Positions 1-61,194 of a DNA stretch of 61,194 bases are shown in pieces. Numbering within the stretch: the stretch's first letter is position 1; each line of letters opens with the position of its first letter. Both the position numbers and the translations under genes were made by a program. Under the pieces are notes generated by a model that saw only the letters and a program-made list of their open reading frames with translations, was not told where the DNA came from and made no database searches. Origin of the DNA: Prevotella sp. (GTDB lineage: Bacteria > Bacteroidota > Bacteroidia > Bacteroidales > Bacteroidaceae); contig JAFUZD010000118.1 in the NCBI GenBank assembly GCA_017476785.1, forward strand, positions 1 through 61,194. Reading direction: 5' to 3'.

Positions 1-767
1 ACCCCACCCACCCCGGTTCGCTGGGCACCGCCATCAGCGAAGCCGTGGAGCTGGCCACCACCACGCCCAACTGCAAGTACACGCTGGGCTCGGTGCTGAG
101 CCACGTCACACTGCACCAGACCATCATCGGCCTCGAGGCTGAGAAGCAGATGGAGATGGCCGGCGAATATCCCGACACGGTCATTGCCTGCTTCGGCGGA
201 GGCTCCAACTTCGGCGGTCTGGCCTTCCCCTTTATGCGCCACAACATTGCAGGCAAGCGACACACGGAGTTCATCGCTGCCGAGCCCGACAGCTGCCCCA
301 AGCTGACGCGCGGCCAGTTCCAGTACGACTTCGGCGACGAGGCCGGCTACACGCCCCTGCTGCCTATGTACACGCTGGGCCACCAGTTCAAGCCGTCGAA
401 CATCCACGCCGGCGGCCTGCGCTATCACGGTGCCGGCACCATCGTCAGCCAGCTGATTAAGGACGGTCTGATGCACGGCGTAGACATCCCGCAGATTGAG
501 TCGTTCGAGGCTGGAATGCTCTTCGCCCGCACCGAGGGCATCATCCCCGCCCCCGAGAGCTGCCACGCCATTGCCGCCACCATCCGCGAGGCCAAGAAGT
601 GTAAGGAGAGCGGCGAGCAGAAGGTGATTCTCTTCAACCTCTCTGGCCACGGTCTCATCGATATGTCGGCCTACGACCAGTTTATCAATGGCGACTTGCA
701 GAACTACAGCGTCAGCGACGAAGAGATAGCCCACAACGTCAGCGAGCTGGAGAAAATCATACCCTAA
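1..767 (+). CDS. trpB: Tryptophan synthase beta chain, TrpB2-like (5' truncated by window edge)
   Basis: Pyridoxal-phosphate enzyme that condenses indole with serine to give tryptophan. The frame is open from base 3 and begins inside the protein (THPGSLGTAISEAVE), so the true start lies outside the window and about 255 residues of a roughly 450-residue TrpB2-type chain are present. The glycine-rich phosphate-binding loop CFGGGSNFGG and the C-terminal FNLSGHG segment are visible. The THPGS and HAGGLRYHG stretches fit the TrpB2 branch better than classical TrpB. No trpA or other trp gene follows; a repeat hairpin starts directly after the TAA stop. TrpB2 proteins may salvage indole rather than partner TrpA; which applies here cannot be told. 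Confidence 0.93.
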   Translation, partial: PTHPGSLGTAISEAVELATTTPNCKYTLGSVLSHVTLHQTIIGLEAEKQMEMAGEYPDTVIACFGGGSNFGGLAFPFMRHNIAGKRHTEFIAAEPDSCPKLTRGQFQYDFGDEAGYTPLLPMYTLGHQFKPSNIHAGGLRYHGAGTIVSQLIKDGLMHGVDIPQIESFEAGMLFARTEGIIPAPESCHAIAATIREAKKCKESGEQKVILFNLSGHGLIDMSAYDQFINGDLQNYSVSDEEIAHNVSELEKIIP

Positions 768-927
768 TTGAGAATTTCTCTAATTGAGAATTGAGAATTG
801 GAGAATTGAGAATTATGATTAGTACGGAGCGGCAGTATCTGCGATTGATGCTGTGCACCAAGTAATCATAATTCTCCATTCTCCAATTCTCAATTCTCAA
901 TTTGAAAAGTTCTCCATTCTCCAATTC
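768..927. repeat. Family A intergenic repeat, large inverted repeat, locus 1
   Basis: AT-rich block built from AATTGAGAATTGAGAATT units. Two nearly perfect arms of about 41 bases (781-821 and 863-903) flank a 41-base unique spacer (822-862). A further half-unit runs into the end of the integrase gene, whose TGA stop and last codons (KIEN) are made of repeat sequence. Related copies lie at 31276-31502, 34284-34464 and 55904-55990. The transcript could fold into a very long hairpin and serve as a two-way terminator between trpB and the integrase gene. Confidence 0.85.
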
Positions 928-1848
928 TCAATTCTCAATTTTCAAGGCTTTGTACATCTTATTGACGCACTTTTTCTTTTGATCTTGGTCTGGATGGACG
1001 TATAGGTCCATCGTCGTGCTCAGACTGGTGTGCCCCAGAATAACACTCACCGTCTTGTAGTCGCAGTGGTTCTCAATGCAGCGCGTGGCAAAGGAGTGGC
1101 GCAGTCCGTGGAACTTCAGCTTCGGGATGCCCAGCAAGCACAAGATGCGGTCGAGATGCCGGCTATACGTGCGCGGCTCAGTCGGCTTGGCACCGTTGGT
1201 CAGCACGAAGTCGTCGGCATTGGCATTGCGACCAAACAGGCTCAGCACCGCCCCCATATCCCTGTTCATCGGAATCTCGCGCACCGAAGCCCGCGTCTTG
1301 GGCTTACCGATGTAGATGTACGACTTGCGCGCCTCGCTGTCGTACACGCGACTCAGCGTCTGCTCCACACGTATCATTCCGTGCACGATGTCAATGTGAC
1401 GCCAGCACAGGGCGCACAGTTCCCCGATTCTCATCCCCGTGCTCAGACTGATGAAGATGCCCAGATTGCGGGAGTCCATATGCGCCAGCAGATAGCGCAT
1501 CAGCCGACGCTGGTCGGCAATGTCCATCACCGGCAGCCGACGGGGCACCAGCTCCTGCGGCATCGCCACCCGCCATTCGCAGCAGTCCATCCACCGCTTG
1601 CGGGCTGCATAGCGCACCACCATCTTGGCCACCATCAGTATGTCGCGGATGGTCTTCTGCTTCAGTCCCGCCTGCAGCTTACGCAGCGCAAAGGCCTGCA
1701 TCATATCCTCCGTCATAGCCGTGCACGCACCAAACTCCGGCAACAGATGGCTGTGCAGCGTCAGCTGATAGGCCATCAGCGTGGTTTCCTTTACAAACGG
1801 TTTCTTGTCCTCCATCCAGTACGTTGCCACTTCGCTAAATGTTTTCAT
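928..1848 (-). CDS. Tyrosine recombinase / phage-type integrase
   Basis: Site-specific recombinase of 306 aa with a SAM-like N-terminal DNA-binding domain (about residues 1-95) and a catalytic domain. The catalytic set looks complete: Arg in TGMRIGELCAL, a Lys in the IGKPKTRAS beta-hairpin, HGLRHSFATR, LGHTS, and the Tyr nucleophile in MDLYVHPD. The ATG at 1848 is preceded on the minus strand by a TATCTTTG box at 1900-1893. It stands alone: no phage, transfer or cargo gene is next to it. Its 3' end runs into a 41-bp inverted repeat, so it could be a remnant of an integrated element or an invertase-type recombinase acting nearby; the first is simpler. Confidence 0.92.
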   Translation of the reverse strand: MKTFSEVATYWMEDKKPFVKETTLMAYQLTLHSHLLPEFGACTAMTEDMMQAFALRKLQAGLKQKTIRDILMVAKMVVRYAARKRWMDCCEWRVAMPQELVPRRLPVMDIADQRRLMRYLLAHMDSRNLGIFISLSTGMRIGELCALCWRHIDIVHGMIRVEQTLSRVYDSEARKSYIYIGKPKTRASVREIPMNRDMGAVLSLFGRNANADDFVLTNGAKPTEPRTYSRHLDRILCLLGIPKLKFHGLRHSFATRCIENHCDYKTVSVILGHTSLSTTMDLYVHPDQDQKKKCVNKMYKALKIEN

Positions 1849-1935
1849 AATTTCTTGATTTTAGTTAATGATTAATGATAAAGAAGAAGCAACAAAGATA
1901 AGGCAATATTCCAAGAATGGGCAGCAAGCAAAGCA

Positions 1936-1985
1936 GGAAAAGAAACTGCTCCCCGTCCATCGGGAACACGACGGACGGGGAGCAG
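1936..1985 (-). terminator. Rho-independent terminator after the glycosyltransferase gene
   Basis: Perfect 13-bp stem (1946-1958 with 1973-1985, CTGCTCCCCGTCC) and a 14-base loop, followed in the minus direction by a T-rich run (TTTCTTTTCC). It lies about 30 bases past the stop of the minus-strand glycosyltransferase. Confidence 0.8.
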
Positions 1986-2012
1986 CGATTGATGGGATTT
2001 GCGGGGAAGCGG

Positions 2013-2765
2013 TCAGGCTACGGGCAACGGGGGATAGCGGCGGGTCCAGCCGTCCCAGCGCAGGCGCATCACGCCAAAGAACGCTTCGCCGAAGATGCTC
2101 CCGTTCATCTTCGAAACGCCCTCGCGGCGATTGACGAAGATGACCGGCACCTCCTTAATCTTGAATCCTATCTTGTAGGCCGTGAACTTCATCTCAATCT
2201 GGAAGGCATAGCCCTTAAAACGAATCTTGTCCAGCTCGATAGTCTGCAGCACGCGACGCTTATAGCACTTGAAGCCGGCAGTGGTGTCGTGCACCCTGAA
2301 GCCGGTAACGATGCGTACATACTGCGAGGCGAAATAGCTCATCAGCACGCGGCCAATGGGCCAGTTGACCACATTGACACCGCTGACGTAGCGGCTCCCG
2401 ATGGCCACGTCGTTGCCCTCGACGGCACAAGCGGAGTAGAGGCGCGGCAGGTCGGCCGGGTCGTGACTGAAGTCGGCATCCATCTCGAAGATGTATTCGT
2501 AGTCGCGCTCCAGTGCCCACTTGAAGCCAGCAATATAGGCCGTGCCCAGTCCCAGCTTGCCGGTGCGCTCAACGATGAACAGGCGGTCACCGAACTCATT
2601 CTGCATCAGCCCCTTAACGATGGCTGCCGTGCCGTCGGGAGAGCCGTCGTCGATGACGAGGATATGGAAGCACTGCGGGAGCGAGAACACGGCACGGATA
2701 ATCTTCTCGATGTTCTCCTTCTCGTTGTAAGTCGGGATGATGACGATACTGTCGCTTGGATGCAT
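2013..2765 (-). CDS. Polyprenol-monophosphomannose synthase-like family 2 glycosyltransferase
   Basis: GT2 enzyme of 250 aa, resembling DPM1-type synthases that move a sugar from GDP-mannose (or a similar donor) to polyprenyl phosphate at the inner membrane. Visible motifs are IPTYNEKENI near the N-terminus, DDGSPDGT for donor binding and the EMDADFSHDP metal site. No C-terminal membrane helices are seen, as in the soluble DPM1 class. The ATG at 2765 is preferred over an upstream in-frame start (2801) because it directly precedes the conserved SIVIIPTYNE strand and follows a TATCTTTG promoter box at 2798-2791. It is divergent from mfd. Donor specificity is inferred from family only. Confidence 0.9.
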   Translation of the reverse strand: MHPSDSIVIIPTYNEKENIEKIIRAVFSLPQCFHILVIDDGSPDGTAAIVKGLMQNEFGDRLFIVERTGKLGLGTAYIAGFKWALERDYEYIFEMDADFSHDPADLPRLYSACAVEGNDVAIGSRYVSGVNVVNWPIGRVLMSYFASQYVRIVTGFRVHDTTAGFKCYKRRVLQTIELDKIRFKGYAFQIEMKFTAYKIGFKIKEVPVIFVNRREGVSKMNGSIFGEAFFGVMRLRWDGWTRRYPPLPVA

Positions 2766-2790
2766 AGCTTTAAAATGGTTTTTGTCGGTA

Positions 2791-2848
2791 CAAAGATACA
2801 AATTAATCCGAACTCTGACGCCTAACTCTCACTTTTTTTGTACCTTTG
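2791..2848. promoter_or_regulatory. Divergent promoters for the glycosyltransferase (-) and mfd (+)
   Basis: A TATCTTTG box on the minus strand (2798-2791) and a TACCTTTG box on the plus strand (2841-2848) match the Bacteroidetes -7 consensus TAnnTTTG. No clear TTTG -33 box sits at the usual distance for either. The mfd start codon is only about 13 bases past its -7 box, so its leader is very short. Confidence 0.6.
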
Positions 2849-2861
2849 CACCCGAATTTTT

Positions 2862-5800
2862 ATGGAAATCCGGGAATTGCTGAAAGAGTATGCTGCGCTG
2901 CCGCAAATCGGGGCGCTGGCAGAAGAGACGGGGAAGAAGTCGGTGCATACGATTTTCCTCGAAGGACTCGTTGCGTCGGCAACGCCGATGGTGTTTGCCG
3001 CTATGGCGCAACAGCTGGGGCGCACGGTGCTCTTCGCATTGCAAGATGCCGAAGAAGCCGGTTACTTCTACCACGACCTGACGCAGATGCTGGGCGAGCT
3101 GCAGGTGCTGTTCCTCCCGTCGTCCTACCGACGTGCGGTCAAGTATGCCCAGCGCGATGCTGCCAGCGAGATACTGCGCACCGAGGTGCTGGCCCGGCTG
3201 GCAGCCCAGCGCCCGTCACCCGCCACGCTCTACATCGTCACCTACCCCGAGGCACTGGCCGAGCTGGTGGTGTCGCGCCGCCAACTGGACGAGCGCACAC
3301 TCGCACTGCACTGCGGACAGACCATCGAGGTGGACGAGGTGGCGAAGAGCCTGCGCGAGCTGGGCTTCCGCGAGGTGGACTACGTCTACGAGCCCGGCCA
3401 GTTTGCCCTGCGCGGCTCCATCCTCGACGTCTACTCTTACAGCAGCGAGCTGCCTTTCCGCATCGACTTCTTCGGCGACGACATCGACTCGCTGCGTACG
3501 TTCGAGGTAGAGACGCAGCTGTCAAAGGAGCGGCGCGAGCAGATAGAGGTTGTGCCCGAACTGGCTACGGCAGGCGATAAGGTGCCGCTGCTCACGCTGT
3601 TGCCCCCCGACACCCTGCTTGTGGTGAAGGACTTCGTCTATCTGCGCGATGCCATAGACCGCACCTATCAGGAGGGATTCTCCCAGCAGGCACTCACCGA
3701 GCGGCTCGAGGGAGCCACCGAGGCCGAGCAGACCGAGATAATGCAGGAACTGAAACGCGACCTGCAGCTCATCAGTGGCGCACAGTTTACGGCCGAAGCC
3801 GTAGCACTGCAACGCATAGAGACAGGCCACCGTCCGTCGGGGCTGCCCGATGCCACCATCACGTTCCACACCGCTCCGCAACCGCTGTTCCACAAGAACT
3901 TCGACCTGCTGAAGCAGTCGATTGCCGACTACTTGCTGCAGGGCTACCGCCTCTATATTCTTGCCGACAGCCAGAAGCAGACCGAGCGTCTGAAGGAGAT
4001 ATTGAAGACCCCCTATAATTCCCCAAAGGGGGATGAAGAAGACGGAGGGAGGATGGCAGACTTCACCCCGGTAGACCACACGCTGCACGAGGGGTTCATC
4101 GACCGAGACCGGCGCATCTGCGTCTTCACCGACCACCAGATATTCGACCGTTTCCACAAGTTCAACCTGCGCAGCGACCGCGCACGCAACGGCAAAGTGG
4201 CACTGACGCTGAAGGAGATACAGCAGTTTGAACCCGGCGACTATATCGTACACATCGACCACGGCATCGGCCGCTTCGGCGGACTGGTGCGGATGCCGAT
4301 AGACGGCGGCGGCTTCCAAGAGATGATAAAGATTATCTATCAAGGAGGCGGAGCCATCTACGTCAGCATCCATTCGCTGTACAAAGTGTCTAAGTATAAG
4401 GCGCAGGACGGCGGCGAGCCGCCCCGGCTGAGCCATCTGGGCACAGGACAGTGGGAACGGCTGAAAGAGCGCACCAAGTCGAAACTGAAAGACATAGCCC
4501 GCGACCTCATCCGCCTCTATGCCGCCCGCAGGAAGGAGCGCGGATTTGCATTCAGTGCCGACACGTTTATGCAGCACGAGCTCGAGGCCTCGTTCCTCTA
4601 CGAGGACACGCCCGACCAGCTGCGCGCCACGCAGGACGTGAAGGCCGATATGGAGCGCGAGCGTCCGATGGACCGCTTGGTGTGCGGCGACGTAGGGTTT
4701 GGCAAGACCGAGGTGGCCGTGCGTGCTGCCTTTAAGGCGGCCTGCGACTCCAAGCAGACGGCGGTGCTGGTTCCCACCACGGTACTGGCCTACCAGCACT
4801 ATCAGACCTTCAGCAGCCGACTGAAAGACCTCCCCGTACGCGTAGACTACCTGACGCGCGCACGCTCGGCCAAGCAGACCCGTCAGCTGCTGCAAGACTT
4901 AGCCGACGGACGGATAGATATATTAATAGGTACGCACAAGCTGATAGGCAAGTCGGTGAAGTTCCACGACCTCGGGCTGCTCATCATCGACGAAGAGCAG
5001 AAGTTCGGCGTGTCGACCAAAGAGAAGCTGCGCCAGCTGAAGACCAACGTCGACACGCTGACGATGAGTGCCACGCCCATCCCGCGCACGCTGCAGTTCT
5101 CGCTCGTCGGCGCACGCGACCTGAGCGTCATCCAGACGCCGCCGCCCAACCGCTACCCCATCCAGACGGAGATTCACACCTTCAGTCCAGAGATTATCTG
5201 CGATGCGGTGAACTTCGAGATGTCGCGCAACGGGCAGGTATATTTCGTGTCGCCCCGCATCAACGACCTGCAGCGCATCAGTGAACTCATCAGCAAGTAC
5301 ATCCCCGATGCGCGCATCGCCATAGGGCACGGACGGATGAAGCCCGAAGAGCTGGAACGCATCATCTTCGACTTTGCCAACTACGACTACGACATCCTGC
5401 TCTCCACGACCATCGTCGAGAACGGCATCGACATTCCCAATGCCAACACCATCATCATCAACGGGGCACAGAACTTCGGCCTCAGCGACCTGCACCAGAT
5501 GCGGGGACGCGTGGGCCGAAGCAACCGGAAGGCATTCTGCTATCTGCTGGCACCGCCGCTGGCAGCCCTCAACCCAGAGGGACGCCGCCGACTGGAGGCG
5601 CTGGAGAACTTCAGCGAGCTGGGCAGCGGTATCAACATAGCAATGCAGGACCTCGACATACGCGGCGCCGGCAATCTGCTGGGAGCCGAGCAGAGCGGCT
5701 TCATCGCTGATCTGGGCTACGAGACATACCTCAAGATACTCAATGAAGCAGTGGTGGAACTGAGAAACGAGGAACTCCCCCATAACCCGCAAGAGACTGA

Positions 5801-6338
5801 CGGTGCTCCATCCTCCAACCGTCATCAGCCATCCACGACGACAGCCCGCCCGACAGAAGGAGACGAGAGCGAGCTGTTTGTCTCCGACTGCGCACTGGAA
5901 TGCGACCTCGAGATGTACTTCCCCGACCAGTACGTACCCAGCGACTCTGAGCGGATGCTGCTCTACCGCGAGCTGGACAACCTGAAAAGCGACGACGAGC
6001 TGCAGCGCTATCGGGCACGCCTCGTCGACCGCTTCGGCCCTATTCCCCGGCAGGGCGAGGAATTGATGCAGGTGGTGCCGCTGCGCCGAATGGGCAAGCA
6101 GCTGGGCATCGAGAAGATAATGCTCAAACAGCAGCGGCTGACGCTCTTCTTCGTGAGCAATGCCCAGAGTGCCTACTACCAGAGCAATGCCTTCGACCGC
6201 ATCCTCGACTACGTAGGCCGTCATCCGCGCCGATGCCAGCTGCGCGACCAGCGAGGGCGACGCTCACTGCTCATCACAGGGATCAAAACGGTAGAAGAGG
6301 CCGTAGGGACGCTCAGCGAAATATGGAAACCGGCTTAG
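2862..6338 (+). CDS. mfd: Transcription-repair coupling factor Mfd
   Basis: Large ATPase of 1158 aa that frees RNA polymerase stalled at DNA damage and recruits UvrA. The order is as expected: UvrB-like N-terminal module, RNA-polymerase-interacting domain (FEPGDYIVHIDHGIGRF), superfamily 2 helicase motor with Walker A GDVGFGKTEVA and the DEEQKFGV box, TRG region (QMRGRVGRS) and C-terminal domain. ATG 2862 is chosen over 2838 because 2838 lies upstream of the -7 box end. Two stretches look foreign to the family: about 4009-4060 (palindrome CCCCCT/AGGGGG, giving TPYNSPKGDEEDGG) and about 5775-5860 (PHNPQETDG to RPTEGD). Both keep the frame and fall between domains. The stop is TAG. Confidence 0.97.
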   Translation: MEIRELLKEYAALPQIGALAEETGKKSVHTIFLEGLVASATPMVFAAMAQQLGRTVLFALQDAEEAGYFYHDLTQMLGELQVLFLPSSYRRAVKYAQRDAASEILRTEVLARLAAQRPSPATLYIVTYPEALAELVVSRRQLDERTLALHCGQTIEVDEVAKSLRELGFREVDYVYEPGQFALRGSILDVYSYSSELPFRIDFFGDDIDSLRTFEVETQLSKERREQIEVVPELATAGDKVPLLTLLPPDTLLVVKDFVYLRDAIDRTYQEGFSQQALTERLEGATEAEQTEIMQELKRDLQLISGAQFTAEAVALQRIETGHRPSGLPDATITFHTAPQPLFHKNFDLLKQSIADYLLQGYRLYILADSQKQTERLKEILKTPYNSPKGDEEDGGRMADFTPVDHTLHEGFIDRDRRICVFTDHQIFDRFHKFNLRSDRARNGKVALTLKEIQQFEPGDYIVHIDHGIGRFGGLVRMPIDGGGFQEMIKIIYQGGGAIYVSIHSLYKVSKYKAQDGGEPPRLSHLGTGQWERLKERTKSKLKDIARDLIRLYAARRKERGFAFSADTFMQHELEASFLYEDTPDQLRATQDVKADMERERPMDRLVCGDVGFGKTEVAVRAAFKAACDSKQTAVLVPTTVLAYQHYQTFSSRLKDLPVRVDYLTRARSAKQTRQLLQDLADGRIDILIGTHKLIGKSVKFHDLGLLIIDEEQKFGVSTKEKLRQLKTNVDTLTMSATPIPRTLQFSLVGARDLSVIQTPPPNRYPIQTEIHTFSPEIICDAVNFEMSRNGQVYFVSPRINDLQRISELISKYIPDARIAIGHGRMKPEELERIIFDFANYDYDILLSTTIVENGIDIPNANTIIINGAQNFGLSDLHQMRGRVGRSNRKAFCYLLAPPLAALNPEGRRRLEALENFSELGSGINIAMQDLDIRGAGNLLGAEQSGFIADLGYETYLKILNEAVVELRNEELPHNPQETDGAPSSNRHQPSTTTARPTEGDESELFVSDCALECDLEMYFPDQYVPSDSERMLLYRELDNLKSDDELQRYRARLVDRFGPIPRQGEELMQVVPLRRMGKQLGIEKIMLKQQRLTLFFVSNAQSAYYQSNAFDRILDYVGRHPRRCQLRDQRGRRSLLITGIKTVEEAVGTLSEIWKPA

Positions 6339-6404
6339 CGAAGGAAGAAGGGAATAATCTGTTTGTGTCATATTGTCAGCCACTTTTGTCATTTTGTCAG
6401 TAAT

Positions 6405-6436
6405 AAGGATATTGGCATTCAACTTGCAATATCCTT
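6405..6436 (+). promoter_or_regulatory. Sigma-54-like promoter inside a palindrome, upstream of hsp20
   Basis: Perfect 10-base arms AAGGATATTG (6405-6414) and CAATATCCTT (6427-6436) with a 12-base centre. The palindrome contains TTGGCA (6412-6417), six bases, then TTGCA (6424-6428), which fits the sigma-54 -24/-12 pattern TGGCAC-N5-TTGC with one mismatch. Transcription would start about 65 bases before the hsp20 ATG. Just upstream, TTGTCA-type motifs recur (6366-6400). No TAnnTTTG box was seen closer to the gene. Confidence 0.5.
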
Positions 6437-6512
6437 AGCGAGCAACGCAAGAAGCTCGGAGAACAAACAACGAACAAAAGTATAACAAATAAACATTTAG
6501 GAGGACAAAACA

Positions 6513-6938
6513 ATGACACCAATGATGAGAAATGCAGCTTGGCTGCCCGAAGTATTCAACGATTTCTTCAGAACAGACTTTATGCCGAGAGCAAACGCAA
6601 CGGCACCCGCCATCAACGTGAAGGAAACAGACAAGGGCTACACCGTGGAGCTGGCCGCCCCCGGAATGAAGAAGGAGGACTTCAACGTACATATCAACGA
6701 CGAGGGCAACCTCATCGTCAAGATGGAGAGTAAGCAGGAGAAGAAAGAAGACGACAAGACCGCACGCTATCTGCGCCGCGAGTTCTCGTACAGCAAGTTT
6801 GAGCAGACACTGCTCCTGCCTGACGACGTAGAGAAGGAAAAGATTTCTGCCCACGTTGAGAACGGCGTGCTTACCGTGGAACTGCCCAAACACGAAGAGA
6901 CCCGCGTGAAAGTGGCTCGCCAGATTGACGTCCACTAA
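6513..6938 (+). CDS. Small heat shock protein, Hsp20/alpha-crystallin family
   Basis: ATP-independent holdase chaperone, 141 aa, cytoplasmic, forming oligomers that keep unfolded proteins soluble. The alpha-crystallin domain spans about residues 30-135, with the hallmark AAPGMKKEDFNV and the near-terminal AHVENGVLTVELPK strand (GVLTVxLPK motif). It has an unusually good ribosome binding site for this genome (AGGAGG about 8 bases before the ATG). It is a single-gene unit between a palindromic sigma-54-like promoter and a strong terminator. Confidence 0.96.
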   Translation: MTPMMRNAAWLPEVFNDFFRTDFMPRANATAPAINVKETDKGYTVELAAPGMKKEDFNVHINDEGNLIVKMESKQEKKEDDKTARYLRREFSYSKFEQTLLLPDDVEKEKISAHVENGVLTVELPKHEETRVKVARQIDVH

Positions 6939-6964
6939 GCGGCGGTAGGCATCCCACACAGACC

Positions 6965-7002
6965 AGTGCCCCCACAGCAAACAACGCTGTGGGGGCACTT
7001 TT
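6965..7002 (+). terminator. Rho-independent terminator after hsp20
   Basis: Perfect 14-bp stem (6965-6978 with 6986-6999, AGTGCCCCCACAGC) with a 7-base loop, ending in a short T run. Confidence 0.9.
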
Positions 7003-7034
7003 CGTCCATAGCTATGAGAATTTCGCCAAAATCC

Positions 7035-7065
7035 TTTGCCAATCAATATATTTATCTTACATTTG
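7035..7065 (+). promoter_or_regulatory. Vegetative promoter of the fimbrillin-like lipoprotein gene
   Basis: TTTG at 7035-7038, 19 bases, then TACATTTG at 7058-7065: the full Bacteroidetes -33/-7 arrangement, about 30 bases before the ATG at 7096. Confidence 0.75.
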
Positions 7066-7095
7066 CAGCCAAATCATCATAAAAACATAATAGCT

Positions 7096-8493
7096 ATGAA
7101 AAAACCTTTTCTTACAAAAGCGGGGATGTTGTGTTTGGCAATATTATCCCTATGCTCGTCCTGCAGCAAAGAGATTATCGTAGAAGGAATGGGGAAACCC
7201 ACCAGTACACTGGAAGTGCTTACCCGCGCCGGTGACGGCGAGGAAGTGAGTTGGCCCGTCAATGTCTACGTGATGAACAAAGACGGCGTATGCGTAGCAA
7301 CGTCAGCGATTGCAGAAGATGGCGAAGGACTGGAAATCAAGCTCCCGGCCGGACAATTCGACCTCTATGCCATTGCCGGCGCAGCGGCCGACAGCTATAC
7401 GCTCCCAACACGCGAGGAAGCCACAGCCGACTTTGAAGTCTCGCTGAAAGCAGGAAAGAAGCACGCCGACCTGATGGCTGCCCACAGCAGCATCACGATG
7501 AGCGACGAGGAGAGCAACAGCATCGTGCTGTCGCTGCAGAGAAAAGTAATGAAACTCCAAAGCATCACCATCCGGCAGGTGCCCCGCACGGCCACAGCCG
7601 TCTCGGTCACCATTGCCCCACTCTACGACCATCTGCTGCTCGGCGGAAGCTACAGCACAGGCAAGAGTGGCAGCCACACGGCAGCACTGACGAAGCAGGA
7701 CGACGGCACGACGTGGCTGAACACCGACGAAACATTCCTGCTGGAAGCTGCCAGCGGTGCCACGGTGAAAGTGTCGATGACGACGCCGGCCGGCACGAAG
7801 AGCTATACATACGCCTGCGCCGACCAGCTGGAAGCGAACTACAAGATAAAGATAGAAGGTACATACACCGAGGAACAGGTGTTCGAACTCAGCGGCACGG
7901 TGACAGGAGCGAAGTGGGCTGGCGAAAAAGCCATTCGCTTCAACTTCGACGAGTCGGGCACGGAGACTGCCGACGATGAGAACGGAGACGACAGCAACAA
8001 CGACGATAACAATGGCAACGAAGACAACAACGGCAGCGACCCGAATCTGCTGGCAGGCAATGCCCCAACCGTCTTCACCGTCTACGACAAATGGTTCATT
8101 TTGAAGACTGAGGATTCGGGCGACTACATTCTCGCCACTGCCCTCTCAATGACAGAGACCAAAGACCTATATACCAGCGGAATGACGCAAGCGGAGCTAA
8201 AGGCCGCCATCGATGCCGCCCTGCTCACCTACAATGCTGAAGGCCCCACAGGATGGCGATTGCCGACTGCTGCGGAAGTCACTTTAATCAATGATAATTA
8301 TACAGAGTTGAGGGTAGAAATAAGAGCAAACCACAAGAATGGAGTAGAATTGGGCGATGGGCAGTATTTCTATCAAAAGGACGGAAGCACCATTAGAGCT
8401 TTCCAAGGCCAATTCCCAAATGAGCGTTATGAGCGTGATCCCGACGCAAGCACCATCCTTCGCCCCGTTACGATACTGAAATTCAACAAATAA
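7096..8493 (+). CDS. FimB/Mfa2-like lipoprotein with C-terminal FISUMP-like domain
   Basis: Secreted lipoprotein of 465 aa. The signal peptide MKKPFLTKAGMLCLAILSLCSSC ends in a lipobox, so ATG 7096 is preferred over 7036. Residues about 30-290 resemble the anchor subunits of Bacteroidetes type V fimbriae (FimB/Mfa2-like: RAGD segment, then a beta-rich region with a TLPTREEA stretch). A hydrophilic Asp/Asn/Gly linker follows (about 300-325, DDSNNDDNNGNEDNNG). The last ~130 residues carry GWRLPTAAEV, typical of FISUMP-type carbohydrate or tip domains. No fimbrial shaft gene is adjacent. Function as a surface adhesin or fimbrial accessory is inferred. Confidence 0.75.
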   Translation: MKKPFLTKAGMLCLAILSLCSSCSKEIIVEGMGKPTSTLEVLTRAGDGEEVSWPVNVYVMNKDGVCVATSAIAEDGEGLEIKLPAGQFDLYAIAGAAADSYTLPTREEATADFEVSLKAGKKHADLMAAHSSITMSDEESNSIVLSLQRKVMKLQSITIRQVPRTATAVSVTIAPLYDHLLLGGSYSTGKSGSHTAALTKQDDGTTWLNTDETFLLEAASGATVKVSMTTPAGTKSYTYACADQLEANYKIKIEGTYTEEQVFELSGTVTGAKWAGEKAIRFNFDESGTETADDENGDDSNNDDNNGNEDNNGSDPNLLAGNAPTVFTVYDKWFILKTEDSGDYILATALSMTETKDLYTSGMTQAELKAAIDAALLTYNAEGPTGWRLPTAAEVTLINDNYTELRVEIRANHKNGVELGDGQYFYQKDGSTIRAFQGQFPNERYERDPDASTILRPVTILKFNK

Positions 8494-8511
8494 CAACAAA
8501 CAATACACGAA

Positions 8512-8558
8512 CGGCGACACCCGCCCCAGAGATAAAAATCCCGGGCGGGTGTCACCGT
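8512..8558 (+). terminator. Probable terminator hairpin after the lipoprotein gene
   Basis: GC-rich arms (CGGCGACACCCGCCC and GGGCGGGTGTCACCG) around an A-rich loop. There is no clear T run, so it could instead be an RNA-stabilising hairpin. Confidence 0.55.
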
Positions 8559-8681
8559 CTAAAGGGCCAAAGACTTTGCCAACGCGGCTTGCTGTCCAAG
8601 AAAATATACATCTTTTATTTTTCTAATCAAAATAATCTTCTTATTTTTGCAAATTAAATGGATATTTAAAGAAAACAAGAA

Positions 8682-9830
8682 ATGGCAGAATACGCTTATC
8701 ACATTTTTTCGCCCTACCGCGTTTGCCCGCTGGGGGCTCACGTAGACCATCAGCACGGACTGGTAACCGGTTTTGCTATCAATAAGGGTGTGGACCTCTG
8801 GTTCAATATCAACGACAACGGAAGCGTGCATCTTGAATCGCGCTCATTCGAAGGCGAGGTAGACTTCGACGTGACACAGCCCTCGCAGGTGAAGGAACAC
8901 CACTGGGGCGACTACGCCCGCGGTGCCAAGTACGCACTGCGCAAGCGTTTCGAGTTGTCACACGGAATCAGCGGCGTATTACAAGGCTCGCTGCCCGTGG
9001 GCGGTCTGAGTTCCTCGGCAGCCGTACTGATAGCCTATGTAATGGCTTTTGCAAAGGCCAATGGCATCAAGCTCCAGCCCTTCGAGGTGGTGCAGATTGC
9101 TTCCGAGGCTGAGCGCGAATACATCGGGCTGAACAACGGTTTGCTGGACCAAGCCTGCATCGCACTGGGCCGGAAAGACGGCTTGCTGTTTCTCGATTGC
9201 GACACGAACGAATACCGCATCATCAAGAAGAATGCCGAAATGCCCGACTTCGAACTGGGCATCTTCTTCTCCGGACTGACCCGCTCGCTGGTGAACAGCG
9301 ACTACAACCTGCGCGTCTACGAGTGCAAGACGGCCGCGTGGAATATGCTGGCCTATACGGAACAGCCGCTACGCACGTTTGACAAGACGTTCCTGCGCGA
9401 CATTCCCAAAGCCACGTTCGACAAGACACGCATTGCAATGCCCGCCCGCTTTGCCCGCCGTGCCGAGCACTTTTACAGCGAGTACCGCCGCGTGCGTCAG
9501 GGTGTGACGGCTTGGGAGACGGGCAATCTGAAGCTCTTCGGCAAGCTATCATTCGACAGCTGCGAGAGTTCCATCCACAACTATGAGTGCGGCAGCCCCG
9601 AGCTGATCGCCATCTATGAGATAATGCGCACGCTGCCCGGCGTATGGGGCGGACGTTTCTCGGGTGCCGGATTCAAAGGTGCCTGCATCGCCCTCATCGA
9701 CCCGGCCTACCGGGAGCAGATAGAACAGGAACTGACGGCGCGCTATCTGGAGCAGTTCCCCGAGTACGAGAAAACGTTCAAGTGCTTCTTCGTGAAGCCC
9801 GACGATGGCGCACGGTTCATAGAAGACTGA
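8682..9830 (+). CDS. GHMP sugar kinase, galacturonokinase-like
   Basis: ATP-dependent sugar 1-kinase, 382 aa. The GHMP ATP loop GLSSSAAV (residues 108-115) and C-terminal GRFSGAGFKGACIA are present. The sugar-binding signature is PYRVCPLGAHVDHQHG (11-26), not the GRVNLIGEHTDY of galactokinase. From memory, plant galacturonic acid kinase carries PYRICPLGAHIDHQGG and shares YNLRV.EC, KRAEH and SSI.NYECG, all seen here. Bacterial relatives are usually labelled galactokinase. Together with the next two genes (29 and 52 bases apart) it suggests GalA to GalA-1-phosphate to a nucleotide sugar. The family is sure; the substrate is inferred. A TATTTTTG box is at 8642-8649. Confidence 0.85.
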   Translation: MAEYAYHIFSPYRVCPLGAHVDHQHGLVTGFAINKGVDLWFNINDNGSVHLESRSFEGEVDFDVTQPSQVKEHHWGDYARGAKYALRKRFELSHGISGVLQGSLPVGGLSSSAAVLIAYVMAFAKANGIKLQPFEVVQIASEAEREYIGLNNGLLDQACIALGRKDGLLFLDCDTNEYRIIKKNAEMPDFELGIFFSGLTRSLVNSDYNLRVYECKTAAWNMLAYTEQPLRTFDKTFLRDIPKATFDKTRIAMPARFARRAEHFYSEYRRVRQGVTAWETGNLKLFGKLSFDSCESSIHNYECGSPELIAIYEIMRTLPGVWGGRFSGAGFKGACIALIDPAYREQIEQELTARYLEQFPEYEKTFKCFFVKPDDGARFIED

Positions 9831-9858
9831 ACGTAGACAACTGAGAAGCAAGAGTAAT

Positions 9859-10596
9859 ATGAAGAATGTTGTAATTGCTGCGGGCTATGCCACCCGCTTA
9901 GGCGAACTGACAAAGAATTTCCCCAAACCGCTGCTGAAGATTGGGAAGAGCACTATCTTGGGGCGGATGCTCGACGACATAGACCGCATCGATGCCATCG
10001 ACGAGCACATCATCATCACCAACCATAAGTTTGCTCCCATCTTTGAAGAGTGGAAGCAGGGCACCCACTACACCAAGCCCATCACCATCATCGACGACGG
10101 GACGGAGACCAACGAGACACGGCTGGGTGCCGTGTGCGACTTGCTGCTGGCATTGGACCGTATGCAGATTAACGACGACCTGCTGGTGGTGGCGGCCGAC
10201 AACCTACTGTTCTTCTCGTTTCAGGAGTTTGTCGACTTTGCCCGGCAGAAGCAGACCTCGTGCATTATGTGTCACGAACAGCCCGACGTAGAACGGCTGC
10301 GCCGCACGGGGGTCATCGTTGTAGACGACGAGATGCGCGTGCTGAATATGGAAGAGAAGCCACAGGAGCCCAAGAGCCACTGGGCCGTGCCGCCCTTCTA
10401 CATCTATATGGCCAAAGACCTCGACCTCGTGCGCCACTCCATAGAGAACGGATGCGGTAAGGATGCGCCGGGCAATCTGGCCCACTATATGGTGGAGCAC
10501 ACGACGATGCACGCGTGGCCGATGAGTGCAGGCCGCTTTGACATTGGAAGTCTCGACACCTATTACGAGGCCGTGGAACGCTTTGGGAAAGACTGA
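9859..10596 (+). CDS. Sugar-1-phosphate nucleotidyltransferase
   Basis: NTP-transferase domain protein, 245 aa, that would join an NTP and a sugar 1-phosphate (or a similar phosphate) to give an activated NDP compound. The signature AAGYATRLGELTKNFPKPLL at residues 7-26 holds the nucleotide loop and its Lys; an acidic metal site is at AADNLLF and the product side at NMEEKP. No left-handed beta-helix or acyltransferase domain follows, so it is the short type. It begins 29 bases after the galacturonokinase-like gene, so its likely substrate is that kinase's product. A glucose-1-phosphate or phosphocholine type enzyme cannot be excluded. Confidence 0.85.
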   Translation: MKNVVIAAGYATRLGELTKNFPKPLLKIGKSTILGRMLDDIDRIDAIDEHIIITNHKFAPIFEEWKQGTHYTKPITIIDDGTETNETRLGAVCDLLLALDRMQINDDLLVVAADNLLFFSFQEFVDFARQKQTSCIMCHEQPDVERLRRTGVIVVDDEMRVLNMEEKPQEPKSHWAVPPFYIYMAKDLDLVRHSIENGCGKDAPGNLAHYMVEHTTMHAWPMSAGRFDIGSLDTYYEAVERFGKD

Positions 10597-10636
10597 AGCA
10601 TTAAGACATTGAAAAGAAGCATTAAGACATTGAAAA
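10595..10636. repeat. Perfect 21-bp tandem duplication
   Basis: Two exact copies of GAAGCATTAAGACATTGAAAA (10595-10615 and 10616-10636) between the nucleotidyltransferase stop and the epimerase start. The first copy overlaps the TGA stop. Confidence 0.9.
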
Positions 10637-10648
10637 ATAGAAGAAAGA

Positions 10649-11707
10649 ATGAAACAAGTTAGTTTGAACAATAAGACCATCCTCGTGACCGGAGCCGCAG
10701 GATTCATCGGTTCCAATCTGGTGAAGCGACTGCTGGCTGACACCACGGGGGCAACCATCATCGGCATTGACAATGTCAACGACTATTACGACGTGCGGCT
10801 GAAGGACTTCCGCTTGGAAGAGCTGCGAGCCATCCAAGCCTCATCGTCGTTCACTTTCGTCAAAGGCGACATTGCCGACAAAGCGGCTATCGACGCGCTC
10901 TTTGCTGAGTATAAGCCCGCTGTCGTGGTCAATCTGGCTGCACAGGCCGGCGTGCGCTATTCCATTCAGAATCCCGATGCCTATATCCAGTCAAACCTCA
11001 TTGGCTTCTACAACATTCTCGAAGCGTGTCGCCACAATCCCGTGGAGCATCTGGTCTATGCCAGCTCGTCGAGCGTCTACGGAGCCAACAAGAAGATTCC
11101 CTACTCTACGGACGATAAGGTAGACAATCCCGTCAGCCTCTATGCAGCCACAAAGAAGTCCAACGAGCTGCTGGCCCACGCCTACTCCAAACTCTATGCC
11201 ATTCCCTCTACGGGACTGCGTTTCTTCACCGTCTACGGCCCGGCCGGCCGCCCCGATATGGCCTACTTCGGGTTTACCAACAAGCTGGTGAAGGGCGAGA
11301 CCATCGAGATATTCAACTACGGCAACTGCAAGCGTGACTTCACCTACGTCGATGACATCGTCGAGGGAGTGGTGCGCATTATGCAGGGAGCTCCCGAAAG
11401 CGTTCCCTCGGCAGAGGGACTGCCCGAAGCACCATATGCCGTCTACAACATCGGCAACAGCAGCCCGGAGAATCTGCTCACCTTTGTCGATACGCTGCAA
11501 CAGGAGTTGGTGCGCGCTGGTGTATTGCCGGCTGACTACGACTTCGAGGCACACAAACGACTGGTTCCGATGCAACCGGGCGACGTGGCTGTCACCTATG
11601 CCGACACCTCTGCACTTGAGCGCGACTTCGGCTTCAAACCGCACACACCGCTGCGCGAAGGCCTGCGCCGCTTTGCCGAGTGGTATGCCAGCTTCTATCA
11701 GCAGTGA
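10649..11707 (+). CDS. NAD-dependent epimerase, UDP-glucuronate 4-epimerase type
   Basis: Short-chain dehydrogenase/reductase of 352 aa. The Rossmann motif GAAGFIGS is at residues 15-22, the catalytic Tyr/Lys pair at 165/169 (SLYAATKKSNE), and the Ser/Thr of the triad in YASSSSVYG. Length and the DNVNDYYD and FFTVYGPAGRPDMA segments match UDP-glucuronate 4-epimerases, which interconvert UDP-GlcA and UDP-GalA. As third gene after a galacturonokinase-like enzyme and a nucleotidyltransferase it would complete salvage of galacturonate into the UDP-uronate pool for surface polysaccharide. The exact sugar is inferred. Confidence 0.9.
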   Translation: MKQVSLNNKTILVTGAAGFIGSNLVKRLLADTTGATIIGIDNVNDYYDVRLKDFRLEELRAIQASSSFTFVKGDIADKAAIDALFAEYKPAVVVNLAAQAGVRYSIQNPDAYIQSNLIGFYNILEACRHNPVEHLVYASSSSVYGANKKIPYSTDDKVDNPVSLYAATKKSNELLAHAYSKLYAIPSTGLRFFTVYGPAGRPDMAYFGFTNKLVKGETIEIFNYGNCKRDFTYVDDIVEGVVRIMQGAPESVPSAEGLPEAPYAVYNIGNSSPENLLTFVDTLQQELVRAGVLPADYDFEAHKRLVPMQPGDVAVTYADTSALERDFGFKPHTPLREGLRRFAEWYASFYQQ

Positions 11708-11795
11708 GCCACGGCAAGCCCCGACGAAATGTTTAATAACGTTAAATAACTGTCGAATATTTTCCACTGCCACTTCAATATACGTGGCTTTTGTG

Positions 11796-11803
11796 TAAAT
11801 TTG
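11796..11803 (+). promoter_or_regulatory. -7 box upstream of the 4,6-dehydratase gene
   Basis: TAAATTTG matches TAnnTTTG in the 203-base gap (11708-11910) after the epimerase, suggesting the dehydratase has its own promoter. No good -33 box was seen. The rest of the gap is AT-rich with a small TTAACGTTA-like palindrome near 11738. Confidence 0.45.
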
Positions 11804-11910
11804 CAAAAGATTTACAAAGTGTGAGGTATTGTAACCTATTGACGTCTTGTGCACAGACGAGAGAAACATAGGTGTTTGATGAATCTAAGAAATATGAAAG
11901 GAACTGTCGA

Positions 11911-13872
11911 ATGAAAGTCCTGCGAAGCCTTGTTGGATGGTATTTCACCCGCAATTCGCTGCCCTATTGGTGCTTGTTGCTGGTCGATTCGGTTATTGTC
12001 TTTCTCTCGGGAATATCCACCTATTGGATGTTCAACAAGACACAGATACTCTTTGTCCATCGCTTTGAGGTACTCTACACCGCGCTGTTCTATGCCCTTC
12101 TGAGCTGGGTGGGTGCCCGTATGTTCTCCACCTATTCCGGCGTGGTGCGCTATTCCAGTTTTGTGGATTTGCTCCGCGTGGCTTATGCCAATGCCGTGAC
12201 AACGGTGCTGGCCATTGGTCTGTCGCTGTTGACTGGCTATCTGGGCATAGAGGCACTCTCTGCCCTATCGCGGACAGAGACCATCGTGACCTTCATCATA
12301 GCCACAATGGTAATGTGGGGCGTGCGAATAATGGTAAAGACGCTCCACGACGTGACCGTATCCGATGCACGTGCCCTGCGCGTACTTATCTACGGTGCAC
12401 TCACGGGAGGCATCGGCGTAGCCAAGAATATCCGTGCGCAGCGTCCACAGCGTTTCCGTCTGTCGGGTTTCATCTCGCACGACCCGCGTGCACGCCATAT
12501 GCAGCTGATGGGCTGTAAGGTGTATAACGTCAACGACGATTTGGCTACCATCATCCATAGGGAGCACATACAGGCCGTACTCGTCAGCCCGTTGCGCCTC
12601 ACTGAGTTCCGTAACAACCAGTCCATACAGGACATCCTGATAGGTGCCGGTGTGAAAATCTATATGGGACAGCTGGCCAAAGAGGCCAAAGTAAAGGACG
12701 GCGAGCTAAAGGAGGACGACTTTAAGGACGTGCAGCTGCACGAGGTATCGGTCGAAGACCTGCTGCCCCGTCAGGAGATTAACGTCGATATGGAGTCAGT
12801 AGGCGAGCTGCTTCGTGGCCGCCGGGTGCTCATCACCGGTTCGGCAGGCTCTATCGGCAGTGAGATGGTGCGCCAGATAGCGTGCTTCGAACCGGCCGAG
12901 ATGATGCTCATCGACCAAGCCGAAACGCCCGAGCACGACGTGCGTCTGATGATGATGCGCGACTTCCCCCAGATTAAGGCAGAGACCATCGTGACATCCA
13001 TCTGCAACGCCAAACGGATGGAGCATATCTTCAGCGACTTCCGCCCGGACTATGTATTCCACGCAGCAGCCTACAAGCACGTGCCGATGATGGAGGACAA
13101 CCCGAGCGAAGCCGTACTGAACAATGTCTACGGAACCAAAGTCATTGCCGACCTCTCCGTGAAATACGGCGTCCGCAAGTTCGTGATGGTGTCGACTGAC
13201 AAAGCCGTGAATCCGACGAACGTGATGGGATGCTCGAAGCGCATCTGCGAGATCTATGTACAGTCGCTCAACAGCAGACTGCAGCAGGAGGCTTCGCAGC
13301 AGCCGAAGAAAGGCACAGAGACGGCCAGCCATACGCAGTTTGTTACAACGCGTTTCGGCAATGTGCTGGGCTCCAACGGGTCGGTGATACCGCTGTTTAA
13401 GGAGCAGATCAAGAAAGGTGGCCCGGTGACGGTGACCGACGAGCGCATCGTGCGCTTCTTTATGCTCATCCCCGAGGCCTGCAAGCTGGTGCTCGAAGCC
13501 GGAACGAAAGGCAACGGCGGCGAGATATTCGTCTTCGATATGGGTCAGCCTGTGAAGATTGCCGACCTCGCCAAACGAATGATAATGCTCTCGGGAGCGA
13601 AAAACGTGGAAATCAGCTACACCGGACTGCGGGAGGGCGAGAAGCTCTACGAGGAAGTGCTCGGCGAGCTGGAAGGCACCAAGCCCACATTCCACGAGAA
13701 GATACGTATTGCTGAGGTGCGCGAATACGACTACGATGAGGTAAGCCGGCAGATAGGCGAGCTCATTCAGATAGCCGAGCACTACGACAATATGGCAACG
13801 GTCAAGAAGATGAAGGAGATTGTACCTGAATACAAGTCCAACAACTCTGTTTACGAACAGCTGGACAAATAA
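11911..13872 (+). CDS. Membrane-bound nucleotide-sugar 4,6-dehydratase (CapD/WbpM/PglF type)
   Basis: Inner-membrane enzyme of 653 aa, probably converting UDP-GlcNAc to the 4-keto-6-deoxy sugar, the first step to di- and trideoxy sugars of capsule, LPS or glycoprotein glycans. The N-terminus has about four membrane helices (residues 15-145), then a CoA-binding-like Rossmann region (about 155-265), then the catalytic SDR domain with ITGSAGSIGSE and the MGCSKRICE site (Lys, with Met in place of Tyr, typical of this group). ATG 11911 is preferred to 11872: a GAAAGGAA sequence precedes it and homologues start near the WYF..NSLPYWC segment. It ends before a two-way terminator. Confidence 0.92.
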   Translation: MKVLRSLVGWYFTRNSLPYWCLLLVDSVIVFLSGISTYWMFNKTQILFVHRFEVLYTALFYALLSWVGARMFSTYSGVVRYSSFVDLLRVAYANAVTTVLAIGLSLLTGYLGIEALSALSRTETIVTFIIATMVMWGVRIMVKTLHDVTVSDARALRVLIYGALTGGIGVAKNIRAQRPQRFRLSGFISHDPRARHMQLMGCKVYNVNDDLATIIHREHIQAVLVSPLRLTEFRNNQSIQDILIGAGVKIYMGQLAKEAKVKDGELKEDDFKDVQLHEVSVEDLLPRQEINVDMESVGELLRGRRVLITGSAGSIGSEMVRQIACFEPAEMMLIDQAETPEHDVRLMMMRDFPQIKAETIVTSICNAKRMEHIFSDFRPDYVFHAAAYKHVPMMEDNPSEAVLNNVYGTKVIADLSVKYGVRKFVMVSTDKAVNPTNVMGCSKRICEIYVQSLNSRLQQEASQQPKKGTETASHTQFVTTRFGNVLGSNGSVIPLFKEQIKKGGPVTVTDERIVRFFMLIPEACKLVLEAGTKGNGGEIFVFDMGQPVKIADLAKRMIMLSGAKNVEISYTGLREGEKLYEEVLGELEGTKPTFHEKIRIAEVREYDYDEVSRQIGELIQIAEHYDNMATVKKMKEIVPEYKSNNSVYEQLDK

Positions 13873-13895
13873 AAGAAAGAGAACTATAAAGAAAC

Positions 13896-13950
13896 GCAGA
13901 TTACGCCGGTCGCACAGCATTCTTTCCACTGTGCAACCGGCGTAATCTGC
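13896..13950. terminator. Two-way terminator between convergent dehydratase and plsC genes
   Basis: Long inverted repeat with 15-base outer arms (13896-13910 GCAGATTACGCCGGT and its complement ending 13950), extended by CACAG/CTGTG around an 11-base loop. It lies between convergent genes. Confidence 0.85.
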
Positions 13951-14003
13951 ATTTCTCCGCATCTCCGGCAGCCGTGCGGCCGCCACTCCTCAAGTCACCG
14001 CTC

Positions 14004-14765
14004 CTACTGGTCGGGGTTCTCCACGTAGCCCTGATACTGAGGTTCGAGGGCCGACATCACGCTGTCGTAGGCCTGCCGCATCGTGGCTTGAACATTCTGC
14101 GCGCCCTGACCGACGGGATAAATAGGCTGGTGAATGGTGAGCCGTAGAGGATGCCACGTGGCGAAGTGCCAGTCGCGCATACGGGGCATCACATCGAACG
14201 AGCCATTGATGGTCAGCGGAACGACGGGCAGCTGCAACTCGTCGGCCAGCATAAAGGCACCCTTTCTGAAGAGTCCCATATGCCCGGTGAACGTGCGTGC
14301 CCCTTCGGGAAATACGACAACGCTGCAATTACCCGTCTGCAAGATGCGCCGTGCAGCCTCATAGGTCTCCTTCACACGGCTGGGGCCACGCTTGTCGACG
14401 AATATCTGATGCGACTTCTCGCAGGCATAGCCTACAAAAGGAATCTTGCGCAGCTGCCGCTTCATCATCCACTTGAAGTTACGCCCCAGAAAGCCATAAA
14501 TCAAGAAGATGTCGAACGCCCCCTGATGGTTGGCCACAAAGACATACGACTGATTGGGTTCCAGATGTTCGCGTCCCTCCACCGTGACGGGCAGCAGGAA
14601 GGAACGGGTGATGATGCGCGCCCACCAGCGGCCGGGATAGTAGCCCCAGAAGTGGCCGTTGCCAAAGGAACAGCCGATACCCACCTCAATGGCCGTAACG
14701 ACAGTCATCAGGATGACCACCGGAACAGATACCACACATTGGAAAATTCGATACAGATATTTCAT
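14004..14765 (-). CDS. plsC: 1-acyl-sn-glycerol-3-phosphate acyltransferase
   Basis: Membrane-associated acyltransferase, 253 aa, making phosphatidic acid from lysophosphatidate. The HxxxxD-type motif appears as NHQGAFD and the substrate motif as FPEGART. An N-terminal hydrophobic helix (IFQCVVSVPVVILMTVV) anchors it. ATG 14765 is chosen; the longer frame from a GTG at 14819 adds a charged leader that would precede the helix. It is the last gene of a five-gene minus-strand run, 66 bases after the metallophosphoesterase. Confidence 0.92.
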   Translation of the reverse strand: MKYLYRIFQCVVSVPVVILMTVVTAIEVGIGCSFGNGHFWGYYPGRWWARIITRSFLLPVTVEGREHLEPNQSYVFVANHQGAFDIFLIYGFLGRNFKWMMKRQLRKIPFVGYACEKSHQIFVDKRGPSRVKETYEAARRILQTGNCSVVVFPEGARTFTGHMGLFRKGAFMLADELQLPVVPLTINGSFDVMPRMRDWHFATWHPLRLTIHQPIYPVGQGAQNVQATMRQAYDSVMSALEPQYQGYVENPDQ

Positions 14766-14830
14766 TTCGATTAATAGTTTTTCAGTTTTTTCTATGCTCC
14801 CATCCAGCTCCGCCAGCACGATTCTGCCAT

Positions 14831-15988
14831 TTATTCCCTCTTCAACGTAATGACCACAATCTCACCGGGTTGCCCGAAGCGGAAAGGGATAAGCCCACCA
14901 AGCCCCGTAGACACGTTGATGGCTCGACGGCCAAAGTAGGTCAGCCCACCCCACTCGCTGTAAACCAACGAGACCGGCGACCACCCAAAGAGCGAGAACT
15001 GTCCACCGTGGGTGTGGCCACTGAGCGTCAGCTGGGCATTCGATTCGTGCAATATCCGATGTTTCCAGCAGGTAGGATCGTGCTGCAGCAGGACGACAAA
15101 AGCCGCGGAATCCACGCCGGCCACCGTGCGCTCCACATCGCCGAGACGCGGCATCCGCTCGGCAATGCCCCAGTTCTCCATCCCCGCGATGACGATGGAG
15201 TCGGTGCCGCGACGGATGGAGCGGTGCTCGTTCATCAGCAACTGCCATCCCATCTGCCGCTCCAACCGCTGTGTCTCGCGACAGTTGGACACTTTCATCG
15301 TCTCGTCACCGTCTACATAGACTGCATAGTCGTGGTTGCCCAGCACCGAGAACACGCCGTCTGCAGCCCGCAGCGAAGCGAGGATGTCGCGCTGCGGATA
15401 GATTTCCTGCGGATGCATATTCTGTAAGTCGCCCGTGAAGACGATGACGTCAGGATGCTGAGCGTTGATGCTGTCGACGGCACGCTGCAGCAGCCACTGG
15501 CGCGAACCGCTGTAAGTGCCTACGTGCGCATCGGAGAACTGCACGATGCGATAGCCGTCGAAAGCCGCCGGAAGGTCGGCACTGGCATACTCTTCATAGC
15601 GCACCTGCAACTGATTGAAGCCCACAAACGAGCCGTAGCAGAGCACATACCAGATAAGCGGGACGCACAGCACGCCCACCAGATTGCCATAGTTGTGCCG
15701 GCTACCGCACAGGCGGCGCACTCCCCACCCCACAACGGAGCAGAGCATATATACCAGCTTGGGCACGACGAGGAGCCCGAGCAGGAACAGATAGGTGTAG
15801 AGCAGCGTCGTGCTGGACGGTGCGAAATTGCGCTGCAACGCCAAATAGACCGTAAAGCCAAGCATTGCAGCGGTGAGCACCAGCTGGGCTGCATACCATC
15901 CGCCTATGCGCCACCGCCGTCGCCAGCCCGTCCAGAGGTCGGGCAGCACGATAGCTATCAGCACTGGTATGAGTATTCTTGCAATCAT
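14831..15988 (-). CDS. Membrane-anchored calcineurin-like metallophosphoesterase
   Basis: Protein of 385 aa with four or five N-terminal membrane helices (residues 1-140) and a two-metal phosphoesterase domain. Metal motifs in order: FSDAHVG, FTGDLQN, GNHDY and LSGHTHGGQF. These match the YkuE/YaeI-like subfamily, some of which cleave lipid-linked substrates such as UDP-diacylglucosamine. It overlaps the upstream MetH-activation gene by 4 bases and precedes plsC, which would fit a phospholipid or envelope role, but the substrate is unknown. Confidence 0.9.
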   Translation of the reverse strand: MIARILIPVLIAIVLPDLWTGWRRRWRIGGWYAAQLVLTAAMLGFTVYLALQRNFAPSSTTLLYTYLFLLGLLVVPKLVYMLCSVVGWGVRRLCGSRHNYGNLVGVLCVPLIWYVLCYGSFVGFNQLQVRYEEYASADLPAAFDGYRIVQFSDAHVGTYSGSRQWLLQRAVDSINAQHPDVIVFTGDLQNMHPQEIYPQRDILASLRAADGVFSVLGNHDYAVYVDGDETMKVSNCRETQRLERQMGWQLLMNEHRSIRRGTDSIVIAGMENWGIAERMPRLGDVERTVAGVDSAAFVVLLQHDPTCWKHRILHESNAQLTLSGHTHGGQFSLFGWSPVSLVYSEWGGLTYFGRRAINVSTGLGGLIPFRFGQPGEIVVITLKRE

Positions 15989-16779
15989 AGATTCGAACTT
16001 AAAAACCTGCGCATCACACTGACGGGAATGCCTCGCCGGCGAGCATAGTCGCCAAGCTGGTCTTCACCGATTTTTCCCACGGCAAAGTAGCGGGCCTCTG
16101 GATGGGCAATCATCAGGCCGCTGACGCTGGCGTGAGGCTTCATCGCACCACTCTCGGTCAGGCGGATGCCTATCTGGCGCAGCTGCAGCAACTCGTCGAT
16201 GACGAAGTTGAAGCTGGTATCGGGCAGTGAGGGGTAGCCCACGGCAGGCCGGATGCCCACGAAACGCTCTGCGTGTTGCTCCTCTATGGTCAGTTGTTCG
16301 TCGGGTGCATAGCCCCAGTCAGTGCGCCTCACGCGCTCGTGCATCTTCTCGGCCGTGGCCTCAGCCAGCCGGTCGGCCAGCAATTGCATCATCATCTTGG
16401 CATAGGGGTCGACCTCGAAGTCGGTTTCCAGCCCGATATCTACCGTAGTGGCAAAGACGCCGATGCGGTCGGGCAGCCCCATTGACAGCGGCCGGATGTA
16501 GTCGGCCAGACAGAGGCACTCGCTGCCCTGCTTCTGCTGCCGCAGGAATGGCAGGCGGTGCTGCCCTATCAGGATGTCGTCGCCGTCGCTGTTGGCTTCG
16601 TAGAGGTTGAAGAGCGCGTGGGTCTGATAGTGTCCTTCGCACCGTTGCAGGGCTGCCTCAGCCTCACTGCGCAGCTGCTGTTTCTCGTTATGGGGACTCG
16701 AAGCGATGCCCCAAGCGTGGTAGAAATAGGCCCAGTTGATATAGGGAGCCACTTCGCTGATGCCGTAGTCTATTCTCAT
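15985..16779 (-). CDS. Stand-alone methionine synthase activation domain protein
   Basis: Protein of 264 aa matching the C-terminal activation domain of cobalamin-dependent methionine synthase (MetH), which binds S-adenosylmethionine during reductive reactivation of oxidised B12. The RPAVGYPSLPD motif and the ASVSGLMIAHPEARYFAVG segment are characteristic. Here the domain is its own gene, a split found in Bacteroidetes, so a shorter MetH should be encoded elsewhere. It overlaps pyrC and the phosphoesterase by 4 bases on either side, so it is translationally coupled. Confidence 0.9.
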   Translation of the reverse strand: MRIDYGISEVAPYINWAYFYHAWGIASSPHNEKQQLRSEAEAALQRCEGHYQTHALFNLYEANSDGDDILIGQHRLPFLRQQKQGSECLCLADYIRPLSMGLPDRIGVFATTVDIGLETDFEVDPYAKMMMQLLADRLAEATAEKMHERVRRTDWGYAPDEQLTIEEQHAERFVGIRPAVGYPSLPDTSFNFVIDELLQLRQIGIRLTESGAMKPHASVSGLMIAHPEARYFAVGKIGEDQLGDYARRRGIPVSVMRRFLSSNL

Positions 16780-18101
16780 TCGTGACTGAATGCTATTTCT
16801 TCGCCCGCATACGCCGTATCTACCCGTCCCTTCTCATAGACCGTATGCCCGTTGCAGAGTGTCTGTTCCACCTGCCACTGAAAGGTATGTCCCTCCATCG
16901 GGCTCCAGCCGCACTTGCTCAAGATGCAGTCCTTCTTCACCGTCCACGCGCTGTGCGGACGCACGACGACGAGATCGGCGCGATAGCCCTCGCGAATGAA
17001 TCCGCGGCACTGCACGCCGAAGAGACGCGCAGGCTGATGACACATCAGCTCCACAAGCCGCTCGATGGACAGGATGCCGGCATCCACCAGCTCGAGCATC
17101 GTCACCAGCGAGAACTGAATCATCGGCATTCCGCTGGCTGCCGTGTCGCAGCCACCCTGTTTCTGACTGAGCAGATGGGGGGCGTGGTCGGTGCCGACGG
17201 TGGCAATGCGGCCATCGGTGAGCGCCTGCCGCAGGGCGGTGCGGTCGGCCTCGGTCTTGATGGCGGGATTGATCTTGATGCGCGCGCCTAACCGTGCGTA
17301 GTCAGCATCGGTGAAGCAGAGATGGGCAACGACGGCCTCAGCCGTGATGCGGGGCGAGCGACCGAAGAGCTCCAGCTCGCGTGCAGTGGTCAGATGGGCC
17401 ACGTGCAGGCGTGCTCCGGTCTGCTCGGCCAGCGCGACGGCCAGTTGCGTTGAAGCGTAGCAGGCCTCGGCACTGCGTATCAGCGGGTGCAGGGCGATGT
17501 CTGGAAACCGGCTGTCGGTGGTGCGCGCTGCCTCCATATTGCGGTTGATGATAGCCGTGTCTTCACAATGAGCCATCAGGGGGAGGCGCGCTGTCTGGAA
17601 GATGCGCTCCAGCGACTCACGCCGGTCTACGAGCATATTGCCCGTAGACGAGCCCATAAAGAGCTTGATGCCGGGAATCCTGTCGGCGGGTAGCTGATTG
17701 AAGAGCGCCACATTGTCGTTGGTGGCACCGAAGAAGAACGAGTAATTGACGCGACTCTTCTGGCGCGCCAACGCGAACTTCTGCTCCAGTGCCTCGAGTG
17801 TGGTGGTCTGGGGCTGCGTATTGGGCATATCGAAGTAACTGGTGACGCCACCGGCTGCAGCGGCAGCCGACTCGCTGGCGATGTCGGCCTTCTCCGTCAG
17901 TCCCGGCTCCCGAAAGTGTACGTGGGCATCTATCAGCCCCGGCAAAACGTAACAGTCCGAAGCATCTATCGTCCTGTCGACAGGTGCTTCGGGCTGTTGC
18001 TGTGTGACGGCAGCGATGTTACCGCCGTCGATAATGATATGGTATCCGGCGCGCGTCTGTCCGTCGCTGACGATGCGCGCATTTTTGATTAGCGTTCTCA
18101 T
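16776..18101 (-). CDS. pyrC: Dihydroorotase
   Basis: Zinc amidohydrolase, 441 aa, third step of pyrimidine synthesis: closes carbamoyl-aspartate to dihydroorotate. Metal ligands are visible in DAHVHFREPG, AHCEDTAII, HVAHLTTARE and GTDHAPH. The HVHFREPG and MPNTQP motifs and the length place it in class I (PyrC/PyrX-like long form). It overlaps the upstream DUF4369 gene and the downstream gene by 4 bases each. Confidence 0.95.
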   Translation of the reverse strand: MRTLIKNARIVSDGQTRAGYHIIIDGGNIAAVTQQQPEAPVDRTIDASDCYVLPGLIDAHVHFREPGLTEKADIASESAAAAAGGVTSYFDMPNTQPQTTTLEALEQKFALARQKSRVNYSFFFGATNDNVALFNQLPADRIPGIKLFMGSSTGNMLVDRRESLERIFQTARLPLMAHCEDTAIINRNMEAARTTDSRFPDIALHPLIRSAEACYASTQLAVALAEQTGARLHVAHLTTARELELFGRSPRITAEAVVAHLCFTDADYARLGARIKINPAIKTEADRTALRQALTDGRIATVGTDHAPHLLSQKQGGCDTAASGMPMIQFSLVTMLELVDAGILSIERLVELMCHQPARLFGVQCRGFIREGYRADLVVVRPHSAWTVKKDCILSKCGWSPMEGHTFQWQVEQTLCNGHTVYEKGRVDTAYAGEEIAFSHE

Positions 18102-18871
18102 TTCTGCTGCCCTGCTTGCTGGGGCACGCTCACCAGCGGCGGCTGTTGCTGGGGCTGCTGTGGAGTGCCCGTGTCGTCGAGTCCCTGCATCCGCGCCTCA
18201 TTGGTCTGTGCGGCCTGATAGTAGTCGCGCACGTAGGGGTCGTTCTTGAACTTAGCCGTAGCTTTCGACATAATGTCCTCAATCTGCGGGGTCAGGATGG
18301 GATAGCGATAGGCACTGGTAATCATCATAAAGACACCCGGGCCGAGCACATTGTCAAAGTTGTCTACGATAAACGTCGTCACCAACTTGTCTTCCTCGCG
18401 GGCTATACGCGCTGCCTCTACCGACAGCTGGCGGTCTATCTCCTCCTCGTCGATACCCTCGAGAATCATCTGGTTCTGACGGTGGCCCAGCTCGTTCATC
18501 TCGTTCGACAGCTGGTTGTGGCGGTCAATGAACTGATAGAGCAGGTCGTTGAGCGGTGTACCGCTGACGCGCTGGCTGGCATCGTCGATATGGATGCTGA
18601 TGCTGCCGTCCTCCAGCACGATGGGCATAATGCTCTCGTCGTCCATATAGAGCGTGGCCATACGCACCGTGTCCAGCACGCCCACAAAGTGGAACTGTCC
18701 GTGCACCACGTCGCACGAGTCGATGTTTTTCAGCTCGCCCCCTTTGATGGTCTTCAGATAGAGTTTGCTGCCATCGAGCGACGATACCGACGACGAGCCC
18801 TGCACATTATACGATGCAGCGCACGAGGTGAAAGCGGCCACGACGGCCAACGCATATAGAATTTTGTTCAT
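18098..18871 (-). CDS. DUF4369 domain lipoprotein
   Basis: Exported protein of 257 aa with a lipoprotein signal (MNKILYALAVVAAFTSC) and an N-terminal beta-rich DUF4369 domain (about 35-130: KLYLKTIKGGELKNIDSC, FHFVGVLD, ADDESIMPIVLEDG-type strands). A helical middle follows and the tail is rich in Gln and Pro (GTPQQPQQQPP). Such proteins often precede thioredoxin-like domains in Bacteroidetes, but none is seen here. It is first gene of the run ending in plsC. Role unknown. Confidence 0.82.
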   Translation of the reverse strand: MNKILYALAVVAAFTSCAASYNVQGSSSVSSLDGSKLYLKTIKGGELKNIDSCDVVHGQFHFVGVLDTVRMATLYMDDESIMPIVLEDGSISIHIDDASQRVSGTPLNDLLYQFIDRHNQLSNEMNELGHRQNQMILEGIDEEEIDRQLSVEAARIAREEDKLVTTFIVDNFDNVLGPGVFMMITSAYRYPILTPQIEDIMSKATAKFKNDPYVRDYYQAAQTNEARMQGLDDTGTPQQPQQQPPLVSVPQQAGQQK

Positions 18872-18906
18872 ACTCTTTCAGTTTAGAGTTTTTCTTTTTC
18901 AATGCA

Positions 18907-18936
18907 CAAATGTACAACGATATATTGAACTACAAA
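18907..18936 (-). promoter_or_regulatory. Promoter of the DUF4369-pyrC-plsC run
   Basis: On the minus strand: TTTG (18936-18933), 18 bases, TACATTTG (18914-18907), about 36 bases before the start codon. Confidence 0.6.
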
Positions 18937-18973
18937 AAAAAATTTGCGCAATTTAAAACATTTGCGCAAACTT

Positions 18974-19375
18974 TTATAGTTTTTTTGCCTCTTTTTCCAA
19001 TTCTGCACTGATTCTGCTGCTTGTATAGAGTTGCAAGATGGCTGCAACAAGCAGTGCCACCACCCAGTTGTTATGTACATATTTGGCATACAGCCACTGG
19101 TCCAGATGCAGAAAATTACCGCTGTTGGCCAGCATCAGCAGCGCACACGCCAAGAGTAGCACGTCGCTGATGATCACCATCCGCCGCAACCGTCGGACGG
19201 CCGGATTGCGCCCCTCGTAACGTTGGCGCAGCTGCATTGCCACGAACAGCAGTGCTCCTATGCCGAACACATAGGCCGCCCACGGCTGCAACAGCACCAT
19301 TGCGATGCTCCCTATTACCATTGCCAGCCCGCCGAGGGCCATCACACGGCTCTCGGTCTTAGTCAACTGCCTCAT
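18974..19375 (-). CDS. Small membrane protein of unknown function
   Basis: Protein of 133 aa with four predicted membrane helices: two near the N-terminus (LGGLAMVIGSIAMVLL; YVFGIGALLFVAM), one at about 67-85 and one at about 104-120, then a charged tail. It overlaps the ftsB-like gene by 17 bases, so the two are translated together. The position beside a divisome-like protein is conserved in related genomes as far as I recall, but no function is known to me. Confidence 0.75.
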   Translation of the reverse strand: MRQLTKTESRVMALGGLAMVIGSIAMVLLQPWAAYVFGIGALLFVAMQLRQRYEGRNPAVRRLRRMVIISDVLLLACALLMLANSGNFLHLDQWLYAKYVHNNWVVALLVAAILQLYTSSRISAELEKEAKKL

Positions 19376-19715
19376 CCTCTGGAGCCTCCTCTACCGGTTG
19401 TTCGTCGCGCAGCACGAAGATATCCTCGTTGTCTGTCTTCATAAAGTAGCGCTCGCGTGCAATTTTCTCGATGGCCTTAGGGTCGGTGTCCAGCCGGTGC
19501 AGCTCGGCTTGGTTGCGCTCGTGCTGGCGAGTGTAGCGTTCTATCTCGCTCTGCAGCTCACTGATGCGGTGCTTGTTGCGATAGTGATTCCACACACTGT
19601 TCTCGTCAACGAATCCCACCACCACGACGCCCACCGCGATGACGATGATATATTTCAGGGGTTTGAAGTGCCTTACGGCCTGCCATCCCCGTTTCATCCG
19701 TTCCTTTATTTCCAT
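19359..19715 (-). CDS. Septum formation initiator family protein (FtsB/DivIC-like)
   Basis: Bitopic division protein of 118 aa: short cytoplasmic N-terminus, one membrane helix (about 20-38, YIIVIAVGVVVVGFV), then a periplasmic coiled coil (about 48-80) ending in the FtsB/DivIC-type motif DPKAIEKIARERYFMKTDNE. In other bacteria this protein forms a complex with FtsL and FtsQ at the septum. The tail is acidic. A complete promoter lies just upstream. Confidence 0.88.
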   Translation of the reverse strand: MEIKERMKRGWQAVRHFKPLKYIIVIAVGVVVVGFVDENSVWNHYRNKHRISELQSEIERYTRQHERNQAELHRLDTDPKAIEKIARERYFMKTDNEDIFVLRDEQPVEEAPEDEAVD

Positions 19716-19740
19716 TGTCTTACTTTCTCTTCGAGTTCTG

Positions 19741-19772
19741 CAAAGATAGGTAATTATTTCATTACTGCCAAA
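19741..19772 (-). promoter_or_regulatory. Promoter of the ftsB-like gene
   Basis: Minus strand: TTTG (19772-19769), 20 bases, TATCTTTG (19748-19741), about 26 bases before the start codon. Confidence 0.7.
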
Positions 19773-19876
19773 TTTTTGCCGATGGTTTCATCAAAAAGAG
19801 GCGACAGAGAGGGCAATCCAAATCTTGCTTGCGCCACGGAAACGGGTTGGGAACCAATGCGTGCAGCCCAAAGTAT

Positions 19877-20290
19877 TCAGGGCTCAGACGGCGCGGGCGG
19901 TTGCCCGCCAGCCCGCTCGCGGCTGCGGAGACGCGAACGGGTGACACGGACGGCGACGAGACTGACCCCGAGAATGCGGGCAATGGTTTCGTCGTCGCAG
20001 TGCTGGTCGTCTTGCAGAATAAGGAAAACGGTCTGCCGTGCGGTAAGACTGTCATAGCGCTGTTCCCACAGATGGTACTGACAGGGCCGCAACAGGGCGA
20101 AATAGTCGGCCAGACACTGCAAGTCGGCTCCCGTAGCCTCACGGATACACTCGCCCCGGCGCAACTGGTCGTAGAGCTTGGTGCCTATGTGCAGCTGGGC
20201 AGAGAGTTGTTGCTTCAGGCGTTTCATCTGCTGGCCGTCGCTTTCAGCATAGTCGGCCGATGGCACAGTTTGGTTTTTAGGTCTTTTCAT
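19877..20290 (-). CDS. Helix-turn-helix protein of unknown function
   Basis: Basic protein of 137 aa. The C-terminal part (about 85-125: LTARQTVFLILQDDQHCDDETIARILGVSLVAVRVTRSRLRSR) reads as a sigma-70 region 4 or LuxR-like helix-turn-helix, so DNA binding is likely. ATG 20290 is preferred over the frame start at 20371 because a TATCTTTG box (20325-20318) lies between them. The tail is Pro- and Arg-rich. It is divergent from the outer-membrane barrel gene across a 326-base gap. Target unknown. Confidence 0.7.
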   Translation of the reverse strand: MKRPKNQTVPSADYAESDGQQMKRLKQQLSAQLHIGTKLYDQLRRGECIREATGADLQCLADYFALLRPCQYHLWEQRYDSLTARQTVFLILQDDQHCDDETIARILGVSLVAVRVTRSRLRSRERAGGQPPAPSEP

Positions 20291-20552
20291 TTTTGGCAAT
20301 CGTTCAGTTTTGTTGTGCAAAGATAACGTTCTCCGCCCATATCTCCCTGCACTGCTAACATCTTCCAACAATTATTAAGCAATAGGAAAAAACGGACTGC
20401 AAAAAAGTGTTCAATAGTTTTAAATGGGCATCGGCCGATTGTTACAAAAGAGCGGTTTTTGAGAACAGAGCGTATCCGTAAGGCATTTATTTACAAGATA
20501 TTGCAGCGGAGCAAGTTGTAACATTGAATCTAAAACTTTGTGAAAAGCAGAC

Positions 20553-20581
20553 TTTGCTTACAAGAAGAAGGATTAACTTTG
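20553..20581 (+). promoter_or_regulatory. Promoter of the outer-membrane barrel gene
   Basis: TTTG at 20553-20556 and TAACTTTG at 20574-20581, spaced 17 bases (slightly short). The gap 20291-20616 also holds the -7 box for the divergent HTH gene (20325-20318); the rest is AT-rich without a visible gene. Confidence 0.6.
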
Positions 20582-20616
20582 CGGCGCAAAAAACAGAAAC
20601 CCCAAAATCACGACAA

Positions 20617-22839
20617 ATGGAAATGAACGCAAGAAGTCTTCTGCTGGTCGCAATGCTGCTGACCGCCACTGCCACACAGGCACAGGACTGCCCCACCGAC
20701 AGCACCACAACAGCGCAGGACAGCATCACGTGGGATGCGCAGCTCGACGGCATCGAAGTGAAAGCGCAGCGGCAACTGGTGAAGACCGATGACGACCGCA
20801 TCAGCTACGACGTGGCAGCCGACGAAGAGGCGCGCACGCTGACGGTGATGGATATGCTGCGCCGCATACCGATGGTGACGGTAGATGCTGAGGACAACAT
20901 CAGTGTCAGAGGCAACAGCCAGTTTCGCATCTACAAGAACGGGCGGCCCGATGCCAGCCTGAGCAAGAATGCCAAACAGATTCTCAAGACGATGCCGGCC
21001 ACAATGGTGCGCCGCATCGAAGTGATTACCGAACCCGGCGCACGTGAGGATGCCGAAGGTGTGGGAGCCATCATCAACCTCGTAATGGCTGACGGCAGCC
21101 GCATCGGCGGCATCACAGGCTCGCTGACGGGCTCCTACAACACGCTGCACCACACCAATGCCAGCACCTTCCTGATGGCGCAGCTGGGACGCGCCGTCAT
21201 ATCGGTAGACTATGGCTACGGCGGAATGTCGCACCACGAGACGCACTCGACATACAATCAGGAGCGCCGCTATGACAACGGGCACCGGCTCACCTCGCAC
21301 TCGGACGGCACCAGCCCCGGCCATATCCACTATGCCGACGTCAATGCCAGCTACGACATCGACTCACTCAACCTGCTCTCTGCCTCGCTCAGCGGCTACT
21401 TCTACCGGCTGAACGTGCAGGGCGACATCCACGCCGAAATGACCGACGACGAGGGGACAATGCGCTACGGCTACGACCGCCACTACTGGATGCCGGGCTA
21501 CCAGCACCACTCGTGGGACGGCCGGATGGACTTCCAGCACAAGACGCAACGGGAGGGCGAGCTGATGACGCTCTCGTATATGCTCAGCCTGACGCGCCAA
21601 CACACGGAGAGCGAGGACTCGTTCAGTCAGTTGGTGAACGTTCCCTTCGGCTACACGGCCTCGTATGAAGACAAATATGAGCACTTCACCGAGCACACGG
21701 TGCAGGCCGACTGGGTGCGCCCGCTCAGCAAGTGCCACCGCATAGAGACAGGAGCCAAATACATCTACCGGACCAACAACAGCCAGACGAGGCAGGACTT
21801 CGACGAGGCACCGCGCTACCCGTCGACCCAGAGCGACTTCCGTCACACCACGCAGATAGCCGCCCTCTATGCCGACTACCATCTGAAGCTCGGTGCATTA
21901 TCGGCACGTGCTGGGCTGCGCTACGAGCACTGCTACATCAGCGGTCACTATCCCGACGCACGCGGCACCGACTTTGAGCGGCAGCTGAACGACTGGGTAC
22001 CTCAGCTGAGCCTAAAGTATCAGCTGGCCGAGGCCCATTCGCTGAAACTGGGCTACACGGCTTCCATCACCCGACCGGGCATCCAGTATCTCAATCCGGC
22101 CGTCGTCATCTCGCCCACCATCATCGAGCAGGGCAACGCCCGCTTGGAGAGTGCCCGTCACCACCGACTCACGCTCACCTATTTATATATAGGTCCGCAC
22201 CTGACGCTCCAAGTGGTGCCCGCCTTCACGGCCTTCAACGGCGGTATCGGACAAGTGAGCACGGTCGAGGACGACGTGGTGCACTCCTCGTATGGCAACA
22301 TCGAACGGTTGCGCCGCTGGCAGCTGGAGGCCTATGCCCAGTGGAAGCCGCTGGACGCGACGACCGTCGTCTTCAACGGGTTCATCCGTCACGACCGCCT
22401 CGGCAATCCCGACCTGCAACTGGAACAGAGCCACTGGTGCGGATTCTACTATGCCTCCGTCAGCCAGCAGCTGCCGCTGAAACTGCGTCTCTCGCTGAGT
22501 ATCTACGGCCAGACAGGGCGCGAACCCGACGGCGTGTATGGCTACGACCATCCGTGGAACTATCACACCATCGCCCTTCAACGCTCGTTCCTAAAGGACG
22601 ACCGGCTGACGCTACGCCTCTCAGCAGGCGTTCCTTTCAAGAAATACCGCCATTACGACTCAGCCGTCACACAGGGGCAATACACCGGCGAAAGCCACCA
22701 AACGCGGATGGGACGCAACATCCAGCTCGCCATCACCTACCGCTTTGGCTCGCTGAAGGCCAGCGTGAAGAAGGCAGAGCGTGCACTTGAGAACAACGAC
22801 ATAGTGGGCGGCATCAGCCGCGGCGGCCAGAAACCATAA
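20617..22839 (+). CDS. Outer-membrane beta-barrel protein, TonB-dependent receptor-like
   Basis: Protein of 740 aa with a signal peptide (ARSLLLVAMLLTATATQAQ), a plug domain (about 50-150: VMDMLRRIPMVTVDAEDNISVRGN, RRIEVITEPGAREDAEGVGAIINLV) and a long barrel with alternating aromatic strands. It lacks the N-terminal carboxypeptidase-like domain of its paralogue at 50618-53581. ATG 20617 is chosen since it follows the promoter and precedes the signal peptide. No SusD-like partner is adjacent, so the ligand is unknown and it may work alone. Confidence 0.88.
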   Translation: MEMNARSLLLVAMLLTATATQAQDCPTDSTTTAQDSITWDAQLDGIEVKAQRQLVKTDDDRISYDVAADEEARTLTVMDMLRRIPMVTVDAEDNISVRGNSQFRIYKNGRPDASLSKNAKQILKTMPATMVRRIEVITEPGAREDAEGVGAIINLVMADGSRIGGITGSLTGSYNTLHHTNASTFLMAQLGRAVISVDYGYGGMSHHETHSTYNQERRYDNGHRLTSHSDGTSPGHIHYADVNASYDIDSLNLLSASLSGYFYRLNVQGDIHAEMTDDEGTMRYGYDRHYWMPGYQHHSWDGRMDFQHKTQREGELMTLSYMLSLTRQHTESEDSFSQLVNVPFGYTASYEDKYEHFTEHTVQADWVRPLSKCHRIETGAKYIYRTNNSQTRQDFDEAPRYPSTQSDFRHTTQIAALYADYHLKLGALSARAGLRYEHCYISGHYPDARGTDFERQLNDWVPQLSLKYQLAEAHSLKLGYTASITRPGIQYLNPAVVISPTIIEQGNARLESARHHRLTLTYLYIGPHLTLQVVPAFTAFNGGIGQVSTVEDDVVHSSYGNIERLRRWQLEAYAQWKPLDATTVVFNGFIRHDRLGNPDLQLEQSHWCGFYYASVSQQLPLKLRLSLSIYGQTGREPDGVYGYDHPWNYHTIALQRSFLKDDRLTLRLSAGVPFKKYRHYDSAVTQGQYTGESHQTRMGRNIQLAITYRFGSLKASVKKAERALENNDIVGGISRGGQKP

Positions 22840-23030
22840 GCACCGGCGACGATCCACATTCTCCGTACTCTCTATCGTTATCGTCGCCTCGGGCATCGTC
22901 ACGCTCCATAACGGAGTTGACGATGTCCGTTTACCTATGGCTGGCGCACACACTCAACACAGCACCGACGAAAGAAGAAAGCAAAACGGGGAAAGAACGA
23001 GAACAGAGAGAAACATCAGAGCTGGAAAAG

Positions 23031-23061
23031 TTGGTTTTGTGAAAGATTATGCCTATCTTTG
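23031..23061 (+). promoter_or_regulatory. Promoter of the superoxide dismutase gene
   Basis: TTGG at 23031-23034, 19 bases, TATCTTTG at 23054-23061, about 37 bases before the ATG. The gap 22840-23098 also holds a weak hairpin (GGCGACGAT 22845-22853 with ATCGTCGCC 22880-22888). Confidence 0.6.
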
Positions 23062-23098
23062 CCATCAGATTTACTCACCCCAAAACCATCATAACGAT

Positions 23099-23695
23099 AT
23101 GGCAAACAGAAAATTTGAATTGATGGCGCTGCCCTATGCAGAGGATGCGCTGGAGCCCGTCATCAGCAAGGAGACCATCCGACTGCACCACGGAAAGCAT
23201 CTGCTGACCTACGTCAACAACCTCAATGCGCTGCTCGAGGGCACGCCGCTCGAGGCACTGCCACTGTGCGACATCGCCAAACAGGCAGAGGGCGGCATCC
23301 TGAATAACGCCGGACAGACACTGAACCACGAACTATATTTCGGCCAGTTTACCGCCCCGAAAGCCGACAATCGCCCGACGGGGCACCTTGCCGAGGCCAT
23401 TGCAAGAGACTTCGGCTCGTTCGAGGCATTCCAAGAAGAGTTTCAGAAGAAAGGTACCACGCTCTTCGGCTCCGGCTGGGTGTGGCTGTCTGCCACGGCT
23501 GACAGAGCGCTCGTCATCACACAGGAGCCCAACGCAGCCAATCCGGTGCAGCACGGTCTGACACCACTGCTGACCTTCGACGTATGGGAGCACGCCTATT
23601 ACTTGGACTATCAGAACCGCCGCGCAGACCATCTGGCCGCCCTCTGGTCCATCATCAACTGGCAAGTAGTGGAACAGCGGTATGCAGCAATTTAA
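23099..23695 (+). CDS. sodB: Superoxide dismutase, iron/manganese type
   Basis: Cytoplasmic enzyme, 198 aa, turning superoxide into oxygen and peroxide. Metal ligands fit the family: His in the LHHGKH helix, His in the NHELYFGQF segment, and Asp/His in DVWEHAYYLDY. GSGWVWL is also diagnostic. Bacteroidales enzymes of this type can use Fe or Mn. ATG 23099 is chosen because homologues start close to it and the promoter lies within the longer open frame. It is convergent with the foreign-looking cassette that follows. Confidence 0.96.
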   Translation: MANRKFELMALPYAEDALEPVISKETIRLHHGKHLLTYVNNLNALLEGTPLEALPLCDIAKQAEGGILNNAGQTLNHELYFGQFTAPKADNRPTGHLAEAIARDFGSFEAFQEEFQKKGTTLFGSGWVWLSATADRALVITQEPNAANPVQHGLTPLLTFDVWEHAYYLDYQNRRADHLAALWSIINWQVVEQRYAAI

Positions 23696-23770
23696 ACAAT
23701 TAGGAAAGAAGTAAACTCATTGTAGGCCAGCCCCATTGGATGCTGATATAATTCTGAAAGAATCCAGATG

Positions 23771-24520
23771 TTACGGCGCAAGTAATCCTTCATATTCCAC
23801 TTCTATCTTCGCCTTGTACGACTTGATGCCCAGAATGTCTTGCAATGACCAGTGGCAATGCTCATATAGGTTATGGATGGCATAGACCAAATGCAGGTTC
23901 TCGGTCTTGTCACGCGGCATCAGCTCGTCCCAATTCCCGATGCTGTCATCCAGATAGAGCACTTGGTTTTCTGAATCATACGTGTCGGGCGTGTCAGTAA
24001 CCTGAGCGTTGTATTGGAGACGGAACGGTATGCTGATGCTATTGGCATAGAAGCCGCCGTATGTTGTTGATGCCATCACGTCGAAAAGTGCTTCCTGCAT
24101 ATCCTCGTTCTGTTCCCATTCCTCGAAAGTCATATCCTCTACCCATAGCGTTCCCTCCACGTAGATGCTCTGATTCTGCCCGCGCTCCTTGGCCGTCTCA
24201 TACGTCTCAATGGTCTGGCGGCGCATTTCGCATAGCGCTGTTTTCAGACGCTCGTTGGCCGCCTCAAGCCGTGTGATATTCTCAGCAGTCCACTCAAAGC
24301 GGTCGCGCATCAGGCACCAGCGATCCTGCTTCAGGTCGTTGATGCATTCCGCGGCAAAATAGAGGATGTCTTCACGGCAATACTCCTTATAGATTTTCGC
24401 CATCCGCCTGTCTACTTGACGGACATTTTCGACAGGCTTGGCCACCAGCAGCCGTAACTCATCCAAACGCTTCATCCATTTCTGTGGGCCACTCTGTCTT
24501 CTTTTCGTACCCTTTCTCAT
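23771..24520 (-). CDS. Unknown 249-aa protein, last gene of the AAA+ cassette
   Basis: Not recognised. The N-terminus is very basic (RKGTKRRQSGPQKW). A helical region follows (about 45-115, with RFEWTAENITRLEAANERL), then a beta-rich acidic part. The C-terminal segment NLHLVYAIHNLYEHCHWSLQDILG holds two His residues and looks like a conserved helix pair. It starts 4 bases after the ATPase stop, so it is probably translated with it. Its base composition is between the AT-rich cassette and the GC-rich chromosome. No signal peptide or membrane helix is seen. Confidence 0.75.
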   Translation of the reverse strand: MRKGTKRRQSGPQKWMKRLDELRLLVAKPVENVRQVDRRMAKIYKEYCREDILYFAAECINDLKQDRWCLMRDRFEWTAENITRLEAANERLKTALCEMRRQTIETYETAKERGQNQSIYVEGTLWVEDMTFEEWEQNEDMQEALFDVMASTTYGGFYANSISIPFRLQYNAQVTDTPDTYDSENQVLYLDDSIGNWDELMPRDKTENLHLVYAIHNLYEHCHWSLQDILGIKSYKAKIEVEYEGLLAP

Positions 24521-24524
24521 ATTT

Positions 24525-25658
24525 TTATATGCTGCTTTCTTTTTCGATGTTGTTTGTAATTGTAGGAGGGAAGTCCGAAGTCTTTAATTCCTGCAAAGCA
24601 TCAGCAGAAGGATTACTTATTTGTATAACTCTACGTGCGTGCCTCATAATCATTTCCTCAAACACATTCCTAATAAATCTCCCATTCCCAAATTGCCATT
24701 CTTTATGCTTTACGATCTTTTCCAAAGATTCGGATAATATGGTTCTGGCGTGCTCCGAGAAGAAATAGGATTCCTTTTTACACATAGTTTCCATTATTCT
24801 CATCAACTCATCAGGGCTATAGTCATCAAACTCTATAAACGTGTTAAAACGAGATTTTAAACCGGGATTTGACTCAAAGAACTTTTCCATAGGCTCCGTA
24901 TACCCAGCAACAATAACGACAAGGTCATCTCTGTAATCCTCGAGTGCCTTGGTTAACTCTGTTAAGCACTCACGTCCATACGAATCCGAATGGTCATTTT
25001 CTGTTATGCTATATGCTTCATCAATGAATAAGACTCCGCCTTTTGCATTCTCTATAACAGCTTTTACTTTATGTGCAGTCTGCCCCTGATAGCCAGCAAT
25101 TAGGTCTGTACGTGAGACTTCTGTGAAATGCCCTTTTGAAAGTAGGCCTATTTGCTTGTAGATTCTTCCTATGATTCTTGCAACAGTGGTCTTACCTGTT
25201 CCCGGATTCCCAGTGAAGGCGAGGTGCAATGTGCTTTTGGGGGAGGAAAGGCCCACTTGCTTCCTAAGTAACTGAACTTTCTGGAATGCAATCAAATCAA
25301 GAACTTTTTCTTTTACCTTTTTTAGGCCAATGAGTTCGTTCAGTTCGGACAGTAGTTCCTCCAAACTTTTCTCTTCTTGAACAGCTTCATTGGTTGTAGG
25401 ACCCTTACACAAATCTATTAGCCGTTTGTGGCCGTAATATCTGATTAAAGAGTCTTTCATTTCAACAGCAAGGGGAATTGTCCTTCTGTCTTTAGCGGCG
25501 GATATTTCGAACAGTATGTTGCATAGTTTTATTGCCGATTGGTCACTGTCGAGTATTATTTCCTGCACGCATCGTTGAATCACGCCATTACCATCTATGG
25601 CATCATCAAGTTTAATCGCATTGTTTAGGAGCATTTGCTCATATTTATTGTAATTCAT
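24525..25658 (-). CDS. AAA+ ATPase, CbxX/CfqX (SpoVK, EccA)-like
   Basis: ATPase of 377 aa. After a helical N-terminal region (1-100) comes the linker ELIGLKKVKEKV and one AAA+ module: Walker A GNPGTGKTT (150-158), Walker B VLFIDEA (209-215) and NPGLKSRF with the likely arginine finger (264-271). The layout matches CbxX/CfqX proteins such as rubisco activase CbbX, SpoVK and the ESX factor EccA, which remodel partner proteins. ATG 25658 overlaps the stop of the upstream coiled-coil gene (ATGA), so the two are coupled and the coiled-coil protein is the likely partner. AT-rich, unlike the flanking genes. Confidence 0.9.
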   Translation of the reverse strand: MNYNKYEQMLLNNAIKLDDAIDGNGVIQRCVQEIILDSDQSAIKLCNILFEISAAKDRRTIPLAVEMKDSLIRYYGHKRLIDLCKGPTTNEAVQEEKSLEELLSELNELIGLKKVKEKVLDLIAFQKVQLLRKQVGLSSPKSTLHLAFTGNPGTGKTTVARIIGRIYKQIGLLSKGHFTEVSRTDLIAGYQGQTAHKVKAVIENAKGGVLFIDEAYSITENDHSDSYGRECLTELTKALEDYRDDLVVIVAGYTEPMEKFFESNPGLKSRFNTFIEFDDYSPDELMRIMETMCKKESYFFSEHARTILSESLEKIVKHKEWQFGNGRFIRNVFEEMIMRHARRVIQISNPSADALQELKTSDFPPTITNNIEKESSI

Positions 25659-26788
25659 AAGATACCCAATAGGTTCATAATAATGTATGCAATTAATAAT
25701 GATATGGAGCATCCAGAGAGGATGTAGGCAATTGTTGTTCGCCTTTTCATAATGTCGTAGTTGCTTGCCATTTTTTCGGCCAAATTCTCTGTCGAATCCA
25801 CAATGTCCTGTTTCACTTTATTTATCTCTCCATCGAACCACTCCAATTTTTGTATATGAGAGATTATTGCTCCCTTATGGTGCTCTACAGATTCCCATAT
25901 CTTGTCTATTTCAGGAAGGTGTTTGTAATCCTCTATTACTTTTTGGAAATCTTGAAGAGAAGACAAATCTTTACCAATAACAGATGTCGTTTCCTCTGTC
26001 TTGTTGATGAATGTGCCTAATTGGGCATTAAGACTTGAAAGTCCATCTTTTTGCTTTGCCAAATCCTGCCACATCTCGTCAATATCACTCAGGTGGGAAT
26101 ATCCTTCGAGCACTGTACGGTATGCCTGTAGAGATTTAATCTCATTGTCAATTGTTGATAAGGCTTGATTGCAGGTGGATATATAGTTGTCTGTTTGGGA
26201 TTGTAAGACAGACATATTTTCTCTTTGGGTATTTATGTCGTCCCATATTAGGTCTATGTCATTAAGATGAACTATTGATGCTAATTTGTTTTTATGTTGC
26301 TGCAATGAGATAATGTCGGCAACAATTGCCTTCATCTCATTCTCAATGGATAGGGGTGCCTTTTTAAGCTTTTCTACGTCCTCTTTTAAAACAGTTACAA
26401 TTGAGGCAGTTTTTACTAATCCTTCTATTGTACGATTTATATCCTTTTGTGCAGTTAGTGCTTCTCCGCTTGCTTTCTCAGCTGCTTCAACAGACGACAG
26501 GATACCAGAGATATATTCGGTGTCTAACGAGTCAAAAGCAGAATATACTTCCCTAAATTCTTTGACGATTTTTCTAAGGCTGTCATTAACAGAAATAAGC
26601 CTGTCTTGAACTTTTCCTATGAAGTTGTTCATCTCTGACCCCGTGACTTTGTGGTCGCCCCACCCAAACAGCCCGCCGTCAACCTCAACTCTTTCAAATG
26701 CTGGATTTGAAGGCAATTTATTGGAAAAACTTTGTATGTGCGCCTTTGCTTTATCAAAATTGTGTTTCTTAATTAACGACCTATCCAT
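25655..26788 (-). CDS. Tail-anchored coiled-coil protein with three 58-residue repeats
   Basis: Not a family I recognise. Of 377 residues, about 50-150 are long helix. Three repeats start exactly 58 residues apart at 161, 219 and 277 (SLQ..., then H-L-x-D/E-I-D-x-I/M-W-x-D/S). One membrane helix lies at the very C-terminus (about 351-375). The N-terminal part has a FGWGDHKVTG segment (41-50). The layout suggests a membrane-anchored rod with a cytoplasmic head. It starts one base after the HNH-membrane gene stop and overlaps the ATPase start by 4 bases. Confidence 0.82.
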   Translation of the reverse strand: MDRSLIKKHNFDKAKAHIQSFSNKLPSNPAFERVEVDGGLFGWGDHKVTGSEMNNFIGKVQDRLISVNDSLRKIVKEFREVYSAFDSLDTEYISGILSSVEAAEKASGEALTAQKDINRTIEGLVKTASIVTVLKEDVEKLKKAPLSIENEMKAIVADIISLQQHKNKLASIVHLNDIDLIWDDINTQRENMSVLQSQTDNYISTCNQALSTIDNEIKSLQAYRTVLEGYSHLSDIDEMWQDLAKQKDGLSSLNAQLGTFINKTEETTSVIGKDLSSLQDFQKVIEDYKHLPEIDKIWESVEHHKGAIISHIQKLEWFDGEINKVKQDIVDSTENLAEKMASNYDIMKRRTTIAYILSGCSISLLIAYIIMNLLGIL

Positions 26789-26789
26789 A

Positions 26790-28499
26790 TTACTGATTAT
26801 TTTCTAATTTGTTAAACAAATCATCTAATTGAGCATTGTTTTGCTTATGAAGCAAGTCTGACTGTTCTTGATTATCTGCTATTTTGTCCATATGTTCATT
26901 AAACTTATTTCCAGCTTGTTGGTGTCGCTCGGCAATATCTTTGGCAACCCTTAACTTCGTATTCGCCGTTCGGGCAACCGTAACATCCATAACTTCTCCT
27001 TGTTTCTGAATAATCTCATTCTTCTTGTCAATTTGCTGTTGGGCATTCTCCTTTCTTAGCCGTTTTGCCACAGCCCGATCAATTAAATTCAATGCCAAAG
27101 CACCTATCAAGCCACTTATCAATGCCCCAAGAAACATTCCGATTAGACTTGCCAAACTACCCAACAAAGGTATTTGAATTGCGAAGACAGGTATTGCCAT
27201 AAGGCCCTTTTCGATGATTTCACTTAACACAATAGACCCTCCGGCAGCAAGTCCAGCAACAACAATTTTTCCTACCTTCATAAGTTTAATACTCAAAGGC
27301 ATATTCTTGTTTTGGGGATCAAGAAGGAACTTGACGGCTTCCTTAATAGATTTGTATCCTTGTTTCAAAAAAATCCACGCCTTTTTTATAACTCCAATTA
27401 CAGGACCGAAGATTGCTGTTGCTATCGTTGTGATCAAAGTATTCGTTGCATTCAGCAGATGTGTCTTCAAGTTGGAGATAAAAGACTTCAATGCATCTTT
27501 AATGCTACCAATGAATGTTTCAAAATTCTTTTGACCTGAACGGAACCAAGAAATCAACTTTCGTATCACATCCTTAATGAGTGAAGCTAACAATCCCATA
27601 ATGACAGACCGCAATGCTTTTCCTCCAATTCTGAATGCTTCTTCCCTTTGCGACTGCTTTCCTGTGTCAATTGACCGTTGTTCTCCTTCTTTTTTACGTT
27701 TCTCGTATTCAGCCCTTGCCTCTGCATCCTTTTCTCTATATTGTTCTTCCTGTTCTTCACTTATATCAAAAATCTCTTTGGGCTTTTGCCCTTTACTATT
27801 CGGGTTGTCGAGCCAATCCGTCATACTTTTGTCACCTTTAGACCGATTTTGGCTCGCATCCATTTCGTTAAGATTGGCCTCGCTGTTAGCAAACTCTATT
27901 TGCTCTTCTTCCGACAAATGGGCATTTGCCTCTGGGTCTCGAATTATTTCTCCTGCAGAAACCGTATGATCCATATCTGTCCCTTTTTCTGCAGACCCAG
28001 TAGGTCTCCCTTGGTCAAAAGCACATCGTGCACCGGGGGCTAAAGTGGCTTCCTCCTTACCTGTTCGGGTCGTATGGGTTACAACATTCCCGTTTTCATC
28101 GTGCTGCAATTTTGCTTGCCACTTGTCATATCTTTCCTGATAGTCAATTTTGTCATTGTGACTTGCAATCTTGCCTTTTGCAAAGTTTTCCGTTGTTTGA
28201 ATATGGGCCGAATCCCTCAAATCAAGTGTCAGGCCTCGATTAGCCTTAATGAAATCTTCACCGGCAACCACGCCAACTTGGTTAATAAATTGTTCCCATA
28301 CAACATTCATTACAGTCTCGCCAATGGTGTCTGGGTTTCCAATCTTTTCCTTATCGACCTCCAAATCACGAAGGTCGCTCAGTTGTTCCTCAAGTTCTGA
28401 CTCTAATGTTTCTTCTAAAACATCAAAATCTATAGAGTCACAGTCCATATCAGACCATACTTGTAACTCTTCTGATGTTTCTTTTTCTATCTGGTTCAT
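26790..28499 (-). CDS. HNH-like domain fused to a hydrophobic membrane region
   Basis: Protein of 569 aa, not a named family I know. After an acidic N-terminus (1-60), residues 161-225 read as an HNH/His-Me finger nuclease core: FDQGRPTG, then MDHTVSAGEI (Asp-His at 177-178), then SEANLNEMDASQNRSKG (Asn at 209/211, Asn-x-x-Lys at 218-221). A charged linker (240-290) leads to hydrophobic stretches (about 295-310, 353-376, 409-427, 432-470) that may cross or insert into a membrane, and a helical charged tail (475-569). It is the largest gene of the cassette, with a 1-base gap to the next. A membrane-acting nuclease or toxin-like effector is inferred. Confidence 0.8.
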   Translation of the reverse strand: MNQIEKETSEELQVWSDMDCDSIDFDVLEETLESELEEQLSDLRDLEVDKEKIGNPDTIGETVMNVVWEQFINQVGVVAGEDFIKANRGLTLDLRDSAHIQTTENFAKGKIASHNDKIDYQERYDKWQAKLQHDENGNVVTHTTRTGKEEATLAPGARCAFDQGRPTGSAEKGTDMDHTVSAGEIIRDPEANAHLSEEEQIEFANSEANLNEMDASQNRSKGDKSMTDWLDNPNSKGQKPKEIFDISEEQEEQYREKDAEARAEYEKRKKEGEQRSIDTGKQSQREEAFRIGGKALRSVIMGLLASLIKDVIRKLISWFRSGQKNFETFIGSIKDALKSFISNLKTHLLNATNTLITTIATAIFGPVIGVIKKAWIFLKQGYKSIKEAVKFLLDPQNKNMPLSIKLMKVGKIVVAGLAAGGSIVLSEIIEKGLMAIPVFAIQIPLLGSLASLIGMFLGALISGLIGALALNLIDRAVAKRLRKENAQQQIDKKNEIIQKQGEVMDVTVARTANTKLRVAKDIAERHQQAGNKFNEHMDKIADNQEQSDLLHKQNNAQLDDLFNKLENNQ

Positions 28500-28542
28500 T
28501 TTTTCAAATCAATTGATGGAGCATCTTTACTTTTAAATCCTT

Positions 28543-28662
28543 TTAAAGAATGTCACTAATCAGTTTAATGACTGTATCCAACGGGGAATTATTCGACGGA
28601 CTTGAGTCTTGGAATACAGTTCCACCCATATCACGAATAGTGTCTAAAAAATTCTTCTTCAT
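28543..28662 (-). CDS. Possible 39-aa small protein in the cassette
   Basis: Short open frame MKKNFLDTIRDMGGTVFQDS... ending in TVIKLISDIL, read directly from the sequence. It sits in line with the cassette, 36 bases after the 83-aa gene and 43 bases before the HNH-membrane gene. The C-terminus could form an amphipathic helix. Codon use looks normal for the cassette. It may be a regulator or antidote-like peptide, or only a leader peptide. Confidence 0.45.
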   Translation of the reverse strand: MKKNFLDTIRDMGGTVFQDSSPSNNSPLDTVIKLISDIL

Positions 28663-28698
28663 ATTTATTATATTAAGTGGTCATTAGAATTAAGCTTA

Positions 28699-28950
28699 TT
28701 ACCAGACAGGATTTTCGTTGCGTGTAAATACTGTCCTTATGGCTTTGCGGGCTTCTTCATCTTGAGCCCTATCGTATGCGGATTGCAATACACCGTTGAA
28801 GCCTTTGTAAGGACAGGGAAGTTCTGGGTGCCGCTGGTTTATCCACGCGAGGGCTTCATTAATAGTTATAGTCTGGTGATTGCGGCAACGGGTTACCGCA
28901 AGTAAAATGACATCATCGTAAACAGTTTCCAATATCCCTTTGTAACTCAT
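28699..28950 (-). CDS. Small protein of unknown function, first gene of the cassette
   Basis: Protein of 83 aa, helical, without signal peptide or membrane segment. MSYKGILE is preferred as start (28950) over 28983, as the longer frame only adds an unconvincing leader. Segments such as TINEALAWINQRHPELPCPYKG and VLQSAYDRAQDEEARKAIRTVF look like two or three helices. It heads the minus-strand cassette, downstream of an operator-like palindrome. Function unknown. Confidence 0.65.
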   Translation of the reverse strand: MSYKGILETVYDDVILLAVTRCRNHQTITINEALAWINQRHPELPCPYKGFNGVLQSAYDRAQDEEARKAIRTVFTRNENPVW

Positions 28951-29009
28951 TTTATTAGGTTTTAGTTTTTGAATGAAACACATTGCTTCGCATTTCAGTA
29001 TATCCCAGC

Positions 29010-29042
29010 ATCGGCATATTGCCGATTTCTGATGTAAAGATA
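29010..29042 (-). promoter_or_regulatory. Weak promoter with operator-like palindrome for the cassette
   Basis: Minus strand TATCTTTA at 29042-29035 resembles the -7 box but lacks the last G. Just downstream lies a perfect palindrome ATCGGCA-TAT-TGCCGAT (29010-29026), placed where a repressor would block initiation. The stretch 28951-29439 otherwise holds no convincing gene; 29125-29280 shows only short broken frames. Confidence 0.35.
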
Positions 29043-29279
29043 AGCAATATTTGCCAAAGGACGTTGTTTTTAGGCAAAAAGTTGTTTCCTTCTGTCATTT
29101 CTTCCGTCTTTTTATCATTTGCACATCACGATTTACCAATTTCGGTGCGAAGATATGACTTGAGTATGCGAAAATCCTGCATACCGATGAAAATATTCGT
29201 GAACTCGAGCAATGTTTCCATTGACTCGGCCGGCTTTGATGTTGCTGAAGATATTAATAGAAGAAAAGAAAGTTTTCAT

Positions 29280-29331
29280 TTTGTATTTCCCTCCTTTTTC
29301 CGTAACTTTGCGATTAAAATCGCGAAGTTAC
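29280..29331 (+). promoter_or_regulatory. dnaX promoter P1 overlapping a palindrome
   Basis: TTTG (29280-29283), 19 bases, TAACTTTG (29303-29310). The -7 box lies in a 30-base inverted repeat (29302-29315 with 29318-29331, one mismatch in 14). Confidence 0.6.
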
Positions 29332-29346
29332 TTCGTCTCGGAAGAA

Positions 29347-29394
29347 AAAACAAACGAGTTTGTTTTGTTCTTCTCTCGACTTTCCGTAACTTTG
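29347..29394 (+). promoter_or_regulatory. dnaX promoter P2 with adjoining palindrome
   Basis: TTTG (29364-29367), 19 bases, TAACTTTG (29387-29394), about 46 bases before the dnaX ATG. Around the -33 box lies a second perfect palindrome, AAAACAAAC-GA-GTTTGTTTT (29347-29366). P1 and P2 share the 14-base string TTTCCGTAACTTTG, 84 bases apart. Confidence 0.7.
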
Positions 29395-29439
29395 CATCCG
29401 TAAAGAAAGAAGAGAAACAATCAATAACCACTGACGATA

Positions 29440-31266
29440 ATGGACGAATATATCGTTTCGGCCCGGAAATACAGGCCGCAATCGTTTGACACGGTGGTGG
29501 GACAGACGGCACTGACCACCACGCTGAAGAATGCCGTGAAGAGCGGGAAACTGGCACACGCCTACCTGTTCTGCGGACCGCGCGGCGTGGGTAAGACGAC
29601 CTGCGCACGCATCTTTGCCAAAGCCATCAACTGCCTGACACCGACGCCTGAGGGCGAAGCCTGCGGGCACTGCGAGAGCTGCCGCTCGATGGAGGAGCAA
29701 CGTTCGCTGAACATCTTCGAGCTGGACGCGGCTTCGAACAACTAGGTAGAGCACATCAAGACGCTGATGGAACAGACGCGCATACCACCGCAGGTGGGAC
29801 GCTACAAGGTGTTTATCATCGACGAGGTGCATATGCTCTCAACGGCTGCCTTCAACGCGTTTCTCAAGACGCTGGAGGAGCCGCCTGCCCACGTGGTGTT
29901 CATTCTCGCCACGACGGAGAAGCACAAGATCCTGCCCACCATCCTGAGCCGCTGCCAGATCTACGACTTCGAGCGGATGACCATCCGCGACACTATTGAC
30001 CACCTGAAGTCGGTGGCCGAGGGCGAGGGCATACAGTACGAAGAACAGGCACTGGCCATCATCGCCGAGAAGGCCGACGGCGGTATGCGCGACGCACTGA
30101 GCATCTTCGACCAAGCGGTGGCATTCTGCGGCGGCAACATCACGTACCAGAAGGTCATTGAAGACCTGAACGTGCTTGACGCAGAGTATTATTTCAGCCT
30201 CGTCGACCTCGCCGCAGAGAATAAGGCGGCCGAAATGATGGTGATGCTCAACAACATCATCAATAAGGGATTTGACGGCGGACGACTGATTAACGGGCTG
30301 GCCAAGCACGTGCGCAACGTGCTGATGGCAAAGGACGCACAGACGCTGCCACTGCTGGAGGTGAGCGACCAGATGCGCCAGCGCTACGAGGAGCAGGCCC
30401 GACGCTGCGAGACGCGGATGCTCTACCGCGCACTGCAACTGATGAACCGCTGCGACGTGCAGTACCGGCAGTCTACCAACAAGCGGCTGCTGGTGGAGCT
30501 GACCCTCATCGAGATTGCACAGATTACGCAGCCCGACGAAGACACGCCCAGCGCGGGGCGCCGCCCTGCCAGAAGATTAAAACCCCTATTCCGCTATCTG
30601 CAGCGGTCGGTGACCGACGTGCAGAGCAAGAAGCAGCAGACTGTCGCCCCGTCTCCCAAAGCGGAAGCGGAGAAAGTTGCTGCTACCCCATCCATCGCGA
30701 CCAATGAACCGCAGAAGGCGCCACAACAGGCACCGCAGGCTGCAGCCGCTGCGACGCAGCGACCGGCACTGAAAGCCTCCTCGCTGGCGTCTGTCACCCA
30801 CTCGTGGAAGAACCTACGCGAGGCGGCCAAACCGAAGAACAAGATGAACATCATACCCAGCACGCTGACGGGCGACCCCAGCGCGACGAGGGAGGACGAG
30901 CATCTGGAGTTCAGCCAGCAGGACTTGGAGCTGCAATGGATGTCAATGTGCAACCGAATGCCGCAGAAGCTCAATGCCATTGCGGTGAGGATGAAGAATA
31001 TGAACCCCGTCATCCTGCAGATGCCTGCAGTCGAGGTGGTGGTAGAAAACCCGCTGGTGATGGAGGAGATGATGCAAATCAAAGGCAGCATCGTCAACAC
31101 GCTGAAACTCCATCTGCACAACTCGGACGTGACGCTGTCTATCCGCGTGACCGAGCGCCACGAACAGGCAAAAATCCTGACACGCGGCGAACAGTACGAG
31201 CAGATGGAACAGAACAACCCGGCACTGGCCAAACTGCGGGAGCTCTTCAACCTCGAACTGGCGTAA
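29440..31266 (+). pseudogene. dnaX: DNA polymerase III subunit gamma/tau, interrupted by an in-frame TAG
   Basis: Clamp-loader ATPase, normally essential, about 608 codons. Codons 1-101 (29440-29745) hold the SARKYRPQSFDTVVGQ start, Walker A GPRGVGKTT (46-54) and the zinc cysteines (CGHCESC). Codon 102 is TAG (29743-29745), where relatives have Ser in ASNNSV. The same frame goes on at once (VEHIKTLMEQTRIPPQVG, Walker B VFIIDEVHML) to TAA at 31266, with no other damage. An internal ATG at 29767 could restart, but without the nucleotide loop. One base change (TCG to TAG) explains it: sequencing error, a real nonsense mutation, or readthrough. TAG is a normal stop in nearby mfd and menC. Confidence 0.85.
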
Positions 31267-31275
31267 CACGGTTTA

Positions 31276-31502
31276 AATTGAGAATTGAGAATTGAAGAAT
31301 TGATAATTATGATTACTGCTTGAATTGAGAGTTGAGAATTGAAGAATTGATAATTATGATTACCTCTTGAATTGATAATTGAAAATTGAAGAATGGAGAA
31401 TTATGACTACCTCAAGCGTATGAGCAAATCATAATTCTCCATTCTTCAATTCTGCAATTCTCAATTAGGAGAATTCTCCATTTTCAATTATCAACTCTCA
31501 AT
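31276..31502. repeat. Family A intergenic repeat, locus 2
   Basis: Two direct units of about 46-47 bases ending in AATTATGATTAC(C/T)..CTTG, then a unit whose centre (31397-31440) is the reverse complement, with one mismatch, of 34311-34350. The remainder is complementary AATTCTCAATT sequence, so the whole folds on itself. Confidence 0.85.
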
Positions 31503-31504
31503 TC

Positions 31505-31531
31505 GAGAAGTTCTCGGTTCGAGAACTTCTC
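31505..31531 (-). terminator. Terminator-like hairpin after asnA
   Basis: Perfect 12-bp stem GAGAAGTTCTCG / CGAGAACTTCTC with a 3-base loop, starting 3 bases past the asnA stop on the minus strand. It could also stop dnaX transcripts. Confidence 0.65.
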
Positions 31532-31533
31532 CG

Positions 31534-32571
31534 TTAGATTAGCGGCATTCCCAGTTGACGGCACGTTGCGCGCATCTCGTCGGGCCAGATGCTGGCCTGA
31601 ATCTCGCCGATATGCGCTTTATGCAGCAGCACCATACAGAGACGGCTCTGCCCTATACCGCCGCCGATGCTCAGCGGCAACTCGCCAGCCAGCAGCTTGC
31701 GGTGGAAATAGAGCTGACTGCGCTCCTGCTTTCCCTCCAGCTCCAACTGTCGCAGCAACGACTCCCCGTTGACACGGATGCCCATCGACGAGAGTTCAAA
31801 CGAGCGTTCCAGCACGGGATACCAGATGAGGATGTCGCCATTGAGACCGGCCAGCCCATTCTCGCCTACGGTCGACCAGTCGTCATAGTCGGGCGCACGG
31901 CCGTCGTGCTTCTCCCCGTTCGACAAAGCCCCACCTATACCGATGACAAACACCGCGCCATATTCGCGACACACAGCATCCTCGCGCTCCTTCGGCGTCA
32001 GGTCGGGATAGCGGTGCAGCAGCTCCTCGCTGTGGATAAACGTGATGTGCTCGGGCAGGAATGGCTTGATTTGCGGATAGGTCTCGCACGTCAGATACTC
32101 TGTGCGGCGGATGGCGGCATAGATACGCTCTACGACACTCTTTAGATAGGCCACCGTGCGCTGTTCGGGCGTGATGACGGCCTCCCAGTCCCACTGGTCC
32201 ACGTAGAGCGAGTGCAGGTTGTCCAGCTCCTCGTCCGCGCGGATGGCATTCATATCCGTATAGATGCCGTAGCCCGGTTCTATCTTATATTCTGCCAGCG
32301 ACAGGCGCTTCCACTTGGCCAGCGAGTGAACCACCTCGGCCCGGGCGTCGCCCAAGTCCTTTATCGGGAAGTTCACGGCCCGCTCCACGCCATTCAGGTC
32401 GTCGTTGATGCCCAGCCCCTGCAGCACGAACAGCGGTGCCGTCACGCGGCGCAGCCGTAGCTCGGTGGAGAGGTTCTGCTGGAAAAACTCCTTTATCAGT
32501 TTGATGCCCTGCTCCGTCTGTTTCATATCGAGCAGTTGCTGATAGCTCTTCGGTTTGATTAGTTGACTCAT
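31534..32571 (-). CDS. asnA: Aspartate--ammonia ligase (asparagine synthetase A)
   Basis: ATP-dependent enzyme of 345 aa making asparagine from aspartate and free ammonia; related in fold to class II aminoacyl-tRNA synthetases. The length fits, and VTAPLFV near the N-terminus, VHSLAKWKR, LYVDQWDWE and the GGGIGQSRLCM motif near the C-terminus are diagnostic. It is a single-gene unit with a complete promoter and a hairpin at its end. Confidence 0.96.
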   Translation of the reverse strand: MSQLIKPKSYQQLLDMKQTEQGIKLIKEFFQQNLSTELRLRRVTAPLFVLQGLGINDDLNGVERAVNFPIKDLGDARAEVVHSLAKWKRLSLAEYKIEPGYGIYTDMNAIRADEELDNLHSLYVDQWDWEAVITPEQRTVAYLKSVVERIYAAIRRTEYLTCETYPQIKPFLPEHITFIHSEELLHRYPDLTPKEREDAVCREYGAVFVIGIGGALSNGEKHDGRAPDYDDWSTVGENGLAGLNGDILIWYPVLERSFELSSMGIRVNGESLLRQLELEGKQERSQLYFHRKLLAGELPLSIGGGIGQSRLCMVLLHKAHIGEIQASIWPDEMRATCRQLGMPLI

Positions 32572-32597
32572 CTCTTTTTCATTTAGTTTTGCGCTTG

Positions 32598-32628
32598 CAA
32601 AGATAATGCTTTTCTGTTAATTTGCAAA
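32598..32628 (-). promoter_or_regulatory. asnA promoter
   Basis: Minus strand TTTG (32628-32625), 19 bases, TATCTTTG (32605-32598), about 27 bases before the start codon. Confidence 0.75.
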
Positions 32629-32754
32629 CAAAATCAGTGAAATATTTTGCAAAATGTCATCATTTTTAAATTTTTCCTATCAAAAAGACAGTCAAAGTAA
32701 CCATTCATTCGCCCCATTTCAGCCCGGCGATACAGCCGTCCACGCCTTGTTTCC

Positions 32755-32820
32755 GTGACAAAAACAAGCTGTTTGCGTGCCAAAAACAAGTCGTTTCTGT
32801 GTCGGAAACAAGTTGTTTCT
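32755..32820. repeat. Family B tandem repeat, three 22-bp units, locus 1
   Basis: Three units of exactly 22 bases, each centred on AAACAAG(T/C)(T/C)GTTT (32755-32776, 32777-32798, 32799-32820), with a fourth partial unit. The 389-base gap 32572-32960 also contains the asnA and tRNA promoters and no visible gene. The same family lies at 58710-58797. Confidence 0.85.
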
Positions 32821-32917
32821 GACACGCAAACCAAATTGGGATGCATCGGACGGGAGCGAAGCAGCACAGCCATAAGCAGCGCAAAAAGCCGCAAAAAGCG
32901 ATATTAGCCGTATAAAA

Positions 32918-32949
32918 TTTGGCTGTTTCCGCAATTTTTCTTATCTTTG
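32918..32949 (+). promoter_or_regulatory. Promoter of tRNA-Arg and probably pepT
   Basis: TTTG (32918-32921), 20 bases, TATCTTTG (32942-32949), 11 bases before the tRNA 5' end. Confidence 0.75.
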
Positions 32950-32960
32950 CAGCCGCAAAT

Positions 32961-33034
32961 GGACCCGTAGCTTAGCTGAATAGAGCGTCAGATTCCGGTT
33001 CTGAAGGTCAAGGGTTTGAATCCCTTCGGGTTCA
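32961..33034 (+). tRNA. tRNA-Arg (anticodon CCG)
   Basis: Full cloverleaf of 74 bases. The acceptor stem GGACCCG pairs with CGGGTTC, leaving A as discriminator; the anticodon stem TCAGA/TCTGA encloses loop TTCCGGT with anticodon CCG, reading CGG; the T arm has GGTTTGAATCC. No CCA is encoded. pepT begins 29 bases later without its own visible promoter. Confidence 0.95.
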
Positions 33035-33063
33035 CTTTTTTGAGAAACAGCCAACAGCCCTAT

Positions 33064-34287
33064 ATGGATATTACTGAAAGATTTTTAAACTACACCAAGT
33101 TCGACACGCAGTCGTCCGAGGAAAGCGACAGAGTGCCCAGTACCCCGAAACAACTTATTTTTGCCGAGTACCTGAAGAAAGAGCTCGAACGCGAGGGACT
33201 CGACGACGTGGAGCTCGACGAGAAAGGCTATATCTATGCCACCCTGCCGTCGAACATCAAGCAGGAGGTGCCGACCATTGGATTCATCTCCCACTACGAC
33301 ACGAGCCCCGACTGCTCCGGTGCCGACATCAAGCCGCAGATTGTGCGCAACTACGACGGGGCAGACATTCTGCTCTCCGAAGGCATCGTCAGCAGTCCGA
33401 AGAAGTTTCCCGAGCTGCTGCAGCACGTGGGCGAAGACCTCCTCGTGACCGACGGGCACACGCTGCTGGGCGCCGACGATAAGGCCGGCATCGCAGAGAT
33501 AGTACAGGCAATGTGCTACCTGCGCGACCATAAGGAGATAAAGCACGGCAAGATTCGCGTGGCATTCAATCCCGACGAGGAGATTGGAATGGGTGCCCAC
33601 CACTTCGACGTGGAGAAGTTTGGCTGCGAATGGGCCTACACGATGGACGGCGGTGACATTGGCGACTTGGAGTTCGAGAACTTCAACGCTGCCTCAGCAA
33701 AGGTAACCATCAAAGGCGTGAGCGTACATCCGGGCTATGCCAAAGGAAAGATGGTGAACGCCAACCGGCTGGCTGCTGAGTTTGCCGCAATGCTCCCTGC
33801 TGACGAGACGCCGGAGACGACGGAGGGCTATCAGGGGTTCTACCACCTGCTGGGCATCCAGTCTAACATTGAGCTGGCACGCCTGAGCTACATCATCCGC
33901 GACCACGACCGCGAGAAGTTTGAGGACCGCAAGCACTTGATCAAGCACTGCGTGGAGCAGATGAACCAGAAGTACGGTGAGGGAACGGCCGAGGCTGAGG
34001 TGAAGGACCAATACTATAATATGAAAGAGAAGATTGATCCCAATATGCACGTCATCGACCTCGTGCTGAAGGCAATGCAGGAGTGCGGCGTGGCACCGAA
34101 GGTGGAGCCCATCCGCGGTGGAACGGACGGTGCGCAGCTGTCGTTCAAAGGCCTGCCCTGCCCCAACATCTTTGCCGGCGGCGTCAACTTCCACGGCCCC
34201 TACGAGTTTGTCAGCATCCAGTCGATGGAGAAAGCGATGCAGGTCATCGTGAAAATCTGTGAGCTGACGGGAGACTATAATAATTGA
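33064..34287 (+). CDS. pepT: Peptidase T (tripeptide aminopeptidase)
   Basis: Cytoplasmic M20 zinc peptidase of 407 aa removing the N-terminal residue of tripeptides. Metal-site motifs: [45 protein letters not shown] and a C-terminal [12 protein letters not shown] 33064 is the first start after the tRNA and matches the family start (DITERFLNY). The TGA stop and the last Asn codons fall in the first unit of a family A repeat. It may be co-transcribed with the tRNA. Confidence 0.95.
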
Positions 34288-34464
34288 GAATTGATAATTG
34301 CAGAATGGAGAATTATGATTTGCTCATACGCTTGAGGTAATCATAATTCTCCATTCTGCAATTATCAATTATCAATTCAAAAAGTAATCATAATTATCAA
34401 TTCTGCAATTATCAATTATCAATTCGAGAAATTCTCCATTCCTAATTCTCAACTCTCAATTAAA
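34284..34464. repeat. Family A intergenic repeat, locus 3
   Basis: AATTGAGAATTGATAATTGCAG units and their complements. Bases 34311-34350 are the reverse complement (one mismatch) of the centre of locus 2. The block starts inside the pepT stop codon and ends just before the antiporter stop, between convergent genes. Confidence 0.85.
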
Positions 34465-34468
34465 GAAG

Positions 34469-36730
34469 TTACGCGTTCAGCAGTGCGTCCAGTGCATCTT
34501 GCTCTCCCACTATCCAGAGGATGTCGCCCTTTTGGAACTTGCGGTTGGGCTTGACGGCCGACAGATTCTCCTTTCCTTCTTCCAATCCTACCACCATACA
34601 GCTGTATCGTGAGCGGATGCCGCTGCTCTCCAGTGTCTTGCCCACGAAAGGACTGCTGCCCGTGATGACCATCTGGCGCAGCTTCATCTCACGCTTCTCA
34701 AAGTCGAGGTCCTCGCCGTACACTTCGCGCTTGACAGCCTGACCGAACTGAGCCAGCTGGTCGTCGCTGCCGATGACCTGAATCTTGTCGCCGGGGAAGA
34801 GGATGTAGTCGCCGTCGGGGATGTTCAGCCGGTGGCCGGCACGCAGGATGCTGCTGACGTGGATGCCAAACTTGCTGCCCAGCGCCAGCTCGCGCAGCGT
34901 GCGCCCTGACCAGCGCGAGCCCATCGGTATGTCGAAGTCGGCCAAGTGGATGTCGCGATCCAGCAGATGGCCTTCGTAGAGCGGACGCTTACGCCCCTTC
35001 ACCTGTGCCTCAATATCGCGCGAGCGCAGGTTCTGGATGAACAGACGCTCCATCCGGATGGAGCTGTGCTTGAGGCTGCGCGATAGGACCATCACAATAA
35101 TCAGTGCCAGTGCGATGCTGGCAATGACGGCATTCTTGAAGCGGCTGAGGTAGTTGACAATATAGAATATGAACGCGCACGCGATGACGATGCGCACCAA
35201 AATGGTGAAGATGAGCGGCAGATGGTTGACCCAGCTCTCCGCCCACAGTGCCTTAAACTCCTCGCTGTGGTTCTTCTTCACCACCATTGCCCGCAGGAAC
35301 GGTGCGATGATGAGCAGCGTCAGCACGCCACAGATGGCATTGGCATACCAGTGGAGCTCGTAGGTGGGGAAGAAACGGCGGACGAAAGGCAGGAAGAACG
35401 TAAACATCAGCGCAATGGCCGCCGTGGAGAGGATGCTGTATATCAGTGTGTTGCGCAGCATCTGCAGCAACAGCGTGCGCCATTTGTTATGGGCCGTCTG
35501 CGTGGAGGGATGCGACAGCGTGATATGATTCAGCGCCACAATCCAGCGGCGCGGCAGCCGACGTTCCATCATCTCGTAGCAGGGCGTGGCGAAGCGAATC
35601 ATATAGGGAGTGAGGAACGTGGTGATGACCGACACGGCCACAACCACTGGATAGAGGAAGTCGCCGATGACGCCCAGCGACAAGCCGAGCGAGGCGATGA
35701 TAAAGGCAAACTCACCAATCTGCGCCATCGAGAAGCCGCACTTCATTGCCGTCTTCAGCGGCTGACCGCTAATCAGATAGCCTAATGAACCGAAGACTGC
35801 CTGCCCTACGAGGATGGTCAGCGTGATGGCGATGATGGGCAGGGCATACTCTACCAGCACACGCGGCTCTACCAGCATACCCACCGACACGAAGAAGACG
35901 GCACCGAAAAGGTTCTTTACCGGCTCTACCAGCCGGACAATCTTGTCGGCCTCCACCGTCTCAGCCAGTATGCTGCCCATCACGAAGGCACCGAAAGCCG
36001 AGCTGAAGCCCACCCGCGTGGACAGCACCGCCATCAGACAGCACAGACCCAATGCTACGACAAGCAGCGTTTCGTCGTTCATCAGCTTGCGCGTGGAGCG
36101 CAGGAATGCGGGAATAAGGAAGATGCCCACCACGAACCACAAGACGAGGAAGAAGCCGATGCGCAGCACACTCTGCAGCATCTGTCCCCCGTCGGGGCTG
36201 TTGCCGCTGGCAATGGCCGAGAGCATCACCATCATCACGATGGCCAGCACGTCTTCCAAAATGAGCACGCTCATCACCAATCCTGCAAAACGCTGCTGCC
36301 GCAGCCCCATATCGTCGAAGGCCTTATAGATAATCGTGGTCGACGACATTGCCAGCATACCGCCCAAGAAGAGGCAGTTCATCTGGCTCCACCCGAACAG
36401 CTTGCCCACCGAGATGCCCGCCATCATCATACAGAAGATGATGGTGCACGCCGCAATGACGGGGGCAGCGCCCATCTTGAGAATCTTCTTGAACGAGAAG
36501 TCAAGTCCCAGCGAGAAGAGCAGGAAGATGACGCCGATGTCGGCCCACGTCTGGATGTCGGCACGGTCCATCACGGACATCGTATAGGGCATATGCGGCG
36601 ACACCAAGAAGCCGGCCACGATGTAGCCCAGCACGAGTGGCTGCTTCAGTCGCTTGAAGATGAGCGTCACCGCAGCAGCCACGATGAGAATCAGGGCGAG
36701 GTCGATAATGAGTTCGGGAAGTTCTGCCAT
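34469..36730 (-). CDS. Kef-type cation:proton antiporter with two RCK_C (TrkA-C) domains
   Basis: Inner-membrane protein of 753 aa. About 12 membrane helices of the CPA2 Na+/H+ exchanger fold fill residues 5-400 (YIVAGFLVSP, FSLGLDFSF, MLAMSSTTIIYKAFDDMG, LILEDVLAIVMM). Further membrane helices follow at about 425-530. The soluble end has two TrkA-C-type regulatory domains (about 580-665 and 675-753), which often bind nucleotides or small ligands to gate transport. The ion is probably K+ or Na+. The second membrane block is unusual next to textbook KefB/KefC, but similar long forms occur in Bacteroidetes. Confidence 0.9.
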   Translation of the reverse strand: MAELPELIIDLALILIVAAAVTLIFKRLKQPLVLGYIVAGFLVSPHMPYTMSVMDRADIQTWADIGVIFLLFSLGLDFSFKKILKMGAAPVIAACTIIFCMMMAGISVGKLFGWSQMNCLFLGGMLAMSSTTIIYKAFDDMGLRQQRFAGLVMSVLILEDVLAIVMMVMLSAIASGNSPDGGQMLQSVLRIGFFLVLWFVVGIFLIPAFLRSTRKLMNDETLLVVALGLCCLMAVLSTRVGFSSAFGAFVMGSILAETVEADKIVRLVEPVKNLFGAVFFVSVGMLVEPRVLVEYALPIIAITLTILVGQAVFGSLGYLISGQPLKTAMKCGFSMAQIGEFAFIIASLGLSLGVIGDFLYPVVVAVSVITTFLTPYMIRFATPCYEMMERRLPRRWIVALNHITLSHPSTQTAHNKWRTLLLQMLRNTLIYSILSTAAIALMFTFFLPFVRRFFPTYELHWYANAICGVLTLLIIAPFLRAMVVKKNHSEEFKALWAESWVNHLPLIFTILVRIVIACAFIFYIVNYLSRFKNAVIASIALALIIVMVLSRSLKHSSIRMERLFIQNLRSRDIEAQVKGRKRPLYEGHLLDRDIHLADFDIPMGSRWSGRTLRELALGSKFGIHVSSILRAGHRLNIPDGDYILFPGDKIQVIGSDDQLAQFGQAVKREVYGEDLDFEKREMKLRQMVITGSSPFVGKTLESSGIRSRYSCMVVGLEEGKENLSAVKPNRKFQKGDILWIVGEQDALDALLNA

Positions 36731-36771
36731 TTCCTCTACTATATTCTATTAATGTTAACTGTCAACGAGTC

Positions 36772-39654
36772 TCAATACCACTGCACGGCATTCGAATAGG
36801 AGCTGCGCTTGTCGTACTTCAGCGCGTCGGTCAGCGTGGCGGCGTTGCAGCGGAAGGAGAAGTTGTAGCTCGTATAGGGTGCCAGCACCACCGAGCACGA
36901 CATATTGAAGCAGTGCAGGTCGCGCGAGAGCGATGCCGTGGTCATTGAGATTTTCTTGTTGTCGAAGTCGTAGCCGCTGGAGAACGAGATGTTCCAGCCG
37001 TCCGAGATGCGGACGTTGCCGCTGAAGTTCAGGTTCTGGGTGAACTTGTAGGGATAGCGCATCGTCTCGTAGTTGAAGTTGCCGCTGGTATTCTCGCGCA
37101 TCGTGATGCCATAGCCAATGCTGAGCGACCACGGAATGCTGAACAGCATATAGCCGTCTTCGTCGGTCTCGGCCAGTCCGGCGCCTTCGCGGCGTGCGCC
37201 GTGCTTGCCACGCTCCATATCGTCGTCTACGTTGGTCTCCACGTCGTTCGAGTAGTCCTCGTCGTCGCTGCCCGAGCGGTCGTCTTTCTTCACGCGCTCA
37301 CCGCTGAGCCACTTGAAGAAGTTGGCCAGCTTCTTGTTGTCCAGCGTGTAGGAGAGGTTCTGCGACATACCCTGAAAGCGGCCGAAGCGTCCGCGGCTCC
37401 ACTCCGTGTGATTGCCTATGTAGGGGCGACCGCCAGCCTCGTCCACCTCGTAGGCATAGGTGGCAAAGACGGCGTTCAAGTTGAGCGTGTAGCTCTTCGA
37501 CAGCTTCAGGCGCAGGCGGGTGGACAGGTCGCTCCACGGCCGCTGCTTGGCTGCGAGGTTGTAGGACAGCGAGGCACCGAGCTCATCGATGATGCTGATC
37601 TTCTTGAATCCCGTGGAGTCGTCGTCGCTGCGTATCTTCATCTCGATATTGTTCGACAGGTCCATCGAGATGCTTCCCGTCTTGCCTTTGCCGGGCACGC
37701 CGTAGAGGGCGCCCGTAAACGGCGAATACTCTACCAACGACACGTTGCCGTTGGCATCGGTCTTCTGGTAAGTCTCGTAGTAGCCATAGCGCGAGGCGCT
37801 GAAGTCGGGGGCATAGCTGAAGCTGACCGAGGGCGTCAGCACGTGGCGGACGGCCTGTATCTTGTCGCCGAAGAGCTTCTTGTTAGGAATGTAGAAGCCG
37901 TAGAGCTTGGTCGACGCGCTGACGCTGAAGTTCCAGTTGTACACGTTGTAGAAGCCGTAGAGCGTGTCGGCCACCTCTTTCTGCTGTGCGTCGTCCCACG
38001 AGCGCATCGTCTTGTTGGTGTACATTCGGTCGGTGAAGTTGAGCGAGGGATTGATGTTCAGATAGCCAAACAGCGTGAAGTTGCCGCTGATGGGAATCGA
38101 GTGCTGCATACCATTGCGCCAGTCTTTCACCAGACTGCTGTGCATCAGCTTGTCTTCCTTCGTCGAGATGCTGTTGCTCAGATGGCCAGTATAGCTCATC
38201 GAAATCTTCTCGTACCACCGTTCCTTGCCCGCCGCGTGCCTGCGCTTGAAGGGATAGAAGCGCGAGATGCTGATGTTCAGGTCGGGCAGCGTCAGCGCAA
38301 TGGTCGAGTCGCGCATATTCTGGTTGAGGTTGAACGTGGAACTGAGGCTCATCCCGATGCTCGAGAACGTGGTGCTCCACGACACGGACGACGTGCGCGT
38401 GGACTGCGTGAGCGACTGCGGGTTGTACATCGACGTCAGGTTGTTGCGCTCGTAGCTGCTGGTGGCAAAGTTGACGCTGGCCGAGAGCGAGCTGAACGGG
38501 TTGGCCTTAGCGTCCTGCCGGTGGCTCCATTGTATCTTGAAGCTCGTCTGCTTGGCATAGTCGGGCATATTCTTGTCGCCCGTCACCGTGTTTTGATAGC
38601 TGGCGAAGAACGAACCACTGTACTTATAGCGGCGGCGGTAGTTCGATGCAGCCGAGAGTCCCCACGAGCCTTTGGTGTATATCTCGCCCAGCAGCTTCAG
38701 GTCCATCTTGTCCGAGATGGCAAAGTAGTAGCCGCCGTCGCGCAGATAGAAGCCTCGGCTGGTCTCGTCGCCATAGGTGGGCATAATGAAGCCGCTGCTG
38801 TAGCTCTTGGTGAAAGGGAAGAAGCCGTAGGGGATGGCGAAGGGGATAGGCACGTCGGCCACCACGAGATACGTAGGCCCGAAGACCACATCTTTACCCG
38901 GCCGCACCTTAGCGCGCGACATTGCAAAGTAGAAGTCGGGATGGGGCTGGTCGCACGTCGTATAGCGGCCGTGCAGCAGATAGAGCTCGCCGTTGGCACC
39001 GCGCTTCGACAGCTCGCTGGTCATAAAGCCGTCGTCCTGCTCAGTGTAGACGTCGCTGATGATGCCCATCTTGGTCTTGAAGTTGAAAGCCATCGTGTCG
39101 CTCTCGTACGTATCCTTACCCATCTTGAACACGGGCGTGCCATACTTATTGCCCAGCGAGTCGACGGCACCCGTGGCGTGCACCAGACTGGAGTCCATCG
39201 ACATATAGATGTGTTCGCTCTGCAGGTCCATATCCTCGTACTTCACTTGCGCGCTACCGAAGAGATGGGCCACGCCCGAACCGGCCTCGTAGGTCATCGA
39301 GTCCTCGGCAGCATACTCCACCGGTGCGTCGATGCCGTTCTTGCGCTGGCGGTTGATGGAGTCCAGCCGCAGTGAGTCGTCGATGGCTTTGTTGTGCAAG
39401 AAGATGGCGCGCTGCAGCGAGTCCAGCGTGTCGGGCTGCAACGAGTCTGCCGCAGCCCCCGCCGCTAACGAGGGAACAGCCAGAGAGTCGTGCGCCAGCG
39501 TGTCTCTGCCAGCTACCACCGAGTCGCCGCCAGCCACTACCGAGTCGGCCCGCTCTGCCTGAGCGGGGCCAAAGGAGAGGCCGTTGGGAAGCACGTCTGC
39601 CATCACGAAAATCGCGATGAAGACGAGCACAAATAGAAGCGTGTTTCTTCTCAC
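36772..39654 (-). CDS. lptD: LPS assembly outer-membrane protein LptD
   Basis: Outer-membrane protein of 960 aa that inserts lipopolysaccharide into the outer leaflet. A signal segment (about 3-20, LLFVLVFIAIFVMADV) is followed by a Ser/Asp-rich stretch with repeated DSVVAG, then an OstA/LptA-like jellyroll (about 110-250: MTYEAGSGVAHLFGSAQVKY) and the long barrel (YGFFPFTKSYSSGFIMPTYGDE). The frame opens with GTG at 39654. A TAATTTTG box at 39667-39660 would place the transcript start almost on that GTG, so the mRNA may be nearly leaderless. A later ATG at 39603 would lose the signal. Confidence 0.93.
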   Translation of the reverse strand: MRRNTLLFVLVFIAIFVMADVLPNGLSFGPAQAERADSVVAGGDSVVAGRDTLAHDSLAVPSLAAGAAADSLQPDTLDSLQRAIFLHNKAIDDSLRLDSINRQRKNGIDAPVEYAAEDSMTYEAGSGVAHLFGSAQVKYEDMDLQSEHIYMSMDSSLVHATGAVDSLGNKYGTPVFKMGKDTYESDTMAFNFKTKMGIISDVYTEQDDGFMTSELSKRGANGELYLLHGRYTTCDQPHPDFYFAMSRAKVRPGKDVVFGPTYLVVADVPIPFAIPYGFFPFTKSYSSGFIMPTYGDETSRGFYLRDGGYYFAISDKMDLKLLGEIYTKGSWGLSAASNYRRRYKYSGSFFASYQNTVTGDKNMPDYAKQTSFKIQWSHRQDAKANPFSSLSASVNFATSSYERNNLTSMYNPQSLTQSTRTSSVSWSTTFSSIGMSLSSTFNLNQNMRDSTIALTLPDLNISISRFYPFKRRHAAGKERWYEKISMSYTGHLSNSISTKEDKLMHSSLVKDWRNGMQHSIPISGNFTLFGYLNINPSLNFTDRMYTNKTMRSWDDAQQKEVADTLYGFYNVYNWNFSVSASTKLYGFYIPNKKLFGDKIQAVRHVLTPSVSFSYAPDFSASRYGYYETYQKTDANGNVSLVEYSPFTGALYGVPGKGKTGSISMDLSNNIEMKIRSDDDSTGFKKISIIDELGASLSYNLAAKQRPWSDLSTRLRLKLSKSYTLNLNAVFATYAYEVDEAGGRPYIGNHTEWSRGRFGRFQGMSQNLSYTLDNKKLANFFKWLSGERVKKDDRSGSDDEDYSNDVETNVDDDMERGKHGARREGAGLAETDEDGYMLFSIPWSLSIGYGITMRENTSGNFNYETMRYPYKFTQNLNFSGNVRISDGWNISFSSGYDFDNKKISMTTASLSRDLHCFNMSCSVVLAPYTSYNFSFRCNAATLTDALKYDKRSSYSNAVQWY

Positions 39655-39737
39655 GGCTGCAAAATTACGAATAAAATGCCGAATATCGCGCGTGCGTGGC
39701 GCATTTAACGTAAATTATTACGAATATTACAAAGCTA

Positions 39738-39854
39738 ATGACGATGTTGAAGCCCAAGTTGGTGTTGATAGCCAATGGCGGTCTTTTGCGACTTCGCCAC
39801 GATGGTGGCCTCATCGGCATCTTCCACGGCCGAACCGAGGAACTGACGGTTTAA
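39738..39854 (+). CDS. Possible 38-aa peptide
   Basis: Open frame MTMLKPKLVLIANGG... ending GRTEELTV, in the 207-base gap between lptD and the HD-domain gene. Codon use resembles the chromosome, but no promoter or ribosome binding site is obvious. It may be a remnant or chance frame. Confidence 0.25.
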   Translation: MTMLKPKLVLIANGGLLRLRHDGGLIGIFHGRTEELTV

Positions 39855-39861
39855 TCAGTCA

Positions 39862-40398
39862 TCACTCAAACCGCGCCACCCAGTCGAGGAAGCGGTGCAC
39901 GCCCTCGGCACCGAACTTCTCTAAGGAGCGGGCGGCCTCGGCCACGGTCTTCTCCTGTCCGAGGCGCGTCTTGGAGTAGAACTTGTCGGCATAGCAAACA
40001 ATCTGTTCCTCGAGCGTCTCGGGCAGGAAGTCCTGCTCGGGCAGGGGCAGCTGCTGCGCACGAATCTCCTCCAGCGTGATGCCGGCACCGGTATGGCGCT
40101 CGCAGACGCGGGCGTGGCGCGGCAGTCCCTCGCTGCGCATCAGTTGTGCGCCGAGGATGCCGTGACGGATGTAGGGCTCGGTGCCATAGCAATGGATGCC
40201 GGGGGCATCGCACTGGAAGATGCCGATGTCGTGGAGCATTGCCGCCTCTTCGAGAAACTGGACGTCGACAGCCAGCTCAGGATGGCGCCGCACGATGAGC
40301 AGTGCGCGGTCGGCCACCTGACGGCTGTGCATAACGAGCATCTGCCGCAGCGCATCGTCTGCAGGATAATACTTGTCTATCAGCTCTTGAAACATCAC
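39862..40398 (-). CDS. HD-domain phosphohydrolase-like protein
   Basis: Protein of 178 aa. HD metal motifs in order: His in LVMHSRQVADRAL, MLHDIGIF (HD), IRHGILGA, ERHTGAGIT and a late Asp in CYADKFYSKT. These match small bacterial HD hydrolases acting on nucleotides or phosphate esters, often annotated as phosphohydrolases. It starts 1 base after the stop of the upstream carboxyltransferase gene, so the two are probably co-transcribed. Substrate unknown. Confidence 0.88.
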   Translation of the reverse strand: MMFQELIDKYYPADDALRQMLVMHSRQVADRALLIVRRHPELAVDVQFLEEAAMLHDIGIFQCDAPGIHCYGTEPYIRHGILGAQLMRSEGLPRHARVCERHTGAGITLEEIRAQQLPLPEQDFLPETLEEQIVCYADKFYSKTRLGQEKTVAEAARSLEKFGAEGVHRFLDWVARFE

Positions 40399-40399
40399 T

Positions 40400-42175
40400 T
40401 CACTTCTCGCTTCTCTCTATCCAGCCGAGCGTGTCGCCGCGGCGCACCTTTGCGCCCTGCTTGGCAGCCACTTCGACCAGCTTGCCGCCCAGTGCGGCGG
40501 GGATGGGCACAATCTCGCCCCACGGAGCCTGAATGTAGCAGAAGGTGTCGCCCTCGGCATACGTCTGGCCGACGAACGGCTCCAGACAGGGAGCGCACTC
40601 GCCCTCGCCCGAGAACTCATAGTACACCTGACCGGCCACAGGAGCCACCAGCGCATCGGCTTTGGCGTGCTTGAAGGCGGCCAGCTCTTCGGCCGACAGC
40701 TTCGTACCCAGCTTGGCGTCCTTTGCCTTCTGTAGGTCGGCGAGGAAGTTCTTCTTCGCCATTCCGCTCTTGTAGTTGCGATACTGCTCGGGGTGCATTG
40801 CCAGCTCGAACAGCTCTTCGTCGTCGCGACCGCAGTCCCAGCCGTTCTCGGCCATCTCGCGACGGAAGTCGTCGAGCGCGTTGGGCAGCAGCGTATGCGG
40901 GTCTACGTCGGTGAACTCGCGCTTCTGCTGCTCGGCCAGCTTCACCAGCTCGGGGTCTATCTGGCCGGGAATCTTTCCGCTCTTGCCCAGAATCATTCCC
41001 CACATTGCGTCGTCCATCATCACGAAGCGGCCTTTGCCCTGCTCGATGGTGAGCAGATTCATCAGTGCGATGTTCTTCACATACTGCGAGAAGGGGGTCA
41101 CCAGTGGCGGATAGCCTACGCGCGGCCATACGTACTCCACTTCGTTGAACAGCTTGACCAGCATATCGTCGGTCGAGAGTTCGGGCTCGCCCTTCTTGGC
41201 GCGGCTCTTGTTGATGACGCTGTGGATGCCGCCGAGGTCGGCAATCATCGAGCCCATCATACCGCCGGGCAGTCCGCAGCCCAGCAGCAGACTGGACATA
41301 TGCTTGTTGGCGGGGTTGATGAAGTAGCCCAGCCAGTCGTCGATGAACTCCTGCGTCAGCGAGCGTGCCTGCATATAGGCATTCATATTGATGTCGGCCA
41401 CCTCGAAGCCTTCGTTCTTCAGCATCGACTGCACGGAGATGATGTCGGGATGCACCTTACCCCAGCTGAGGGGCTCGATGGCGGTGTCGATGATGTCGGC
41501 GCCGTTGTTGCACACCTCGAGGATGGATGCCATCGACAGGCCGGGGCCCGAGTGACCGTGGTACTGTATGATGATGTCGGGGTGCTTGGTCTTGATGCTC
41601 TTGGTCAGTGCGCCGAGCAGGGCCGGCTGGCCGATGCCCGCCATATCCTTCAGGCAGATTTCCTCGGCACCGGCGGCAATCACCTCGTCGGCAATGGCCG
41701 AGTAGTATTCCACCGTGTGCACGGGTGAAGTGGTGATACAGAGCGTGGCCTGCGGAATCATTCCGGCGGCCTTGGCCCAGCGGATGCTGGGTATGATGTT
41801 GCGTGTGTCGTTCAGTCCGCAGAAGATACGGGGGATGTCGACACCCTGTGCGTGCTTTACCTTATACATCAGCTCGCGCACGTCGTCGGGCACAGGATAC
41901 ATACGCAGGGCGTTCAGACCGCGGTCGAGCATATGCGTCTGGATGCCAACTTCGTTGAACGGCTTGCAGAAGGCCCGCACGGCATCGTTAGGATTCTCGC
42001 CGGCCAGCAGATTCACCTGTTCGAAGGCGCCGCCGTTGGTCTCCACACGGGCGAAGCAACCCATATCAATAATGACGGGAGCAATGCGCTCCAGCTGATC
42101 CTTACGCGGTTGGAACTTGCCCGAACTCTGCCACATATCGCGATAGACGAGGCTGAACTTGATTTTCTTTTTCAT
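40400..42175 (-). CDS. Pyruvate carboxylase B / oxaloacetate decarboxylase alpha-type carboxyltransferase
   Basis: Protein of 591 aa. The N-terminal half is a DRE-TIM carboxyltransferase barrel (about 5-300) with YRDMWQSS, LKDMAGIG and IQYHGHSGPG metal and substrate motifs, then the conserved PYC/OADA domain (about 300-470). The last 70 residues fold like a biotinyl domain (VAPVAGQVYYEF, GDTFCYIQAPWGEIVPIPA, KQGAKVRRGDTLGWIER), but the biotin motif (A/V)MKM is replaced by APWG near residue 551, so no lysine can be biotinylated. It must rely on a separate biotin carrier or use the domain structurally. A minus-strand TATCTTTG box lies at 42218-42211. Confidence 0.88.
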   Translation of the reverse strand: MKKKIKFSLVYRDMWQSSGKFQPRKDQLERIAPVIIDMGCFARVETNGGAFEQVNLLAGENPNDAVRAFCKPFNEVGIQTHMLDRGLNALRMYPVPDDVRELMYKVKHAQGVDIPRIFCGLNDTRNIIPSIRWAKAAGMIPQATLCITTSPVHTVEYYSAIADEVIAAGAEEICLKDMAGIGQPALLGALTKSIKTKHPDIIIQYHGHSGPGLSMASILEVCNNGADIIDTAIEPLSWGKVHPDIISVQSMLKNEGFEVADINMNAYMQARSLTQEFIDDWLGYFINPANKHMSSLLLGCGLPGGMMGSMIADLGGIHSVINKSRAKKGEPELSTDDMLVKLFNEVEYVWPRVGYPPLVTPFSQYVKNIALMNLLTIEQGKGRFVMMDDAMWGMILGKSGKIPGQIDPELVKLAEQQKREFTDVDPHTLLPNALDDFRREMAENGWDCGRDDEELFELAMHPEQYRNYKSGMAKKNFLADLQKAKDAKLGTKLSAEELAAFKHAKADALVAPVAGQVYYEFSGEGECAPCLEPFVGQTYAEGDTFCYIQAPWGEIVPIPAALGGKLVEVAAKQGAKVRRGDTLGWIERSEK

Positions 42176-42210
42176 AATGCTTATGAGATTTAATAAGTTA
42201 ATTTCGCCTA

Positions 42211-42270
42211 CAAAGATAAGAAATAATTCATAATTAATCAGTTCTAATTCATAATTATTTTCTATCTTTG
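42211..42270. promoter_or_regulatory. Divergent -7 boxes for the carboxyltransferase (-) and lipoprotein (+) genes
   Basis: Minus-strand TATCTTTG at 42218-42211 and plus-strand TATCTTTG at 42263-42270. Between them TAATTCATAATTA occurs twice. Confidence 0.6.
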
Positions 42271-42292
42271 CAGAAATTTTAAGTCAGAGATT

Positions 42293-43069
42293 ATGCAACG
42301 GAGATGGATTGTGGCCATTGGAGCCATCGCACTGCTCGTGGCGGCGTGCGGCGAGAAGAATGTAAAACGGGCGGGAAACACGGAAGCCATCAGCACCCAT
42401 AAGAGCGCAAAAGGCGACTCTACGGTCTACGGACTGGCCTGCGACGGATGTACGGACTCCATTCTGGTGTTCCTGCCTTACAGCGGAGGCGACCCCGACA
42501 CGTTCGACATTATCTATGCCCACCAGCACCAGCGCGTGTTCGGACGGCCGCACATCGGCGACGAGCTGGCGGTCATCGTCAACCCCGAAGATAAGGACGA
42601 GGCACTGACGGTCATTAATCTGGAGACGCTGAAGGGGGAATGGTGCTACCGCGTGATGCCCACGATGCGCAACATCGAGTCGATGCCCAAGCGGATGCAG
42701 CGGCGGATGCTCGAGCAGATGCCCGACTCCATCAAGCAGCAGTTCTTCGTACCGCGCGAGTTCGGATTCAAGCTGAAGCGCGACTACACCGCATCGCCCA
42801 TCGGACTGATGCGCAGCGGCAACACCAGCGACGACCAGAGCCCCGTGGAATATCCCAAGCTAAAATGGTATAACGAGTGGCGCATCTACAACGGACGGAT
42901 TATCCTGACGCAGAATATGGAGACCTATGCCTTCACGTCGGAAGACCGCAAGACGGAGAGCGACACGGCCGACATCGTCCTGCTGCGCTCCGACACGCTG
43001 GTGCTGCAGTTCCGCGACCACACGCAGGGCTACTACCTACGCGTCGACACAACCCGAACCACGCGTTAA
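42293..43069 (+). CDS. Lipoprotein of unknown function
   Basis: Protein of 258 aa with a lipoprotein signal (MQRRWIVAIGAIALLVAAC). The mature part begins with a short Ser/Lys-rich linker; two Cys lie in LACDGCTDS. The middle (VYGLACDGCTDSILVFLPYSGGDPDTFDI) and C-terminus (WRIYNGRIILTQ, ADIVLLRSDTLVLQFRDHTQGYYL) look like beta strands. I recognise no named family. The last codons (TTRTTR) and the TAA stop run into a 22-bp tandem repeat. Confidence 0.8.
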   Translation: MQRRWIVAIGAIALLVAACGEKNVKRAGNTEAISTHKSAKGDSTVYGLACDGCTDSILVFLPYSGGDPDTFDIIYAHQHQRVFGRPHIGDELAVIVNPEDKDEALTVINLETLKGEWCYRVMPTMRNIESMPKRMQRRMLEQMPDSIKQQFFVPREFGFKLKRDYTASPIGLMRSGNTSDDQSPVEYPKLKWYNEWRIYNGRIILTQNMETYAFTSEDRKTESDTADIVLLRSDTLVLQFRDHTQGYYLRVDTTRTTR

Positions 43070-43142
43070 AGCGGCCCAAACGACACATCAAAGCGGCCCG
43101 AACCACACATCAAAGCGACCCGAACGACGCACGAAAGCGGCC
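43068..43142. repeat. GC-rich 22-bp tandem repeat
   Basis: Three full units of 22 bases (AAAGCGGCCCGAACCACACATC-like; 43068, 43090, 43112) and a partial fourth. A degenerate unit extends back into the lipoprotein gene and shapes its last codons. Confidence 0.85.
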
Positions 43143-43173
43143 TTACCAATCCCACAACACCGCATCACCCGGA

Positions 43174-43238
43174 AAGAATTCTCGCGAGAATTTTCCGAAT
43201 TTTCGCGAGAATTTCCAAAATTCTCGCGAGAATTCTTT
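43174..43238. repeat. Family C repeat: palindromic GAATTCTCGCGAGAATT units
   Basis: Three palindromes ATTCTCGCGAGAAT, TTTTCGCGAGAATT and ATTCTCGCGAGAAT at about 21-22-base spacing, separated by TTCCGA/TTCCAA linkers. A related block at 49961-50018 has TCTTGAGA in place of TCGCGAGA. Confidence 0.8.
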
Positions 43239-43266
43239 CTGAGGGATGCGGTTTCTTATTGTCAGT

Positions 43267-43728
43267 TTAGGCAAACGAGTGCTTCAGCAGACGCTCCTCG
43301 GCCAGCCGTTCGTACTTAGTGCCGGGCTGACCGTAGTTGGCATAGGGGTAGATGCTGATGCCGCCGCGCGGCGTGAACAGCCCCACCACCTCGATATACT
43401 TGGGCTGCATCAGCCTGACGAGGTCCTTCATTATCGTGTTGACGCAGTCCTCGTGGAAGTCGCCGTGGTTGCGGAACGAGAAGAGATAGAGCTTCAGGCT
43501 CTTGCTCTCCACCATCCGCTGGCCGGGAATATACATTATCTTGATCTCGGCAAAGTCGGGCTGTCCCGTAATGGGACACAGGCTGGTAAACTCAGGACAG
43601 TTGAACTGCACCCAGTAGTCGTTGTCGGGATGGCGGTTCTCGAAGGTCTCGAGCACCTCGGGTGCATAGTCCGACCGGTACTCGGTGGTGCGGCCGAGCT
43701 GCTGTAAGTGGTCTTGCTCTCTGTTCAT
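43267..43728 (-). CDS. queF: NADPH-dependent 7-cyano-7-deazaguanine reductase
   Basis: Enzyme of 153 aa reducing preQ0 to preQ1 in queuosine synthesis. The family motifs are visible: [13 protein letters not shown] with the catalytic Cys, [13 protein letters not shown] (QueF motif) and FHEDCVN. The size fits the short unimodular type. It follows the queuosine-precursor transporter gene by 12 bases, so they form a small operon. Confidence 0.96.
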
Positions 43729-43740
43729 CGTGATGGTTCT

Positions 43741-44427
43741 CTATTTGAGGATGTTAAAAATGTTATACGAAATGTCGCGGTCGTACACGTCTTCGCCGTC
43801 ATAACGCTTGGCAAAGGCCACCACCCTGATGGTCAGGGGCAGCACCATTATCTCGTAGAGCGTCTTCAGCGCCACCTGCGAAATCATCAGCGAAGGCATC
43901 TCTTCCCACGGAATGACGCCGCCCAGCGCCAGCGGGAAGAAGATGAGCGAGTCGGCCGACTCACCGAAGACGGTGCTCCAGACGGCGCGCGCACTGAAGT
44001 GACGCCCGGCCGACGTCACCTTCATACGGCTCATCACGTAGGCATTGATGAACGAGCCGACGATAAACGCCACGAACGAGGCACCGGCAATGCGCGGCGC
44101 GAGGCCGAAAATCTGGTGGAATCCCTCCTCGCCCTGCCAGTAGGCCGCTCCGGGGATGGCATCGGCCAGCGCGCCGAAGCCCACGAAGAGGAAGTTCATC
44201 AGGAAGCCCATCCAGATGAGCAGGCGCGTGCGGCGATAGCCCCACACCTCGCACACCACGTCGTTGATGATATAACTCACGGGAAACACTATCAGACCGG
44301 CCGTGACATTGACGGGACCGAACGATATCTGCTTTGTCTCAAGCACGTTGGCCGTAATCAGGCAAACGCAGAACAGCGTACCGAAAAGCATAAAGAGCAC
44401 GCTGACCTTCTGGTTCTCTTTTTCCAT
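43741..44427 (-). CDS. yhhQ: Queuosine precursor transporter (YhhQ/VUT family)
   Basis: Inner-membrane protein of 228 aa with about six helices, bringing in preQ0/preQ1-like precursors. The segments TANVLETKQI, FPVSYIINDVVCEVWGYRRTR and FGESADSLIFFPLA are typical. ATG 44427 is preferred over 44463; it follows a minus-strand TATCTTTG box at 44489-44482. The pairing with queF suggests preQ0 is salvaged and reduced; no queC, queD or queE is in the window. Confidence 0.94.
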   Translation of the reverse strand: MEKENQKVSVLFMLFGTLFCVCLITANVLETKQISFGPVNVTAGLIVFPVSYIINDVVCEVWGYRRTRLLIWMGFLMNFLFVGFGALADAIPGAAYWQGEEGFHQIFGLAPRIAGASFVAFIVGSFINAYVMSRMKVTSAGRHFSARAVWSTVFGESADSLIFFPLALGGVIPWEEMPSLMISQVALKTLYEIMVLPLTIRVVAFAKRYDGEDVYDRDISYNIFNILK

Positions 44428-44569
44428 TTGTTCTTGTTTTGTTAAAGGGGGTTGAGCAAGCACCCCTGCCTATTGCGGGCACAAAGATACGAAAAAATAT
44501 CTACATAACGCTCCGTTTTCAATTATTTTCCTTATTTTTGCAACGACAAACCAAAAACAAGACTGAAAA

Positions 44570-45097
44570 ATGAAACGACTCATCCCCACACTCGTGCTCG
44601 CACTGGCTATGGTGCTTGCCGGCACACAGCGCGCCGCCGCTCAAGAGGAAATGCAGTACATCACCAGCTGCAACATAGGCGACACCTTCAAGGACATAGC
44701 AATGGAAGACACCGATGCCCGCTACTGCAAGCTGAGCGACTGGTGCGGACAGGGACGCTATGTGCTCATCGACTTCTGGGCATCGTGGTGCCCGCCCTGC
44801 CGCGAGGAGATTCCCTTCATCGTGGCCTACTATGAGCGGTATCACCGCAAAGGCTTCGAGGTGGTGGGCGTATCGCTCGACAAGTCGAAGGAAGCGTGGG
44901 TCGGTGCCATCAATTCGTTTGGAATGAAGTGGCCCCAGATGAGCGACCTGAAGGGGTGGCGGTCGGCCGCCGTGAGTACCTACGGCATACGGGCCATCCC
45001 CAGCAGCATCCTCGTCGACCCCAACGGACGCGTCGTTGCACTCAATCTGCGCGGCCACTTGCTCGGCGACAAGCTGAAAGAAATCTACGGGGAGTAA
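44570..45097 (+). CDS. TlpA-like secreted thioredoxin-fold protein
   Basis: Periplasmic disulfide oxidoreductase of 175 aa. Signal peptide (MKRLIPTLVLALAMVLAGTQRAAAQ), then a TlpA/ResA fold with the redox motif WASWCPPCREE and the cis-Pro segment GIRAIPSSILVDPNG. It probably keeps cysteines of exported proteins or cytochromes reduced. A TATTTTTG box lies at 44533-44540. It is a single-gene unit before a strong terminator. Confidence 0.93.
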   Translation: MKRLIPTLVLALAMVLAGTQRAAAQEEMQYITSCNIGDTFKDIAMEDTDARYCKLSDWCGQGRYVLIDFWASWCPPCREEIPFIVAYYERYHRKGFEVVGVSLDKSKEAWVGAINSFGMKWPQMSDLKGWRSAAVSTYGIRAIPSSILVDPNGRVVALNLRGHLLGDKLKEIYGE

Positions 45098-45119
45098 GGA
45101 CACCTACCCACATACAAAG

Positions 45120-45148
45120 AAAGCGGAGCCACTGTGGCTCCGCTTTTT
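45120..45148. terminator. Two-way terminator
   Basis: Perfect 12-bp stem AAAGCGGAGCCA/TGGCTCCGCTTT with a 3-base loop and a T run, between the convergent thioredoxin and S4 protein genes; the A-rich left side serves the other direction. Confidence 0.9.
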
Positions 45149-45165
45149 CTGTATGATGGGGCATC

Positions 45166-45579
45166 TCAGTCGTCCCAGTCGAAGTCGTCGAAATCCTCGG
45201 ACGCCGGCCCGATGAACTCGTCGAGCGCACGGCGTTCCTTCTTGGTGGGACGGCCCGTGCCACGCGCCCGGTCTACGAAACCGCTGATGCGGTTCATCTC
45301 CAGCAGTTCATACTGGTCGGGGGTGGTCACATTCTCATAGACCTCGGGCAGCAGCTTGGCACCCACGCGCTGCTCAATGGTCTTCAGTATCTTGAACGAA
45401 TAGGTGACGGGCGGCTTACGCACGCTCACCACCTCGCCAACTTTCACCATACGCGACGGCTTTACGTTGACGCCGCCGATGGTCACACGGCCGTTCTTGA
45501 TGGCGTCGGCAGCAATGGAGCGCGTCTTGAAGATGCGCGCCGCCCACAGCCACTTGTCTACTCTTGCCTCGTCTGCCAT
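45166..45579 (-). CDS. S4-domain RNA-binding protein (Hsp15-like)
   Basis: Protein of 137 aa with an N-terminal S4 fold (RVDKWLWAARIFKTRSIAADAI, GRVTIGGVNVKPS), as in Hsp15, which in E. coli binds 50S subunits carrying a stuck nascent peptidyl-tRNA. The tail is acidic (EDFDDFDWDD). It follows pth by 2 bases, and pth acts on peptidyl-tRNA, which fits a ribosome-rescue operon with rplY. Confidence 0.92.
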   Translation of the reverse strand: MADEARVDKWLWAARIFKTRSIAADAIKNGRVTIGGVNVKPSRMVKVGEVVSVRKPPVTYSFKILKTIEQRVGAKLLPEVYENVTTPDQYELLEMNRISGFVDRARGTGRPTKKERRALDEFIGPASEDFDDFDWDD

Positions 45580-45581
45580 TG

Positions 45582-46151
45582 CTATTTCCTCTTATTATAG
45601 GCGTTCATCGTGAAGTCGACACCCGTCAGCACGAACGAGCGGATAATGTCGCAGGCCGTCTCAATCTTCGGTTCCAGCGTCTGCAGCTCCTCCTCGTCGT
45701 ATCGGCCCAGCACCCACTGGATTTGCATACCGCGCGGATAGTCGTTGCCGATGCCCACGCGCAGCCGGCAGTATTGCTCCGTGCCGAGCACCGACTGGAT
45801 GTTGCCCAGCCCGTTGTGGCCACCGTTGCTGCCTCCGGGCTTCAGACGGAGCGTGCCCAGCGGGAGTGCCACGTCGTCGACGACGACGAGCAGCCGCTCA
45901 AGACTGATGTTCTCTTTGTTCATCCAGTAGCGCACCGCATTGCCGCTCAGGTTCATATAGGTAGACGGTTTGAGCAGGAACACCTTGCGCCCTTTGATGC
46001 TCGTGTCGGCAATGAAGCCGTAGCGACGGTCCTCGAAAACAATATTGGACGCCTTTGCAAAAGCGTCCAATACCATAAATCCAGTATTGTGGCGGGTCAG
46101 GTCGTACTCGTCGCCGACGTTGCCCAAGCCTACAATCAAGTATTTGTCCAT
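45582..46151 (-). CDS. pth: Peptidyl-tRNA hydrolase
   Basis: Enzyme of 189 aa freeing tRNA from dropped-off peptidyl-tRNA. Motifs: [19 protein letters not shown] with the catalytic His, [21 protein letters not shown] and [13 protein letters not shown]. It follows rplY by 15 bases and precedes the S4 gene. Confidence 0.96.
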
Positions 46152-46166
46152 TCTCTTGTCCGGTTA

Positions 46167-46763
46167 TTACTCCTCAGCAGCCGATGCAGCCGAACGCGAA
46201 GCACGCGTGGTCTTAACCGAGCAGACGATGACTTCCTTCGGAGTGGCAATCTCCAAGCCCTCGAAGCTCAGCTCGCCCACTTTGATGCTCTTGCCGAGCT
46301 GCAGGGCGGTGACGTCGATATCGAGCACCTCGGGGATGCGCTTGTAAGGAGCAGTGACATTGATTTTGCGGATAGAGAGGTTGAGCTTACCACCATCGCG
46401 CACACCCTGTGCCAAGCCGTTGAGCTTCACGGGGATACCTACGGTGATGTCCTTTGTCTCGTTCACCTCGAAGAAATCGGCGTGCAGCAGTGCATCGGTC
46501 GTAGGATGGAACTGCAGCTCCTTAATGATTGCCTTGTGCTCCTCACCGTCAATCGTGAGGTTGATGACATATACGTGGGGGGTGTAGACAGCCTTGCGCA
46601 GCTCCGTGAAAGGTGCGGCAAACGACAATGCTACGGGCAGGCCATTCTCGCCTTTGCTCTCTCCATACAGATTACAGGGCACCAGACCCTCTTTGCGAAG
46701 CAGCTTCGAGGCCTTCTTGCCTACGTCGGTGCGCTTCTGACCGGTCAAACTGATTTCTCTCAT
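46167..46763 (-). CDS. rplY: 50S ribosomal protein L25, long (Ctc) form
   Basis: 5S rRNA-binding protein of 198 aa: L25 domain (about 1-92; GQKRTDVGKKASKLLRKEGLVPCNLYG) and the C-terminal TL5/Ctc beta domain. The tail is Ala- and Ser-rich. It is first gene of rplY-pth-S4, with a TACCTTTG box at 46844-46837 on the minus strand. Confidence 0.96.
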   Translation of the reverse strand: MREISLTGQKRTDVGKKASKLLRKEGLVPCNLYGESKGENGLPVALSFAAPFTELRKAVYTPHVYVINLTIDGEEHKAIIKELQFHPTTDALLHADFFEVNETKDITVGIPVKLNGLAQGVRDGGKLNLSIRKINVTAPYKRIPEVLDIDVTALQLGKSIKVGELSFEGLEIATPKEVIVCSVKTTRASRSAASAAEE

Positions 46764-46989
46764 AATTAATTGTGTTACTCTAAATTAAGTTGTTCTAATC
46801 TGCTTAATTCACCATCACACGGTAGAAAAAGCGGCGCAAAGGTACGAATAAAATATGAAACACAAGTGATGAATTACCAAAATTTTGTAAAAAAGCAACG
46901 TTTTTCTTGCACAATATGGGAATTATTCGTATTTTTGCAAGTGAGAAAGAAGTGTACACAACAGAAGGATAAGACTCTAAGAAAGATTT

Positions 46990-48027
46990 ATGATTAACCG
47001 TGAACTCATTAGAATTAAGATAGTCCAGTTAACCTACGCGTACTATCAAAACGGAAACAAGAACATCGAAGCGGCTGAGAAGGAGTTGTTTTTCAGTCTG
47101 TCGAAAGCCTACGACCTATACAACTACCTGCTGGCTCTCATTGTCGGTGTGACCAAAGAGGCGCGCCGCCATTTGGAAGTGGCCCAGTCGAGGGCTAAGC
47201 GCGAGGGCACTCCGCAGCCTTCGCAGAAATTCGCATACAACCGGTTTGCCCTGCAGCTGGAGGAGAACAAGATGCTCAACGACTTTATGGGCGCACAGAA
47301 GAGCACGTGGGAAGACGAACCGGAGTTCCTGCGCAAGCTGTACAACCAGATTACCGAGAGCCAGATTTATAAGGAATATATGGAAAGCGAGGAGGACGAC
47401 TACGCCACCGACCGCGAGTTGTGGCGCAAGTTATACCGCACGCTCATCCAAGAGAATGCCGACCTCGACCAGATTCTGGAGGAGCAGAGCCTCTACTGGA
47501 ACGACGACAAAGAGGTGGTCGACACCTTCGTACTGAAGACTATCAAGCGGTTCGACGAGAAGAATCAGTCGAAACAGGAGCTGCTGCCCGAGTACGACAA
47601 CGAGGAGGATAAGGACTACGCCCGCAAGCTGTTCCGCGCCACGATAATGAATGCCGACGAGTATCAGCACTTTATGAGCGAGGCTTCGCGCAACTGGGAC
47701 TTCAGCCGACTGGCGTATATGGACGTGGTGATTATGCAGATTGCCATTGCCGAGATGGCCACCTTCCCGTCGATTCCCATCAGCGTCAGCATCAACGAGT
47801 ATGTCGACATCGCCAAGACCTACTCTACCCCACGCAGCGGCAGCTACATCAACGGAATGCTTGATACCATTGCCCGCCATCTGATTAAGACCGGACGGCT
47901 GATGAAACGGATAGACGAGCCCCGGACGGGCAAGAACAAGCCGCTCACCGTAGCCGACCTGAACAACGAAGACGAGAGGGCGACAACAGAAGAAACAACT
48001 GAAACAACAGAAGAAATAACAGAATAA
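46990..48027 (+). CDS. nusB: Transcription antitermination factor NusB, long Bacteroidetes form
   Basis: RNA-binding factor of 345 aa that with NusE helps rRNA antitermination. The NusB fold is in the C-terminal half (about 180-300: RKLFRATIMNADEYQHF, AIAEMATFPSIPISVSINEYVDIAKTYS, SYINGMLDTIAR). The N-terminal ~170 residues are an extension typical of Bacteroidetes. The end is a Thr/Glu repeat (TEETTETTEEITE) from an ACAACAGAAGAA microsatellite. A TATTTTTG box lies at 46930-46937. It leads a run with yajC, ybbR and coaE. Confidence 0.93.
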   Translation: MINRELIRIKIVQLTYAYYQNGNKNIEAAEKELFFSLSKAYDLYNYLLALIVGVTKEARRHLEVAQSRAKREGTPQPSQKFAYNRFALQLEENKMLNDFMGAQKSTWEDEPEFLRKLYNQITESQIYKEYMESEEDDYATDRELWRKLYRTLIQENADLDQILEEQSLYWNDDKEVVDTFVLKTIKRFDEKNQSKQELLPEYDNEEDKDYARKLFRATIMNADEYQHFMSEASRNWDFSRLAYMDVVIMQIAIAEMATFPSIPISVSINEYVDIAKTYSTPRSGSYINGMLDTIARHLIKTGRLMKRIDEPRTGKNKPLTVADLNNEDERATTEETTETTEEITE

Positions 48028-48034
48028 TACGACT

Positions 48035-48352
48035 ATGACACAGATTCTTTTAGATGTAAACATCCTGCAAGTGCTCTTTGGCAATCCCATATCATTGCTG
48101 ATTATAATGTTTGCCATTATGTGGTTCTTTATGTTTTTGCCGCAGCAGAGACAGAAGAAAGAGATTGCTAAATTCCAGAACTCGCTGACCGAAGGCACGC
48201 AAGTGGTCACGGGAGGCGGCATCCACGGCACCGTGAAGCGCATTGACCTCGCAGCAGGCATCGTGGAGCTGGAGATTGCCCGCGGCGTTGTTATCCGTGT
48301 AGACAAGAACTACGTGTTCAAAGACTTTGCCAGCATCCCGATGCAGAGATAA
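48035..48352 (+). CDS. yajC: Preprotein translocase subunit YajC
   Basis: Small inner-membrane protein of 105 aa that associates with SecDF. One N-terminal helix (about 15-38, LLIIMFAIMWFFMFLPQQRQKKE) ends in the PQQRQKKE motif typical of YajC, followed by GTQVVTGGGIHGTV. It starts 7 bases after nusB. Confidence 0.95.
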   Translation: MTQILLDVNILQVLFGNPISLLIIMFAIMWFFMFLPQQRQKKEIAKFQNSLTEGTQVVTGGGIHGTVKRIDLAAGIVELEIARGVVIRVDKNYVFKDFASIPMQR

Positions 48353-48357
48353 GTAGG

Positions 48358-49338
48358 ATGGGCTGGCTGCGCGCTACATATCAGGTTGTCAGGAACTTCT
48401 TGTTCAGTATTGTGAACAAGGAGTTCCTGATTTTTTTGTTCTTTCTCTCGCTCTCTGGCGTCTTCTGGCTGATGATGACGCTCAACGAGACGTACGAACA
48501 GGAAATCAACATAACCACGCGCATAGCCAACATACCCAAGAACGTGGTGCTTACATCAGACTCTACCGACACTGTGCGCGTCACCGTCAGCGACAAGGGA
48601 TGGGTGCTCATCACCTATCTCTACGGCGAACGGTTGCGCTCGGTGAAGCTCAACTTCCGCAACTACGACCGTGGTAACGGGGCGGGCTTGGTTTCCGCGA
48701 CCGAGATACGCAAGCTGATAGAGCAGCAGCTCGACGCCTCGTCGAAGATTATAAGCATCAAACCCGACAAGCTGGAGTTCTTCTACAACCACGGACTGCG
48801 CAAGCGGGTGCCCGTTCACTGGACGGGACGCGTCATCCCCGAACACCTCTATTTTATATCGCGCGTAGCCTATTCGCCCGACAGCGTCGACGTCTATGCC
48901 TCGCAAGAGAAGCTCGACAGCATCCGCGTGGTCTATACCGAACCGCTGAACTACGTGGGATTCCGCGACACGCTGACCGTAGACTGCCAGCTGCCTAAGA
49001 CGCGCGGCGTGCGCTATGTGCCCGACCGCGTCAAGATAGGCTTCTTTACCGACGTGCTCACCGAGGCCAGCATCGACGGCGTTCCCATCACGTGCATCAA
49101 TATGCCGGCCGGCAAGGTGCTGCGCACTTTCCCCGCAAAGGTGAAAGTGAACTTCGTGACCGGTGTCAGCCGGTACCACTCGCTGCGGCCCGAAGACTTC
49201 ACCATCGTTGTGGACTATCGCGAAATAGCCCAGCATCCCTCCGAGAAATGCAACATTTATCTCAAGTCGGTGCCGCAGGGCATCAGCCGCGCCACGCTGG
49301 ACGTGAAGCAGGTGGACTATCTCATAGAGGAAGAATGA
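48358..49338 (+). CDS. YbbR-like domain protein
   Basis: Protein of 326 aa with one N-terminal membrane helix (about 23-42, FLIFLFFLSLSGVFWLMMTL) and YbbR-type beta-rich repeats outside. In Firmicutes, YbbR (CdaR) controls the diadenylate cyclase CdaA; none is encoded nearby, so that role is not shown here. It starts 5 bases after yajC and its stop overlaps the coaE start (ATGA). Confidence 0.9.
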   Translation: MGWLRATYQVVRNFLFSIVNKEFLIFLFFLSLSGVFWLMMTLNETYEQEINITTRIANIPKNVVLTSDSTDTVRVTVSDKGWVLITYLYGERLRSVKLNFRNYDRGNGAGLVSATEIRKLIEQQLDASSKIISIKPDKLEFFYNHGLRKRVPVHWTGRVIPEHLYFISRVAYSPDSVDVYASQEKLDSIRVVYTEPLNYVGFRDTLTVDCQLPKTRGVRYVPDRVKIGFFTDVLTEASIDGVPITCINMPAGKVLRTFPAKVKVNFVTGVSRYHSLRPEDFTIVVDYREIAQHPSEKCNIYLKSVPQGISRATLDVKQVDYLIEEE

Positions 49339-49928
49339 GCAGCAGACTGAAATATGGCATCACCGGCGGAATCGGCAGCGGGAAGAGCTACGTATGCAGC
49401 CGACTGGCACGTCACGGCATCGAGGTCTACGACTGCGATGCGGCGGCCAAGCGACTGATTCGCACTTCGCCCGAAATCTATCAACAATTGACCCGTCTCA
49501 TCGGACCTGAAGCCTATGAGCAGCCTGCCGCCACTGCGACTTCGGAGCCCCCATTCTTTCGACTGAACAAAGCCGTGGTCGCCCAGTTCCTGCTACAGAG
49601 TGAGGCGAATGCCCACGCCATCGATGCCATTGTCCATCCCGCCGTCTTCCGCGACTTTGAGGAGAGCGGGATGCTGTGGATGGAGAGTGCCATCCTCTTT
49701 GAGTCGGGCATCAATCGGCTGGTAGACCGCGTCATCGTCGTCACTGCGCCTGAAGAGGTGCGCATCCGCCGTGTAATGCAGCGCGACGGCATCTCGCGCG
49801 AGAAAGTGGTCGAGTGGATGCAACGCCAATGGCCGCAGTCCGAAGTGCGTGCCCGTGCCGACTTTGAGATTATCAACGACGGCATTGCTGACATCGACCG
49901 CCAGCTGCAGCAGCTTCAGCTCGTCTGA
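49335..49928 (+). CDS. coaE: Dephospho-CoA kinase
   Basis: Final enzyme of coenzyme A synthesis, 197 aa. P-loop GITGGIGSGKSYV near the N-terminus, YDCDAAAKRL, the lid-region DRVIVVTAPEEVRIRRVMQRDG. The ATG overlaps the YbbR stop by 4 bases, giving translational coupling. Confidence 0.95.
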   Translation: MSSRLKYGITGGIGSGKSYVCSRLARHGIEVYDCDAAAKRLIRTSPEIYQQLTRLIGPEAYEQPAATATSEPPFFRLNKAVVAQFLLQSEANAHAIDAIVHPAVFRDFEESGMLWMESAILFESGINRLVDRVIVVTAPEEVRIRRVMQRDGISREKVVEWMQRQWPQSEVRARADFEIINDGIADIDRQLQQLQLV

Positions 49929-49960
49929 ACCGCCCCCCTCTCCGCAAGTTTCCCTCAACC

Positions 49961-50018
49961 AATCTCAAGAGAATTTCCAAAATTCTCTTGAGAATTCGAC
50001 CAAGACTCAAGAAAATTC
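49961..50018. repeat. Family C repeat variant
   Basis: Palindromic CAAGAGAATTTCCAAAATTCTCTTG followed by GAATTCGACCAAGACTCAAGAAAATTC. It shares the core GAGAATTTCCAAAATTCTC with the block at 43174-43238. A TACCTTTG box (50022-50029) for the next gene comes directly after. Confidence 0.7.
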
Positions 50019-50055
50019 ATTACCTTTGCAGCCGCAACAAATCATTAAACGACAA

Positions 50056-50499
50056 ATGGTACAGACAATTTTAGCTATCTCGGGCAAGCCGGGACTCTAC
50101 AAACTCGTTTCAAGAGCAAAGAACAGCCTCATCGTAGAGGCACTGGACGATACACACCGCCGCCTGCCGGCATTCGCCACCGACCGCATCACATCGCTGG
50201 CCGACATCGCAATGTTTACTGACAGCGACGACGTGCCCCTGATGAAGGTGCTCGCTTCGATGCGCGACCTCGAAGAGGGGAAGGCCTCGTCGGTCAACAT
50301 CAAGAAGGCATCGGCAAAAGAGCTGCAAGACTATTTCACGAAGGTGCTGCCCGAATGGGACCGCGACCGCGTGCACAACAGTGACATCAAGAAGCTCATC
50401 CAGTGGTACAACATCCTGATTAAAGCCGGCATCACCGACTTCGAGGAGGAGATGGCACCTACCGAGGGCGACAACATTGACGACCGAAAGCAGGACTGA
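50056..50499 (+). CDS. DUF5606 domain protein
   Basis: Protein of 147 aa, a conserved Bacteroidetes family without a known role. The start ILAISGKPGLYKLVSRAKNSLIVEALD is strongly conserved in my memory of the family and looks like a small beta domain; the helical rest ends in an acidic tail. ATG 50056 is chosen, downstream of the TACCTTTG box. Single-gene unit closed by a strong terminator. Confidence 0.88.
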   Translation: MVQTILAISGKPGLYKLVSRAKNSLIVEALDDTHRRLPAFATDRITSLADIAMFTDSDDVPLMKVLASMRDLEEGKASSVNIKKASAKELQDYFTKVLPEWDRDRVHNSDIKKLIQWYNILIKAGITDFEEEMAPTEGDNIDDRKQD

Positions 50500-50546
50500 G
50501 CTGGCAGGAAACAAGCACTGACAGCTGACATCTGAGCAAAAAAAAT

Positions 50547-50591
50547 GAGTGGCAGGAAGCTGAGAATCCTCAGTTTCCTGCCACTCGTTTT
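50547..50591. terminator. Strong two-way terminator
   Basis: 18-bp stem (50547-50564 with 50569-50586, one G-T pair), a 4-base loop, T run on the right and eight A on the left, between convergent genes. Confidence 0.93.
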
Positions 50592-50617
50592 TGTGACTTT
50601 TCGGTCTGTGATGCCGC

Positions 50618-53581
50618 TCAGAAGCGCCCCGGACGGCCGAAGCCTCCACCGCCGAATCCGCCGCGCGTGCCACCGCGACCTCCACCGCCACCGAAGCCCG
50701 GCCTGTCGCCGCCACCGCCCGGACCGCCACGCATACTGTTCTGACCGCCAAAGGCATTGAAGCGATAGATGACGTGCAGCATTGCATAGCTGTTGATGGC
50801 GTTCGACTCCACATCACTACGCATCATCGCATTAATGGTACGGCTGATGGTAGACTGCTGATGCAGGATGTCGTAGAACTGCAACGACAGCGTGAGGGCA
50901 TTGCCTTTCAGGAAAGAGTGGCTCAGCTGCGCATTCCATATCAGCTCGTTGGTATTCATCGATGCGTCGCTGTAGCCCCGGCGACTGTTCATCCCCATAT
51001 CGGTAGCGATGCGCGTGCCCCACGGCAGCGTGACGTTCGTATTGAAGCCATAGGCAAACTGCCACGTGTCGAGGTCGGCCGTGGCCTGCAAGTCGTTGCG
51101 CGAGTGGACATAGGTGAGCGAGCCCGTCAGTTCAAACTCAATCCACGCGTTGCGATAGCTGGCAGCCAGCCGCTCGCCGAGCGTGGTCGACCGCGTGACG
51201 CTCTTCTGCGACGAGGCGTTACGCTGTGGCGACACGTAGCCCACGTAATGGTTATAACCCAGATTGGTCGATGTGTTCACGTTGAAGTAGCCGGCCGAGT
51301 CAACGGCGGTATTGAACATAAAGAATCCCTGCGCGTTCCAGTTGCCGTTGATATTCTCGGGCCGCGTGGTCCGTCCGCCCGTCTGGGCATCGTAGGTCAC
51401 CATATTGCTGATGGAGTTGCGGGTGGTTGAGAAGTTCACATTAGCCATCACGGCACGCTGGCGCGCCTGAATGTAGTTGTTGTAGAACAAGCGGAAACTC
51501 TGGGTGAAGGCCGGCTTCAGTCCCGGATTACCCTTCGTGATGTTCAGCGGGTCGCTGTTGTCCGTGATGTCGAGCAGGTCGGTCATACTGGGCTGGCTGC
51601 TCTGTCCGCGGTAGTTGAAGCGCAGCTGGCTGACGTTGCTGATTTTCCAGCGGAAGTCGGCCGTCGGCGTGAAGTTGGTCACGTTGCGTGTGGTGTCGGT
51701 GTGCACGCCCTGATAGTCTTGCGTGAAGTGCGACCGTTGCGGAATCACCTGCATACCCACGTTGAAGTTGTAGGCCTTACGCACTACGCGGAGCATCACC
51801 TCGGCCGTGTGGATATAGTTGCGGTACTCCGAGAAGCGGCTCAGGTCGTCGTCCAGATAGCTTTCCATCGGGCTGCCGAGGCGCGACAGATACTGGTCCC
51901 AGCCCCGATAGAAGGGCGACAGGTCGCTGAAGTCGATGCCTACGTTACTGAAGTCGTAGGTCGACCGGTCGCTCTTGGTATACTTATACTGGTACTGATA
52001 GCTGAACTGCAAGTAGGTCTGCCGTGCCACGGGTTCGCTGTAAGTGGCGCGCAGGCTGTAGTCGTGGTTCTTCGTCGGTGTCAGGTTCCAGCGGTTGGTC
52101 TGGTAGGTAGAGTCCGTTCCCAGCGTGTTGAGCACCTGATACAGCTCTACGTTGCTCGTTGAGAGCGACTTGCTGCTGCCGCTGCCGCTATTGGCGCCCA
52201 GCACCAGCGTGACGTTGCGCCCGTTATTGCTCAGCCGGCGGTTCAGCTGCAGCGTTCCGCCGATGCTCTTCGAGTCGCTGTACGAGATGGACTGCTGCGT
52301 GCGGCTGTTCTTCACCAGCCCCTCCTCGGCCATCTGGTCGATGAGCGACTGCTGCGAGGCCGTGTTGAGGGCGAAGGCATAAGGGTCGCTGTCGAACGTG
52401 GCCTCGCTGCTGGTGTTCTCCCCGTCACTGCTGTTATAGCGCAGCTGCGGGCGAAACATTATGTTGGTCATCGTGTCGGGCGTCCACTCTACGCGCATCT
52501 GCCCGTTCCAGCTGTTGCTGCGCGAGTAGTTCTGCGCCAAGCTGTTGGTATATTGGTTCTGCTCGCCGAGGAAGTTCTGGCTGGAGCGGCGCGTCCACTG
52601 GTCGCCGTCACTATGGTTCCACCTGATGCTTCCGTCCAGCTTCACCACGCCTTTCTTCTCGTAGTTCACGTTGAAGCCCAGCATCTTCGAGGCCGTCAGC
52701 CCCTGCCGTCCGCCGCCGAAGCGTCCGAAGCCGCCACCGCCGGGGAATCCCATATCGTTGGTATTGTTGGCACTGGCAAAGAGCATCGTCTTCAACCCAT
52801 CAGAGAAGCGCGCCCCCATCAGCCGTCCCGAGTAGCGGTCGTGCGTTCCGGCGGCGAGGTCGATGTTGCTGAAGAGGCCGCGATTCATTCCCGGCTTGAT
52901 GCCGAAGTCGAGCACCGTCTGCTCCTCACCGTCGTCGATGCCGCTGACGCGGGCCAAATCGCTCTTCTGGTCGTAGGCTTTGATGCGGTCGACGATCGAG
53001 GTCGGCAGATTCTTCATTGCCGTCTTCGTGTCGCCCGTCATAAATTCTTTGCCGTCTACCAGAATCTTCTTCACTGTCTTTCCGTTGATCGTGATGGTAC
53101 CGTCGTCAGAGACCTCGGCACCGGGCAAGCGGCGCACCAGTTCCTCAACCACCGACCCCTCGGGCGTGCGATAGGCCGAGGCATTATAGACAAAGGTGTC
53201 GGCCCGCAGCGTCACCTTAGCTGCGTGACCCTCTACGACGGCTCCCTGCAGCAGGATGGCGTCGCTCTCCAGCTTGATATTGCCCATCGCAAGGTCTTTG
53301 TCGGTGCTGACGGTGATGTTCTTGGTGTAAGCCTTATAGCCCACGAACGTCACTTGCAGGATATACTTGCCGCCCGCGGGTGCCTTCAGCCTGAAGTTTC
53401 CGTTCGTATCCGTCACGTCGCCTACGGCCATCGTACTGTCGCTCTTGAGCAGCTTCACCGTGGCCATCGGCACACCCTCCTGCTCGTCGGGGTCAATCAC
53501 ACGCCCCGTCACAGCCTGCTGCGCCATCGCAACGGCCGTCATCCACAGGAGCACTGCTATTACAGAAAATCGTTTCATCAT
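50618..53581 (-). CDS. SusC-like outer-membrane beta-barrel protein with Gly-rich tail
   Basis: Protein of 987 aa. Signal peptide, then a carboxypeptidase-like regulatory domain (about 22-110: VTGRVIDPDEQEGVPMATVKL, GNFRLKAPAGGKYILQVTFVGY), a plug (about 120-240) and a long outer barrel. The last ~45 residues are extremely Gly-rich (GGPGGGGDRPGFGGGGG), with another Gly-rich patch near residue 280 (GFPGGGGFGRFGGG). No TonB-box or SusD partner is obvious. This family includes barrels of unknown ligand. It is a single-gene unit. Confidence 0.9.
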   Translation of the reverse strand: MMKRFSVIAVLLWMTAVAMAQQAVTGRVIDPDEQEGVPMATVKLLKSDSTMAVGDVTDTNGNFRLKAPAGGKYILQVTFVGYKAYTKNITVSTDKDLAMGNIKLESDAILLQGAVVEGHAAKVTLRADTFVYNASAYRTPEGSVVEELVRRLPGAEVSDDGTITINGKTVKKILVDGKEFMTGDTKTAMKNLPTSIVDRIKAYDQKSDLARVSGIDDGEEQTVLDFGIKPGMNRGLFSNIDLAAGTHDRYSGRLMGARFSDGLKTMLFASANNTNDMGFPGGGGFGRFGGGRQGLTASKMLGFNVNYEKKGVVKLDGSIRWNHSDGDQWTRRSSQNFLGEQNQYTNSLAQNYSRSNSWNGQMRVEWTPDTMTNIMFRPQLRYNSSDGENTSSEATFDSDPYAFALNTASQQSLIDQMAEEGLVKNSRTQQSISYSDSKSIGGTLQLNRRLSNNGRNVTLVLGANSGSGSSKSLSTSNVELYQVLNTLGTDSTYQTNRWNLTPTKNHDYSLRATYSEPVARQTYLQFSYQYQYKYTKSDRSTYDFSNVGIDFSDLSPFYRGWDQYLSRLGSPMESYLDDDLSRFSEYRNYIHTAEVMLRVVRKAYNFNVGMQVIPQRSHFTQDYQGVHTDTTRNVTNFTPTADFRWKISNVSQLRFNYRGQSSQPSMTDLLDITDNSDPLNITKGNPGLKPAFTQSFRLFYNNYIQARQRAVMANVNFSTTRNSISNMVTYDAQTGGRTTRPENINGNWNAQGFFMFNTAVDSAGYFNVNTSTNLGYNHYVGYVSPQRNASSQKSVTRSTTLGERLAASYRNAWIEFELTGSLTYVHSRNDLQATADLDTWQFAYGFNTNVTLPWGTRIATDMGMNSRRGYSDASMNTNELIWNAQLSHSFLKGNALTLSLQFYDILHQQSTISRTINAMMRSDVESNAINSYAMLHVIYRFNAFGGQNSMRGGPGGGGDRPGFGGGGGRGGTRGGFGGGGFGRPGRF

Positions 53582-53729
53582 CGTTTAGCTTAACGTTGAG
53601 AGTTTAAAGATTAAAGCTCATTTTGCTCTTTTTGACGCGGCGCCGTCGTAAAAGTTTAACCTCGGCACAAATAATTATGAACGAAGAACGGCGAATTATG
53701 AATTAATTTGCTACCTTTGCACCCGCAAA

Positions 53730-54806
53730 ATGGAACCACAGAAGATTATCATCTCGGACAATATCCGCCAATCGCTGACCCAAGCGATACAGGAAGCAGA
53801 CTACGACAGGCTGTTCGTCCTCGTCGATGAGACTACGCGCAGGCTCTGCCTGCCGCTCGTCAGCGAGATTGAAGCCGTGGCGCAGGCGCGCATCATCACC
53901 ATCCAGCCCGGCGACACCAACAAGTCGCTCGACACGCTGGCTCACGTCTGGAGCGAGCTGCAGCAGGGCGGAGCCACGCGCCACTCGCTGATGGTCAATC
54001 TGGGTGGCGGGATGGTGACCGACCTCGGTGGCTTTGCTGCCAGCACCTTCAAGCGCGGCATTGCCTACATCAACATCCCCACCACACTGCTCTCGATGGT
54101 CGATGCCTCTGTGGGAGGCAAGACGGGCATCAACTTCGGAGGCCTGAAGAACGAGGTGGGGGTCTTCCGCAATGCGCAGGCGGTCATTCTGGATGCCGTC
54201 TTCCTGAAGACGATGGACACTGAGAATCTGCTCTCGGGCTATGCAGAGATGCTGAAGCACGGGCTCATCAACACGGTAGAGATGTGGGCTGGGCTGATAG
54301 GCGGAAAAGACGCGTGGATGACAGAGGCCGGATGTCCGGCGACGGCGTCCACACCGATTCCCGTCCGCCTCATTGCCGACAGCGTGGCCGTGAAGCAGCG
54401 CATCGTCACCGAAGACCCTACGGAGCAGGGCATCCGTAAGGCACTGAACCTCGGCCACACGGCGGGCCACGCCTTCGAGTCGCTGGCACTGCAACGCACG
54501 CCCATCCTCCACGGATATGCCGTGGCCTACGGCCTCATTGTCGAGCTCTATCTCAGTTGCATCAAGACGGGCTTCCCCGTCGACCAGATGCGTCAGACGG
54601 TCAGCTTCATACGCGAGCACTACGGACGGATGGCCATCACCTGCGACGACTATCCGCAGCTGATTCAACTGATGCACCACGACAAGAAGAACGTGGCGGG
54701 CACCATCAACTTCACCCTGCTGGGTGGCATCGGCGACATCCGCATCAACCAGACGGCCAGCGAGGACGAAATCCGCGAGGCACTGGACTTCTATCAAGAA
54801 TGTTAA
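53730..54806 (+). CDS. aroB: 3-dehydroquinate synthase
   Basis: Second enzyme of the shikimate pathway, 358 aa, NAD- and metal-dependent. Motifs: NLGGGMVTDLGGFAASTFKRG (NAD loop), PTTLLSMVDASVGGKTGIN, AEMLKHG and NLGHTAGHAFE with metal-binding His. A TACCTTTG box (53712-53719) ends 10 bases before the ATG, so the leader is very short. Confidence 0.96.
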   Translation: MEPQKIIISDNIRQSLTQAIQEADYDRLFVLVDETTRRLCLPLVSEIEAVAQARIITIQPGDTNKSLDTLAHVWSELQQGGATRHSLMVNLGGGMVTDLGGFAASTFKRGIAYINIPTTLLSMVDASVGGKTGINFGGLKNEVGVFRNAQAVILDAVFLKTMDTENLLSGYAEMLKHGLINTVEMWAGLIGGKDAWMTEAGCPATASTPIPVRLIADSVAVKQRIVTEDPTEQGIRKALNLGHTAGHAFESLALQRTPILHGYAVAYGLIVELYLSCIKTGFPVDQMRQTVSFIREHYGRMAITCDDYPQLIQLMHHDKKNVAGTINFTLLGGIGDIRINQTASEDEIREALDFYQEC

Positions 54807-54859
54807 GGAGGTATAGTAAAACTACTACCTATTTTATATTTACTAACAATCTTTGTCAG

Positions 54860-54886
54860 GGCGAGTTCGTGAGAACTCGCCTTTTG
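54860..54886 (+). terminator. Terminator after aroB
   Basis: Perfect 9-bp stem GGCGAGTTC/GAACTCGCC with a GTGA loop and TTTT. A weaker hairpin (AGGTATAGTA...TACTACCT) precedes it. Confidence 0.85.
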
Positions 54887-54930
54887 TATATCGGCGCGCT
54901 GGGTACAAGCCGAAGCGACGGGCAGATTGC

Positions 54931-55899
54931 TCACCGAGCCAGTCGCTGGGCCTCAGCACGGGCGGGCTTGCCCGTGGCGGTCAGTGGGATGCGGTCGACG
55001 GACACATAATAGCGCGGCTGCTCGTAGGGCGACAGCACGCGGCGGCACACCTCGCGCCAACGCCCGGCATCGGGGGCTTCGACCAGCAGCACGGCGGCCT
55101 CGCCCAACACGACATCCTTACGCTTCGTCACCAGAAAAGGAACGGGAATATGCGGGCGCAGGCGGGCTTCCAGCGCTTCTATCTGTAGCTTGAGACCGCC
55201 GGAACAGATGACGTTGTCGCGACGGCCGAGGATGCGGAACAGGCTGCCCTGCGGGGCTATCTCGGCAATGTCGTTGGTCACCAGCCGCTCGGCGCAGAGG
55301 GCCGGTGCATCGACGACGAGGCAACCCTCGGCACTGAGCGAAATGTCAATGCCCTCCATCGGCGTATACCACTGGCTGCGCCCGGGGCCGTTGAGGCGGC
55401 GCAGGGCTACGTGCGACAGCGTCTCGGTCATCCCGTACGTGCTCCACACATTATGGGGGAAATCTTTCAGTGCCTCGGCCAGCGACTCGTCGACAGCCCC
55501 GCCGCCGATAATCAGATGGCGGATGCGCATCAGGCGTTCGCGCTCCTCTGGCACCTGCAGCGAATTATAGACTTGCAACGGCACCATCGCAGCAAACTGT
55601 ATCCCGTCGTTCGCCACGCCGCTCAGCGGATGCCCATCTGGTTCCACCGCAATCAGCCGCAGGCCGCAGGTCTGTGCCCGCACCACCATCATCTTGCCGG
55701 CAATATAATCAACAGGCAGACACAGCAGCGCAACGTCGCCGGACTGCAAACCGAGGAAGCGGCACGTCATCCGCGCCGAGGCTTCCATCCTGCGTTTCTC
55801 TACGCGCAGTGCCTTCGGTTGGCCTGTCGACCCGCTGGTATGCACCAGCACGGTGGGCTCGTCGTTCTGCCACTCGGCCAAGAATTCGTCTACGGTCAT
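54931..55899 (-). CDS. menE: o-Succinylbenzoate--CoA ligase, short form
   Basis: Adenylate-forming enzyme of menaquinone synthesis, 322 aa, shorter than the ~480-residue classic form, as usual in Bacteroidetes. The AMP-binding motif VHTSGSTGQPKAL is near the N-terminus; STYGMTET, the FRILGRRDNVICSGG hinge and a final Lys in ATGKPAR are present. Last men gene of the run, 97 bases (filled with repeats) after menC. Confidence 0.93.
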   Translation of the reverse strand: MTVDEFLAEWQNDEPTVLVHTSGSTGQPKALRVEKRRMEASARMTCRFLGLQSGDVALLCLPVDYIAGKMMVVRAQTCGLRLIAVEPDGHPLSGVANDGIQFAAMVPLQVYNSLQVPEERERLMRIRHLIIGGGAVDESLAEALKDFPHNVWSTYGMTETLSHVALRRLNGPGRSQWYTPMEGIDISLSAEGCLVVDAPALCAERLVTNDIAEIAPQGSLFRILGRRDNVICSGGLKLQIEALEARLRPHIPVPFLVTKRKDVVLGEAAVLLVEAPDAGRWREVCRRVLSPYEQPRYYVSVDRIPLTATGKPARAEAQRLAR

Positions 55900-55903
55900 T
55901 CTT

Positions 55904-55990
55904 TTGAATTGAGAATTGAGAGTTGAGAATTGGGAATTGAGAGTTGAGAATTGAGAGTTGAGAATTGAGAATTAAGAATTGGGAATTGAG
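55904..55990. repeat. Family A repeat, simple tandem form, locus 4
   Basis: Tandem GAATTGAGA(G/A)TTGA units filling the menC-menE gap; the minus-strand copy has no ATGATTAC core or complementary half, so no large hairpin forms. Confidence 0.8.
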
Positions 55991-55995
55991 GATTC

Positions 55996-57036
55996 CTATT
56001 TATATCGTTCACTCCGCCAAAGCTGCTCCCCCCGAATCTCCAGCGGCATTGGGATATTGTCGGTAAAGAGCTGCCCCGTTCCCAATCCCTGATAGCGGGC
56101 AGCACCTTCACCGGCCGTTTCCTCACGCAGCACGTCGGCGCACAGCTGCGCAATGGTATTGAGGCCGACATTGCTCTCCAGCGCCGACGTTATCCACCAG
56201 CCGATACCCATATCACGGGCTATGCTGATCCATTCGCGTGTGCCGCTGATGCCACCGTGGAGCGAGGGTTTCAACACGATGTAGGCCGGACGGACAATGT
56301 TGAGCATCTGCCGTTTGGCTGCCTCGTCGGCGATGCCTATCAGCTCTTCGTCGAGGGCGATGGGCAGCGGCGACTCACGACACAGCTCCGACAGAAAAGC
56401 CCACTGGCGCGGCCGGATGGGCTGCTCAATGCTGTGGATGCCATACTGCGACAGCAGCTCCAGCCGATAGAGGGCATCTTCATAGCTGAAAGCACCGTTG
56501 GCATCGACGCGCAGCTCCAATTCGCGGCGCGAGAAGCGTTCACGCACGCGCCGCACCAGTTCCAGCTCGCGGTCGAAGTCAATGGCTCCGATTTTCAGTT
56601 TGATACAGCGGAAGCCTGCAGCCATCTTCTCCTCCAGCCTGCCCAGCATCTCGTCGTACGACCCCATCCAGATGAGGCCGTTGATGGGGATGCCCTGTTC
56701 GCCTCGGCTGAAGGGGGTGTCGAACAGACGGTCGCCGTTCTGCAGGCCGAGCAGTGCCGTCTCCAGCCCGAAGAGCATCGAGGGGTAGGCGCGCATCGCT
56801 GCATAGTCGATGCGTCCCGTCTGCTCCACTTGGTCGCAGAACTGGCGCAGCCGTTCGGCATAGTCGGGTATGTCATCGCAGCTCAGCTGCGGCAGCGGAG
56901 CGCACTCGCCAAGTCCTCTCCGCTCGCCCTCCACGGCTTCCACCAGCCATATCCGCCGTTCGGTGTATATGCCGCGGCTGGTCCCCGCGGGTTGTTTGAA
57001 ATGGAGCACGCGCTCCTTAATCGTAATCTTCATCAT
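55996..57036 (-). CDS. menC: o-Succinylbenzoate synthase
   Basis: Enolase-superfamily enzyme of 346 aa, dehydrating SHCHC to o-succinylbenzoate in menaquinone synthesis. Catalytic pattern: KLKIGAIDFDRE (Lys), LRVDANGAFS (Asp), SIEQPIRP (Glu), LDEELIG (Asp) and YIVLKPSLHGG (Lys). The stop is TAG, one of two clear TAG stops in the window. The menB gene lies upstream beyond an inserted GxxExxY gene and repeats. Confidence 0.94.
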   Translation of the reverse strand: MMKITIKERVLHFKQPAGTSRGIYTERRIWLVEAVEGERRGLGECAPLPQLSCDDIPDYAERLRQFCDQVEQTGRIDYAAMRAYPSMLFGLETALLGLQNGDRLFDTPFSRGEQGIPINGLIWMGSYDEMLGRLEEKMAAGFRCIKLKIGAIDFDRELELVRRVRERFSRRELELRVDANGAFSYEDALYRLELLSQYGIHSIEQPIRPRQWAFLSELCRESPLPIALDEELIGIADEAAKRQMLNIVRPAYIVLKPSLHGGISGTREWISIARDMGIGWWITSALESNVGLNTIAQLCADVLREETAGEGAARYQGLGTGQLFTDNIPMPLEIRGEQLWRSERYK

Positions 57037-57054
57037 CAGCTTCTCCTATTTATT

Positions 57055-57240
57055 TGACATAATAACGGGTTATAGACATAATAACATATGAACAGATATT
57101 TAGACAGAATAACATAAGAACAGATATTTAGACAGAATAACATATGGACAGATTTTGGACAGAATAACATAAGGACAGATATTGGACAGAATAACATAAG
57201 GACAGATTTTAGACAGAATAACGTATGAACATAATAACAG
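57055..57240. repeat. Family D array, left of the GxxExxY gene
   Basis: Six or so head-to-tail units of 27-28 bases, consensus AGACAGAATAACATAAGGACAGATTTT. The same unit in the opposite orientation lies at 57675-57764, so the two arrays form inverted repeats around the gene. There are no unique spacers, so it is not CRISPR. Confidence 0.88.
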
Positions 57241-57264
57241 ATGGGTAGATGGAGTGATGGGGGA

Positions 57265-57651
57265 TTAAGTGGAAGGCTTACGGTATAAGCGGTATTTTCG
57301 TTTTATCTGAAGTTCTTCTGCACCAAAATTGATAAGCAAACCATTGTCTACGCCCGTAGCCGTCAAGTAATTGACCAGCTGGACTTCGTGAGCAATATGA
57401 AGTGTTTGCACTGCTTTCAGCTCCAGAATCAACTGGCGCTCAACAATGATATCAGCTTTAAACTCACCAACAATCGTCTGCTTATAATAGACGTTGATGG
57501 GCCTCTCCACCTCGTAAGCAAGCTGATTGTCGTGCAATTCTATCAACATTGCATTTTTATAGACCGCCTCCAAATAGCCCGGTCCCAATTGTCGCCGCAC
57601 ATTACCCGCGCATCGCATCACCGTCCGTATCAGCTCTTCCACATTCACCAT
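57265..57651 (-). CDS. GxxExxY family protein, PD-(D/E)XK nuclease-like
   Basis: Protein of 128 aa with the family signature GPGYLEAVYK (G-x-x-E-x-x-Y) near residue 22. The later KADIIVERQLILELKA segment carries Asp and Glu-x-Lys spaced as in PD-(D/E)XK nucleases, followed by HEVQLVNYLTATGVDNGLLINFG. The family is often multicopy in Bacteroidetes genomes, with unknown function. It lies inside the men operon between menB and menC, flanked on both sides by inverted copies of a 27-bp array, which suggests it moves or is copied with them. Confidence 0.9.
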   Translation of the reverse strand: MVNVEELIRTVMRCAGNVRRQLGPGYLEAVYKNAMLIELHDNQLAYEVERPINVYYKQTIVGEFKADIIVERQLILELKAVQTLHIAHEVQLVNYLTATGVDNGLLINFGAEELQIKRKYRLYRKPST

Positions 57652-57674
57652 ATTATGTTCTTCTATATATAAAT

Positions 57675-57764
57675 CTATGTTCTTATGTCTATAACTCTGT
57701 TATTATGTTATTATGTCCAAAACCCGTTCTTATGTTATTATGTCTAAAACCCGTTATTATGTCT
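57675..57764. repeat. Family D array, right of the GxxExxY gene (inverted)
   Basis: Three to four units such as GTTATTATGTTATTATGTCC plus AAAACCC, 27 bases each, reverse complement of the left array. The array stops 6 bases before the menB stop codon. Confidence 0.85.
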
Positions 57765-57770
57765 CAAAAA

Positions 57771-58628
57771 TTAAGGTATCTGGGGATATTTATCGAAGTC
57801 GGGTTTGCGCTTCTCGAGGAAAGCCCGGCCGCCCTCCTGCGCCTCGTCGAGGAAGTAGTAGAGCATCGTGGCATCGCCCGCCAGCTGCTGGATACCCGCC
57901 TGACCGTCGAGCTCGGCATTCAGTCCCGCCTTAATCATTCGCAGTGCCAGCGGCGAGCGTTCCATCATCTCCTCCGCCCAGCTGACACACTCGTCCTCCA
58001 GTTCGGCCAGCGGCACCACGCGGTTCACCAGCCCCATCTGCTCAGCCTCGCGCGCCGAATACTGGCGACAGAGGAACCATATCTCGCGGGCCTTCTTCTG
58101 ACCGACGATGCGAGCCAGATAGGAAGAGCCGAAGCCGGCATCAAACGAGCCCACCTTAGGGCCTGTCTGCCCGAAGATGGCATTCTCTGAGGCAATGGTC
58201 AGGTCGCACACCAGATGGAGCACGTGGCCCCCGCCGATGGCATAGCCGTTGACCATTGCAATGACGGGCTTGGGCAGCCGGCGTATCTGCATCTGCACGT
58301 CGAGCACGCTGAGCCGCGGCACGCCAGCCTCATCGATGTAGCCGCCCCGCCCCTTCACGTTCATATCGCCGCCCGAGCAGAAAGCGTGCTTCACGTCTTC
58401 CGGCCGCTGTCCCTCGGGCACTTCCGACATTGCCCCCGTCAGCAGCACCACGCGGATGCGCTGCAGCTCGCGCACCTCAGCAAAGGCACGGCTCAGCTCC
58501 AGCGTGGTCAGCGGGGTAAAGGCATTGCGGTAGCGCGGCCGGTTGATGGTAATCTTGGCTATACCGTTATACTCTTCGAAGCGTATCTCCTCGAACTTTC
58601 TGATCTCTTTCCATTCTCTTGTTGCCAT
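57771..58628 (-). CDS. menB: 1,4-Dihydroxy-2-naphthoyl-CoA synthase
   Basis: Crotonase-fold enzyme of 285 aa closing the naphthoate ring in menaquinone synthesis. Motifs: [67 protein letters not shown] and the C-terminal KRKPDF. ATG 58628 is preferred over 58646. A TATCTTTG box lies at 58668-58661 on the minus strand. First gene of the menB-menC-menE run. Confidence 0.95.
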
Positions 58629-58709
58629 TATCTTTCGTTTTTTCATTTGATTGTGTCTGCAAAGATATAAAAAAAGTTTCGCTATTCTGCCGCAACGGGG
58701 ATAGTTTTT

Positions 58710-58797
58710 GAGGCAGAAACAAGCTGTTTGCAGTACAGAAACAAGTTGTTTGCAGCACAGAAACAGACTGTTTGCGGTACGGAAACAAATCCGATTG
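58710..58797. repeat. Family B tandem repeat, locus 2
   Basis: Units of 22 bases at 58710, 58732 and 58754 and a partial one at 58776, each centred on GAAACAAG(T/C)TGTTTGC. Same unit length and core as 32755-32820. It fills the divergent gap between menB and the nucleoside kinase. Confidence 0.87.
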
Positions 58798-58854
58798 CTT
58801 GCTACTATGGAAAAAAAACGCTATCTTTGCAACATCAACTAAGCACGACGCACT

Positions 58855-60531
58855 ATGCTACAAATACGCTGCAAGAACAACAACATCACCAAGAGCTTTG
58901 CCGAGGGCACCTCGCTGCTCGATGTCTATCAGGAGTTTGCCGACGAGCTCCAGTTCCCCTACCCCGTGGTAGCGGCCAAAGTGAACAACACGGCACAGGG
59001 ACTCAAGTTCCGCCTCTACCAGAACCGCGACGTGGAGTTTCTCGACGCACGCGAAGGAACGGGGCACCGCACCTACGTGCGCTCACTCTGCTTCGTGCTC
59101 TATAAGGCCACGAGCGACCTCTTCCCGGGTTCCAAACTCTTCATTGAGCACCCGCTCAGCCGGGGCTACTACTGCAACTTCAAGAAGCGGCAGGGCACGC
59201 TGACCGACGAAGATACGGAGCGCATACGCCAGCGGATGCAGGAAATCATCAATCTGGATATGCCCTTCCGCCGCACGGAGTCGACCACCGAAGAGGCGGT
59301 GCGCGTATTCACCGAGCGTGGATTCTCTGATAAGGTGAAGCTGCTGGAGACCAGCGGACAGATATACAGCGACTACTATACGCTGGGCGACACCGTCGAC
59401 TACTATTACGGACCGCTCGTTCCCTCGGCCGGCTATCTGCAGGTGTGGGAACTGGAACGCTATCAGGACGGACTGCTGCTGCGCGTGCCCGACCGCAACA
59501 ACCCGTCGCGCGTGGCCGAGAAGGTAGAGATGCCCCGCACGTTCGAGGTGTTTGCCGAGAAAGTGCGCTGGGACGTCATTATGCGGCTGTCGAATGCCGG
59601 CGACGTGAATAAGGCCATCCTGAAAGGACACGCCTCGGAACTGATTCAAGTGAGCGAGGCACTGCAGGAGAAGAAAATCGTGCAGATAGCCGAAGAGATT
59701 GACCGCCGCTTCCGTGCGGACAAAGACCCCGTCAGGCTGGTGCTCATCACGGGCCCCAGCAGCTCGGGTAAGTCGACCTTCTGCAAGCGTCTCAGCGTAC
59801 AGCTGCTGGCCTGCGGACTGCGCCCGCTCTCTTTCTCTACCGACGACTATTTCGTCAACCGCGTGGACACGCCGCTGCTGCCCAACGGCCAGTATGACTT
59901 CGACAACATCAAGACCGTAGACTGCGCCCTGCTCGAGGACCATCTGACGCGGCTGATGCGGGGCGAGCGCGTGGAAGTGCCGGAGTACAACTTCGTCACG
60001 GGCAAGCGCGAGTATAACGGAAAGAAACTGAAACTGCAGAGCGACAGCGTGCTCATCATCGAGGGCATCCACGCCCTCAACCCACTGCTCACCGCAGGCA
60101 TCCCCGACTCTACAAAATACAAGATTTACGTCTCGGCACTGACCAGCATCTCGCTCGACGACCACAACTGGGTGCCTACGCGCGACAACCGCCTGCTGCG
60201 CCGCATCATCCGCGACTACAACAAAGGAGCCTACACGGCGCGCGAGACCATCAGCCAGTGGCAGAACGTATGCGATGCCGAGGAGCAGTGGATATTCCCC
60301 TTCCAAGAGACGGCCGACATAATGTTCAACTCGGCACTCAACATCGAGTTTGCCGTGCTGCGCACCCACGCTGAGGTTATTCTCGCCAGCGTGCCCCGCA
60401 ACTGTCCCGAGTACGCCGAGGCTCACCGTCTACTCAAGTTCCTCCACTACTTCATCCCCGTCAGCGACAAGGAGATTCCGCCCACCTCGATTATGCGCGA
60501 GTTCGTGGGCGGCAGCAGCTTCAAGTATTAA
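58855..60531 (+). CDS. TGS / tRNA-synthetase-like domain fused to a uridine-kinase-like domain
   Basis: Protein of 558 aa. Residues 1-60 resemble a TGS domain, about 65-230 the second additional domain of threonyl-tRNA synthetase, and about 285-490 is a phosphoribulokinase/uridine kinase P-loop domain (GPSSSGKST near 300, FSTDDYFVNR, LIIEGIHALNP). This fusion recurs in Bacteroidetes, Firmicutes and thermophiles and is usually called a nucleoside kinase; the substrate (uridine/cytidine) is inferred. A TATCTTTG box is at 58822-58829. Its stop lies 9 bases from the convergent menD remnant. Confidence 0.92.
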   Translation: MLQIRCKNNNITKSFAEGTSLLDVYQEFADELQFPYPVVAAKVNNTAQGLKFRLYQNRDVEFLDAREGTGHRTYVRSLCFVLYKATSDLFPGSKLFIEHPLSRGYYCNFKKRQGTLTDEDTERIRQRMQEIINLDMPFRRTESTTEEAVRVFTERGFSDKVKLLETSGQIYSDYYTLGDTVDYYYGPLVPSAGYLQVWELERYQDGLLLRVPDRNNPSRVAEKVEMPRTFEVFAEKVRWDVIMRLSNAGDVNKAILKGHASELIQVSEALQEKKIVQIAEEIDRRFRADKDPVRLVLITGPSSSGKSTFCKRLSVQLLACGLRPLSFSTDDYFVNRVDTPLLPNGQYDFDNIKTVDCALLEDHLTRLMRGERVEVPEYNFVTGKREYNGKKLKLQSDSVLIIEGIHALNPLLTAGIPDSTKYKIYVSALTSISLDDHNWVPTRDNRLLRRIIRDYNKGAYTARETISQWQNVCDAEEQWIFPFQETADIMFNSALNIEFAVLRTHAEVILASVPRNCPEYAEAHRLLKFLHYFIPVSDKEIPPTSIMREFVGGSSFKY

Positions 60532-60540
60532 GCCGTCCCG

Positions 60541-60828
60541 TCAGCGGGCAAGCGAGTGATAGTAGTCGCGAAAGACGCGGGTATCCGCTGCGGCATCGGT
60601 GAAGACCTCGAGAAGGATGGGGCGCGGGCCGTCGTGCACCATCAGGCGGTCGATGCCACTGCGCAGCTGTTCTTCGTCGTGCGCAGCAAGATAGTCTACC
60701 TCATTCTGGCGGCAGATGCCTTCTGCCGACGTACGGTGCTCGGCCGCCACAAAGCGGTCGCGCGCCGGACTCTGTTCCAATCCCCTTATATAATCGCAAA
60801 AACGATTTGTGCAATTTTTCAAAACCAA
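60541..60828 (-). pseudogene. menD: C-terminal remnant of MenD
   Basis: Only about the last 80 residues of 2-succinyl-5-enolpyruvyl-6-hydroxy-3-cyclohexene-1-carboxylate synthase remain: GLEQSPARDRFVAAEH, SAEGICRQNEVDYLAAHDEE, RPILLEVFTD and DTRVFRDYYHSL. The open frame begins at 60828 but MenD-like sequence stops around 60795; further right the sequence is AT-rich and unlike MenD, so the thiamine-diphosphate parts are missing. It is convergent with the nucleoside kinase gene. Either an element was inserted into menD, or a functional copy lies elsewhere. Confidence 0.75.
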
Positions 60829-60829
60829 A

Positions 60830-61194
60830 TGTGCAAAAATCGTAGTTTTTTGTGTCTTTCTCTGGTCTGATTTTGGCCGCTTTTTAAACGGCGTTTAACT
60901 GTTGTTTTAACGCTGATTTATGGCTTTTATTGTGTCAGGCAAAAACTTTCAAAACGCCTGAAAATAAAGGCATTTTTATTTGGTAGTTTCAGTTATTTTT
61001 CGTACCTTTGCAAAGTAAATAAGATGTTTAATTTGCCGCTTTGCAACCTCTCTGAAAAGGTCGCTAATTCTTTCGGCTCTTTATCCTTTTGACTGCCTTT
61101 TCTCAGGCTGCTTGTCCGTATGTTTGTGTGTGTCATTCTTTCAAGTCCGCGAAGAAATGGAAAGAACTTGAAAGCATTTCAAGCGTTTTAAGCG
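60830..61194. other. AT-rich non-coding stretch at the right edge, possible element end
   Basis: 365 bases with no convincing open frame. It follows directly on the truncated menD. It contains TGTGCAA twice near the junction (60807 and 60830 areas) and a strong outward promoter. It may be the end of an integrated element whose genes lie outside the window. Confidence 0.45.
60979..61010 (+). promoter_or_regulatory. Strong outward promoter at the right edge
   Basis: TTTG (60979-60982), 20 bases, TACCTTTG (61003-61010). It faces out of the window with a long leader of over 180 bases before any visible gene. Confidence 0.7.

What the first reader, a model, noticed from the sequence alone, without database searches (positions are those of the whole stretch)
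23771..28950. Six-gene cassette with AAA+ ATPase, coiled-coil anchor and HNH-membrane protein: candidate new system
Seen: consecutive minus-strand frames with gaps of 1 base, a 4-base overlap and 4 bases, mostly AT-rich, set between GC-rich sodB and dnaX. Known: CbxX/SpoVK-like AAA+ proteins remodel partners; HNH domains cut nucleic acid. Inference: a membrane-bound, ATPase-controlled effector system, possibly anti-phage. I do not recall a described defence system with this composition. A role in secretion (EccA-like ATPase) or surface structure is an alternative.
Basis: partly seen in the sequence, partly recalled or inferred. Interest (0 to 1): 0.85.

Follow-up and report, generated by a model that had tools for sequence, protein, structure and literature searches.

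The report
Membrane-anchored nuclease and ATPase cassette
Three neighbouring genes, found in the same order in distantly related bacteria and on plasmids, appear to encode a DNA-cutting enzyme fixed in the cell membrane together with a long rod-like partner and a motor protein, probably a little-known defence against viruses.

Summary
The unit is three minus-strand genes: an HNH-nuclease/membrane protein (26790-28499), a membrane-anchored repeat coiled-coil protein (25655-26788) and a CbbX/SpoVK-type AAA+ ATPase (24525-25658). They are AT-rich (39.6% GC against 56.2%) and in the same order elsewhere: of 30 related loci with room downstream, 28 have the coiled-coil gene and 29 the ATPase, mostly in Bacillota and Bacteroidota; also on two Lactococcus plasmids and one virus-like contig. 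The 249-, 39- and 94-aa ORFs were not found in those loci. HNH residues are near-invariant and the predicted model has beta-beta-alpha order. Many Bacillota sets add a small membrane protein whose tail resembles the nuclease protein's. The coiled-coil protein has 58-residue repeats, 3 here and 22 near-identical ones in one relative. Flanking genes match more PADLOC families than control regions do (177 against 57); WYL-regulator genes lie directly upstream in at least 5 of 35 loci. Best reading: a horizontally moving anti-phage/anti-plasmid system with a membrane-tethered, ATPase-controlled nuclease. The only catalogued resemblance found is PADLOC's unnamed candidate PDC-M40B. Function and mechanism are inferred; nothing was tested at the bench.

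The parts
26790..28499 (-). 569-aa effector: HNH-like nuclease domain (about residues 100-280), membrane region, long C-terminal tail
   Evidence: ORF; 35 related loci; conservation; hhalign; model
27810..28028 (-). HNH core, residues 158-230 (R158, R165, D177-H178, N209, N218, K221)
   Evidence: 35 sequences: R158, R165, N209 in 35; D177, N218, K221 in 34; H178 in 33
27081..27284 (-). main hydrophobic (membrane) segment of the effector, residues 406-473
   Evidence: hydropathy; helices 402-433 and 449 onward
26793..27047 (-). C-terminal tail of the effector, residues 485-569, resembling the tail of the small membrane protein of other loci
   Evidence: tail HMM
25655..26788 (-). 377-aa coiled-coil protein with C-terminal hydrophobic anchor
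25748..26269 (-). three 58-residue repeats with motif HLxxIDxxW
   Evidence: spacing 58, 58; long helices 175-229, 233-287, 291-374
25676..25732 (-). C-terminal hydrophobic anchor of the coiled-coil protein, residues 353-371
24525..25658 (-). 377-aa AAA+ ATPase, CbbX/SpoVK type (start at 25658 overlaps the previous stop by 4 bases)
25188..25211 (-). Walker A GNPGTGKT, residues 150-157
25014..25037 (-). Walker B GVLFIDEA, residues 208-215
23771..24520 (-). 249-aa gene next to the ATPase gene; probably a bystander
   Evidence: no homologue in the 35 loci; GC3 0.64; distant homologues in 11 of 118 other relatives
28543..28662 (-). 39-aa ORF, no homologue found
28699..28983 (-). 94-aa ORF, AT-rich, no homologue found in the related loci

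Best explanation
A mobile anti-invader (most likely anti-phage) system of three proteins. Shown by sequence: the three genes occur together, in order, across phyla. Predicted: the effector is an HNH DNase held at the inner face of the membrane; the partner is a long, length-variable helical rod anchored in the membrane by its C-terminus; the ATPase is a CbbX-type AAA+ ring. Inferred: the ring grips the effector's C-terminal tail, as CbbX grips the RbcL C-terminus (recalled), and sets whether the nuclease is off or on; in many Bacillota a small membrane protein with a similar tail competes for or tunes that grip; the rod senses infection or sets the reach of the complex; once released, the nuclease cuts DNA near the membrane, either the incoming phage or plasmid DNA or the host chromosome (abortive). 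The unit itself has no modification gene, so self/non-self would come from place or trigger, not from DNA marks. Rough shares: defence against mobile elements 0.75; membrane-tethered DNase as effector 0.8; ATPase acting on the tail 0.4; cutting incoming rather than host DNA 0.5.
For: Co-conservation: coiled-coil gene in 28 and ATPase in 29 of 30 loci with room; effector and ATPase distances correlate (Mantel r 0.82, 0 of 2000 permutations as high, 30 sequences of each; shared ancestry alone adds to this). HNH: near-invariant D-H/N/N/K in 35 sequences; profile alignment in register with Cas9-type and small HNH domains (HNH region E 0.0015, probability 16%; whole protein E 0.011, probability 4%; membrane region as control E 0.34); beta-beta-alpha order with D177-H178 at the end of a strand and N218 in the following helix, pLDDT about 90. 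Tail sharing: an HMM of 33 effector tails finds the small protein at E < 1e-5 in 14 of 18 segments examined, and among 4005 sequences scored nothing but effectors and these small proteins up to E 0.1. Context: 177 PADLOC family matches for 287 flanking genes against 57 for 287 control genes; the former include CBASS cyclase and E2, type III restriction, type I and II methyltransferases, AbiE and AbiL. WYL gene directly upstream and co-oriented in at least 5 of 35 loci. Mobility: Lactococcus plasmids, one copy near type I restriction genes and beside an IS982; virus-like contig beside recombinase-like genes; base composition. Modularity: the same membrane part with other nuclease motifs or partners.
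Against: No experiment. The PADLOC comparison counts families, several per gene, and only the first 25 of each list are shown; the control also held defence-model matches (a type II nicking endonuclease model, AriB, Hhe, PDC-S37, PDC-S04, reverse-transcriptase models, pVip). The HNH call passes no Pfam cut-off and the profile probability is low. Membrane topology rests on hydropathy and a model of pTM 0.45. Nothing shows that the ATPase touches the tail. The structure comparison gave no match for the HNH part. By phylum the effector tree is nearly coherent, so the transfers seen are within phyla. The phage record collection has no match.
Confidence: 0.6

Rival explanations
1. Abortive toxin module: the nuclease is normally restrained by the ATPase/coiled-coil complex and, when phage disturb it, cuts the host chromosome. 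A sub-version of the best explanation, opposed to cutting incoming DNA at the membrane.
For: The HNH effector ZorE of Zorya II nicks bacterial as well as phage DNA during defence (PMC11890865, passages); no modification gene in the three-gene unit.
Against: A permanent membrane anchor on the nuclease would limit its access to the chromosome; SNIPE shows that such an anchor can serve to cut DNA during injection (PMC13190303, abstract and passages).
Confidence: 0.3
2. Not defence but a membrane-linked stress or envelope-maintenance complex whose AAA+ protein remodels membrane partners; the HNH-like domain is structural or acts on RNA.
For: CbbX/SpoVK/EccA relatives are remodellers (their roles recalled); no bench test of defence.
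Against: Patchy: of 199 related genomes only the window's own has a close match and two have distant ones; defence-rich flanks; plasmid and virus-contig carriage; HNH residues kept in 33-35 of 35 sequences.
Confidence: 0.15
3. Interbacterial or polymorphic toxin with its delivery ATPase (type VII-like).
For: EccA-type AAA+ similarity; WHH-like nuclease motif in two relatives (E 0.015 and 0.088, under the cut-off).
Against: The nuclease domain lies N-terminal of the membrane part; no gene beyond the three was common to the loci; the EccA match covers only its AAA+ half. Export signals and secretion genes were not searched for.
Confidence: 0.05

Closest known systems
PADLOC candidate PDC-M40 (component B)
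   Same: PDC-M40B profile matches the 569-aa protein over residues 98-508 (43 bits, E 6e-12) and, better, a relative paired with a TerB protein (157 bits)
   Different: weak match; no other of the five window proteins scanned matched a PDC-M40 model; no paper listed for the term PDC-M40 (0 occurrences in the rows shown)
SNIPE (DUF4041/GIY-YIG membrane nuclease)
   Same: nuclease held at the inner membrane facing the cytoplasm; variable-length region (PMC13190303, abstract and passages)
   Different: single protein, GIY-YIG not HNH; no DUF4041 or GIY-YIG match here
Zorya type II
   Same: membrane complex with long cytoplasmic helical extension plus HNH effector (PMC11890865, passages)
   Different: no MotA/MotB-like match here; here the nuclease itself has the membrane part; AAA+ ATPase instead of ion motor
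CbbX (Rubisco activase)
   Same: AAA+ core, E 6e-61 to solved CbbX; Walker A/B and pore-loop GYxG kept in the family
   Different: 250.5 bits against an equivalog cut-off of 459.25; different operon
EccA (type VII secretion ATPase)
   Same: AAA+ core
   Different: match lacks the N-terminal half of EccA

Membership tests
PADLOC PDC-M40 | component B profile match | tested here: met
   PDLC04630, E 6.3e-12, 43 bits, (no cut-off is given for PADLOC models)
PADLOC PDC-M40 | further components of the candidate system beside it | tested here: inconclusive
   no PDC-M40 match in the other four window proteins scanned; the candidate's composition was not available here
Zorya | ZorA (MotA/ExbB-like) and ZorB (MotB/OmpA-like) | tested here: not met
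   no such Pfam match up to E 1 in the five window proteins (25 of 26 families shown for the ATPase, all for the others)
SNIPE | DUF4041 and GIY-YIG nuclease in one membrane protein | tested here: not met
   no such Pfam match up to E 1
SNIPE-like mode of action | cuts phage DNA at the membrane during injection | not testable with these tools
   needs a bench assay
CbbX | equivalog model TIGR02880 over its cut-off | tested here: not met
   250.5 bits, cut-off 459.25
CbbX/SpoVK-type AAA+ superfamily | AAA+ core and AAA_lid_6 | tested here: met
   PF00004 69 bits, PF17866 58 bits, both over cut-off
Type VII EccA | equivalog TIGR03922 over its cut-off, including the N-terminal half | tested here: not met
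   233.5 bits, cut-off 466.65, profile 262-528 of 557
HNH nuclease superfamily | curated family match | tested here: not met
   no HNH Pfam match up to E 1 for the 569-aa protein
HNH nuclease superfamily | D-H ... N ... N..K residues in beta-beta-alpha order | tested here: met
   (prediction only)
HNH nuclease superfamily | fold match to a solved HNH enzyme | tested here: inconclusive
   one search lists other, mostly helical, matches; whole-protein model, second look only

The most novel reading that the evidence does not exclude
A previously undescribed class of immune system in which a membrane-tethered HNH DNase is gated through its C-terminal tail by a CbbX-type AAA+ ring, with a tail-mimic membrane protein as tuner and a tandem-repeat rod, expandable by DNA recombination (3 repeats here, 22 in one relative), as sensor or ruler; the membrane-plus-nuclease part is a chassis that swaps nuclease types and partners (coiled coil with or without AAA+, TerB, glycine-rich membrane protein).
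Probability: 0.3. Interest if true: 0.88.

Novelty: new variant of a known kind. Interest (0 to 1): 0.72.

Why it matters
If true, it adds a membrane-level DNA-cutting immunity with its own protein-remodelling switch, gives a testable answer to how a nuclease without sequence marks spares the host, and offers an unusual case of a defence protein whose length changes by repeat expansion. It would also give a mechanism to an unnamed PADLOC candidate family.

Tried and rejected
Six-gene unit: rejected. Type VII secretion, sporulation (SpoVK) and Rubisco roles: rejected on equivalog cut-offs and on occurrence in Bacteroidota. Empty-site test at sodB-dnaX: not possible; in the genus sample dnaX (110 of 120 genomes) and sodB (39 of 120) lie far apart where both are on one contig, the nearest pair being about 14 kb apart (G034). 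Structure comparison of the effector model: no HNH match listed. Phage records: no match. Virus-contig scans with single proteins confirmed nothing. Other AAA+ plasmid hits (Peptoclostridium, Bacteroides) show no effector in their annotation and were not followed. Literature: in ten searches (listings, plus passages of seven papers) I recognised no paper describing this gene set; the library lacks most subscription papers, and the paper that I looked up by DOI for the antiphage systems of lactococcal plasmids (DOI recalled) is not held, so the Lactococcus copies may already have a name there; I saw the names of its systems only in a passage of PMC13335696. Left out: alignment A12 and the coiled-coil model omit L017 and L043 (very long) and L042 and L047 (no match by phmmer); A11 omits L031 (broken) and L048 (fragment); the conservation count omits the same two. 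Flanking-gene scans dropped 6 of 293 listed ORFs, among them both of L048; the control took 287 of 296 ORFs from 20 regions of 13 of these genomes. One of the 29 HNH sequences used (L141) looks like a wrong-strand reading. The genome scan used two short peptide patterns, so the 35 loci are a lower bound.
Full report
What is there. The first three are AT-rich: 39.6% GC over 24525-28499 against 56.2% in the window outside 23771-29000; their GC3 is 0.37-0.40 against 0.72-0.79 in four other genes of the window; the 249-aa gene (GC3 0.64) resembles the chromosome more. The ATPase most likely starts at 25658, overlapping the previous stop by 4 bases.

Relatives. The 569-aa protein is rare nearby: of 199 related genomes, only the window's own has a close match and two have distant ones (29-31% identity over the membrane half). 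Two Lactococcus plasmids carry it at 40% identity over 86%; in the L. lactis copy it is followed by a 124-aa protein, a coiled-coil protein (25% identity over the aligned part) and the ATPase (49%), and the L. cremoris copy has the same gene order. The latter lies near type I restriction genes and beside an IS982 copy. A scan of the species-genome collection with two peptide patterns gave 35 loci with 38-71% identity: mostly Bacillota and Bacteroidota, one bin labelled Spirochaetes and one labelled Acetobacter. Of the 30 loci with at least 2.5 kb after the effector, 28 have a coiled-coil homologue and 29 the ATPase; the exceptions are L042 (ATPase, but a different gene in the coiled-coil place) and L047 (neither by this test, though a coiled-coil-like gene follows, read by eye); L015, L021, L029, L038 and L048 lacked room. 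Effector and ATPase distances correlate (r 0.82 over 30 sequences of each, 0 of 2000 permutations as high). In a sample of 348 Bacillota genomes around G612, 4 had the membrane part: G612 itself (the genome of L046) and three others, one of them a further complete set. The effector tree groups by phylum nearly cleanly, but within Bacillota close copies sit in different families (Erysipelotrichaceae, Oscillospiraceae, Carnobacteriaceae and Bacillaceae, by record title, in one supported group). One virus-like contig, among 33 pattern matches, carries the effector at 53% identity; the rod and ATPase genes after it and the recombinase-like and helix-turn-helix genes before it were read by eye. The phage records have no match.

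The effector. Pfam finds nothing at its cut-off. In 35 sequences (window, one Lactococcus, 33 loci) R158, R165 and N209 are invariant, D177, N218 and K221 are kept in 34 and H178 in 33. A profile alignment puts D177-H178, N209 and N218 on the matching positions of Cas9-type and small HNH domains: E 0.0015 and probability 16% for the HNH region, E 0.011 and 4% for the whole protein, E 0.34 for the membrane part as control, each a single comparison. The predicted model is confident from about residue 100 to 280 and shows strand 174-178, strand 210-214 and helix 215-221, the order expected of an HNH core. The rest is helices with a hydrophobic stretch around 406-473 and a long tail helix; pTM is only 0.45. 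The structure comparison listed no HNH match, so the call rests on motif, profile and model order. That H178 and N218 are the catalytic pair is by analogy with Cas9 (recalled).

The rod. The coiled-coil protein ends in a hydrophobic anchor. It has 58-residue repeats starting with HLxxIDxxW at residues 174, 232 and 290. In L017 the protein has 1579 residues with 22 such motifs at exact 58-residue spacing, coded by a 174-base tandem array of 21.9 copies, 92% matching (98% as 348-base units). Elsewhere spacings of 47, 51, 54 and 58 recur, with others (33, 68, 82 and more), some proteins show no motif, and length runs from 228 to 1579 residues. The model is helical nearly throughout, one long helix per repeat (mean pLDDT 73, pTM 0.34).

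The small protein and the shared tail. In many Bacillota loci a gene of about 115-135 codons with an N-terminal hydrophobic segment lies between effector and rod. An HMM of 33 effector tails finds it at E below 1e-5 in 14 of 18 segments after the effector (L018 at 0.07; L031, L035 and L046 none); in a set of 4005 sequences nothing but effectors and these small proteins scored up to E 0.1. In the window and in six Bacteroidota sets (L014, L016, L017, L022, L025, L040) effector and rod genes overlap or are under 50 bases apart, leaving no room for it. A tail shared by two membrane proteins suggests a common partner; the CbbX-type ATPase, whose pore-loop tyrosine is kept in at least 90% of 31 sequences, is the natural candidate, because CbbX acts on the RbcL C-terminus (recalled). 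This is inference.

Context. PADLOC matches at E up to 1e-15 among 287 flanking genes of 34 loci: 72, 56 and 49 families, including type III restriction, CBASS cyclase and E2, AbiL in two of the three sets, AbiEi/AbiEii, type I and II methyltransferases, GajB (11 of the 25 rows shown) and several candidates. The same for 287 genes from 20 other regions of 13 of these genomes: 2, 13 and 42 families; 23 of the 25 rows shown of the 42 are GajB models with one member each, and the others include a type II nicking-endonuclease model, AriB, Hhe, PDC-S37, PDC-S04, PDC-S72, reverse-transcriptase models and pVip. So the control is not empty of defence models; among the rows shown, CBASS, Abi, methyltransferase and type III restriction models appear only beside the cassette. 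These are family counts, not gene counts, and only the first 25 rows of each list are shown. A WYL-domain gene sits directly upstream in the same orientation in L024, L029, L040, L044 and L045 (at least 5 of 35; not every upstream gene was scanned), and upstream of the two-gene variant in G053. WYL proteins are described as regulators of defence systems (PMC4012209, passages).

Variants. The membrane part occurs with other pieces: two same-genus genomes have it with a WHH-like motif (Pfam WHH E 0.015 and 0.088, under cut-off) and a coiled-coil partner, no ATPase found; a Variovorax plasmid has a two-gene form; L012 pairs it with a TerB-domain protein (24.7 bits, cut-off 24.4), and L184 and L185 with TerB-like proteins read by eye; L177 and L178 with a glycine-rich hydrophobic protein, L177 also with OLD-like and WYL-like genes nearby, all read by eye. 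PADLOC's PDC-M40B matches L012's effector at 157 bits and the window's at 41-43.

Reading. A mobile defence cassette built on a membrane-anchored HNH nuclease is the best-supported explanation. What it works like: SNIPE (a membrane nuclease that cuts phage DNA during injection, PMC13190303, abstract and passages) and Zorya II (membrane complex with helical extension and HNH effector, PMC11890865, passages). It is a member of neither: their defining domains were tested and not met. In ten literature searches I recognised no description of this set, with the limits stated under Tried and rejected.

Noticed in passing
window 29743-29745 (+): The dnaX frame (29440-31266) holds one in-frame TAG. 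The open frame around the downstream part is 506 aa here and about 570-740 aa in most of the 110 matched genomes of 120 searched (shorter in a few, some at contig ends); the search query was the part after the stop. Four of 44 long ORFs in the window end in TAG, so reassignment is unlikely; an assembly error or a real lesion are the simple options.
   Followed up: partly
L017:11484-15303: 174-base tandem array of about 22 near-identical copies inside the coiled-coil gene, 98% matching as 348-base units: recent repeat expansion.
   Followed up: partly
L031:8887-10521: The effector reading frame of Streptococcus ovuberis is broken (one TAG and one TAA inside) while coiled-coil and ATPase genes stay open.
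   Followed up: no
L177:5159-7659 and L178:109-3037: Relatives of the effector paired with a glycine-rich hydrophobic partner; in L177 near OLD-like and WYL-like genes (by eye), a possible further defence type.
   Followed up: partly
L012:9065-9799, L184:3193-3591, L185:8147-8722: TerB (L012, Pfam) or TerB-like (L184, L185, by eye) proteins next to membrane HNH effectors.
   Followed up: partly
window 928-1848 (-): Integrase-family gene about 22 kb from the cassette (PF00589 match at 985-1479, 85.7 bits).
   Followed up: no
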